Shown: positions 1 through 33,334 of the stretch, one piece after another | Numbering within the stretch: the stretch's first letter is position 1 | Layout: every line of letters begins with the position of its first letter | IMG/VR virus record: IMGVR_UViG_3300034375_002447 | Location: 1 to 33,334 of that record | From: a virus | Strand: one strand, 5' to 3' | DNA length: 33,334 nt | Notes under the pieces: model-generated | Databases searched by the model: none | Told to the model about the DNA's origin: nothing | What the model saw: only the letters and a program-made list of their open reading frames with translations | Made by a program: the position numbers and the translations under genes

Positions 1-10
1 AGAAGATCTT

Positions 11-553
11 ATGCGAGAGGGCAACAAGAAACGTGCCAGAGGTGTAGGCGGCAATGATCTTGAAGAGTTTATGGCTCTTGAGCAGATCCGTGAGAAAGAA
101 AAGCAACTCAAAGAACTGATGATACTGTCTGGTCGCCCTGGTCTGTGGCGTGACTATGAACGCTTCTGTGAAGAAGCCAAGGACGGTAGGGCTAAAGCTA
201 GGCAAGCTGCTGTAAAGCGCCGAAAGAAAAACATTGAGACTGCTGGCAACGTAGGTGTTGGCCTCGTTATTGTGTTTGGCATAGTTGGCATATTGTTGTT
301 TGCCTTCTGGATGCGGGGTGCTTTTGCACAGGCTGCTAACGATCTGACTGTGTGCAGACTTACCAAGTGCATGAAGATTGATAAGAAAACTACAGCATGC
401 GTGTATCGTGGCGCACACAATACCCAAGAGACTTTGATGTTTGCGCCTTATGAGTTTCGCCCAAAGGAATATCTCTGCCAGTGGGACATTGATCAGCCAC
501 CGCCACCCAATATTTATGACACCCTCAAAGCAATCAAGGATAGCCAGAAATGA
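11..553 (+). CDS. single-pass membrane protein, unknown function
   Basis: This is a 180-residue protein that I do not recognise. The N-terminal 75 residues are highly charged and probably helical. One clear membrane segment lies near residues 80-103 (VGVGLVIVFGIVGILLFAFW), with a basic KRRKKN stretch just before it, which predicts a cytoplasmic N terminus and a periplasmic C terminus. The C-terminal part has four cysteines (CRLTKC, then two more) that could form disulfides. AGAAGA lies just before the ATG. The stop overlaps the next start as ATGA. Its place ahead of holin-like and lysozyme genes suggests a lysis or envelope role, but the long cytoplasmic part is unlike a classical inner spanin. 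Function is inference only. Confidence 0.72.
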   Translation: MREGNKKRARGVGGNDLEEFMALEQIREKEKQLKELMILSGRPGLWRDYERFCEEAKDGRAKARQAAVKRRKKNIETAGNVGVGLVIVFGIVGILLFAFWMRGAFAQAANDLTVCRLTKCMKIDKKTTACVYRGAHNTQETLMFAPYEFRPKEYLCQWDIDQPPPPNIYDTLKAIKDSQK

Positions 554-747
554 GTGCTGAACAGGTTTTGCAGTGGAAGATACTGCCGCGCTTTATGATG
601 TTTGTAATGACTATTATGTACATTCGTGTGATTGAATGGGGAATGTCATTAGATGATATTACTACACAGCAGTCCGCGATGGTGAGTGTGGTCAGTGGCG
701 CAATGACTGGCGCTTTTGCTGTTTGGCTTGGAAGTGAGAAGCGATAA
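550..747 (+). CDS. small two-helix membrane protein, holin-like candidate
   Basis: This 65-residue protein has two hydrophobic segments, about residues 11-30 (RFMMFVMTIMYIRVIEW) and 43-60 (MVSVVSGAMTGAFAVWLG), separated by a short polar loop and ending in a charged tail (GSEKR). The shape fits a small class II holin or a holin regulator, and the gene sits between another membrane protein and a second holin candidate, upstream of a lysozyme. It overlaps the previous gene by ATGA, so translation is probably coupled. No family-specific motif was recognised, so the holin call rests on topology and context. Confidence 0.65.
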   Translation: MSAEQVLQWKILPRFMMFVMTIMYIRVIEWGMSLDDITTQQSAMVSVVSGAMTGAFAVWLGSEKR

Positions 748-776
748 TGTGGGACATGCACAACAGGACAAAATAG

Positions 777-1154
777 ATGATACAGGCTTTACTACCTATT
801 ATTGGTGATCTTGCTGGCGGTTGGCTGAAAGGCAAGGCTGCTGAGAAGGCCGCTAAGAGTCAAGTAAAGGTGGCTCGTGCTGAGGCTGAGGCTGAGGTGA
901 TGAAGGTCGCTGCCACGCATGAAGCTGGCTGGGAAAAGATTATGGCCGAAGCCAGCAAGGATAGCTGGAAGGATGAGGCTTGGACTATTCTGTTTATAGC
1001 TATCATTGCTATGTGCTTTATCCCGCCATTGCAGCCGTATGTTGAGCGTGGGTTTGATGCGCTGGGCCGCACGCCGGATTGGTTCCAGTGGGCAATGTAT
1101 GCTAGTATTGCTGCATCATTTGGTCTTAGAGGTATCAAGGGATTGAAAAAATAA
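777..1154 (+). CDS. holin-like protein (resembles the three-helix GTA-holin type)
   Basis: A 125-residue protein. The N terminus (residues 1-20) is amphipathic and glycine-rich, residues 21-60 are an Ala/Glu/Lys helix likely to form a coiled coil, and two hydrophobic helices follow at about 70-88 (AWTILFIAIIAMCFIPP) and 103-119 (QWAMYASIAASFGLRG). The motif KDSWKDEAWTI just before the first helix is the pattern I associate with the 3TM holin family used for gene transfer agent or phage release. It probably permeabilises the inner membrane so that the nearby lysozyme reaches the wall. Its stop shares a base with the next start (TAATG). The family name is from memory and is less certain than the topology. 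Confidence 0.68.
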   Translation: MIQALLPIIGDLAGGWLKGKAAEKAAKSQVKVARAEAEAEVMKVAATHEAGWEKIMAEASKDSWKDEAWTILFIAIIAMCFIPPLQPYVERGFDALGRTPDWFQWAMYASIAASFGLRGIKGLKK

Positions 1155-1312
1155 TGGCAAAGAAACCTGGTTTATACGCAAATATCCACGCAAAGCGTAA
1201 GCGGATTGCTGCTGGCTCTGGAGAAAAAATGCGCAAGGTTGGTAGCAAGGGTGCGCCTACTGCTAAAGCATTTAAGCAATCTGCAAAAACTGCTAAGAAA
1301 AAGAAGAAATGA
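1154..1312 (+). CDS. small basic protein, unknown (marine-phage type)
   Basis: This 52-codon gene translates as MAKKPGLYANIHAKRKRIAA and then GSGEKMRKVGSKGAPTAKAF, ending in a lysine run (KKKKK). It starts within the stop of the preceding gene (TAATG) and ends in an ATGA overlap with the lysozyme gene, so it is locked into a translationally coupled cluster. It is extremely basic with no hydrophobic segment. I recognise this sequence type as a common small protein in marine phage genomes, but no function is known to me. A nucleic-acid-binding or virion role is possible. Confidence 0.8.
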   Translation: MAKKPGLYANIHAKRKRIAAGSGEKMRKVGSKGAPTAKAFKQSAKTAKKKKK

Positions 1313-1758
1313 ACAAAGATCAGTTACGCGAAGAACTTGCGGATGATGAAGGCTGTAAAGCAGAGATCTATTTAGATCATCTGGGACTGCCTACGTTTGG
1401 CATTGGGCATTTGGTGGTAGAGCAAGATCCAGAACACGGTCAGGCTGTTGGCACGCCTGTCTCTGATGAGCGTGTGCGGCAAGTGTTTGCCTTGGATATC
1501 GCTTCAACGCTGGATGAGTGTCAGGTTCTGTACCCAGACTTTGACGATCTGCCGGAAGACTGCCAATTAATAATCGCAAATATGATGTTTAATATGGGCA
1601 GACCGCGCCTCTCCAAGTTCAAGGGTATGAAGGCTGGCGTTGATGCACGCGATTGGAACAGGGCGGCAGACGAGATGGTAGACTCACGCTGGCATGATCA
1701 AGTCCCTAACAGAGCCAAGCGGCTCGTCAAGCGTATGAGGGCTTTGTCTGATGGCTAG
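1309..1758 (+). CDS. endolysin, T4-type lysozyme (GH24 muramidase)
   Basis: This 149-residue enzyme should cleave the glycan strand of peptidoglycan during lysis. The T4-lysozyme catalytic triad is visible with correct spacing: Glu14 in DDEGCK, Asp23 in IYLDHLG and Thr29 in PTFGIGH, i.e. Glu-x8-Asp-x5-Thr. The C-terminal signature VPNRAKRLVKRM also matches T4 lysozyme (TPNRAKR). There is no signal peptide or SAR anchor, so it should need a holin for export, which agrees with the holin-like genes just upstream. It overlaps both neighbours (ATGA upstream, 8 bases downstream). The length is close to the 164 residues of T4 lysozyme. Confidence 0.95.
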   Translation: MNKDQLREELADDEGCKAEIYLDHLGLPTFGIGHLVVEQDPEHGQAVGTPVSDERVRQVFALDIASTLDECQVLYPDFDDLPEDCQLIIANMMFNMGRPRLSKFKGMKAGVDARDWNRAADEMVDSRWHDQVPNRAKRLVKRMRALSDG

Positions 1759-2068
1759 GACACCGGCATGGCAGCGTAAGGCTGGCAAGAATCCCAAGGG
1801 CGGCTTGAATGCAAAAGGCAGGGCTTCTGCACGCAAACAGGGCATGAACCTAAAAGCGCCTGTGAAGAAGGGTGACAACCCACGCAGGGCCAGCTTCTTG
1901 GCGCGTATGGGTGGCATGAGGGGGCCGGAACGAGATGCGAAGGGCAAACCTACCAGGCTCCTGCTTAGTCTCAGGGCATGGGGTGCAAGCAGCAAGGCTG
2001 ACGCAAAGAAGAAGGCTTCTGCAATCTCCAAAAGAAACAAAGCCAAAAAAGGTAAGTCAAAAAAATAA
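1751..2068 (+). CDS. highly basic conserved phage protein (DUF6321-like)
   Basis: A 105-residue, Lys/Arg/Gly/Ala-rich protein beginning MARTPAWQRKAGKNPKGGLN with the central stretch APVKKGDNPRRASFLARMGG and a C-terminal lysine-rich tail. I recognise this as a widely shared phage family of unknown function, often found near terminase, lysis or tail genes; the DUF6321 name is from memory. The strong positive charge suggests contact with DNA or RNA. It overlaps the lysozyme gene by 8 bases and is the last gene of the rightward lysis cluster, ending beside a convergent terminator. Confidence 0.8.
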   Translation: MARTPAWQRKAGKNPKGGLNAKGRASARKQGMNLKAPVKKGDNPRRASFLARMGGMRGPERDAKGKPTRLLLSLRAWGASSKADAKKKASAISKRNKAKKGKSKK

Positions 2069-2084
2069 GGGGGCAAAACCCCCC
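2069..2084 (-). terminator. intrinsic terminator between convergent operons
   Basis: On the minus strand a GGGGG-TTTTG-CCCCC hairpin is followed by TTATTTTTTTGAC, a good Rho-independent terminator for the leftward replication operon. In the plus direction the hairpin is followed by TACTTATCC, so it is weaker for the lysis operon, although the upstream A-run makes it formally bidirectional. The stop codon of the leftward zinc-protein gene lies at its edge. Confidence 0.75.
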
Positions 2085-2212
2085 TACTTATCCCCCCCAT
2101 ATTTCTCTGGGTGAAGGCAGCCTAGACATATGTCATCGCCAGTTCCTAGAGTAACCCAGTCATCGTTGGCATAGTCACACTGCTTGCCGCAGTATGCGCA
2201 GTTAAACAACAT
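2084..2212 (-). CDS. small zinc-binding protein (two CxxC motifs)
   Basis: From the chosen ATG the protein is 42 residues: MLFNCAYCGKQCDYANDD followed by a second pair, CLGC, then HPEKYGGDK. Two CxxC pairs about 25 residues apart suggest a single treble-clef or ribbon zinc site. The ATG at 2212 is preferred over longer upstream reading because AAGAAGAT precedes it and it overlaps the end of the upstream gene by 11 bases, as is usual in this operon. Function unknown. It is the last leftward gene before the terminator. Confidence 0.6.
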   Translation of the reverse strand: MLFNCAYCGKQCDYANDDWVTLGTGDDICLGCLHPEKYGGDK

Positions 2213-2648
2213 GGATCTTCTTGTATACCTGTGAGTTTTTGCTGCGGTGGCTTTGCGGTTCTTCCGGCCCAAATTCACGCTCCTTCAACTCATCGACCAA
2301 ACGCTCTGCTTTTTCTAGCCAGCTTGTGAACTCTGGTGAACTTTCTCTTTTAGAGGCATGCACCATTGTTGTGTGATCTCTGTTCATGGCATAGCCCATC
2401 CTACAATAAGACAGGGTTGTGTGGTTTTCACACAGCCGCACAAACAGTTGTCGCGCATCCACTAGGTACGCCATCCTGCGCTTTCCACGCAACTCAGCTA
2501 GACTGAAGTTAGTTACTTGCTGCACGATTTCTATGATGTCCAGCGCCTCTAACTCACGGCAGTATTTTTTCCAGTTTTCTGGCAGCATTTGATTAGCCTT
2601 CTGCCGGCCCGATACTGATCTCTCCGATATTGGTATTATCTTTCTCAC
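2202..2648 (-). CDS. stand-alone DnaA domain IV-like DNA-binding protein
   Basis: A 148-residue protein with a clear resemblance to the C-terminal DNA-binding domain of DnaA. Residues 50-72 (ELRGKRRMAYLVDARQLFV) correspond to the RR-x-x-x-x-x-x-ARQ helix, and residues 86-100 (YAMNRDHTTMVHASK) match the DnaA signature GxRDHTTVxHA that reads the DnaA box. There is no AAA+ ATPase domain and no P-loop, so it cannot be an active initiator by itself. It may mark a phage origin, compete with host DnaA, or act as a regulator. Start is GTG, chosen because AAAGGAGG lies 6 bases upstream, the strongest Shine-Dalgarno in the operon. It overlaps genes on both sides. Confidence 0.82.
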   Translation of the reverse strand: MRKIIPISERSVSGRQKANQMLPENWKKYCRELEALDIIEIVQQVTNFSLAELRGKRRMAYLVDARQLFVRLCENHTTLSYCRMGYAMNRDHTTMVHASKRESSPEFTSWLEKAERLVDELKEREFGPEEPQSHRSKNSQVYKKIHVV

Positions 2649-2805
2649 GCTCTTCCTCCTTTAACATTTCCATTGCTACCTCAAAGCAACGCCCTGCGAA
2701 TGTCAGCATTTCTCTGCTGTTCATTTTTTTGATGTGGAGGTTGCCATCAACACTGACAGCAACCCCATCGTTTCTAGGTATTATCAGGAATGGATGCTGG
2801 TGCAT
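2593..2805 (-). CDS. small protein, unknown
   Basis: From the ATG at 2805 this is a 70-residue protein, MHQHPFLIIPRNDGVAVSVD then a helical stretch rich in Glu/Lys (FEVAMEMLKEEEREKDN). I do not recognise it. The start at 2805 is chosen over upstream ATGs because GAAAGGATCA, the ribosome-binding-site motif repeated through the leftward genes, lies 7 bases before it. It overlaps the HTH gene upstream by 32 bases and the DnaA-like gene downstream by 56 bases. Confidence 0.6.
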   Translation of the reverse strand: MHQHPFLIIPRNDGVAVSVDGNLHIKKMNSREMLTFAGRCFEVAMEMLKEEEREKDNTNIGEISIGPAEG

Positions 2806-2989
2806 CTGTGATCCTTTCGATTTCATGCTGAGTAATGTACCAGCGGCCACCCAAACGCTTGCCTTTGATAATCCCCTTGTGGAGCATCGTACGCAGCATG
2901 TTCACCTGAGACTTACTATCGGTGCCAAAGAGCAATAGAGAGGCCTCACGGGGGCTTAGAAGCGCCTTAGAATGGGATGTCTGGGTCAT
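2774..2989 (-). CDS. helix-turn-helix protein (excisionase/MerR-like fold)
   Basis: A 71-residue protein from the ATG at 2989, which has AGAGGA directly upstream. The body LLSPREASLLLFGTDSKSQV followed by LRTMLHKGIIKGKRLGGRWY and ITQHEIERI has the layout of the small winged-helix HTH_17 or excisionase group: an N-terminal tetrahelical start, a G(K/R)xxGGRW(Y/R)I wing and a closing helix. It may be a transcription regulator or an Xis-like architectural protein. No integrase is seen in the window, so an excision role has no partner here. The start lies inside the 3' end of the SSB-like gene. Confidence 0.7.
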   Translation of the reverse strand: MTQTSHSKALLSPREASLLLFGTDSKSQVNMLRTMLHKGIIKGKRLGGRWYITQHEIERITDAPASIPDNT

Positions 2990-3314
2990 CGTCCTCTGCC
3001 TTTGGCTGTGGTGCCGCATATTTAGTACTGATTGCGTTACCGATTGGCTTCATAGCTGGCTGTGAAATGCCGTCAGCGATACTGTCCTCACCCTCGTATT
3101 CAGTGACACGGGAGATGCGAATAGAGATAGTGCCATCCTCGTTGGGGAACAGCGATACTTGGTGGCGCTGTCCATCTCGCAAGGTGATATCCGCATAAGT
3201 CTTTTGCTCAGCATCGTAAGGCTTCCAGTTGCCGTTGCTATACTGCGCCTTACCTTTTCCCTCAGTGTTGGGGAACAGCTTGATGTAGGTAACTGTGTCA
3301 TAGCGTCTAGCCAT
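2967..3314 (-). CDS. SSB-like protein with acidic C-terminal tip
   Basis: A 115-residue protein whose last residues, EDDDPDIPF, match the conserved C-terminal tip of bacterial single-stranded DNA-binding proteins (DDDIPF), the peptide that docks replication and repair partners. The first 75 residues form beta-like strands (YDTVTYIKLF, KTYADITLRD, GTISIRISR) that could be an OB-type fold, followed by a Pro/Lys-rich linker. It lies directly after the annealing-protein gene, overlapping it by 8 bases, which supports a role in recombination or replication. The OB fold is inference; the tail is seen. GGAG lies 10 bases before the ATG. Confidence 0.7.
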   Translation of the reverse strand: MARRYDTVTYIKLFPNTEGKGKAQYSNGNWKPYDAEQKTYADITLRDGQRHQVSLFPNEDGTISIRISRVTEYEGEDSIADGISQPAMKPIGNAISTKYAAPQPKAEDDDPDIPF

Positions 3315-3927
3315 TCTGTTTTAACTCCTTCATGCGCTTCTGGCATAGGTTTTTGATGTTCTGAAAGATCTCAGGAAACTCTTTGTTAGATATTTCCATG
3401 TACTTCTTAGTGAAGTCTGCGTTCATCCAGTCGGTAATCTGCTTCATGTCAAACTCAGGCAGATAAGCCTCTGCTTGCTGTTGCAACTCTAGCAGACTAG
3501 CCGGTGGCTGCTTGGGTGGTGGCATGGATGCAATGGCTTCCTCTTTCCTGCCCACACCATCCATCTCGTTGGCTGACGCATACTCGCCGCCAGCTAGGCC
3601 CAACGATGCCAAGGCACGGCCAATGGCAGATGTCTCACAGTTTTCCAAAGCGCTGGTCTTGTTGACGTTGCCCTGTCCTCTGATCTCCTCTGCCATGCCG
3701 GCACCTACGGTAACGCCGTCCATGTTGGTTATCTTGGCCTTGACGACAACGCGCTGGCCGTCGTCTACCAATATGTGTGTGTCTACACCGTACTCAGTGC
3801 CGTGCATCTGACGGAACGCTTCCATCCTATGCACGACCTGGGTGTATTTCTTGCCGCCGCGCTGAGTGACGCCATGACTGGCGTTTAACTCAGACACAAG
3901 CTGCATAGTTTGCTTCAAGTCAGTCAT
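3307..3927 (-). CDS. single-strand annealing recombinase, ERF/Rad52-like
   Basis: A 206-residue protein that should bind and anneal single-stranded DNA in phage recombination. The core resembles the ERF family: VVKAKITNMDGVTVGAGMAEE, then NVNKTSALENCETSAIGRAL and ASLGLAGGEYASANEM. The pattern ENxETSAIGRALxxLGxxGG is the family signature. The C-terminal third (about residues 135-206) is a separate, Gln/Lys-rich helical region. Start ATG has GGAG 7 bases upstream and overlaps the preceding small gene. Partners are probably the PD-(D/E)XK nuclease at 6255-7148 and the SSB-like protein next door. Confidence 0.88.
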   Translation of the reverse strand: MTDLKQTMQLVSELNASHGVTQRGGKKYTQVVHRMEAFRQMHGTEYGVDTHILVDDGQRVVVKAKITNMDGVTVGAGMAEEIRGQGNVNKTSALENCETSAIGRALASLGLAGGEYASANEMDGVGRKEEAIASMPPPKQPPASLLELQQQAEAYLPEFDMKQITDWMNADFTKKYMEISNKEFPEIFQNIKNLCQKRMKELKQNG

Positions 3928-4129
3928 TCATTTCTCCGCTGGAAACGCCTAGCTTATCAGAGATGAGGTGTACAAACAGTGCCAAACTCTTCTCCATTTC
4001 AGCGACCCTGTTGTTGCTTTCATAGACAGCCTTGTGCAGTTCATCGACGCGCACAAACAAATCGTCGATGCTGTCCTGCATGTCATGTGGTGTGACATGC
4101 GGGGTGTATGTGTCATCAGGATCAGCCAT
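3920..4129 (-). CDS. small coiled-coil protein, unknown
   Basis: From the ATG at 4129 the protein has 69 residues. Residues 17-55 (SIDDLFVRVDELHKAVYESN and NRVAEMEKSLALF) have a heptad-like pattern and should form a coiled coil. AAGGAG precedes the ATG by 10 bases, and the start overlaps the upstream stop by 8 bases, so I prefer it to the longer 85-residue reading. Its place directly ahead of the annealing-protein gene suggests an accessory role in recombination, but I recognise no family. Confidence 0.65.
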   Translation of the reverse strand: MADPDDTYTPHVTPHDMQDSIDDLFVRVDELHKAVYESNNRVAEMEKSLALFVHLISDKLGVSSGEMND

Positions 4130-4625
4130 TTGATACGTTCTCCTTATCGTCACGCAGCACATGCACCAGTTCCTCAACGAAACCCACTGTCAAGCCGTAG
4201 TTTTCGACGCAACCGCGATAACGCTCCAACCATGCAGCCAAAGATACGCCAGCTTGACGCCGCAATTCTGCCTGTGCATTTTCATCGTTGGGATCAAACG
4301 GCTCGTAACCGCCGCCATCTCTGCGCTTGGCGACAGGAGATATGTACGCAGGGTACTCGGTGACCTTGATGGCCAACACCTCGCTGTCCACACTTTCTGT
4401 TTTGGCCACGATACGCAAGCCACTCGCAAGCCTACGCGCCATGTCGATACGAAACTGCCGCGCTGCTTCTGCATCATCCATCCCATAAAACGCCTCATAG
4501 GCCTCATGCTCTGGTTGTTCTTGCAGCCAATCGACAAACTCACCTGGCACAAACATGTTTGCACCTGTTACTTGCAGATAGTCGTCAATGATACGCTGCT
4601 TAGTCTTCTTAGAAAAATTAGCCAT
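4122..4625 (-). CDS. conserved phage protein of unknown function
   Basis: A 167-residue soluble protein that I do not recognise. The N terminus MANFSKKTKQRIIDDYLQVT looks helical, the middle (AEAARQFRIDMARRLASGLR followed by EVLAIKVTEYPAYISPVAKR) mixes helix and strand, and the C-terminal half has a helical stretch around RQAGVSLAAWLERYRGC. A Shine-Dalgarno GGGAGA is close to the ATG. It is the first gene after a long repetitive untranslated leader (4650-4925), so it is the first product of the downstream transcription unit that makes the annealing, SSB-like and DnaA-like proteins. Confidence 0.75.
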   Translation of the reverse strand: MANFSKKTKQRIIDDYLQVTGANMFVPGEFVDWLQEQPEHEAYEAFYGMDDAEAARQFRIDMARRLASGLRIVAKTESVDSEVLAIKVTEYPAYISPVAKRRDGGGYEPFDPNDENAQAELRRQAGVSLAAWLERYRGCVENYGLTVGFVEELVHVLRDDKENVSNG

Positions 4626-4649
4626 TTTATTCTCCCTTAGCTAAAGATT

Positions 4650-4925
4650 GATTGATAGTGGATTGCCTCGCCCAGACAGGCCGCAAAACGCCGGATCTCT
4701 CCACGCCTCAACTTGACCGCCTAAACTTGCCTTCCCACACCGGAACTGAACCGGACAAAACAGAGCGAACCGTGACCGCCTCGCCTATCCTTGCCATGCC
4801 GTAACATGACTTGCCGTTGCAAGCCTCACCATGACCGCCTAGTCCCACCTAACACTGCCAGTCCTGACCATACCGAGACCGCCTCGACATACCAGTCCTA
4901 AACATATCTAACCGCGACCCGTGAA
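4650..4925 (-). repeat. gene-free, GG-doublet repetitive leader
   Basis: This roughly 275-base stretch holds no plausible gene. On the minus strand GG doublets recur every 4-7 bases, for example CGGCATGGCAAGGATAGG at 4784-4801, where GG repeats at exact 5-base steps. A longer unit is superimposed: AGGCGGTCA (plus strand TGACCGCCT) occurs at 4714, 4773 and 4832, two 59-base steps, with a variant at 4876. It sits between a terminator at 4926-4945 and the gene ending at 4122, so it would be transcribed as a 5' leader or act as a protein-binding or promoter region. Possible roles are discussed under findings. Confidence 0.7.
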
Positions 4926-4945
4926 AGGGGCGGCGCACCGCCCCT
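4926..4945 (-). terminator. intrinsic terminator-like hairpin
   Basis: AGGGGCGG-CGCA-CCGCCCCT is a perfect 8-base-pair hairpin just past the stop of the gene at 4955-5716. In the leftward direction it is followed by TTTCACGGG, a short T-run, so termination may be partial. It closely resembles the hairpin after the capsid cluster at 18618-18643. Confidence 0.65.
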
Positions 4946-4954
4946 GTCAAATTA

Positions 4955-5716
4955 TTAGGCTGCTCTGCGCAACCGTTCTTCTTGGATGAACTGCATCAAT
5001 TCCGCTGTCTGTTCATCGGCGCATTCTGGCTGTTCCATAGCCAATTCCTGCACCGCACGCCCCTCTTTAGATGTCTCATCCCAGATTTCTTGCATGTCAC
5101 CCATATCTTCAGAACTGGCCACCTTAAATGTGCCATACATGCCCTTTCCCTTTTCCTGTCGGAAATCACCAATGCCTACGATAGTGCCGGCGTTCTGCAA
5201 CAAAGACACAATGGAATGCGATGATAGAGTCGGTATAACGAACTTGATGTCCACCTCTGCGCACCAGTTAGGCAAATAAGCACGAGTGCGCACATCAGGC
5301 GTCCTGTTCATGTCAGCAGACCGCACAATATCCATCTTCAAGTAAGGCTTACCCCAAATTTGTATATGGCTTTCTGGCAAAAATATCAGGCGCTGCACGC
5401 TGCTCTTTGTAATACCAGCGGTTTCCAATGCAGCGGTAGACATGGCCGCCTTTACGCCAGCGGCTGGGAAGCAAAGGTAGGTGTCGCCTTTCGACTTCTT
5501 ATAAATGCTCTCACGATATTCTTGTTCTGGATTGTGCTTGATATCCTTCTTCTGAGCAGCGGTTTTTTTGCCGCCACCGACAAGCAGATCACGCCACGCC
5601 TTTGCCCCCATACTATTAAAGTACATCGGTGTTTGCCCAATCATGCGCAGCTTGATACGACCCTGCTTAAGTGCATGAATCTCCATAGTTTCAGTAGTTT
5701 TTTTAGTTACGGCCAT
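4955..5716 (-). CDS. conserved phage protein with RAMP-like glycine-rich loop
   Basis: From the ATG at 5716 (GGGAGA 5 bases upstream) this is a 253-residue protein without a recognised enzyme motif. Notable parts are FPAAGVKAAMSTAALETAG (about 88-106), RTRAYLPNWCAEVDIKFVIP (about 149-168) and a C-terminal glycine-rich loop NAGTIVGIGDFRQEKGKGMY (about 180-199) followed by GTFKV. The GxGxxRxxxGxGxxGxF pattern resembles the loop of RAMP/Cas7-type ferredoxin-like RNA-binding proteins, but phages carry uncharacterised families with the same loop, and no repeat-processing partner is present. The start codon at 5716 lies inside the 3' end of the upstream gene. I treat the function as unknown; a nucleic-acid-binding role in the recombination module is reasonable. 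Confidence 0.75.
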   Translation of the reverse strand: MAVTKKTTETMEIHALKQGRIKLRMIGQTPMYFNSMGAKAWRDLLVGGGKKTAAQKKDIKHNPEQEYRESIYKKSKGDTYLCFPAAGVKAAMSTAALETAGITKSSVQRLIFLPESHIQIWGKPYLKMDIVRSADMNRTPDVRTRAYLPNWCAEVDIKFVIPTLSSHSIVSLLQNAGTIVGIGDFRQEKGKGMYGTFKVASSEDMGDMQEIWDETSKEGRAVQELAMEQPECADEQTAELMQFIQEERLRRAA

Positions 5717-6029
5717 TGTTTTCTCCCTGATAGAACTCTTTGTGCCACATGACCATCTGGCCACGCCCTGACAATCCCTTGCGTTTGGTGCCATCTACAA
5801 AGATGATACCTTTCTCTTTTAGCTGTTTGTAACGCGCAGTAACGGTGCTATAACCGTGCTGCGGCAGGGCTTTCAGCACCTCGTCTGAAATGCACCCTGC
5901 TGCACCGAAAAACCAGATTGCATCAGCGACTACGCTTTCCATCTCTGTGGCGTTGATGCTTTCTGCTGCGTCATGACTGGTGGCCGGATCATCGCGGCGC
6001 ACCAGCTTGTATGCAGGGGTGCTATTCAT
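5703..6029 (-). CDS. winged-helix DNA-binding phage protein
   Basis: A 108-residue protein from the ATG at 6029, with GGGGG 5 bases upstream. It has the phage pattern DPATSHDAAESI near residues 14-25, a helical MESVVADAIWFFGAAGCISD, the recognition-helix region HGYSTVTARYKQLKEKGII and a terminal wing KRKGLSGRGQMVMW. This is the usual layout of a small winged-helix family in phage recombination and replication clusters. It overlaps both neighbours (8 bases upstream, 14 bases downstream), indicating coupled translation. It probably binds DNA as a regulator or replication accessory; the target is unknown. Confidence 0.75.
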   Translation of the reverse strand: MNSTPAYKLVRRDDPATSHDAAESINATEMESVVADAIWFFGAAGCISDEVLKALPQHGYSTVTARYKQLKEKGIIFVDGTKRKGLSGRGQMVMWHKEFYQGENNGRN

Positions 6030-6255
6030 TATTGCCCCCATACTTGCTGTCACGGATTTCACGCAGCCTTGCATACAAAAGCATTTCATTTGCAATAATG
6101 CGCAAGTGTTTTGGCTTGTTTTGACCCATCATTTCTCCAAGATCAGGGATGCCAACCCCAAGATTGAAATCTAAGGAAGACACCATCATGTCAAGTTCTT
6201 CCTTAGAAAGCGTGATGTTCACTTTCGCCTTTGGTCGTCCTACTTTATTAGCCAT
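6022..6255 (-). CDS. small protein, unknown
   Basis: A 77-residue protein beginning MANKVGRPKAKVNITLSKEE. The GRPK element is an AT-hook-like basic motif, and the following KVNITLSKEELDMMVSSL has the strand-then-helix layout seen in ribbon-helix-helix proteins, but the match is weak. ATG at 6255 follows GGAGG by 5 bases and shares a base with the stop of the upstream nuclease gene (TAATG). Possibly a small DNA-binding protein; otherwise unknown. Confidence 0.65.
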   Translation of the reverse strand: MANKVGRPKAKVNITLSKEELDMMVSSLDFNLGVGIPDLGEMMGQNKPKHLRIIANEMLLYARLREIRDSKYGGNNE

Positions 6256-7148
6256 TAAAACCTCCATAGTTGCTTGGCTATATCTACGATTGATGGGCCA
6301 TGACGACGCGCTATCTCATTAAAGTCTGGCTGCACTAGGCCGGCCAGATTGCGCCATGATCCGTGTGCGGCTTTCAACAGATTTTGACTTATCTGCCATG
6401 ACCGCACGGCTTCAGCATATGCTCTATCCAAAGCCTCTGGCTTCAACGCATCACAGTTGTCAGCGTTGGCTAGGTAATAGCCTGATGCGCTGACGTATAG
6501 CAGTGATGGTGGTTCACCAGTTGCCTTGGCATAGATTGCTTGCTGAATTTGCTGTTGCGCTGTAGGCACAATGCCGTCTGTCTTGGGTACTCTCCAAGAA
6601 CGGGTGCCGTCTTTGCGCGGTGGGTTTCTAAGGGGTGGCTTGGCCTTCAGATCACACTGGATGCCGCCGCCGCTGTAGTCTTGATAAAGCATGATCGGCA
6701 CATCAATCTCTGGCTCTTTGTGCCAACGCTGATACTCGCCTTCGATCATGTTTGCGCCTGTGAAGCATTCACGCACACCCTGTACGGCATGCAGTATCAT
6801 GTCAGGTATGAAATCTTTGAACGCCTCAAATTCTTCTGCGTCTTTGCCGTCATCCCATGTGCGCGGCTTGTAGCTGTTGTAACGCTCCATCGTCTGCGCG
6901 ATAGCCTTGGCTGGCTCCATGCCGTCTTGCTGCCCGACCATAGGCTGATATCTATCAAGGCCAAGAATTAGGTTTGCACCGTCTTGCACAACGATACCGC
7001 ACCAAGGACGCGCCGCCATTGGCAGCTTGGCACCCATATCACGCACATACAGCTTCAAGATAAACTCATCTTTTGTCTGTGTTGCACCTGATGCGCTGTC
7101 ATGCTTTGCGCCAAACTCTCTGCGATACCCTGGTGTTTCCCATTCCAT
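6255..7148 (-). CDS. RecB/Cas4-like PD-(D/E)XK exonuclease
   Basis: A 297-residue protein that fits the PD-(D/E)XK exonuclease fold. Asp157 in YQDYSGG, the D-x-K element Asp166-Leu-Lys168 (CDLKAK) and the downstream Q-rich helix TAQQQIQQAIYAKATGEPPS followed by LLYVSASGYYLA match the phage RecB/Cas4-like arrangement (D, D/ExK, Q-x-x-x-Y). No Cas4-type cysteine cluster is seen. It should resect DNA ends to make substrate for the ERF-like annealing protein. It is the first gene of the leftward recombination operon, 32 bases downstream of a TGTTGACA operator. Confidence 0.78.
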   Translation of the reverse strand: MEWETPGYRREFGAKHDSASGATQTKDEFILKLYVRDMGAKLPMAARPWCGIVVQDGANLILGLDRYQPMVGQQDGMEPAKAIAQTMERYNSYKPRTWDDGKDAEEFEAFKDFIPDMILHAVQGVRECFTGANMIEGEYQRWHKEPEIDVPIMLYQDYSGGGIQCDLKAKPPLRNPPRKDGTRSWRVPKTDGIVPTAQQQIQQAIYAKATGEPPSLLYVSASGYYLANADNCDALKPEALDRAYAEAVRSWQISQNLLKAAHGSWRNLAGLVQPDFNEIARRHGPSIVDIAKQLWRF

Positions 7149-7176
7149 AATGTGTATTCCTGTGCTTTGTTGTGCC

Positions 7177-7219
7177 TACTGTCAACACTAATTGCATACC
7201 CATTGACAGAGTGTCAACA
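7177..7219. promoter_or_regulatory. divergent operator/promoter region
   Basis: A perfect inverted repeat TTGACA-GAG-TGTCAA lies at 7203-7217, and a further TGTTGACAGTA half-site lies on the minus strand at 7187-7177. On the plus strand TTGACA (7203-7208) is 17 bases from TTAAAA (7226-7231), a possible promoter for the regulator gene. On the minus strand TTGACA (7217-7212) is 17 bases from CAATTA, a weak -10, so the leftward promoter is less clear. The architecture resembles a CI/Cro-type switch, with the regulator encoded next to it being the likely binder. Confidence 0.6.
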
Positions 7220-7237
7220 GGTTTGTTAAAAAAAAGT

Positions 7238-7441
7238 ATGACCTTATCTGAGTATTTGAAATCAAAGCGCATCAGCCAAGCCAAGTTTGCACGGCGGTGC
7301 AACTTGTCACCCGCTGCTATCTGTCGGATCATAGATGGCAACAGGTATCCAACGCCGGAAACTATGCGGCGTATATTTTTGGCTACAGAGGGCGAGGTAA
7401 AACCAAATGACTTTTTTACCCAAAAAATGCGAACCATGTAA
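7238..7441 (+). CDS. Cro/CI-type helix-turn-helix regulator
   Basis: From the ATG at 7238 this is a 67-residue protein, MTLSEYLKSKRISQAKFARR followed by CNLSPAAICRIIDGNRYPTP and ETMRRIFLATEGEVKPNDFF. This is the classical phage HTH_3 layout (helix 2 SQAKFARRC, helix 3 SPAAICRIIDG). It is short, with no dimerisation or peptidase domain, so it is more Cro-like than LexA/CI-like. No Shine-Dalgarno precedes the ATG (only an A-run), and the likely -10 ends 6 bases upstream, so the mRNA could be leaderless. It borders the TTGACA/TGTCAA operator and should regulate the leftward operon and its own gene. Confidence 0.82.
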   Translation: MTLSEYLKSKRISQAKFARRCNLSPAAICRIIDGNRYPTPETMRRIFLATEGEVKPNDFFTQKMRTM

Positions 7442-7595
7442 TGGCTCTGGCTGGGTCAGGGTGTCGTCAAGCTGGGATTATGGTGACGTTGTACCTGATC
7501 TCTGCCCTGACTGTGATGGCACTGGTGAGTTTTACTTACAACGGCCTGAGTATTTCCAAGAGGCTGACACCGACGCGCAGGGTTCTCTGAAGTGA
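7407..7595 (+). CDS. DnaJ-type zinc-finger small protein
   Basis: A 62-residue protein with two CxxCxGxG-type repeats, CEPCNGSGWV (residues 8-17) and CPDCDGTGEF (about 33-42), the zinc-binding repeat of the DnaJ cysteine-rich domain. It contains only one repeat pair rather than the two of full DnaJ and lacks a J domain. It overlaps the regulator gene by 35 bases in another frame and overlaps the next start as GTGA. Function is not known; it may bind a nucleic acid or an unfolded protein. Confidence 0.75.
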   Translation: MTFLPKKCEPCNGSGWVRVSSSWDYGDVVPDLCPDCDGTGEFYLQRPEYFQEADTDAQGSLK

Positions 7596-7978
7596 GCAAG
7601 ATGCAGCGCAACAAAGGCAGTCAGTTTGAACGCTGGTGCTGCAATGAGATCAAAGATCATCTTGGTTACGAGAACGTGCGCAGGAATCTTTCTCAGTATC
7701 AAGAGAAGGGCGGCGCAGATATCCTGATCCCGCACTGGTCTATTGAATGCAAACGGTATGCCAGTGGGCCACATGGCGGGGCTGACGCATGGTGGCAGCA
7801 AGCTGTTAATGCTGCTGGCGACCTTTCTCCAATACTAATCTATAAATATGACCGGCATGAGCCTGTGTGTAAGCTGTTTCTCTGCGACGTGAACAGGGAA
7901 TTTGCTGGCAGCAATGCAACGGTTCTCGTTTCTCTGCCTACATGGTTCTATATCGTGCGAGAGGCTGTGCCTTTTTGA
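7592..7978 (+). CDS. PD-(D/E)XK nuclease, Hjc-like Holliday junction resolvase type
   Basis: A 128-residue protein with the resolvase-like order: N-terminal RNKGSQFERWCCNEIKD with Glu13, then Gly-Gly-Ala-Asp43 (GGADILIP) and the Glu52-Cys-Lys54 element in SIECKRY. The spacing E-x29-D-x8-ExK is typical of small archaeal-Hjc-like and phage resolvases. It may resolve replication or recombination intermediates before packaging. The start is GTG, forming GTGA with the upstream stop; an in-frame ATG three codons later is an alternative. It is the last rightward gene before the repeat-rich intergenic region. Confidence 0.78.
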   Translation: MSKMQRNKGSQFERWCCNEIKDHLGYENVRRNLSQYQEKGGADILIPHWSIECKRYASGPHGGADAWWQQAVNAAGDLSPILIYKYDRHEPVCKLFLCDVNREFAGSNATVLVSLPTWFYIVREAVPF

Positions 7979-8180
7979 TGGGCTTTACTGTCAATGCAAT
8001 CCGTGATATTTAAGAAATATCTTAGCATTGCCGCGCAGCATACGACGCATTGCTGAGTGCATCGCATTGCACAATGTTATCCCTTTTTTTTATAAAAAAA
8101 TAAGGCATGGCAGGGTGCAACGCACTGCATTCATTGCTACGCGCAGCATTGCTAGGTTGTTTCCTCCCTGAGAAAACTAA
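7979..8180. other. gene-free repeat region, candidate origin or control site
   Basis: No gene is seen here. GCATTGC occurs at 8025, 8047, 8064 and 8146, with near copies between. A perfect hairpin GATATTT-AAG-AAATATC lies at 8005-8021. An AT-rich palindrome TTTTTTTATAAAAAAA lies near 8085-8100, preceded by TTATCC at 8076, similar to the first six bases of a DnaA box (TTATCCACA). Short repeats next to an AT-rich block are the usual look of an iteron-type origin, but they could also be operators or a rightward transcription end. Confidence 0.5.
8139..8152 (+). repeat. 14-bp repeat shared with 11338-11351
   Basis: ACGCGCAGCATTGC occurs exactly here and again at 11338-11351, in the two gene-free regions that bracket the small-gene cassette. 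It contains the GCATTGC core repeated elsewhere in this region. Confidence 0.7.
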
Positions 8181-8201
8181 AGAGGGGCTTTACGCCCCTC
8201 T
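8181..8201 (-). terminator. intrinsic terminator of the small-gene cassette
   Basis: AGAGGGGC-TTTAC-GCCCCTCT forms a strong hairpin. Leftward it is followed by TTTAGTTTTCTC, a T-rich tract, so it should end transcription of the cassette that starts near 11115. The stop codon of the XRE gene lies in its loop. Confidence 0.75.
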
Positions 8202-8390
8202 CTCTTTCTCTGCCAGCAGTTTGTCATAAAGCTGTTGTGAATTGAGTAGTAGCGCCACGGGTTGCGGCACCTTTCTCTTGCCTGTTTCATAGTACCATAT
8301 GGCTTGTTCACTCACTCCAATGCGTTCAGCCATTGCCTTAATTGTAAGTGCCAGGCGCTGCCTTTCCTGTTTAAACTCTTGTGCTGTCAT
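8190..8390 (-). CDS. XRE-family HTH regulator
   Basis: A 66-residue protein MTAQEFKQERQRLALTIKAM followed by AERIGVSEQAIWYYETGKRK and VPQPVALLLNSQQLYDKLLA. This is a compact Xre/Cro-type helix-turn-helix (helix 2 TIKAMAERIG, helix 3 SEQAIWYYETGKR) of the kind used as phage or plasmid regulators. AGAAAGG lies 6 bases before the ATG. It is the last gene of the leftward cassette, directly before the terminator and the repeat region, so the repeats are candidate targets. That link is inference. Confidence 0.8.
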   Translation of the reverse strand: MTAQEFKQERQRLALTIKAMAERIGVSEQAIWYYETGKRKVPQPVALLLNSQQLYDKLLAEKERGA

Positions 8391-8412
8391 GCTATACCTT
8401 TCTAGCTAGTGA

Positions 8413-8444
8413 TGGCGGGGGTTTGCTGATCCTTTCCCCCGCCA
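8413..8444 (-). promoter_or_regulatory. hairpin with Shine-Dalgarno-like motif in its loop
   Basis: A 9-base-pair stem (TGGCGGGGG pairing with CCCCCGCCA) encloses a 14-base loop that on the minus strand reads AAAGGATCAGCAAA. It lies between the zinc-protein gene and the XRE gene. No start codon follows the AAAGGATCA motif, so it is not an ordinary ribosome binding site. No T-run follows in the leftward direction. It may be an RNA-processing or protein-binding element. Confidence 0.55.
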
Positions 8445-8452
8445 TTTCTCTG

Positions 8453-8644
8453 TCATGTGTCGTCTTCTTCAAAGTCCTTACGCGGTATCCATCCGGTTTC
8501 TATGCCGCACTTGTTGCACCAGACTTCGCAATCTGGGTCGCCCTGCCACTCTCGGTTCCACACCTGATAGAACATATTCACATGGATGTGATCCGATCCG
8601 CATGTGTGGCAGACAACGTCATTTTCAAAGCTAAACTGTGACAT
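8453..8644 (-). CDS. small zinc-ribbon-like protein
   Basis: From the ATG at 8644, with AGAAAGGATCAG 4-5 bases upstream, this is a 63-residue acidic protein. VVCHTCGSDHIHVNMFYQVW carries the first CxxC and VWCNKCGIETGW the second, about 30 residues apart, suggesting a zinc ribbon. The C terminus is acidic (FEEDDT). Function unknown; zinc ribbons of this size in phage early regions often bind nucleic acid or host proteins. Confidence 0.7.
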   Translation of the reverse strand: MSQFSFENDVVCHTCGSDHIHVNMFYQVWNREWQGDPDCEVWCNKCGIETGWIPRKDFEEDDT

Positions 8645-8663
8645 TCTTCTGATCCTTTCTCTG

Positions 8664-8861
8664 TTAGTCGATGGGGAAATGCAGCGTATCAAAAGGCTTT
8701 AGCGTGCGTTCTTCAACGTGCCAGCTTTCCTCTCTTTCACTGTCAAAGTGCATGCGCTTTAATTCTTCTGCGCATTCTTCTGTCCATGCCAGCCAAACGT
8801 CTGCCCCCCAACGGTGGCTGTGCGTCACTGCATAAACTGTTACTGATCCTTCCCAAGCCAT
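8664..8861 (-). CDS. small protein, unknown
   Basis: A 65-residue protein MAWEGSVTVYAVTHSHRWGA followed by DVWLAWTEECAEELKRMHFD and SEREESWHVEERTLKPFDTL. It is rich in Trp, Glu and His and looks like a small alpha/beta protein. The start follows the AGAAAGGATCAG motif. I recognise no family. It is one of a run of small leftward genes of host-takeover or accessory type. Confidence 0.62.
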   Translation of the reverse strand: MAWEGSVTVYAVTHSHRWGADVWLAWTEECAEELKRMHFDSEREESWHVEERTLKPFDTLHFPID

Positions 8862-8878
8862 AACTGATCCTTTCTCTG

Positions 8879-9082
8879 CTAGCACCAGTGATCTGTGCCT
8901 TGTGTGATGGGGCCAATGCCCGCGCTGTGTGTGCTATCGCGTGCTATGATTTCGGCATAGCGTTGTGCTGCCTCTGTCTCTGTCTCGCAGACTTCCCATT
9001 GGTCATAGAGATAAACACCCTCTGCCCATAGCTGGCACGGCTCACCAGTGCCGCGCCGCTCTGTATAGAATAAAACCCACAT
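8879..9082 (-). CDS. small protein, unknown
   Basis: A 67-residue protein MWVLFYTERRGTGEPCQLWA followed by EGVYLYDQWEVCETETEAAQ and RYAEIIARDSTHSAGIGPIT. It has two or three predicted strands and one helix (TEAAQRYAEIIARD) and is not recognised. AGAGGGCAG precedes the ATG, and the start is one base from the stop of the small gene at 9084-9236, indicating coupled translation. Confidence 0.62.
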   Translation of the reverse strand: MWVLFYTERRGTGEPCQLWAEGVYLYDQWEVCETETEAAQRYAEIIARDSTHSAGIGPITQGTDHWC

Positions 9083-9083
9083 G

Positions 9084-9236
9084 TCACTGCCCTCTGATTA
9101 GGTCTAGGGGCGTGATGCAGTACGGGTGGCCCCAGTCATTGACTGTTGCGCACCCACTAGCGACGTTGAGCAACAGGAAAGCTAGAAGCATGCCAACGCC
9201 CAGCGCCGTCACTGTTCCGATGATTGCCTTTGTCAT
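9084..9236 (-). CDS. 50-residue membrane or lipoprotein-like peptide
   Basis: This short gene reads MTKAIIGTVTALGVGMLLAF then LLLNVASGCATVNDWGHPYC and ITPLDLIRGQ. A single hydrophobic segment spans residues 5-25 after a Lys, followed by VASGC, which is close to a lipobox with Cys29 as the acylation site, then a short polar tail with one further Cys. It could be a small lipoprotein, which in phages may be an outer spanin, or simply a small membrane peptide. TAGGGGGC lies before the ATG, and it fits exactly into the gap between its neighbours (one base to the next start), which supports its being real. Confidence 0.65.
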   Translation of the reverse strand: MTKAIIGTVTALGVGMLLAFLLLNVASGCATVNDWGHPYCITPLDLIRGQ

Positions 9237-9245
9237 GTCTGCCCC

Positions 9246-9461
9246 CTAGTAACTGATGCCGACAATGCGTTGCTTGCCGCTTTTGGTTGTCTGAATATCA
9301 ACGTCAACGCTTCTGCCTTCCATGCCGGAATGAATAATGTATGCGTCCGATATGTTGGCCTTTGTGCGTACCGCTTGCCCCGTTGTGAATGTAATCTCAA
9401 AGGCAGGGTTTCCCATGCTGCTATTGGCCAGCCGCTTGATGGTTTTGATTGTCTTTCTCAT
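9246..9461 (-). CDS. small basic protein, unknown
   Basis: A 71-residue protein MRKTIKTIKRLANSSMGNPA followed by FEITFTTGQAVRTKANISDA and YIIHSGMEGRSVDVDIQTTK. The basic N terminus and alternating beta-strand pattern afterwards suggest a small beta-rich nucleic-acid-binding fold, but no family is recognised. Its ATG overlaps the upstream stop (TAATG), so it is translated together with the gene at 9461-9763. Confidence 0.62.
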   Translation of the reverse strand: MRKTIKTIKRLANSSMGNPAFEITFTTGQAVRTKANISDAYIIHSGMEGRSVDVDIQTTKSGKQRIVGISY

Positions 9462-9763
9462 TAGTCAACCCTCACTTGCATAAGTTCAAAGTGTTCGTCC
9501 TCGCACAGTATCGCCATGTCTAGGCGGTCTGTTACCGAAAACATTTGATACCACTTGCCGTTGCCGCAAAAATCTTTGTGGTATTTCTTGGCGGCGCTGC
9601 TGGCGAAGTATGTCCAAAGCTTCACCGCTTTGTTGCGGTCATAGGTGCCAGCATCAAAACGCTTTTGCAGGTTCTTTTCTATGCTTTCGCGTTGCTGGCG
9701 GTACAGGTCGGCATCGTTCAATGCGTACAGGTATAATTCGCGGGTTTCGTGTGAGTGTTCCAT
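9461..9763 (-). CDS. conserved small phage protein, unknown
   Basis: A 100-residue protein with MEHSHETRELYLYALNDADL and YRQQRESIEKNLQKRFDAGT followed by YDRNKAVKLWTYFASSAAKK and YHKDFCGNGKWYQMFSVTDR. I recognise the pattern LY-x4-ND-x-LYRQ, K-N-L, G-x-YD and A-x-KL-W-x-YxxxxAAKKY as a small family seen in many tailed phages, without known function. CAAAGGATCAG lies upstream of the ATG. Just before it on the transcript are two adjacent hairpins (9787-9820) that might affect its expression. Confidence 0.7.
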   Translation of the reverse strand: MEHSHETRELYLYALNDADLYRQQRESIEKNLQKRFDAGTYDRNKAVKLWTYFASSAAKKYHKDFCGNGKWYQMFSVTDRLDMAILCEDEHFELMQVRVD

Positions 9764-9786
9764 GATCTCTGATCCTTTGTTGTTTT

Positions 9787-9820
9787 CTGACGGGCCTCGT
9801 CAGTGCCGGCGATACCGGCA
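9787..9820. promoter_or_regulatory. two adjacent perfect hairpins
   Basis: CTGACG-GGCCT-CGTCAG (9787-9803) is immediately followed by TGCCGG-CGATA-CCGGCA (9804-9820). Each has a 6-base-pair stem and a 5-base loop and there is no spacer between them. They lie in a 91-base gap between two leftward genes. No T-run follows on either strand, so they look more like an RNA-processing, attenuation or protein-binding element than a terminator. Confidence 0.6.
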
Positions 9821-9854
9821 GACATAGCGCGACGGTGCCGCGCCATGTTTCGGC

Positions 9855-10037
9855 CTATTCAATATGGGGCTGCAAATATTCCGGAATGCGAAACTCAAAA
9901 ACTGTAGTTTTCTCGACCCATTCCATGCGCGTGCAATGCGCTTGTGCGTCGGCTTGTGTCGAGTATTGCGTTTCCAGTGTGTAGCGTTCGCCGGTCATTT
10001 GATCGTAACCCGATATTTTCCAGTGTGTGGTTTCCAT
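9855..10037 (-). CDS. small protein, unknown
   Basis: From the ATG at 10037, with CAGGGGGC upstream, this is a 60-residue protein METTHWKISGYDQMTGERYT followed by LETQYSTQADAQAHCTRMEW and VEKTTVFEFRIPEYLQPHIE. It looks like a compact beta-alpha-beta fold. I do not recognise it. The start is one base from the stop of the upstream membrane-protein gene, so I prefer it over the longer reading of 98 residues, which would run across that gene. Confidence 0.62.
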   Translation of the reverse strand: METTHWKISGYDQMTGERYTLETQYSTQADAQAHCTRMEWVEKTTVFEFRIPEYLQPHIE

Positions 10038-10038
10038 G

Positions 10039-10281
10039 TTACGCCCCCTGATATTCAATAAGATTGATAACAAGGCCAACGAGTGACCAGAAGAACGACA
10101 CAAAGCCAGCTGCCGCCAGCCCCATGCCAAGATAAAAGCCGATCTGGTCATGCGGTATTGTTTGCATGATCAATGCGCCAGCAAGGCCAACACCAATGCT
10201 GGCAATGACAAGAATGGCAAAGACAATGGCCTGAAGCTTGGCAATGGTCTTAGGGTGTCTATGAAAAACTGCGCGTTGCAT
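10039..10281 (-). CDS. small two-helix inner-membrane protein
   Basis: An 80-residue protein with a basic N terminus (MQRAVFHRHPKTIAKLQ) and two membrane segments, about residues 18-40 (IVFAILVIASIGVGLAGALI) and 47-73 (GFYLGMGLAAAGFVSFFWSL then VGLVINLI). The termini are probably cytoplasmic. AGAAAGGATCAG precedes the ATG. In an early-type cassette such a protein could affect the host envelope or superinfection, but nothing in the sequence decides this. Confidence 0.68.
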   Translation of the reverse strand: MQRAVFHRHPKTIAKLQAIVFAILVIASIGVGLAGALIMQTIPHDQIGFYLGMGLAAAGFVSFFWSLVGLVINLIEYQGA

Positions 10282-10296
10282 GATTACTGATCCTTT

Positions 10297-10914
10297 CTAG
10301 AATAGTGCAAGCTGGCATTCGGCGGGTGCCGGTGCTTGTGTCGGGAATAGCGCGGGAAATAGGCTAGACGCTGCCGGTTGCGCCATTGGCGGCAGTTTAG
10401 CTGATGGGCAAAGGCAAGCGGACGTGCCGTCTGCAATCCCTGCCGTGCGGCTGCCACATGCGCAATGCTTTGGCTGTGCCGGTGCCGCGTGTTTGAATGG
10501 CGTTGTGATACGGATCACGTTTTTAACGATCTTCCGACGCCCCCAAAACTCGGCAATGGGTTTGACGCCGCTCTGATCTGCTACAGTGCCATTACATACG
10601 ATCTGCACATGACTGCCAGTCGTTACCATGTAAACAGCATCCTTTGCCGTGAATTGATCGACAAAGCGATATAACGGGCCGCGCGTACCTTTGGGCATGT
10701 AGGTTTCATGTCCTACGTCTAGCCGATCTAAAACCTTTTTCTGGTCTGTTGTGTATGTGCCGCCTTTCCAGCGCTTGCCATATGTGCGCGGGTTTACCGC
10801 TTTGAAGGCATTCCAAGCACGGGCGAATGATACGCCCGATGCAATGGCAACAGCAGTCACGCCGCAATTCGGGCCTTTGCGTTGGTCGGCAGGGTTTGCA
10901 AGCTTGATAGTCAT
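10297..10914 (-). CDS. papain-like cysteine peptidase (C39-like) with a Pro/Cys-rich tail
   Basis: A 205-residue protein. Cys17 sits in GPNCGVTAVAIASGVSFARA, the N-terminal helix pattern of papain-fold C39-like peptidases. His102 is in the following strand (VTTGSHVQIVCNGTVADQSG), and Asp113 is a candidate third residue. Residues 141-205 form a separate low-complexity tail rich in Pro, Ala and Cys (CACG, CLCP). Phages carry such domains in accessory regions; the substrate is unknown and may be a host protein or a peptide. An unprocessed non-catalytic binding role is also possible. AGGGGGC precedes the ATG. Confidence 0.72.
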   Translation of the reverse strand: MTIKLANPADQRKGPNCGVTAVAIASGVSFARAWNAFKAVNPRTYGKRWKGGTYTTDQKKVLDRLDVGHETYMPKGTRGPLYRFVDQFTAKDAVYMVTTGSHVQIVCNGTVADQSGVKPIAEFWGRRKIVKNVIRITTPFKHAAPAQPKHCACGSRTAGIADGTSACLCPSAKLPPMAQPAASSLFPALFPTQAPAPAECQLALF

Positions 10915-10923
10915 TGCCGCCCC

Positions 10924-11115
10924 CTATCGCTGCAAACTTGCTTTGAAGTCTTCGGCTTCGTACTGGTCCGGCCTGTCATAGAAGTCTGTGCTAATCCACT
11001 TGCCGTTATGCTTGGCGAGAAGTGGATGCTCATCACCGAGCGTTGGATGCTCAAAGAATGAAACACCGGCAACAGTGAATAGGTATGCTGGCTGATTATA
11101 ATTGACGTTATTCAT
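10924..11115 (-). CDS. small protein, unknown
   Basis: A 63-residue protein from the ATG at 11115, MNNVNYNQPAYLFTVAGVSF followed by FEHPTLGDEHPLLAKHNGKW and ISTDFYDRPDQYEAEDFKAS. It is not recognised and has a probable beta-rich fold. TAAAGGATCA lies before the start, which is why the longer 78-residue reading is not used. It is the first gene of the leftward cassette, so it should be transcribed from the control region at 11116-11180. Confidence 0.64.
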   Translation of the reverse strand: MNNVNYNQPAYLFTVAGVSFFEHPTLGDEHPLLAKHNGKWISTDFYDRPDQYEAEDFKASLQR

Positions 11116-11149
11116 GATTTGATCCTTTATCAGAGCTAGTGATATATCA

Positions 11150-11180
11150 TCCCTAACCATTGGCTACTATACTGTCAACA
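11150..11180 (-). promoter_or_regulatory. leftward operator/promoter candidate
   Basis: On the minus strand TGTTGACAGTA (11180-11170) is identical to the sequence at 7187-7177 ahead of the other leftward operon. TTGACA is a perfect -35 element, with TAGGGA 17 bases on as a weak -10. A TATAGT sequence lies close downstream of TTGACA at 11169-11164. The perfect match to the other site favours a protein operator. Confidence 0.5.
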
Positions 11181-11337
11181 AGAAAAATGATATTTATTGA
11201 AATATTCCAAGCAAAGCACAGCAAGGCATAGGCAGCGCCACATATATATATACAGGCAAGGCACCCCGCTTTGATCTGGAATGTGACCGGCTTTGTGGGT
11301 GTTTGAGTATGCCAGCACACACACAACAAAGACAGAG

Positions 11338-11366
11338 ACGCGCAGCATTGCCGGTGCAGCATTGCC
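11338..11366 (+). repeat. tandem GCAGCATTGCC repeats, 14-bp period
   Basis: GCAGCATTGCC occurs twice, at 11342-11352 and 11356-11366, a 14-base period. The first copy extends to ACGCGCAGCATTGC (11338-11351), exactly the same as 8139-8152 in the other gene-free region. Confidence 0.65.
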
Positions 11367-11482
11367 AGCGCCGCACAGCTGGCAGGGCAGGGGGGGCATA
11401 AACAAAGGCATCGCCCCCGACGCGTGGGGCCGCGGTGTATGTGTGTTAATTCCCCCTATCCCACACACAGCCAGGAGGAAAC

Positions 11483-11872
11483 ATGGCTAGGCTAACGACA
11501 AGCAGGGCAGAAGCAGTAGCAAAGCTAGTGATGGACGGGCATAGTCTTGTCAGTGCATGCAGAGAGGCGAATGTTAGTAGGTCAGTGCTGTATCAGCGGA
11601 TGGGAGAGGATGCTGAGTTAAGTAATCTGATTAAGACGGCACAGCAGCAGAGTGCTGAGAAGGCATTGGAGGATGTCGAGGTTATGTATCAGGATCAGCT
11701 AGAGGGTAAGAAGAAGTATGATCCTAATGTATTAAGGGATTATGCTTTGCATGTTAGGTGGAAGGTCGGCAAGGTAATGCCGGATCAGTATGGTGATGCG
11801 AAGAACCGTGCTGGTGTAGAGGTGTCGGATGGCACGGTGCGTATCGTTTGGGAGAGCGATGGTGCAAGTTAA
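11483..11872 (+). CDS. terS: terminase small subunit
   Basis: A 129-residue protein with an N-terminal helix-turn-helix (SRAEAVAKLVMDGHSLVSAC then REANVSRSVLYQRMGEDAEL) and a helical C-terminal region (SAEKALEDVEVMYQDQLEGK) that would form the oligomer. This matches the terminase small-subunit-like family that recognises the packaging site on concatemeric DNA and loads the large subunit. AGGAGG lies 6 bases before the ATG. It overlaps the large terminase start by 14 bases. Being the first gene of the rightward structural operon is usual for a small terminase gene. Confidence 0.85.
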   Translation: MARLTTSRAEAVAKLVMDGHSLVSACREANVSRSVLYQRMGEDAELSNLIKTAQQQSAEKALEDVEVMYQDQLEGKKKYDPNVLRDYALHVRWKVGKVMPDQYGDAKNRAGVEVSDGTVRIVWESDGAS

Positions 11873-13148
11873 GATCCCTTACAAGCCAAGAGACTTACAG
11901 GCGGAGATGCACACCAGCGTTAGGCGTTGGAATGTGCTGGTTATGCACCGTAGGTTTGGCAAGACGGTATGGGCTGTTAATCATCTTATAAAGCATGCGC
12001 TGACTTGTGAGTTACCAAGGCCAAGGGTTGCGTTTGTTGCGCCTACGTTTACGCAAGCCAAGCGTATTGCATGGGATTATGTGAAGTATTATGCGTCTGT
12101 GATCCCTGGCGTTAGTTTCAATGAGACAGAACTGCGTGTAGACTTTCCTAATGGCGGCAGACTTATGCTGTTGTCTGCTGAGAATCCAGATAGTCTGCGT
12201 GGTATCTACCTTGATCTATGCGTATTCGATGAATTTGGCATGCAAAATCCCAGGGTATGGGGGGAGGTTGTACGTCCTGCACTGTCTGATAGGGAGGGTG
12301 CGGCTGTATTTCTAGGCACCCCAGCCGGACATAATCATTTTTTTGATCTATTAGAACAAGCCAAGTCAGAGACGGCCAATGGCTCTGATCAATGGTACTA
12401 TAAGGTTGTTAAGGCGTCTGAGAGCCAGCTTGTTAAGCCAGAAGAACTGGCAGCAGCACAGGCGCAGATGACAGCAGAGCAATATGAGCAGGAGTATGAA
12501 TGTTCGTTCACTGCTGCTATTATTGGTGCTTATTATGGAAAACTGTTGGCTGATGCAGATGACGCTGGAAGGATTACAAGAGTACCTTACGATCCAGCTT
12601 ATCCTGTGCATACAGCCTGGGATCTGGGTATAAATGACTCAACAGCTATTTGGTTTGCTCAAATCTTCCGTGGCGGCTCTATTAACATCATTGATTACTA
12701 TGAAAACGGTGGTGTTGGGCTGGATCACTACGCTGAAGTATTACGTCAAAAGGATTATCACTACGGTGATCACCTTGCTCCGCACGATATCGAAGTAAGA
12801 GAGTTGGGTAGCGGCAAGTCTAGGCTTGAGACTGCGTTTAGTCTTGGTGTGCGCTTTCGTGTTATTCCCAAAATGAAGATTGCAGACGGTATCAATGCAG
12901 CACGCATGATGATGCCTAAATGCTTTTTTGACAGAGATAAGTGTAATGATGGCGTAGAGATGCTACGGCAGTATAGGCAGGAATGGGATGAACGGAAAAA
13001 AGTTTTCAGAGATCACCCGCGCCATGACTACACGAGCCATGCTGCGGATGCGTTTAGGTATTTGGCTGTTGGGTTGGAGAATAAACAAAATCTGGTTCGT
13101 CCACCGCAACAACAGGCGATGAATGAGTACAACCCGTTTACGTTATGA
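11859..13148 (+). CDS. terL: terminase large subunit (ATPase and nuclease)
   Basis: A 429-residue packaging motor. The Walker A variant HRRFGKT is at residues 30-36, Walker B VFDEF at about 122-126, and the coupling motif FLGTPAGHN at 151-159. The C-terminal RNase H-like nuclease has Asp255 in AWDLGIND and Asp397 in SHAADAFRY, with a further acidic pair at His-Asp 309-310. These match the two-metal nuclease that cuts concatemers. The ATG at 11859 is used because it fits the overlap with the small subunit; a longer start would extend the overlap. Confidence 0.93.
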   Translation: MVQVKIPYKPRDLQAEMHTSVRRWNVLVMHRRFGKTVWAVNHLIKHALTCELPRPRVAFVAPTFTQAKRIAWDYVKYYASVIPGVSFNETELRVDFPNGGRLMLLSAENPDSLRGIYLDLCVFDEFGMQNPRVWGEVVRPALSDREGAAVFLGTPAGHNHFFDLLEQAKSETANGSDQWYYKVVKASESQLVKPEELAAAQAQMTAEQYEQEYECSFTAAIIGAYYGKLLADADDAGRITRVPYDPAYPVHTAWDLGINDSTAIWFAQIFRGGSINIIDYYENGGVGLDHYAEVLRQKDYHYGDHLAPHDIEVRELGSGKSRLETAFSLGVRFRVIPKMKIADGINAARMMMPKCFFDRDKCNDGVEMLRQYRQEWDERKKVFRDHPRHDYTSHAADAFRYLAVGLENKQNLVRPPQQQAMNEYNPFTL

Positions 13149-13561
13149 TTGTAGATCTAAACCATTTTAAGACTGCTACGGCCATGATGACGGTCAGTCA
13201 CTACCATGAGGACTATACAGACCAGGATATTAGGAATTTTATTGAGCCGCCGCTAAGTTTGGGTAACTACCTAATCATTCAAGACGAAGATGACTTCCCA
13301 TTTGTGTTTGCCACATGGGCGTTTCCTGAGATGCACCACATAGATGAGTATGTGCGCACCAACAGATTCCCACCGGCAGGATTCCGTGGCTGCGGTGATA
13401 GTCCTTGGATTATTGATTTTATTGCTTTCGGTGGATTTCAGAGTATTAAAGCTGGTTTTAGATATTTGAAAGACACATTTATCGAAATGGGCTATAGTGA
13501 TTGCTATTGGTTGCGTACTGAAACAGGAAAAATTGGCTTTCACGCCTTGAAGGAGAACTGA
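13145..13561 (+). CDS. HlyC-like lysine acyltransferase (toxin-activating family)
   Basis: A 138-residue protein that resembles HlyC/ApxC, the GNAT-like enzymes that transfer fatty acyl groups from acyl-ACP to lysines of RTX toxins. The family's order is seen: an early His (His19 or His21 in SHYHEDYTD), then LIIQDEDDFPFVFATWAF like the CSWA strand, then GDSPWIIDFIAFGG (84-97), matching GDRxWFIDWIAPFG with catalytic Asp91, and a terminal TGKIGFHAL like VGKISEFHG. The His-to-Asp spacing of 70-72 residues is near that of HlyC. No RTX toxin gene is nearby; the substrate may be a virion protein. It overlaps the terminase stop by 4 bases. Confidence 0.75.
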   Translation: MIVDLNHFKTATAMMTVSHYHEDYTDQDIRNFIEPPLSLGNYLIIQDEDDFPFVFATWAFPEMHHIDEYVRTNRFPPAGFRGCGDSPWIIDFIAFGGFQSIKAGFRYLKDTFIEMGYSDCYWLRTETGKIGFHALKEN

Positions 13562-13562
13562 T

Positions 13563-14132
13563 ATGGGATCAGGTGGTGGCCCAGATGAGGGTGGCTCACG
13601 CGCACAGGATTTTCGCTTGCAAGAGCAGCGCCGTGCTACGGCACAAGGCATGCAAACTAATCAGGCGCAACGTAATTTTGCTAGAAATATTCAAGCTGCG
13701 CAACAGTTAGAGGAACGCGCTGCTGGCATTGACTATAACTTGCCGCCTGGTGCTTCTCGTGTATTAGAGGGTGTCGCTAGAGCCAGCCTAACCAGACAAG
13801 CAAATATTCTGCGTGGGCAGTCTACTACAGCAGAGCCTGTGCGTGATGATGCTGGTGATGTTGTTGGTGTTGTGTCTAGCGGTCTTTTTGGAGGCAGAGT
13901 TTATTCTGGTCGTCCAGGCTCTAGCCCGATTGGCACGCAGCAAACAATGGGTGAGCCACGGGCAGATGTTACACCAGAAGTAACCCCGCTTGTTACGCCT
14001 GAGATTGTACCGGATGAAGCGGGGGAAGGTGTAATTGGGACGCGCGGACGTGGTGGAGGCGGTGCGCCTAGACGCCGTAGGGCTGTGCGACTTGGGCAAG
14101 CCACTCCTGATGAATTAACATTGCTTTCATAG
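13563..14132 (+). CDS. disordered Gly/Pro-rich protein, likely virion-associated
   Basis: A 189-residue protein with low-complexity composition. The first 60 residues are Gln/Arg-rich and helical (RLQEQRRATAQGMQTNQAQR), the centre has acidic and Pro/Val repeats (VTPEVTPLVTPEIVPDEAG), and the C terminus is Gly/Arg-rich (TRGRGGGGAPRRRRAVRLGQ). No enzyme motif is seen. Position between terminase and portal suggests a structural or assembly role, but this is inference. GGAG lies 7-8 bases before the ATG. Confidence 0.65.
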   Translation: MGSGGGPDEGGSRAQDFRLQEQRRATAQGMQTNQAQRNFARNIQAAQQLEERAAGIDYNLPPGASRVLEGVARASLTRQANILRGQSTTAEPVRDDAGDVVGVVSSGLFGGRVYSGRPGSSPIGTQQTMGEPRADVTPEVTPLVTPEIVPDEAGEGVIGTRGRGGGGAPRRRRAVRLGQATPDELTLLS

Positions 14133-14141
14133 GGGAATCAA

Positions 14142-14354
14142 ATGTCTTTTTTAACTCCTAAAGTAACTGTACCACCACCACCGCCGCCGCCAGAGCCGCC
14201 AGCAAAGGTTGACTATGCGCGTGCAGAGGCAATGGCCGCAGAAGCAACAGCAGCCGCTACAGGGCGTCGTAAGGGGCGTGGCGGCACTATTGTTGCCGGA
14301 GCGTTGGGCGATACAAAAGAAACAGGGCAAACCCCAACATTGTTAGGTGGCTGA
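14142..14354 (+). CDS. small proline-rich protein, unknown
   Basis: A 70-residue protein MSFLTPKVTVPPPPPPPEPP followed by an alanine-rich helix AKVDYARAEAMAAEATAAAT and a basic GRRKGRGGTIVAGALGDTKE tail. The polyproline run and basic tail recall small proteins found ahead of the portal gene in other short-tailed phages. Function unknown, perhaps a connector or assembly aid. GGGGAATC precedes the ATG. It ends one base before the portal start. Confidence 0.65.
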   Translation: MSFLTPKVTVPPPPPPPEPPAKVDYARAEAMAAEATAAATGRRKGRGGTIVAGALGDTKETGQTPTLLGG

Positions 14355-14355
14355 T

Positions 14356-15954
14356 ATGGAACCCGTTAAAGAATTAGTTTCCCGTTTTGAGTTCCTAGAG
14401 CAACGTCGCGCTAACTGGGATACTCACTATCAAGAATTGGCAGACTATATGCTGCCACGCAAAGCCGATATTGTGCGAAAGCGCAGTCGCGGTGAAAAGC
14501 GCATGGAACTAATCTTTGATGGTACTGCGCTGCAAGCTGTAGATCTTTTGTCTGCATCACTGCATGGCATGCTTACTAGCGGTGCTACGCCTTGGTTCCA
14601 TCTTTCGATGAAAGATCCTGACATTGGGCGTGATGACAATGTGCAGCGTTGGCTAGAAGATAGCAGCAAGCGCATGATTAGGGCGTTTAATCAGTCAAAC
14701 TTTGAGACAGAGATACATGAATTGTATGTGGATCTTGTTGTCTTTGGCACTGGCTGTATGTTTGCTGAGATGGATGGCGAGAACTTGCGTTTCAGCACAC
14801 GCCATATCTCTGAGTTTTATGTTGCAGAAGATCAGTTCGGCATGGTCGATACTGTATTCCGTAAGTATAAGATCCCTGCACGGCAAGCTGTGCAACGCTT
14901 TGGCCTAGAAAACGTAGGCAAGTTTATTCAACGTACATTTGAGAAGAAGCCGGATGAAGAGGTAACTCTTTTGCATGCTGTGTTGCCACGAGATGATCGT
15001 GACCCAACAAAGCAAGACAACAAGAATATGCCATTTGCATCCGTCTATGTTTGTATGGAAACAAAGATGCCCGTCGCTATCAGTGGGTTTCAAGAGTTTC
15101 CATACATTGTCCCGCGTTTTCTCAAGGCAACAGGGGAAGTGATGGGGCGGTCACCTGCGATGGTGGCGTTGCCTGACGTTAAGATGATCAACTTGATGTC
15201 AAAAACCATCATCCAAGCTGCGCAGAAACAAATAGATCCTCCACTGCTTGTTCCTGACGACGGATTTCTTCTCCCTGTCCGTACACAGCCAGGTGGCCTT
15301 AATTTTTATAGGTCCGGCACGCGCGATACAATCACACCCCTAAACACTGGCGCAAACATTCCTATTGGCTTGCAGATGGAAGAGCAGCGGCGTGGTGCCA
15401 TTCGTTCTGCTTTCTATGTAGATCAGCTTCTGTCAGCAGCAACACCCAACATGACAGCAACAGAGGTTGTGCAACGTCAAGAAGAGCGTATGCGCGTTAT
15501 AGGGCCGGTTCTGGGACGTCTGATGAATGAGATGCTGCGGCCACTTATTGACCGCACATTCTCACTGATGTTGCGTAAAGAGATGCTTGCACAGCCGCCA
15601 GAGATCCTGCAAGGCCGTGATGTGGACATTGAGTATGTATCACCGCTGGCACGCGCACAGAAGTCTAGCAGCCTTAACAGCACAATGAAGGCTCTGGAGA
15701 TACTGCTGCCGCTTTCACAGTCTTTGCCGGTTGGCGATCATCTCAACCCAGATGGCCTGGTCAACCATGTTGTTGATACGCTTGGTGTTCCAAAAGAAGT
15801 CCTGTTCCCGCAAGCGCAGATTGATCAGCAGCGCCAGCAACGTGCTGCGGCAGAGCAAGAGCAGATGCAGCGTCAGCAAGAATCAGAAGATGTTTACACG
15901 GCTGCACAAGCAGCACAGGCAGTGAGGATGGTAGGTGATGGTAGCGGAGGTTAA
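14356..15954 (+). CDS. portal protein, T7 gp8-like head-tail connector
   Basis: A 532-residue dodecameric portal that seats the terminase and tail. Characteristic parts are LADYMLPRKADIVRKRSRGE (about 29-48), LLSASLHGMLTSGATPWFHL (about 70-89), SAFYVDQLLSAATPNMTATE (about 349-368) and VVQRQEERMRVIGPVLGRLM (about 369-388), all of the T7 gp8 family. A Gln-rich helix (QQRQQRAAAEQEQMQRQQES) ends the protein. The start is ATG at 14356 because AGGTGG lies 5 bases upstream; an alternate GTG at 14347 would add three residues. The length matches T7 gp8 (536). Confidence 0.93.
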   Translation: MEPVKELVSRFEFLEQRRANWDTHYQELADYMLPRKADIVRKRSRGEKRMELIFDGTALQAVDLLSASLHGMLTSGATPWFHLSMKDPDIGRDDNVQRWLEDSSKRMIRAFNQSNFETEIHELYVDLVVFGTGCMFAEMDGENLRFSTRHISEFYVAEDQFGMVDTVFRKYKIPARQAVQRFGLENVGKFIQRTFEKKPDEEVTLLHAVLPRDDRDPTKQDNKNMPFASVYVCMETKMPVAISGFQEFPYIVPRFLKATGEVMGRSPAMVALPDVKMINLMSKTIIQAAQKQIDPPLLVPDDGFLLPVRTQPGGLNFYRSGTRDTITPLNTGANIPIGLQMEEQRRGAIRSAFYVDQLLSAATPNMTATEVVQRQEERMRVIGPVLGRLMNEMLRPLIDRTFSLMLRKEMLAQPPEILQGRDVDIEYVSPLARAQKSSSLNSTMKALEILLPLSQSLPVGDHLNPDGLVNHVVDTLGVPKEVLFPQAQIDQQRQQRAAAEQEQMQRQQESEDVYTAAQAAQAVRMVGDGSGG

Positions 15955-16141
15955 TAAGCTACGCCAAATGTACAAAGATGTATTTGGTGAGCATGCCGGC
16001 AAACAAGTTTTGGGAGATCTTGAGGCACGCTGTAACTGGCGTGTTTCAAGCTATGTGGCGGGAGATGCAAATGCCACAGCGTTTGAGGAAGGAAAGCGTG
16101 CAGTAATCCTTCATATTTACAACATGATGAGTGAGGAATAA
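15938..16141 (+). CDS. Bbp19-like small phage protein
   Basis: A 67-residue protein, MVAEVNKLRQMYKDVFGEHA followed by GKQVLGDLEARCNWRVSSYV and AGDANATAFEEGKRAVILHI. The pattern (Y/F)xxVF-x3-x-GxxVLxDLxxxC, then TAxxEGxRxVxLHI matches the small family first noted as Bbp19 in the Bordetella phage BPP-1. It is common between portal and scaffold genes of podoviruses; the role is unknown. It overlaps the portal stop, and AGGTG stands right before the ATG; a GTG three bases earlier is the alternative start. Confidence 0.78.
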   Translation: MVAEVNKLRQMYKDVFGEHAGKQVLGDLEARCNWRVSSYVAGDANATAFEEGKRAVILHIYNMMSEE

Positions 16142-16984
16142 ATGTCAGAACAAGTAGCTGAACAGGTAGCCACGTCAGACGCTACGCTGATGGAAACACC
16201 AGCAGAGGTAGCGCAAGGCGGGTCTGGTAACGACTTCTTGACCATGATACCAGAAGATATCCGCGAGCATCCCAGCTTTGGCCCTATTAAGGACGTAGAA
16301 AATCTAGCGCGTTCTTATGTAAACGCACAGCGTTTGATTGGGTCAGAGAAGGTGCCGCTGCCAACGAACCCAACAGATGAAGACTTGGATAATATTTATG
16401 GTCGTTTGGGTCGCCCAGAAGCACCCGATGGCTATCAAATCCAAGCAGATGGCAACGTCATTACTGAAGACATTGCCACGCAATATGCTGATATTGCACA
16501 CAAATTAAGGCTCACACCACAGCAAGCAGAGGGTGTGCTTGAGTATTATCGTTCAACAGTATCTAACTCTGCGGAACAAATGCAGCAGATAGCAGCAGAG
16601 CAAGCTGAAAGCACTGAAGCTGAGTTGCGTCGTGAGTGGGGCAAGACCTACGATCAAAAGATAAACGCAGCATCTGGTGCAGCTAAAGAGTTTGCTGGTG
16701 ATGAAATACTCAACATGCAGTTATCTGATGGCACACTGGTTGGTAATCACCCTGCATTCATCAAAGCCTTTGCAGCTATGGCAGATTTCAAAACCACAGT
16801 GACAAGCGAAGATACGATTGGTGAGGCTGCCGGCAACTTCTCGCTCACACCAAAGCAAGCACAGGCTGAGATTGATTCTATCCTGGGTGATAAAAGCCAC
16901 GCCTATTGGGACAGTAAGAACGTCACAGCAAGGCAATCAGCGGTGCAGCGTGTTCAAGAGTTGATGGGTATGATCCATGACTAA
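16142..16984 (+). CDS. scaffolding / capsid assembly protein
   Basis: A 280-residue acidic, helical protein placed directly ahead of the capsid gene. Its N-terminal third is disordered, then PEDIREHPSFGPIKDVENLA and RSYVNAQRLIGSEKVPLPTN (about 41-80), a pattern I know from podovirus scaffold proteins; this is followed by GRLGRPEAPDGYQIQADGNV and a Glu/Gln-rich coil. It should direct procapsid assembly and leave on packaging. Its ATG follows the upstream TAA with no gap. No protease is present in the window. Confidence 0.88.
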   Translation: MSEQVAEQVATSDATLMETPAEVAQGGSGNDFLTMIPEDIREHPSFGPIKDVENLARSYVNAQRLIGSEKVPLPTNPTDEDLDNIYGRLGRPEAPDGYQIQADGNVITEDIATQYADIAHKLRLTPQQAEGVLEYYRSTVSNSAEQMQQIAAEQAESTEAELRREWGKTYDQKINAASGAAKEFAGDEILNMQLSDGTLVGNHPAFIKAFAAMADFKTTVTSEDTIGEAAGNFSLTPKQAQAEIDSILGDKSHAYWDSKNVTARQSAVQRVQELMGMIHD

Positions 16985-17207
16985 TGAAGAACAAATTGAA
17001 CTGAGATTAGAGTGCCTTAGAATTGCGATTGAGTTTGGCACACAACGTGATATCATGAACCCATCCCATTTGGCAGAAAGTTACTACCAATGGGTGACGC
17101 AGGGTAGCGGTGAAAGCCGTCCTGATGACAGCCGGAAAGACGGAGGCCCGACGCCGGCCAAAAAGGCCAGGAGTGTCCGTAAGGGTAGCACACCGCAACT
17201 TGTGTAA
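16977..17207 (+). CDS. small helical protein with basic tail, unknown
   Basis: A 76-residue protein with an N-terminal helix MTNEEQIELRLECLRIAIEF and a Ser/Gly/Lys-rich tail ending KKARSVRKGSTPQLV. It overlaps the scaffold gene by 8 bases. It is the type of small protein found between scaffold and capsid in marine podoviruses; its role is not known. No enzyme motif is seen. Confidence 0.7.
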   Translation: MTNEEQIELRLECLRIAIEFGTQRDIMNPSHLAESYYQWVTQGSGESRPDDSRKDGGPTPAKKARSVRKGSTPQLV

Positions 17208-17235
17208 ATGTAAACTGTAGTTAGGAGGTAGACCA

Positions 17236-18114
17236 ATGTCTACTCAAGTCACTACGGCATTTGTACAACAGTATTCTGCTAACGTGCAGATGCTTTCACA
17301 GCAGATGGGTTCCCGTCTGCGTGATGCGGTACGCACTGAGAATATCGTTGGCAAAAATGCCTTTATCGACCAAATCGGTTCAGCAACTGCTGCCCTGCGC
17401 ACCAGCCGCCACTCCGATACACCACAGATGGACACGCCGCATGACCGCCGTCGTCTGTCTCTTGCTGATTATGAGTATGCAGACCTGATTGATGATCAGG
17501 ACAAGGTACGCATGCTTATTGATCCAACATCTTCTTACGCACGCGCCGCAGCAGCAGCTATGGGTCGGGCAATGGATGATGTGATCATCACAGCAGCAAC
17601 AGGCGCAGCAAGCACCGGAGAGACCGGTTCTGGCAGTGCATCGCTTGACGCAACAGCAAACTCTGTCGGATCTGCATCGTCTAACGATGGCCTGACACTT
17701 GCCAAGCTGCGTGAAGCAAAGCGTAAGATGGACCTCAACGACGTTGACCCGTCTATCCCGCGCTACATTGCAGTAGGCCCAAAGCAGATTGAAGACCTTC
17801 TTGGCGACACAACTGTCACCAGCAGCGACTTCAACACTGTGAAGGCTCTCGTGCAGGGTGAACTGGATACCTTTATGGGCTTCCGCTTCATCATGTCCAA
17901 CCGTCTGTCCGTGGACGCTAACGACATTCGTAAGTGTTTCGCTTGGGCAGAAGACGGTCTGACTCTTGGTATTGGCAAGGACATCAGCGCACGCATTGAT
18001 GAACGCGCCGACAAGGGTTACGCAACTCAGGTCTACTACTGCATGAGCATCGGATCGGTGCGCATGGAAGAAGACAAAGTTGTTCAGATCTTCTGTGACG
18101 AAACCCCAGACTAA
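17236..18114 (+). CDS. major capsid protein
   Basis: A 292-residue protein with HK97-fold features, the main shell component. The N terminus MSTQVTTAFVQQYSANVQML is helical and should be the N-arm. The body includes RRRLSLADYEYADLIDDQDK (about 71-90), SYARAAAAAMGRAMDDVIIT (about 97-116), RYIAVGPKQIEDLLGDTTVT and the C-terminal RADKGYATQVYYCMSIGSVR followed by MEEDKVVQIFCDE. This domain order is what I expect of podovirus capsid proteins. AGGAGG lies upstream of the ATG, the strongest ribosome site in this operon, as expected for an abundant protein. The length is shorter than T7 gp10A (345). Confidence 0.9.
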   Translation: MSTQVTTAFVQQYSANVQMLSQQMGSRLRDAVRTENIVGKNAFIDQIGSATAALRTSRHSDTPQMDTPHDRRRLSLADYEYADLIDDQDKVRMLIDPTSSYARAAAAAMGRAMDDVIITAATGAASTGETGSGSASLDATANSVGSASSNDGLTLAKLREAKRKMDLNDVDPSIPRYIAVGPKQIEDLLGDTTVTSSDFNTVKALVQGELDTFMGFRFIMSNRLSVDANDIRKCFAWAEDGLTLGIGKDISARIDERADKGYATQVYYCMSIGSVRMEEDKVVQIFCDETPD

Positions 18115-18129
18115 GAGGAGAGATAAATC

Positions 18130-18612
18130 ATGACTACTAAAAACTCGACTCTTGTAGCTAACTTTGAAGCTTCACCACAGGTCTTCAGTGACTCTCACGA
18201 GTTGCATGGCGTTCTGCGTGTTGCACAGGGTTCAATCGCACTGGCAGCGGGTGACAGCACCGACAATGACATTGTTATGCTGGCACCTATTCCGTCCAAC
18301 GCATCCATCACCGCGCTGCAAGTTGCAGCAGATGGTCTTGGCGGTAGCTGCACATTCAACGTAGGTCTGTATCAGGCTGACGGAACGGTTGTAGATGAAG
18401 ATCTATACGCCACTTCTGTTGCTGATGGCACGACAGCCGTTGCTGACGTTCGTACTGAAGCTGCCGATATTAACACTATCGGTCAGCAGCTTTGGCAGGA
18501 TGCCGGTGCAAGTGCAGACGCTGGTGGTTACTACTATGTAGCAGTCACGTTCAATGCAACTGGTGGAACGGCTGGCGATATGTCGTTCATCATTCACTAC
18601 GTTGTGAACTAA
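18130..18612 (+). CDS. probable capsid-associated (decoration) protein
   Basis: A 160-residue beta-rich protein directly after the capsid gene and before the terminator, so it is made with the capsid in quantity. The sequence MTTKNSTLVANFEASPQVFS then SDSHELHGVLRVAQGSIALA and SITALQVAADGLGGSCTFNV with a terminal DMSFIIHYVVN looks like an all-beta fold. It resembles uncharacterised head proteins of marine podoviruses. A decoration or capsid-stabilising role is inference from position. AAGAGGAGA lies before the ATG. Confidence 0.68.
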   Translation: MTTKNSTLVANFEASPQVFSDSHELHGVLRVAQGSIALAAGDSTDNDIVMLAPIPSNASITALQVAADGLGGSCTFNVGLYQADGTVVDEDLYATSVADGTTAVADVRTEAADINTIGQQLWQDAGASADAGGYYYVAVTFNATGGTAGDMSFIIHYVVN

Positions 18613-18617
18613 CATTG

Positions 18618-18643
18618 AGGGGGCGGTACGCCGCCCCTTCTTT
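18618..18643 (+). terminator. intrinsic terminator after the capsid cluster
   Basis: GGGGCGG-TACG-CCGCCCC with a 7-base-pair GC stem, extended by A-G and T-T closing pairs, is followed by TTCTTTTC. It lies between the decoration-type gene and tail tubular A. Partial termination would make capsid message more abundant than tail message, a common layout in podoviruses. Confidence 0.82.
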
Positions 18644-18660
18644 TCATTAAGAGGTGTGTG

Positions 18661-19257
18661 ATGCCATCAGTCGTTGATATTTGTAACGAAGCTATGGATT
18701 TGCTTGGTGCAGCAACCATTACATCGCTCACTGAAAACTCTAAAGAAGCGCGGTTGTGTAACAGACGCTACGAGACTGTAAGAGATCACGTCCTGCGTGC
18801 GCATCCTTGGAACTGTGCAATTACACGCAAAACGCTGGCAAAAGATACTGACGCGCCGGCCTTTGGTTTTAACAGCCAGTTTACGCTTCCCACAGATCCA
18901 TATTGTCTGCGGGTTTTGTCATTTTGGAATAGTAATGTTGATAATGAGTTGGCTGCGTACGACAGCAACGTGATGTTCAAGGTTGAGGGCCGGAAGGTTC
19001 TGACTAACGAAAGCACATGCAAGATTACATACATTGCACGCCTAACTGACTCTGAGCAGTTCGATACGCTGCTTTCAAGCGCCATAGCGCACCGCCTTGC
19101 CGGAGAGACTGCATATGCCATTACTGGCAGCAACAACCTCTCACAAGGCATCCTAGCGCTATATGAGTCACGTTTGAAGGAAGCGCGTACTATGGATGCT
19201 ATGGAAGGCTACCCAGACCAAATACAGGCAGATGATTTCTTAAACGTCAGGTACTAA
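18661..19257 (+). CDS. tail tubular protein A (T7 gp11-like)
   Basis: A 198-residue gatekeeper or adaptor that joins the portal to the tail nozzle. The pattern MPSVVDICNEAMDLLGAATI then SLTENSKEARLCNRRYETVR and HPWNCAITRKTLAKDTDAPA matches the T7 gp11 family, as does the terminal helix with SRLKEARTMDAMEGYPDQIQ. The ATG at 18661 is used because AAGAGG is 6 bases upstream; a GTG directly before would add one residue. It follows the terminator and precedes tail tubular B by one base. Confidence 0.9.
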   Translation: MPSVVDICNEAMDLLGAATITSLTENSKEARLCNRRYETVRDHVLRAHPWNCAITRKTLAKDTDAPAFGFNSQFTLPTDPYCLRVLSFWNSNVDNELAAYDSNVMFKVEGRKVLTNESTCKITYIARLTDSEQFDTLLSSAIAHRLAGETAYAITGSNNLSQGILALYESRLKEARTMDAMEGYPDQIQADDFLNVRY

Positions 19258-19258
19258 T

Positions 19259-21667
19259 ATGGCGCGTGTTTCCACTATTATAACGAACTTCCGCGCCGGA
19301 GAGTTTTCGCCCCGCCTTGAAGGTCGCATAGATCTACAGAAGTACAATGAGGCGGCAAAAGAACTAACCAACATGGTGAGTTTCCCGCAGGGTGGCATTA
19401 CACGCCGCCCTGGTTCGTATTATGCCGGAACATCAAAGGATGGCGGCAAAGTACGTTTGATGAACTTTGAGTTTAGTGATGAGCAAGCGTATGTGCTTGA
19501 GTTTGGCGCTAACTACATTCGTGTGTTCAAAGATGGCGGTATAGTTACAGAAGCTACCAAGACGATTACAGCCGTAACAAAGGCAAACCCTGCTGTTGTT
19601 ACAGCATCATCGCATGGCTTTAGCAACGGAGATCGAGTTTATATCACAGGCGTCGTCGGCATGACGCAGCTAAACAACCGTGAGTTTACGGTAGCAAACC
19701 AAACAACAAACACCTTTGAGTTGTCTGGTATCAACAGCACAGGCTTTGACACTTATAGCAGCGCTGGTGCTGCGGGTAAGATTGTAGAAATTACTACTAC
19801 ATATAGTGTTACAGAGATTTTTGAGATCAATCATGCGCAGTCAGCAGACGTTTTGTTCCTTGCTCACAAAAGCCATGAGCCAGCAAAACTAACACGCACA
19901 AGCCATACGTCTTGGACGCTTACTGATATAGACTTTATTGATGGCCCATATTTAGATGAGAACAAGACCGCGACAACTCTCTATGCAAGCGCTGATACAG
20001 GCAGCGTAACAATCACAGCTTCTGCTGACTTGTTTACAAGCGCCGATATTGGACGGTTAGTCAGGTTTCGTGAAGTCCTAGAAATTGAGTATGATGAGTG
20101 GCAAGCCAGCACAAGCTACGCTAACAATGTGTTTGTGCGTTTTAATGGGCATGTCTACAAGCATGTAACTGGCTCTACTCAAACATCTGGCAACACCCCG
20201 CCTGTTCATACATCAGGGCAAGAAACCTATGGTTCGCTTGTTTGGGAATACAGGCACGACGACACTGGACACGCAGAGATAACAGCATTCACAGATGCTA
20301 GGAACGTCACGGCCACAGTTAAAGAAGACGATGGCGGTATATCCGTTTTGCCGCACAACACTGTAGGATCTAGCAACGCTACAACCAAGTGGTCTTTGGG
20401 TGCATTTGGCGGCGATCAAGGTTTCCCGCGTGCCATAGCGTTTTATGAAGAACGTCTATACTTTGCCGGCACAAGTGCGCGGCCACAAAGTATCTTTGGC
20501 TCTGTTAGTGCAGATTTTGAAAACCACACACCTGGCACAAACGATGATGATGCAATCAATATTACGATTGCGTCAGACAAAGTTAATGTTATCAATCATT
20601 TACTGCCAGCTAGATTTCTACAAATCTTGACCACAAGTTCAGAGTTTACCTTGTCAGGCGGCACAGGTTCAGAGCCTGTAACGCCAACCAACGTAAATGT
20701 GTTGCGGGAAACTACTTTCGGCTCATCTAGTATCCGTCCTGTGCGTGCTGGAAACAGCACTATCCTGATCCAGAAGGGCGGGGAGCGTGTCAAAGAAATC
20801 ACTTTTGACCTTGATACTGACGGTCTGTTGGGCGTGGATTTAACCATTTTGGCAGAGCATGTGGCCAGTGGTGGCCTCACAGATATGGTTTGGCAGCAGG
20901 AGCCGGAACTCATTCTGTGGTTTGTGCATGCGAATGGCACCTTGATAGGGCTTACATATGACCGTGCTAATGGCGCAGTGGGCTGGCATCAGCACCCACT
21001 GGGTGATAGCGGGGTAGTAGAAAGCATTACCGCCATTCCTAGTGGCACAGAAGATCAGGTATATGTATCTGTAAAGCGCACTATCAATAGCGCGACTGTG
21101 CGTCATATCTGCTATTTGAAGCCTATCGACTTTGGCTCTGATATTGAGGATGCGTTCTTTGTTGATAGCGGCTTAACATACGCAGGATCTGATACCACAT
21201 CTATAACCAGCCTTAATCACCTTGAAGGTGAGACTGTACAGATCCTTGCTGATGGGTCTGCGCACGCTGACAAAACAGTAACAAATGGCAAAGTCACGCT
21301 AGATCGCAGCGCTGGTAAAGTGCATATCGGGTACAGCTACAACTCTCTAGTGGAAACCTTGCGACTAGAAGGTGGCGCGGATGATGGTATTTCGCAGGGC
21401 AAAATCAAGCGCATCCACGGTGTTACTGCACGTTTCCTCAACAGCGTCGGCGCAGAGGTTGGCCCTGACACCGGCAATCTTGACCGAATACCGTTTCGTG
21501 ATAGCAGCATGTCTATGGACACGGCGGTGCCTATGTTCACAGGCGACAAAGAGATTTCATTCCCATCAGGCTATGATAATGATGCACGGGTAGTTGTGCA
21601 GCAGTCACAGCCACTGCCAATGACAATACTGGCGATTATGAGAAGGTCTAATACGTTTGATGCTTAA
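19259..21667 (+). CDS. tail tubular protein B (T7 gp12-like nozzle)
   Basis: An 802-residue protein forming the tail nozzle. The N terminus MARVSTIITNFRAGEFSPRL and EGRIDLQKYNEAAKELTNMV then SFPQGGITRRPGSYYAG matches the family signature (GExSPxLxGRxDLxxY...GGxxRRPGxxY). The central part is beta-rich, with GGDQGFPRAIAFYEERLYFA (about 381-400), the phage-typical FYExRLxFAG element. Length matches T7 gp12 (794). The stop overlaps the next start by 8 bases. Confidence 0.93.
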   Translation: MARVSTIITNFRAGEFSPRLEGRIDLQKYNEAAKELTNMVSFPQGGITRRPGSYYAGTSKDGGKVRLMNFEFSDEQAYVLEFGANYIRVFKDGGIVTEATKTITAVTKANPAVVTASSHGFSNGDRVYITGVVGMTQLNNREFTVANQTTNTFELSGINSTGFDTYSSAGAAGKIVEITTTYSVTEIFEINHAQSADVLFLAHKSHEPAKLTRTSHTSWTLTDIDFIDGPYLDENKTATTLYASADTGSVTITASADLFTSADIGRLVRFREVLEIEYDEWQASTSYANNVFVRFNGHVYKHVTGSTQTSGNTPPVHTSGQETYGSLVWEYRHDDTGHAEITAFTDARNVTATVKEDDGGISVLPHNTVGSSNATTKWSLGAFGGDQGFPRAIAFYEERLYFAGTSARPQSIFGSVSADFENHTPGTNDDDAINITIASDKVNVINHLLPARFLQILTTSSEFTLSGGTGSEPVTPTNVNVLRETTFGSSSIRPVRAGNSTILIQKGGERVKEITFDLDTDGLLGVDLTILAEHVASGGLTDMVWQQEPELILWFVHANGTLIGLTYDRANGAVGWHQHPLGDSGVVESITAIPSGTEDQVYVSVKRTINSATVRHICYLKPIDFGSDIEDAFFVDSGLTYAGSDTTSITSLNHLEGETVQILADGSAHADKTVTNGKVTLDRSAGKVHIGYSYNSLVETLRLEGGADDGISQGKIKRIHGVTARFLNSVGAEVGPDTGNLDRIPFRDSSMSMDTAVPMFTGDKEISFPSGYDNDARVVVQQSQPLPMTILAIMRRSNTFDA

Positions 21668-22082
21668 GTTTCGTCCATTCTCAAGAGATCACATTAGACA
21701 TATCAAGCTGATGTTTGAGTTGTCAGATGATGGGCGGCAAGCGCTTGTTGAACACAAAGATATCAACGGTTACACATTGTTTGAGGAAGATGTTGTGCTT
21801 GGCATAGGCGGTGTACACAACATATGGGAAAACGTAGGAGAGGCGTGGTTGATTCTTGGGCGTGAGGCGTTTGACAAGCCTAAGACAGTTGCGCGTCATA
21901 CGGTGCATATGTTCGATCACATGCAAGAAGAGCATAAGTATCAGCGTATCCAGGCCAGTATCTCAGTTAAGGATACAAAGGCTAAACGGTTCGCAGAATG
22001 GCTTGGTTTTGAAAATGAGGGTATAATGAGGAAATACGGGCCTGATGGCTCAGATTACTATCGTTATGCAAGGGTGATGTAA
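21660..22082 (+). CDS. GNAT-like / gp13-like internal virion or assembly protein
   Basis: A 140-residue protein from the ATG at 21660. Its layout, MLKFRPFSRDHIRHIKLMFE, then VLGIGGVHNIWENVGEAWLI, then KYQRIQASISVKDTKAKRFA and EWLGFENEGIMRKYGPDGSD, is that of a GNAT acetyltransferase fold with the WLGFENEG element before the last strands. In short-tailed phages this position holds the gp13-like protein, needed for virion assembly, and those proteins keep a GNAT-like shape without known activity. A TTG upstream is a weaker start. Confidence 0.78.
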   Translation: MLKFRPFSRDHIRHIKLMFELSDDGRQALVEHKDINGYTLFEEDVVLGIGGVHNIWENVGEAWLILGREAFDKPKTVARHTVHMFDHMQEEHKYQRIQASISVKDTKAKRFAEWLGFENEGIMRKYGPDGSDYYRYARVM

Positions 22083-22591
22083 TGGATCCGATGACAATCG
22101 CAGCAGGGGCTTCAGCAGCCAGCGCATTTCTTGGGTTCAAGGGGAATCAGGCATCAGCGCGTGCGGCACAGGAAACAGCAGAGTACAACGCGAAGGTTAA
22201 GGAAAACGAACTTGTATTGTTGCAGCGTGCGCGAGTTGAGCAAGAAAGCAACTTACGTCGGTCTAATGATCGCTTGACTGCGCAGCAGACTGTGGCAACG
22301 GCTAAGTCTGGCATTGAAATGTCGGGCAGTCCGTATCTTGCGTTGGCTGATAGTTATTTTGCAATGGAGCGTGATGCGCTGAAGATCCAGTATGCCGGTG
22401 ATATAGATCAAGCAAACGCTATGGCAACAGCAGCTATGTTGCGTGCCTCTGGGAATGCGCGTGCTTCTGGATTTAGAACGGCCTCATATGTCAGCCTTCT
22501 TAATGGCGCTAGTTCTTATGCTGGCATGCGTCAGCAGCAGGACTTCTTTGCGTTGCAAGATCAATACAGACAGAAAACATTAACGAGTTAG
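22082..22591 (+). CDS. internal virion protein, T7 gp14-like
   Basis: A 169-residue alanine-rich helical protein. MDPMTIAAGASAASAFLGFK is a short hydrophobic N terminus of the kind that enters a membrane, followed by a long coiled coil (AQETAEYNAKVKENELVLLQ, RARVEQESNLRRSNDRLTAQ) and the conserved AKSGIEMSGSPYLALADS. This is the layout of T7 gp14, ejected into the outer membrane as part of the DNA channel. It starts within the previous stop (TAATG). Confidence 0.88.
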   Translation: MDPMTIAAGASAASAFLGFKGNQASARAAQETAEYNAKVKENELVLLQRARVEQESNLRRSNDRLTAQQTVATAKSGIEMSGSPYLALADSYFAMERDALKIQYAGDIDQANAMATAAMLRASGNARASGFRTASYVSLLNGASSYAGMRQQQDFFALQDQYRQKTLTS

Positions 22592-22593
22592 CG

Positions 22594-25227
22594 ATGCCAA
22601 AAATACCATTGTACGCAGAAGGCCGTGGAAGCGCTGTAGATCTCGCTACAGGGCGTCTTGGCCCCCAAGCCCCTACAGGTGCCTTTGAAGCGCCTGGACA
22701 GGCCACAGTGCGTGCTGCGGAGGCTCTTGGCAGGGTTGGCACAGAATACGCTAAGAACGCTATGCAGTTTGAAAATGCGCGGCAAAAGTTGGAATTTGAT
22801 TTCCAAATGCAGCGTAAGAACGAGCAAACCAAGACACTTAGCAATCAGTACACCACACGCGCTTATGAGCAATCAGACACATACACGCTAAACAGTCAGG
22901 AGCCTGATCAAGATAAAGCTGTATCTGGTCTAATATCTAGCGTGCAAGCGCCGATCCTGACAGAAATTGACACATTAGACATTACTGACTCGCAGAAAAC
23001 CGCTATCAAAGACAGCGTTCTCAAGCAAATGAACTTCAAGGTAGCTGACGCGAAGAAGTCGGCTTTTCGTATATCAACTATACAAGGTGCAGAGGCTAAG
23101 TCTGGCAAGCTGTCTACTATTCAATCTCAGATTTCGTCTGCGTCTACATATGAAGAATACGCTGCCTTGGCGGCTGAAGCGATGGCAATTTTCGATGATG
23201 CCGCCCTATCTGGACAAAACCTTGGCGTAAGTAAGAATGCTTTTAAGCAAGAAAGTTTGCGGCTGTTCTACGGAAATGGGATCGCAAATGCAGATAGCTT
23301 TGCCTCTCTTGAAAGGCAGCGCACAAACGTATCCGGCGATAACACTTTGAGTTCAGCAACCAAAAAAACCCTGATTGCAAGTATTGATAGCAGAGACACA
23401 CAATTAGAATCAGAAAAACAAGATGAAATTATTGGCACACTCCTGACTGCAAACTTGTCCAAAGAGGAAACTGAAAGTGCTTTAGCGCAGTTGACCAGTG
23501 AAGGCAGTCAGATGATCTACATCAAGCGCGACGATCCAGAGGATGACGTGCTGATTGAGTATGATGGTGCTGGCAATAAGTTTCTTGCAAGAGTCGCCAG
23601 TAGGTTTGAACAAGATGTCAAATCACTGGCCGCACAAAACAACAACGATCTTGTAAACCAAATCTTTCCAACCATCGCTGGCATGGATCGTGATGAACTG
23701 AACCAGCTTATTGATGAGGCTGATACACTCACGGGACGCTTTGATGGTGCTGACAGGAGCATAGCGGCCCTACTTACAGGCGATGCTAATCGTCGTCTGG
23801 ATACTATGGACGCTGAGTTGTCAGCGGAAATAAAAGCAGATATGTCTGCTATAGAAATCAGGACTATTAGTCTAGGGGGCATTTTCGACGAAACCACGCA
23901 GACAATGATTGCAAGCGTTGATGGTCGTATTAGTCAACTTACTGACAATGAAGTGCAGCGCACTTTGTTTAATGAGACAATGGATGGTATGCGCCAAGCT
24001 GGCGTTCTTTATTCTTCAATTAAGTATGGCGGCCCTTCAGACTTGACAGCGGTTAGAAGGTCTATTCGAGACGAAATAAATGATCCTACTAATACGCCGG
24101 AAGATATCCGAATTGCAGAAGCAAGACGCAAGCATTTTGAGGCGCTGGTTGACGCAAGGCAAACAGCGATTGCAAATGATCCTGTTAAGTTTATTCAAGA
24201 TGATCGCGCAGATCAAAACTTAGAAGCAGCCACCACGTCACAGCTAATTGATTTTCAACGCAAAATGGGTATTCCTGATGTGGACATTCGTGTCGCATCT
24301 GACGCTCAAATTGATGCTTTCCAAGGACAGTTCAAAGATCCTAGCCTGTCTTACAATGACAAGTCTAAACTTGGCATATCGTTCATTACGTCGTTTGGCG
24401 TAGAAAACGAAGGCCGCGTAATGCGCAATTTAATGAATCAGGGTGTGCTGACGTTGGCTGACACATGGATCATAGCCAACCCTAACAACGCTGGTGGGTT
24501 TGACATCGAAGCCGCTAATAAACCAGGTGTAGTAAAAGAGCTGAAATCAGCCATAGGCACATCTTCTTACAACGAAATCATGCAAGAGGTCATGGTTCAG
24601 AACGCAGAGTATTCTGGCAGCATAGTTGGCGGTGCGGCTGATAGCATAGTGTCACGCGGCGCTACTGGCTCACGAATGCTGCATGTGACCGCCATGAATA
24701 CGATGATCCAAAACACAGCGGCATATTACATGAACGCCGGAGAAACAGATCTAACCAAGGCTGTAGAACGTGCGGTGGACACAGTAGTAAACAGCCAATT
24801 TGCCTTTGATGAAGTGAATGGCAAGCCGTTCCGCATGCTAAAGGGGCTAGAAGGCTCTTCATCTCAGATTGGCGACATACTGCAATTTTATGTTAATGAC
24901 GATGAAACAAGAGGTGTGATTGCGGGTTTTGCTGACATACCTCCGGCGAATGACTTAACGCCAGATCAGGCGCGTGAAAAGTATCAGGGTGATTTAGCAC
25001 AAGCGTATTGGGTTACATCATCAGATCACAAAACTGTCTACTTGGTTGATCAAACAGGCAATATGGTCAAGCGTAGGGTTGACCCTGGGCCTACTGCAAT
25101 TTCACCACAGGATGCTTTTGTTACTATCAAAATGTCAGATCTTTTGCCCGTCATTAAGGAAATGGATGAACTGTACCCAAGGCCTGTAGACAAGCTGAAT
25201 GAGATTATGCGGAAGGCGTTTAAGTAG
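22594..25227 (+). CDS. internal virion protein, T7 gp15-like
   Basis: An 877-residue mostly helical protein in the position of T7 gp15 (747). The N terminus MPKIPLYAEGRGSAVDLATG is conserved in the family, then a Gln/Glu-rich coiled region follows (FENARQKLEFDFQMQRKNEQ). No catalytic motif is seen. It should assemble in the internal core and be ejected to form the periplasmic DNA channel with the gp14- and gp16-like proteins. It shares its last base with the next start (TAGTG). Confidence 0.83.
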   Translation: MPKIPLYAEGRGSAVDLATGRLGPQAPTGAFEAPGQATVRAAEALGRVGTEYAKNAMQFENARQKLEFDFQMQRKNEQTKTLSNQYTTRAYEQSDTYTLNSQEPDQDKAVSGLISSVQAPILTEIDTLDITDSQKTAIKDSVLKQMNFKVADAKKSAFRISTIQGAEAKSGKLSTIQSQISSASTYEEYAALAAEAMAIFDDAALSGQNLGVSKNAFKQESLRLFYGNGIANADSFASLERQRTNVSGDNTLSSATKKTLIASIDSRDTQLESEKQDEIIGTLLTANLSKEETESALAQLTSEGSQMIYIKRDDPEDDVLIEYDGAGNKFLARVASRFEQDVKSLAAQNNNDLVNQIFPTIAGMDRDELNQLIDEADTLTGRFDGADRSIAALLTGDANRRLDTMDAELSAEIKADMSAIEIRTISLGGIFDETTQTMIASVDGRISQLTDNEVQRTLFNETMDGMRQAGVLYSSIKYGGPSDLTAVRRSIRDEINDPTNTPEDIRIAEARRKHFEALVDARQTAIANDPVKFIQDDRADQNLEAATTSQLIDFQRKMGIPDVDIRVASDAQIDAFQGQFKDPSLSYNDKSKLGISFITSFGVENEGRVMRNLMNQGVLTLADTWIIANPNNAGGFDIEAANKPGVVKELKSAIGTSSYNEIMQEVMVQNAEYSGSIVGGAADSIVSRGATGSRMLHVTAMNTMIQNTAAYYMNAGETDLTKAVERAVDTVVNSQFAFDEVNGKPFRMLKGLEGSSSQIGDILQFYVNDDETRGVIAGFADIPPANDLTPDQAREKYQGDLAQAYWVTSSDHKTVYLVDQTGNMVKRRVDPGPTAISPQDAFVTIKMSDLLPVIKEMDELYPRPVDKLNEIMRKAFK

Positions 25228-26999
25228 TGGTAGACTTTTACGTTCCAGAACAGCAGTACGATCAAAATGCTTTTGATAGTTACTTTGATATATCGAAGGC
25301 TGGCACCCTTGATGTGCTTGGTTCTACGCTAGATGAAACGCTGTATTATAACCCTCTAAGCGCACTCAACCGTACATTTGATCAGTATCTTGGGCCAGGT
25401 GCTAACGGACGCACGCTGTCTGTTGATGAATATCGTGACAGTCAATATTACCGTGAAGGCATTGAGGTTGGCGAAGACGGTATAACAGAAGGGTTGGCAA
25501 ACCTGTTTGCAGAAAGACATGACAGGCGTGCCGGTTTCAACTTCACCCTAAACAGGTCGCGCGGCGGGTTTGGGCTAGGCGCAGCACAGTTTGGCACAAT
25601 GCTGGCTGGCTCTGTGCTTGACCCTCTCAACGTGGCATCAGCGTTTATCCCAGCCGTAGGCCAGGCGCGTATGGCTACAATGGCCGCTAGGTTTGGCAAA
25701 AGTGGCAGTAGACTAATGGCTGGTGCGATTGACGGCGCGGTTGGCGCTGTTGTTGTAGAGCCACTTGTTATAGGCCAAGCATATCTTGAGCAAGATGCTG
25801 ATTATGGCCTGATGGACAGCTTCTTGAATGTAACGTTTGGCTCTATCCTCGGTGGTGGCTTGCATGTTGGTTTTGGCAAGATATCAGACAGGATAGAAAA
25901 AAGCGCAGTTAGCCAAGAGGCGTTGGCGCGTGCAGTAGCACAGGCAGTTACAGATCAGCCGGTCACAGCAGGGCGTCTGGTGGAGCAGCAAGAAGCTGCG
26001 GCAGATGCTGATATTATCGCTAGGGCAAACGAGCGTTTAGCTAAAGATCGTACCGTTACTGGCGTCGAGCGTAGGTTTGACCCAGAAACCGGCGACATGG
26101 TTGAAGAAACCGTGCTGCGTGCGCCTACAGAGGTGCCAGAGCCACGTCGCAAGGGCAAAGCGCGTCCAGAGATTTTACGCGCACAAGAGCCTAAAACACT
26201 CATACAGTACATTAGGGCAAGGGGTGGCATAGATCCCAACAGTCAAGGTGCCGCTGATCTTAAAGAGGTTATACCCTCTGCGAAGGCTGGTAAGTTTTAT
26301 GTTAGCGCTGCTAAGGGTGGGCGATCTGTAGATGATATGCTGACGGCAGCAAGAGAAGACGGCTTTCTGCCGGCAGAGATTGAAGGTGTGCCGGATGAGG
26401 TTGGCATCAACGATTTGATTGACGCCGTAAGAGAAGACAAGTCTGGTAACAAACAATACTCGCAAGCTGATCAAGACGCTCTTGCAGCGTTTGAAGAGGC
26501 GCAAAGAATACAAGACTTTCTTGATCGTCGCGGCATAGACCCTACTGGCCTAACAAATGACGAGTTAGATCGTGTCATTGCCGACGCAGAGTTGGCTGAG
26601 TTCAATCAAACAGCCTCTGTAGGCGTTGACCAGAGTGACGTGCAGCCACAATCTTTAGAAGGTGCGCCACTTACACAGCAAGAATCCATGAACGCTCAGA
26701 ATGAGGCACAAATACAAAACTACAATCTTGGTGTAGATGCCGATCAAAAGCCAAAGCTAGATGAGATGGATCAAGCTGGTATGGATCTGTCTATTCAAGA
26801 GTTCCAAGAAACGGTAGATGAGATTGCGCTACTTGAGCAAGACATAGAAGTGTTGCGTGCTGACATAGATATTCCTGCCGATATGGATGAGGACATTAGA
26901 ATAGCTGATGAAGCTATGCGTCGTGCAACAGACTACATGGAAGAGGCGGCTAGAACAGCGGCAGTCTGTGTAAATAGGAATGGGCGGGGTGTAGGATGA
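25227..26999 (+). CDS. internal virion protein, gp16-like N-terminal part
   Basis: A 590-residue protein with GTG start sharing a base with the upstream stop. N terminus VVDFYVPEQQYDQNAFDSYF is helical, then a hydrophobic Gly/Ala stretch at about 110-215 (GAAQFGTMLAGSVLDPLNVA, AIDGAVGAVVVEPLVIGQAY, FGSILGGGLHVGFGKI) that could insert in membrane, and a charged C-terminal half rich in Asp/Glu. Together with the next gene it makes a total near the size of T7 gp16. No lytic transglycosylase motif (E-S-x-x) is obvious. The last residues (RTAAVCVNRNGRGVG) meet the next start in an ATGA overlap. Confidence 0.78.
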   Translation: MVDFYVPEQQYDQNAFDSYFDISKAGTLDVLGSTLDETLYYNPLSALNRTFDQYLGPGANGRTLSVDEYRDSQYYREGIEVGEDGITEGLANLFAERHDRRAGFNFTLNRSRGGFGLGAAQFGTMLAGSVLDPLNVASAFIPAVGQARMATMAARFGKSGSRLMAGAIDGAVGAVVVEPLVIGQAYLEQDADYGLMDSFLNVTFGSILGGGLHVGFGKISDRIEKSAVSQEALARAVAQAVTDQPVTAGRLVEQQEAAADADIIARANERLAKDRTVTGVERRFDPETGDMVEETVLRAPTEVPEPRRKGKARPEILRAQEPKTLIQYIRARGGIDPNSQGAADLKEVIPSAKAGKFYVSAAKGGRSVDDMLTAAREDGFLPAEIEGVPDEVGINDLIDAVREDKSGNKQYSQADQDALAAFEEAQRIQDFLDRRGIDPTGLTNDELDRVIADAELAEFNQTASVGVDQSDVQPQSLEGAPLTQQESMNAQNEAQIQNYNLGVDADQKPKLDEMDQAGMDLSIQEFQETVDEIALLEQDIEVLRADIDIPADMDEDIRIADEAMRRATDYMEEAARTAAVCVNRNGRGVG

Positions 27000-29494
27000 G
27001 CATTAAAGTTTGCGCGGCAGAACTACGCAAGATTGCCCAAGACAAAGACATTGCGGTTGCTCAGGATGAGATCGACTCCATCCTTAAGATTATGCAAGAC
27101 AAGATTGACCGTCGCGGTGGTGTGTACGGTGACAGCGAACTTGGCGAGTTAATTCAAGAGGCAAAAGATCTGGCGCAACGGGCTAGGATCGAAGCCGCGA
27201 TACAAAAACGTAACCGTCTAATCAATGCGCGTGCATACGCTACTGTTATGACAGCACTGCGTCAGGAGCCTAATGATCCTGGAAAGGCGTTGTCAGCCAT
27301 ACTTGTTGGCGATGCGCGGCGCAGCTTGTATAGCGTTGATGCCAAACAACGCAGTGTGTTTCTTGACCACAGCGGCGCGTTGGTAGCGGAACTAAAGCGT
27401 AATGATCTGCTGGATATCTTTCGTTCTAACGAACTTGATGAAAAGATTTATCAAGAGATGTTTGACGGCCTTGGCACTAGCGGCAGCAAAGAAGCGCAAC
27501 AAATTGCAGAGGCTATCAAAAAAGTACAAAAGCGACTTCTTGACCGCAAAAACCGCAACGGCTCCAACATTGGTGAGTTGGAAAATTATGTTGTGCGTCA
27601 GCATCATGATCCGCTGTTGATTCGCGGCAAAGGCACAGAAGAAGACAAACAAGAGTGGATAACTTTTGTGTCCGAAAACATGGACATAGAAAAGACACTG
27701 GCTAACAAGCCGGACGACATGACAGAAATAGAGTTTCTTGGCTCAATGTACGATAACCTTGTCAGCGGAAACCACATGAAGGCTGACGGCGTAGGCGGTG
27801 TTGGTGGTGCGCAACCAGAGTTCAAGGGACCAATGAACCTTGCCAAACGACTTAGTGCGCAACGTATTATCCATTTTAAGGACGGCAAGTCTGCGTTGTC
27901 TTACGCAAACAAATATAGCCGTATGAAACTTTCAGAGGCTGTGTATCAGGGCATTTCGCATGATGCGCAAGCTATTGGTTTGCTTGAGACTTTTGGCACA
28001 AATCCAAAAGCTATGTTTGAAAAGATACTTTCTGAAGTTAGGCCAAAGGGTGTTGCAAAGCCAATCAAAGAAGGCCGGCTCAAAAACCAATTTGCAGAAT
28101 TAGACGGCACAACTCGTGCATTGGGGGCTACACAACCCATTCTCAATACGAGCGTTACTTATGCCGGTATAGCTGCTGGCTTCCGCATGGTGCAGTCGAT
28201 GGCCAAGCTTGGTTTTGCAACCATTTCGTCATTTTCAGACATTGCTACCAAGGCTTCATTCATCAACGCGAATACAGAACGCAATATATTTGGTTCTTAT
28301 GCAACGGCTTTGCGTGACACATTCCGCTTGTTTAACAGTGAAGAACAAAAGGAATTAGCATATCTGCTGAGTGTAGGTGTAGAGAACGAGTTGGCTGACG
28401 TTCATGCACGGTTTGGTGCGAATGACAGCGGCCCTGGCATGATATCAAAAGCGCATCAGTTATATTTTAAGCTGAATGGCATGCAATGGTGGAATAGCAC
28501 GCAGAAAGTTGGGGTTGCACGCTTGTTAGCAGCGGATCTTGCCAACTATTCAAGTAAACCATACGGCAAAATACCCGCTGAAACCCGCAGATTGCTTAGT
28601 CTTTACAACATTAACGAGGCAGAGTGGTCGCTGTTTCGCGGCATGGACATGAAGGCTGCTGATGGCCGCAAGTATCTTGTGCCTGACATAGCTGATGAAA
28701 TCCCTGTAGAGAAGATCGACCCGCTTATTGCTGAACGCACGGGCCAGTTAGACGTAACGGACAAAATGCGTCAGCAGTTTCGTGATGATTTGCGCACTAA
28801 AATATCAGCTTACTATTCAGATAGCGCGGATGTTGCAATTCCAACGCCAGGTGCCAGAGAGCGTGCGATAATGAACCAAGGCTTGCCACGCGGCACAGTG
28901 GCCGGTGAAGCAATCCGCATGATTATGCAGTTAAAGGGTTTCCCAATTACTTATGTGACCAAAGGATTGGGGCGGCAGAAAGCAATGTCTGGTTATTATG
29001 GCATTGCCAAAATGATGGTCGGCACAACCATGATGGGCTATCTGTCAGTCACCCTTAAAGATATCCTCAAAGGCAAAGAGCCTATGGAGGTGTTCAGTGA
29101 TGATTATACGCTAAACAAAGACTTGTTGTTTAAGGCCTTCACGCAAGGCGGCGGCGCTGGAATCTATGGAGACTTTATTTTTGGCGAGTTTAACAGATAT
29201 GGCCAAGGTCCATTAGAAACACTGGCTGGCCCGTCATTTGGCACAGCAGCGGATGTGTTGCAAATATTTGGCAAATTTAGAAGCGGTGATGACGCTGCGG
29301 CAGAAACTGTAAGGCTTGCTATGCGTAACATACCTGGCGCTAACCTGTTCTACGCTAAATTGGCTTTGGATTATTTGTTTATGTACGAACTTACAGAGTT
29401 TGCAAACCCAGGGTATTTCAAGCGCATGGAACGTCGTATGAAAAAAGACACAGGGCAAGAGTTTTACTTCCCACCATCGCAGTATGTACGATAG
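26996..29494 (+). CDS. internal virion protein, gp16-like C-terminal part
   Basis: An 832-residue largely helical protein. The N terminus MSIKVCAAELRKIAQDKDIA starts a long helical stretch, the centre has NYVVRQHHDPLLIRGKGTEE, and the C terminus has Phe/Gly-rich helices (MVGTTMMGYLSVTLKDILKG, QGGGAGIYGDFIFGEFNRYG) like the membrane-active end of ejection proteins, finishing GQEFYFPPSQYVR. It fits the large ejected DNA-translocation protein that in T7 is a single gp16 (1318 residues). Translation is probably coupled to the previous gene through ATGA. No enzyme motif was recognised. Confidence 0.8.
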   Translation: MSIKVCAAELRKIAQDKDIAVAQDEIDSILKIMQDKIDRRGGVYGDSELGELIQEAKDLAQRARIEAAIQKRNRLINARAYATVMTALRQEPNDPGKALSAILVGDARRSLYSVDAKQRSVFLDHSGALVAELKRNDLLDIFRSNELDEKIYQEMFDGLGTSGSKEAQQIAEAIKKVQKRLLDRKNRNGSNIGELENYVVRQHHDPLLIRGKGTEEDKQEWITFVSENMDIEKTLANKPDDMTEIEFLGSMYDNLVSGNHMKADGVGGVGGAQPEFKGPMNLAKRLSAQRIIHFKDGKSALSYANKYSRMKLSEAVYQGISHDAQAIGLLETFGTNPKAMFEKILSEVRPKGVAKPIKEGRLKNQFAELDGTTRALGATQPILNTSVTYAGIAAGFRMVQSMAKLGFATISSFSDIATKASFINANTERNIFGSYATALRDTFRLFNSEEQKELAYLLSVGVENELADVHARFGANDSGPGMISKAHQLYFKLNGMQWWNSTQKVGVARLLAADLANYSSKPYGKIPAETRRLLSLYNINEAEWSLFRGMDMKAADGRKYLVPDIADEIPVEKIDPLIAERTGQLDVTDKMRQQFRDDLRTKISAYYSDSADVAIPTPGARERAIMNQGLPRGTVAGEAIRMIMQLKGFPITYVTKGLGRQKAMSGYYGIAKMMVGTTMMGYLSVTLKDILKGKEPMEVFSDDYTLNKDLLFKAFTQGGGAGIYGDFIFGEFNRYGQGPLETLAGPSFGTAADVLQIFGKFRSGDDAAAETVRLAMRNIPGANLFYAKLALDYLFMYELTEFANPGYFKRMERRMKKDTGQEFYFPPSQYVR

Positions 29495-29505
29495 CGTTAA
29501 AATAG

Positions 29506-29517
29506 GGTATAAATACC
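29506..29517. promoter_or_regulatory. AT-rich palindrome ahead of the tail fibre gene
   Basis: GGTAT-AA-ATACC is a perfect 12-base inverted repeat containing TATAAA, just before the Shine-Dalgarno AAGGAG of the tail fibre gene in a 38-base gap. It may be a -10-like element or an operator for a fibre-specific message. There is no clear -35. Confidence 0.4.
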
Positions 29518-29532
29518 TTAAGGAGCAAAGAC

Positions 29533-32500
29533 ATGACCGTTAGCAGCACCACCACAAAGAACAGCTATTCCGGCAATGGTTCTAACGACACCTTTGCTTA
29601 CGGCTTTAAGATTTTCGATGATGACGACATCACGGTTATCATTCGTACAGACGCGACTGGCACAGAAACGGTCAAGACTAAAACCACCCATTACACTGTA
29701 ACAAACGTCGGTAACACTAACGGCGGTAACGTCGTGTTTACCGGCGGTAACATACCGGCAACCGGCGAAACTGTAGTGCTGCGCCGTACATCTGAGCAGA
29801 CACAGACCACAGACTATGTGGCTAACGATCCGTTCCCAGCAGCCACCCATGAGGATGCGCTTGATAAGCTGACCTTCCTTGCGCAAGAGCAGCAGGAAGA
29901 ACTAGATCGCGCAATTAAGATTTCTCGTACAAATACAATGACTTCAACAGAATTTACTGTTGGGGCAACTGATCGCGCTAACAAGGTTTTGGCTTTCGAC
30001 AGCAGCGGTGAGATCCAGGTTACACAAGAGATTGGTACGTTTCGTGGCAACTGGGCTGCATCAACAGCGTATGAGGTGCGTGATCTGGTAAAGGACACCA
30101 GCACAAACAACATCTTTATTGTGAATGCTGCGCATACAAGTTCTGGCGCACAGCCACTGACCACTAATGCAAACAGCGCCAAGTATGACCTAATTGTGGA
30201 TGCTGCAACGGCCACTACAAGTGCAACAGCAGCAGCGGCGTCGGCTACGGCGGCAGCTTCTAGCGCGACAGCGGCAGCAAACAGTGAGTCTGCGGCAAGC
30301 ACAAGCGAAACAAACGCTGCAACATCTGCCACCAATGCAGCAACCAGCGAAACCAATGCCGGTAACAGCGCCACAAGTGCTGCAAGTTCGGCAACATCTG
30401 CCACGGCGTCTGCAAGTACAGCTACAACCAAGGCGTCAGAGGCGTCTACAAGCGCAACTAACGCGGCTACATCGGCCACTGCTGCTGCTGCAAGTGAAAC
30501 TGCTGCTGCGGCCTCTGAGACTGCTGCTGGGACGAGTGAAACTAATGCCGGCAACTCTGCCACCACAGCCACCACAAAGGCATCTGAGGCCGCTACAAGC
30601 GCCACTAATGCAGCAACCAGTGCGTCTACGGCTACGACAAAAGCATCAGAAGCAGCAACATCTGCTACGAATGCTGCATCGTCTGCCACGGCTGCGGCTG
30701 CTAGTCAGACTTCTGCGGCGGCCAGTGCTGCATCTGCTGCGTCTGCGTTTGACAACTTTGATGACACATATCTTGGCAGTTTCTCCAGCGATCCGACAAC
30801 CGATAATGACGGCGATGCACTGGTGGCCGGTGCGCTGTACTTCAACAGCACAGCCAACGAAATGCGGGTGTATGACGGTGCAAACTGGATTGCCGCCACA
30901 TCTGCTGGCAATGTCTCTCTGATACTGTACGAGTACACAGCGACATCAGGGCAGACAACATTCTCTGGCTCTGACGACAACAGCGCCACGCTGTCTTACA
31001 CCGTAGACAATCTGCAAGTCGTGATGAACGGTGTCATCCTAGACCCTAGCGATTACACAGCCACCAACGGCACATCTGTTGTGCTGGCTGCTGGTGCTGC
31101 TACGAATGACCTTGTGAACATCTATGCGTTCAAGTCATTCACGACGGCTGACATGGTGAGCAAGAGTGCCGGTGGCACATTTGCTGGTGCGGTTACTGTG
31201 CCGCAACTTAATGCTGACAACCTACGCATCGACGGCAACACCATCAGCAGCACCGATACGAATGGCGACATCACCCTCGACCCGAATGGGACGGGCGATA
31301 CGGTTATGACTGGCAGCGGTGGTCAAGTAACAGTTGATGAAAATGGTCACATTACAAGCAAACAATCTTTAGACGTAGCAACCGCTGGCGGCAGAATTAT
31401 TGGCGCAAGTAATCGCGGCACAGTTGGTCAGATTGGCATTGAGCAAAGCACGACAAGCGCAGATGGCGGACATATTCAGCTTTCAACTTGCGCGTCTGGC
31501 TCAACAAATCCAACAGAACGTATGCGCATCGACAGCAGCGGCAACGTGGGCATCGGCTGCACTAACGGCGATATAACATCTGACGGTAACGCCAGCCGCA
31601 AATACGTCACAATTCAAGGCACGGCCAATCGTGGTCGCCTCAATCTTGGTTGCACTGCAAGCAATGGTGCTGATACAGCAACGCTAGGATTTACCAACGG
31701 CGCAAACACAGTTGCGTCTATTAGTTGTGACAGTGACTCTGGCAGTCAAACTGCTGGAAATATAGGTTTCGCCACAGCAGGGTCTGTCCGTGCAACCATC
31801 AACAGCAGCGGCCACTTGCTGGTGGCTCAGACTAGCTTTGACACAGCAAATGTTGGTCATTCTCTTACAAGTACCGGATTTGCCCATCACACAAGAGACG
31901 GCAATGTAGTGCTGGTTGTAAACCGGAAATCATCTGATGGCGAAATTTTAGAACTTCGCAAAAATGACGCTGCTGTCGGTACACTTGGTGCAAATGAAAG
32001 CTATGTTTATATTTCTGGCACGGCTAGAGGCTTGCGGTTTGGACATTCTGGAAGTGGTGCGCAGATTGTTCCAGTTACCGCATCGGGTCAGGGAAGCGAT
32101 AACAATGTTGACTTAGGTGCGGCAAGCCTACGTTTTGACGATGTTTACGCGACTAGCGGCGTTACAACAGGCTCAGACCAGAACGACAAGCAACAGATTG
32201 CAAGTCTGACCGACGCAGAAATGATTGCAGCAAAAGCCATCAGCAAGTTGTTCAAAACTTTTAAGTGGAACAGCGCAGTTGCAGCCAAAGGTGATGCGGC
32301 TCGTATTCATTCCGGTGTTATGGCACAGCAAGTGGCGACAGCGATTTCTGATGCAGGGCTAGACGCCGCTGACTACGCTTTTTATATGGCAAACACTTGG
32401 CACGAAGATGCCGATGGCAACATTGTGGATGCTGACACAGAGGGTGCAACACAGCGCACACGGCTTGGCATCCGCTACGCTGAACTGCTGGCGTTTATCG

Positions 32501-32568
32501 GCGCAGCTACTGAGCAGCGGCTTGGTGATATTGAGGCACGACTGACCGCACTGGAGAACGCATCATGA
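29533..32568 (+). CDS. tail fibre with T7 gp17-like head and C-terminal S74 autochaperone
   Basis: A 1011-residue trimeric fibre. Residues 1-135 form the T7 gp17-type tail-binding domain (YSGNGSNDTFAYGFKIFDDD, ETVVLRRTSEQTQTTDYVAN, DALDKLTFLAQEQQEELDRA). About 222-406 is an Ala/Ser/Thr-rich coiled-coil shaft with repeats such as ATSATNAATSETNAG. A beta-rich part follows (GTFAGAVTVPQLNADNLRID, GNVGIGCTNGDI). The C terminus is an S74 chaperone, with Ser881 and Lys886 in GSDQNDKQQ as the self-cleavage pair; about 131 residues would be released after trimerisation. It should bind the host receptor. Confidence 0.9.
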   Translation: MTVSSTTTKNSYSGNGSNDTFAYGFKIFDDDDITVIIRTDATGTETVKTKTTHYTVTNVGNTNGGNVVFTGGNIPATGETVVLRRTSEQTQTTDYVANDPFPAATHEDALDKLTFLAQEQQEELDRAIKISRTNTMTSTEFTVGATDRANKVLAFDSSGEIQVTQEIGTFRGNWAASTAYEVRDLVKDTSTNNIFIVNAAHTSSGAQPLTTNANSAKYDLIVDAATATTSATAAAASATAAASSATAAANSESAASTSETNAATSATNAATSETNAGNSATSAASSATSATASASTATTKASEASTSATNAATSATAAAASETAAAASETAAGTSETNAGNSATTATTKASEAATSATNAATSASTATTKASEAATSATNAASSATAAAASQTSAAASAASAASAFDNFDDTYLGSFSSDPTTDNDGDALVAGALYFNSTANEMRVYDGANWIAATSAGNVSLILYEYTATSGQTTFSGSDDNSATLSYTVDNLQVVMNGVILDPSDYTATNGTSVVLAAGAATNDLVNIYAFKSFTTADMVSKSAGGTFAGAVTVPQLNADNLRIDGNTISSTDTNGDITLDPNGTGDTVMTGSGGQVTVDENGHITSKQSLDVATAGGRIIGASNRGTVGQIGIEQSTTSADGGHIQLSTCASGSTNPTERMRIDSSGNVGIGCTNGDITSDGNASRKYVTIQGTANRGRLNLGCTASNGADTATLGFTNGANTVASISCDSDSGSQTAGNIGFATAGSVRATINSSGHLLVAQTSFDTANVGHSLTSTGFAHHTRDGNVVLVVNRKSSDGEILELRKNDAAVGTLGANESYVYISGTARGLRFGHSGSGAQIVPVTASGQGSDNNVDLGAASLRFDDVYATSGVTTGSDQNDKQQIASLTDAEMIAAKAISKLFKTFKWNSAVAAKGDAARIHSGVMAQQVATAISDAGLDAADYAFYMANTWHEDADGNIVDADTEGATQRTRLGIRYAELLAFIGAATEQRLGDIEARLTALENAS

Positions 32569-33334
32569 GCAGAGCAAGAGATTTCGCAGACCTCGCCGGT
32601 TCGGCAGATGCCGGTGGCATTACTGGCAAGAACCTGCTGGTGAATGGTTCAATGGCTATAAGCCAGCGCGGAACGTCGTTTGCCACTATGGGAAACGGTG
32701 ACAGTCAATACACGCTTGATAGATTTAAGTGGCAGGAGTCAGGTTCACCTACTTTAGAAATGACGGTGACACAGGACTCGTCGTCTCCCAACGAGATGGG
32801 CAACAGCAAGTCTCTAAAGGTCGAGGTGACGACTGCTCAATCATCTCTTGGCTCTGGAGACAGGGTGCGTATTGAACAATACATTGAAGCACAGAACTGT
32901 CAGAGCATTGCTAAAGGTACATCTGCTGCAAAGGCACTGTCTGCATCTTTCTGGGTCAAGTCTAGCAAGACAGGCACATACATTGTTGAACTGCAAGATA
33001 ACGACAATGACCGCATCAACTCGCAGTCCTACTCAATTTCATCTGCAAACACTTGGGAATACAAAACCCTGACATTCCCTGCCGACACCACTGGCGCAAT
33101 CAACAATGACAACGGTAACGGTATTTCTTTCCGAATGTATCTGTGTGCAGGTACAGACTACACCAGCGGCAGTCTCAACACCTCTTGGGTTGGCGTTTCA
33201 GGCAATAACACTGGTGCGGCTGTTGGTCAGGTAAACCTTGCGGACACAGTAAACGCAACGTGGTTTGTAACCGGCGTCCAGCTTGAGGTCGGCGAACAGG
33301 ACACGCCGTTTGAGCATCGGTCGTTTGCGGATGA
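32565..33334 (+). CDS. tail-associated protein, partial (runs off the window)
   Basis: The frame is open from ATG at 32565 to the right edge (256 codons and two bases), beginning MSRARDFADLAGSADAGGIT then GKNLLVNGSMAISQRGTSFA. The NLLxNGSMxISQRG...YTLDRFK start and the later VTGVQLEVGEQDTPFEHRSF element are features I know from phage tail or receptor-binding proteins of marine phages, with a carbohydrate-binding-like beta sandwich between. It overlaps the tail fibre stop as ATGA, so it is coupled and probably part of the same host-recognition apparatus. The C terminus is missing here. Confidence 0.82.
   Translation, partial: MSRARDFADLAGSADAGGITGKNLLVNGSMAISQRGTSFATMGNGDSQYTLDRFKWQESGSPTLEMTVTQDSSSPNEMGNSKSLKVEVTTAQSSLGSGDRVRIEQYIEAQNCQSIAKGTSAAKALSASFWVKSSKTGTYIVELQDNDNDRINSQSYSISSANTWEYKTLTFPADTTGAINNDNGNGISFRMYLCAGTDYTSGSLNTSWVGVSGNNTGAAVGQVNLADTVNATWFVTGVQLEVGEQDTPFEHRSFAD

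Follow-up and report, generated by a model that had tools for sequence, protein, structure and literature searches.

What would a phage do with a protein that consists of the DNA-binding domain of DnaA, without the motor that goes with it? The question was raised by an ORF in the window, by which the entire IMG/VR virus record of 33,334 bp is meant, a record that is possibly incomplete.

The phage and its lineage

The window phage, which is marine, was placed among the podoviruses by its terminase, portal/connector, tail tubular and capsid proteins, and its terminase shared 51% identity with those of the HTVC010P-type pelagiphages. HTVC010P-type phages are widespread. The G+C content was 0.49 in the window and 0.31-0.33 in the HTVC010P-type pelagiphages, which suggests that Pelagibacter is probably not the host. 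A host call through prophage-like terminases in genome contigs was abandoned, as the best matches reached 48-58% and came from mixed taxa. No polymerase, helicase or primase was recognised in the window by the Pfam and PHROG searches, or among the listed genes of the sister records compared. The tRNA, Rfam and defence library searches gave zero matches.

Identification of a DnaA domain IV protein

The following features were assigned to the ORF and its upstream region:

2202..2648, minus strand: stand-alone DnaA domain IV (Bac_DnaA_C) protein, GTG start, 148 aa
2349..2540, minus strand: DNA for the DnaA_C core (profile positions 3-67, E=2.2e-16)
2649..2661, minus strand: strong Shine-Dalgarno site, AAAGGAGGAAGAGC ahead of the GTG, -11.6 kcal/mol

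The ORF and its coordinates, taken from an earlier note, were real, and only the strand had to be corrected to minus (2648..2202); the plus strand across 2202-2648 was full of stops. The motif NRDHTTMVHA was located in the minus-strand translation at residues 89-98, as had been claimed. Residues 37-100 matched Bac_DnaA_C (PF08299) with 53.8 bits (E=2e-14), above the curated cut-off of 31.5. The best sequence matches among solved structures were DnaA DNA-binding domains, headed by that of M. tuberculosis DnaA (3pvp, E=2.4e-7). The full-length DnaA model TIGR00362 scored 45.6 bits against a cut-off of 343.9, in agreement with the proposed absence of an AAA+ domain, and domain I was missing from the 148-aa protein as well. 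By tblastn, the protein matched nothing in the phage collection at 1e-3 and gave four weak matches only against plasmids.

An AlphaFold2 model was built from 37 viral sequences and showed a pLDDT of 94-98 over residues 31-120. The structures ranked at the top by Foldseek were DnaA domain IV, and VIA-align gave Z scores of 12.9 (3pvp) and 12.0 (1j1v) with an rmsd of 1.7, far exceeding the unrelated rows. The structural match extended over residues 33-123, and the tail at residues 132-148 was disordered. The helical fold of DnaA domain IV was thus obtained by the structure prediction that the earlier note had called for, and since five of the six base-contact residues were also retained, the 148-aa protein can be identified as a free DnaA domain IV with hardly any doubt.

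The residues of E. coli DnaA described as base-specific are R399, P423, D433, H434, T435 and H439 (PMC7561715). R399, D433, H434, T435 and H439 were retained in the window protein, and P423 was replaced by C. Compared with bacterial DnaA domain IV (1j1v, 3pvp), the protein shared the fold over ~90 residues and these five contacts; it differed by the substitutions L422 to Y, R401 to A and R405 to D in addition to that of P423, and by the lack of the AAA+ domain III and of domain I. The protein is a motorless relative of DnaA domain IV, and its DnaA-box reading surface is largely intact.

Relation to known stand-alone DnaA_C proteins

Stand-alone DnaA_C proteins are a known kind, present in many phages; the patchy occurrence and the motif drift described below are mildly new. 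Such proteins were encoded in 19 Pelagibacter phage records and were nearly constant among the HTVC010P-type, where several carry the GenBank label 'DNA replication initiation (DnaA)'. According to Chen et al. 2019 (PMC6811365), every HTVC010P-related genome has DnaA in its protein list. In the fully read pelagiphage records, the gene order was nuclease, annealing protein, small ORFs, DnaA_C and convergent genes.

The HTVC010P-type phages (e.g. HTVC034P with gp20, Skadi-4 with gene 30) resembled the window in several respects: a stand-alone DnaA domain IV (160-180 aa in the pelagiphages) with invariant K/R/R and DHTT and a downstream W, a podovirus genome with an HTVC010P-like terminase, and the position of DnaA_C downstream of the nuclease and annealing protein. 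However, the proteins were only ~23-29% identical to the window protein, had a longer N-terminus, and carried QDHTT where the window protein has RDHTT. Outside the domain, W110/E112 were shared after it and the N-terminus was not alignable. In addition, the gene was nearly constant in the pelagiphages, whereas its distribution in the lineage of the window was patchy.

The same fold was found in other stand-alone phage DnaA_C proteins, namely PHROG 27829 'DnaA-like replication initiation protein', phrog_30669, phrog_16091 and many BFVD entries named 'Chromosomal replication initiator, DnaA C-terminal'. Unlike those PHROG members, the window protein reached no PHROG model. The NCBIfam models of PRK06030-type short DnaA_C proteins (NF004688, NF004687; 123-140 positions) covered a DnaA_C-like stretch, but the 20.3 bits obtained were far under the curated cut-off of 136. 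At least 72 further loci with DnaA_C ORFs were found by the IMG/VR scan; among the matches listed, all such ORFs were 83-245 aa long and none was a full-length DnaA. Their neighbours in other viral contigs included SSAP, RecT and SSB genes. No experimental study of such a phage protein was found in the literature searched, which mostly excluded subscription papers.

Three viral loci differed in architecture. In L066 (7470-8207) and L054 (7815-8510), DnaA_C was joined to another helix-turn-helix domain (HTH_38/GcrA-like or HTH_23), and L054 carried two DnaA_C genes. The 222-aa DnaA_C protein of L034 (415-1083) matched HNH-endonuclease PHROGs weakly in its C-terminal part, and no second Pfam domain was found in it.

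An optional gene under selection in the early operon

The DnaA_C gene was the last but one of an early operon that also encoded a nuclease, an annealing-type protein and an SSB-like protein:

2084..2278, minus strand: Cys-rich ORF (CxxC..CxxC, a pattern read off the sequence), 64 aa, running into the 3' end of DnaA_C and bounding the cassette slot on its 3' side
2593..2850, minus strand: 85-aa ORF that bounds the cassette slot on its 5' side
2774..3019, minus strand: 81-aa helix-turn-helix protein with sub-threshold HTH_17 / excisionase-like matches
2967..3314, minus strand: 115-aa protein with an SSB-like acidic C-terminal tail DDDPDIPF, without a Pfam or PHROG match
3307..3927, minus strand: probable single-strand annealing/recombination protein (phrog_11717)
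6255..7148, minus strand: probable nuclease, homologous to the HTVC034P 'putative nuclease' (E=8e-8)

Judging by its tail, the 115-aa protein is probably a phage SSB, possibly a divergent one. A role of the 3307..3927 product in annealing or recombination is likewise probable and was deduced from synteny with a pelagiphage 'single strand-annealing protein'.

The ribosome site of DnaA_C was, as the earlier note had claimed, the strongest of the operon: when 12 starts of the region were compared, the runner-up reached -8.4 kcal/mol. Such a site suggests that the protein may be made early and in quantity. The length and start of the protein were fixed in its relatives, and a dN/dS of ~0.11-0.20 was calculated for the window gene against homologues ~76-81% identical to it. 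These values correspond to purifying selection and thus the protein is under selection.

Related phages were compared by synteny anchored on the annealing gene. In carriers, DnaA_C lay at a fixed offset between the 85-aa ORF and the Cys-rich ORF, whereas in sisters with annealing proteins 82-87% identical the two ORFs adjoined each other and DnaA_C was gone. The records G004-G006 lacked the gene, yet most of their core genes were ~84-95% identical to those of the window. Whole-record searches detected DnaA_C in 3 of 21 records and in 0 of 9 further record handles, most of the latter being repeats of earlier records; these absence counts apply to records that may be incomplete and in which a substitute gene could pass unrecognised. 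The gene was not found in the temperate pelagiphage HTVC028P either. On the annealing-gene tree, at least five gains or losses of DnaA_C were counted, gain and loss being indistinguishable, and two of them were forced by well supported branches. The DnaA_C gene is therefore a selected yet optional, accessory cassette within this phage lineage.

Where the slot was occupied, the reading helix varied. Fewer of the six base contacts were present in the homologues than in the window protein. In its nearest other relatives (76-81% identical), T435 was replaced by S, giving RDHST. In the same genomic slot, H434 was replaced by R in L170 (41% identical, RDRTS) and in L162/L159 (29% identical, KDRSS). 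The series RDHTT, RDHST, RDRTS and KDRSS at one slot indicates that the reading helix drifts inside one lineage. The loss of the RDHTT contacts from homologues had been named in the earlier note as an argument against its own reading; the contacts were kept in the window protein and partly lost at the same slot elsewhere.

DnaA boxes and the candidate origin

No exact TTATNCACA box was present in the window. The clusters of DnaA boxes anticipated by the earlier note did not appear in the window, the sisters or the pelagiphages: near-boxes were neither enriched nor clustered (at most 3 per 300 bp) in a scan with the consensus box, which other motifs could escape. An apparent depletion of DnaA boxes relative to Markov shuffles disappeared when permuted motifs were used for comparison. 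None of the 8-mers specific to the genomes carrying DnaA_C was box-like, and the top shared 8-mer resembled a ribosome-site leader.

The TTATCC near 8076, which had been connected with a candidate origin, does exist (at 8077). However, the window contained 8 such sites against 9.6 expected and the site was not conserved in sister phages, so it was rejected as a DnaA element or a link to an origin. The non-coding DNA at 7979-8189, which lies between convergent genes, is conserved; it contains repeats of GCATTGC and CGCGCAGCAT as well as an A/T-rich palindrome, and it represents a candidate origin or regulatory element. This element was as well conserved in phages lacking DnaA_C as in carriers, and its TTATCC was not conserved. 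Nothing connects the protein to this region. The idea that the protein tethers a replisome there was not borne out, as the sisters keep both the core genes and the element without DnaA_C and the gene is thus not needed for tethering.

Another non-coding stretch of ~330 bp, at 4626-4954 inside the early operon, contained imperfect repeats around TGACCGCCT; blastn found no counterpart of it in the sister phages compared.

Proposed role of the protein

We proposed, with a probability of roughly 0.4, that the window protein competes for, or modulates, sites bound by DnaA, perhaps those of the host. Made early and in quantity, it would occupy DnaA-box-type sites (TTATCCACA-type boxes) in double-stranded DNA, a binding that is predicted. 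Alone, it would be unable to melt an origin or load DnaB because the AAA+ motor and domain I are missing. Competition or modulation would most likely take place at the host oriC and/or at DnaA-controlled promoters, because no cluster of boxes exists in the phage genome. The host replisome might in this way be freed for the phage, which must depend on it because no recognisable polymerase, helicase or primase is encoded. The domain IV identity, the five retained contacts, the dN/dS of 0.11-0.20, the strongest Shine-Dalgarno site and the absence of own boxes are consistent with such action, and the clean presence or absence among phages with core genes ~84-95% identical argues for an auxiliary, takeover-type role. 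Against it stand the RDHST, RDRTS (H434R) and KDRSS motifs, which for those members misfit conserved host boxes, the near constancy of the gene in the HTVC010P-type pelagiphages (19 records), where it resembles a core replication gene, and the second helix-turn-helix domain of some viral DnaA_C proteins, which points to transcription control.

This role is the least unlikely of three and was preferred over those of an initiator and a regulator. An origin-recognition protein would bind the phage origin and recruit host DnaB and the host replisome via partners, and the place of the gene beside SSB-like, annealing and nuclease genes in an early DNA-metabolism operon agrees with this, as do the same position and the replication initiation label in HTVC010P-type phages, the SSAP, RecT and SSB neighbours in other viral contigs and the lack of any other initiator recognised in the window. 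Nevertheless, the gene is missing from G004-G006, from more distant records and from HTVC028P while sister core genes are intact; because closely related phages do without it, and with neither a box cluster, nor a motif specific to carriers, nor a conserved TTATCC at 8077, this role appears somewhat unlikely. If the fold were instead a reader tuned to phage promoters and operated an early-to-late switch, the last-but-one position in the operon, the drift of recognition residues at one slot (expected if own sites co-evolve) and the fusions to an HTH or GcrA-like domain in L066 and L054 would be accounted for. Sisters with the same operon layout lack the gene, no enriched motif specific to carriers was found and the reader of the window protein is still the canonical RDHTT, and transcription regulation was accordingly judged rather unlikely. 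The patchy distribution and the decayed contact motif of some homologues might also be expected of a functionless decaying or chance DnaA fragment, but a dN/dS of ~0.11 already contradicts this, and given the fixed length and start in relatives, the strong Shine-Dalgarno site and the many independent phage contigs carrying DnaA_C, decay is extremely improbable.

A broader and quite speculative extension of the competitor role is that the DnaA domain IV cassette of marine phages is optional and quickly retuned and serves as a dominant-negative competitor or as a re-addressed reader of replication-control sites. Such a cassette, if real, would let phages switch the initiation of host replication, and near-identical phages would differ by its gain or loss; if host initiation were blocked by the protein, the phage would have a simple means of taking over its host. 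The matter bears on how phages of the HTVC010P group start replication when they encode neither a polymerase nor a helicase that can be recognised. The natural plus/minus series of near-identical phages makes the role of a lone DnaA reader directly testable, and bench work would be best spent on the patchy occurrence and the retuned reading helix.

Two of the sister records without DnaA_C also contained genes absent from the window. The stretches G004 24497-29011 and G005 2576-6965 (together loci L257-L260) contained a gene resembling DNA cytosine methyltransferases and a block of three genes that were nearly identical (94-99%), one of them similar to a queuosine-precursor transporter; these names were given from the sequence, without a family search.

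Follow-up and report, generated by a model that had tools for sequence, protein, structure and literature searches.

A GKYNN pentamer array beside a Vipr-like gene in an uncultivated virus very probably specifies VIPR guide RNAs

VIPR is a phage weapon that was first reported in 2026; it is related to CRISPR and is used against competing phages (PMC13142463). It consists of the RAMP protein Vipr and of guide RNAs (vrRNAs) in which GGY and NN alternate; the NN letters pair with DNA, and one target base is skipped (PMC13142463). The vrRNAs published for SUSP1 and P. fulva contain 9-16 repeats each (PMC13142463). The VIPR experiments cover two closely related systems, and VIPR was proposed to be a forerunner of CRISPR (PMC13142463). 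The locus studied here resembles the type II system of Escherichia phage SUSP1 (PMC13142463; PDB 36pp; locus L490) in having a small accessory gene after a Vipr RAMP gene. It also resembles that system in its GGY/NN pentamer vrRNAs, which in SUSP1 stand before and after the genes, and in the reading with a skip of one base. With Class 1 CRISPR-Cas it shares the RAMP fold of the Csm3/Cas7 backbone, a guide array and guide letters that stay unread, namely every sixth base in Class 1 CRISPR-Cas and three of five letters here. However, the locus has no CRISPR-type repeats and no adjoining cas genes, its NN code is gapped and it is phage-borne. TIGR-Tas (PMC12045711), as far as its description goes, is likewise a phage-borne tandem guide array adjoining a protein gene, but differs in protein family (Tas) and in guide layout.

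The window, that is the whole stretch of DNA analysed, is the 33,334-base record of an uncultivated virus. On its minus strand, positions 4660-4918 form a run of G-K-Y-N-N pentamers, and the heptamer GGCGGTC opens each of four units whose upper ends lie at 4883, 4839, 4780 and 4721. A hidden Markov model (HMM) of the pentamers scored a single array in the 33 kb, at 4663-4918 of the minus strand (119.6 nats), and none in six first-order shuffles of the window. The autocorrelation of GG was maximal at lags 5, 10 and 15. The GG doublets and repeats reported initially are located as described, with direct copies of AGGCGGTCA at 4714 and 4773 and a 15-base repeat family at 4769, 4828 and 4872. The 59-base step between copies is real; it merely reflects two adjacent units of equal length, as unit lengths follow 5n+4 (44, 59 and 59 in the window). 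Each window guide holds 7 to 11 NN pairs. A search of Rfam with the stretch gave no match, and named phages and plasmids held no DNA homologue of it. The stretch is very probably a VIPR guide-RNA array of five guides.

The array sits directly 3′ of a gene on the minus strand (4955-5716) predicted to encode a guide-RNA-binding protein of 253 amino acids with a RAMP/Cas7 fold, as judged from fold, profile and alignment. The mechanical open reading frame extends to 5794; the start conserved in an alignment of 48 relatives is at 5716. An AF2 model of the product had a pLDDT of 87, and the 50 PDB matches that Foldseek listed (best E 8.6e-7) were CRISPR effector subunits without exception, Csm3 and Cas7 for the most part. 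A profile of the product matched the PDB entry 36pp, ‘SUSP1 Vipr protein’ (E 1e-5). With the full SUSP1 Vipr, hhalign gave 96.1% (E 3.5e-9) over 52 columns, and the aligned portion includes a GxGDxR loop that is invariant among the 48 relatives. The protein combines a RAMP fold with a glycine-rich loop and is related to SUSP1 Vipr, although its length in the window clade is about 250 residues as compared to 195 in SUSP1. We refer to the gene as vipr.

On the other side of the array, a conserved minus-strand gene (4122-4625, 167 amino acids) is the candidate accessory (vap) gene. By its position alone it is probably an accessory gene: it adjoins the array in 72 of the about 90 loci found by pattern, as described below. 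Its product matched no fold and no Pfam family, and is unrelated to Vap1 of SUSP1. A scan of ten neighbouring proteins revealed no Cas family. A further minus-strand gene (2202-2648), at the operon's far end, encodes a 148-residue protein with the C-terminal DNA-binding domain of DnaA only (PF08299, E 2e-14); the initiator ATPase part of DnaA is missing.

The layout of the guides departs from that of SUSP1. In SUSP1, every vrRNA is a separate RNA that ends in a structured 3′ tail; the window guides are packed in one array with GGCG as the only separator. Of the two marks of type II, a conserved structured 3′ tail per vrRNA was not seen on units of the window clade, and in place of vap1 there is a partner gene whose product is not a Vap1 relative. 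At each junction the pentamers GGCGG and GTYNN have one G in common. The ‘staggered arrays with overlapping vrRNAs’ mentioned for VIPR (PMC13142463, fig. S18) may have the same layout. The compact, apparently tail-less packing of the guides differs from the type II layout.

Relatives were gathered through the two flanking genes, 4955-5716 and 4122-4625, with 80 IMG/VR loci retrieved from each. These loci yielded 65 distinct homologous intergenic regions of 185 to 1168 nucleotides, and the same pentamer pattern was seen in all 25 regions inspected by eye. A scan for the pattern only gave about 90 loci, nearly all true multi-unit arrays, on contigs of about 45-70% GC. The 5-base register is common to the 65 regions and to these loci, so the expectation that the doublet phase is kept in related phages while the bases between change was borne out. 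Over 330 distinct units, the pentamer is composed of G (95%), G (65%) or T (27%; together 92%), C or T (96%) and two free letters. The motif is therefore GKYNN and not a strict GG doublet as first proposed, though the register itself is real. As the second G is T in 27% of pentamers, the suggested two-tier quadruplex is not conserved either. GGCGGTY-to-GGCGGTY distances in the 330 units are quantised at 5n+4, mostly 34-79 in relatives, with mostly 6-15 NN pairs per unit. A ring protein (TRAP or an annealase) taking a fixed number of 5-nucleotide steps along the stretch was ruled out because the number of pentamers per unit ranges from about 4 to 14. Gene order varies on one strand throughout: vipr-array-partner, vipr-partner-array, or arrays flanking the partner on both sides.

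The one-base-skip code was tested with the NN letters of 425 non-redundant units against about 6.7 million positions of phage DNA, on both strands and with arrays masked. An earlier pass had given 14 strong matches, two of them on contigs retrieved with the window's own guide patterns; such contigs were masked in the 425-unit test. With a skip of one base, 6 of 425 guides matched at E<0.01 and 2 at E<0.001. Seven controls (skips of 0, 2 and 3, three shuffles and one reversal) gave 0-1 matches at E<0.01 and none at E<0.001; the contiguous reading (skip of 0) of the 425 units found no target at all. Targets were found for only a small share of guides in the phage DNA searched. The best-supported targets of the clade lie in genes for the large and small terminase subunits, the major capsid protein and a Sak4-like ATPase, where the skipped base falls on the codon wobble position. 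These genes are located on viral contigs, which are putative competitors. Another VIPR-carrying lineage (L068, L164, L170 and others) is the target of guides from phages near the window, which point to its terminase and capsid genes; in the reverse direction, guides of that lineage (L173, L177 and L222) point to the ATPase gene in relatives of the phages near the window.

Seven guide-target pairs were laid out. In each, the first NN pair behind GGCGGTY, or one close to it, opens the match, which never runs past the unit; four of the seven fill the unit save at most one letter, and three fail at the last one to three NN pairs. Because matches begin after GGCGGTY and stop within the unit, a guide of the VIPR array is best taken to be one GGCG-separated unit, GTYNN(GKYNN)n. 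A guide extending across the GGCGG junction was unsupported in these seven pairs. The pentamer HMM also picks up the published SUSP1 vrRNAs, although they lack GGCGGTY marks.

The initial annotation had proposed a structured leader RNA, or an antitermination control, acting on the downstream recombination and replication genes. The stretch does precede gene 4122-4625 and the rest of its operon, which share its strand, and a conserved hairpin lies ahead of it. This GC hairpin (4927-4944, minus strand) follows the vipr stop codon and precedes guide 0; 59 of 65 relatives have one of 6 bp or more at this place, in 25 different sequences. The preceding terminator noted initially is thus present as a hairpin, but a terminator scan did not flag it; in relatives, the T run is often absent from the hairpins at the array start. 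Against such a leader, the fold z-score of the stretch (-1.29) does not indicate clear structure and Rfam holds no counterpart; its length is not fixed among relatives, and the array stands after, not before, the partner gene in many of them. Control of recombination genes would also leave unexplained that NN letters spell genes of other phages. We consider this reading very improbable and largely refuted. The stretch was rightly described as gene-free. A coding reading was ruled out, region lengths varying freely among relatives; the sole plus-strand frame inside the stretch, a 50-residue ORF, was dismissed as a chance occurrence.

We then consider the five window guides, all on the minus strand. 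Guide 4 is the last unit (4660-4721; NN = AA GA GT GA CC GT GC CT TG GA). Its first nine NN pairs (18 letters) are matched exactly in 28 IMG/VR contigs. The tenth pair (GA), which was outside the search pattern, fits in 28 of 28, giving 20 of 20 letters; the pairs in shuffled order had no match in IMG/VR. All 28 targets are ribonucleotide reductase genes of nrdJ type, matched on the sense strand in phase 0 at the motif YKEVDPVALWD, with the skipped base at the wobble position. An NCBIfam scan of one target assigned it to the adenosylcobalamin-dependent (B12-dependent) class II enzymes (NrdJ_Z). Since they represent a single gene family and one conserved motif, the 28 matches count as one observation. 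Among the loci of the set, guide 4 occurs in the window's own record only. B12-dependent reductases of this type also occur in Roseobacter and Pseudomonas phages.

Guide 0 (4884-4918; NN = GC TA AT TA CT AT GA) shows the same NN letters in 18-20 of 20 divergent arrays, whereas its K and Y letters vary, as the code would predict for a guide that is retained. These data bear on another proposal, that the stretch acts as DNA: an array of binding sites, a replication origin or R-loop element, or a quadruplex. Strand asymmetry and a short repeated motif would fit such an element. However, the GG doublet is not kept, the drift of K and Y around constant NN letters is opposite to the pattern expected of a site array, and the target matches are gapped. 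We find a DNA-level element hardly credible. In IMG/VR, guide 0 had at least 120 matches, four among the 120 listed lying in SU10-type adaptor genes on the right strand and in the right phase; this is no more than suggestive of such a gene as a putative target.

The remaining guides were assigned from the pentamer register, in the case of guide 1 together with its 5n+4 length. Guide 1 (4840-4883, 44 nucleotides) opens with GGCGGTC and reads NN = TC AT CA CT AG TA GG TA. Guide 2 (4781-4839, 59 nucleotides) reads NN = AT GA TT AC AA AT AC AT AA TA GA and guide 3 (4722-4780, 59 nucleotides) NN = AC TC CT TT CG CA CC GT AA AA TA. The six IMG/VR matches of guide 2 and the single one of guide 3 lay in unrelated genes without extension and were judged to be chance. 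Searched against the DNA of relatives, the only DNA set used for guide 1, the window guides gave no target.

The fit of pentamers to GKY is about 72% in the window as compared to about 85% in relatives. The window array is more degenerate and for that reason may have partly decayed. If the VIPR array were decaying or inactive in the window phage and had ceased to guide anything, this poorer fit would be explained, as would the lack of a convincing target for guides 2 and 3. Yet the vipr and partner genes of the window are intact and strongly conserved, guide 4 still agrees with its target at every letter and guide 0 has kept its NN letters. We regard a dead array as unlikely.

By analogy with the described systems, the VIPR array would be transcribed into guide RNA (PMC13142463). 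Vipr subunits would align along the RNA, grip the GKY letters and expose the NN letters (PMC13142463). Each pair of NN letters would base-pair with DNA and skip one target base. The complex would bind double-stranded DNA and silence the target gene (PMC13142463). Through this silencing, the array-carrying phage would repress competitors in the same cell (PMC13142463). The initial annotation was right on the conserved phase and on the non-coding nature of the stretch; the meaning proposed here differs from every reading it offered, and the adjoining RAMP (Vipr) gene had gone unrecognised.

The locus and its relatives provide an independent confirmation of the gapped code, from sequence only, in a clade distant from the VIPR systems studied. 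Readable targets are gained (nrdJ, terminase, capsid), and several hundred guides offer material on how phages acquire, keep and exchange them. Taken jointly, several features may amount to an undescribed VIPR architecture: tail-less multi-guide arrays with GGCG-only separators, an accessory protein with no fold match, constant NN letters in the first guide of divergent phages, and a pair of VIPR-carrying phage lineages whose guides target each other's packaging, capsid and recombination genes. We put forward this combined reading tentatively, at somewhat less than an even chance.

Several further observations were made among the relatives. A pattern-only scan of genome contigs gave three loci; arrays are carried by a Candidatus Binatia MAG (L236) and an Amaricoccus MAG (L237), and these arrays in bacterial assemblies may belong to prophages or hint at hosts. 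The viral contig IMGVR_UViG_3300026302_000005 (L166; 375,937 bases) has a full GGCGGTY array (317 nats) at 10496-11022, together with vipr and partner genes; it represents a very large phage, or else a prophage with host DNA attached. In L011, L013, L033 and L049 the 3′ end of the array is closed by a second conserved hairpin (GTGGTGGGCTGTAGTGGCCCACTAC and variants), which the window does not have. The guide unit GGTTTCGGTATGGTCAGGTCTGGTAGGG (and variants) is common to the otherwise different arrays of L044, L130, L133 and L037, as if single units were exchanged between phages. Finally, L183, L192 and L228 carry very long or double arrays, with up to 24-25 junctions per contig.
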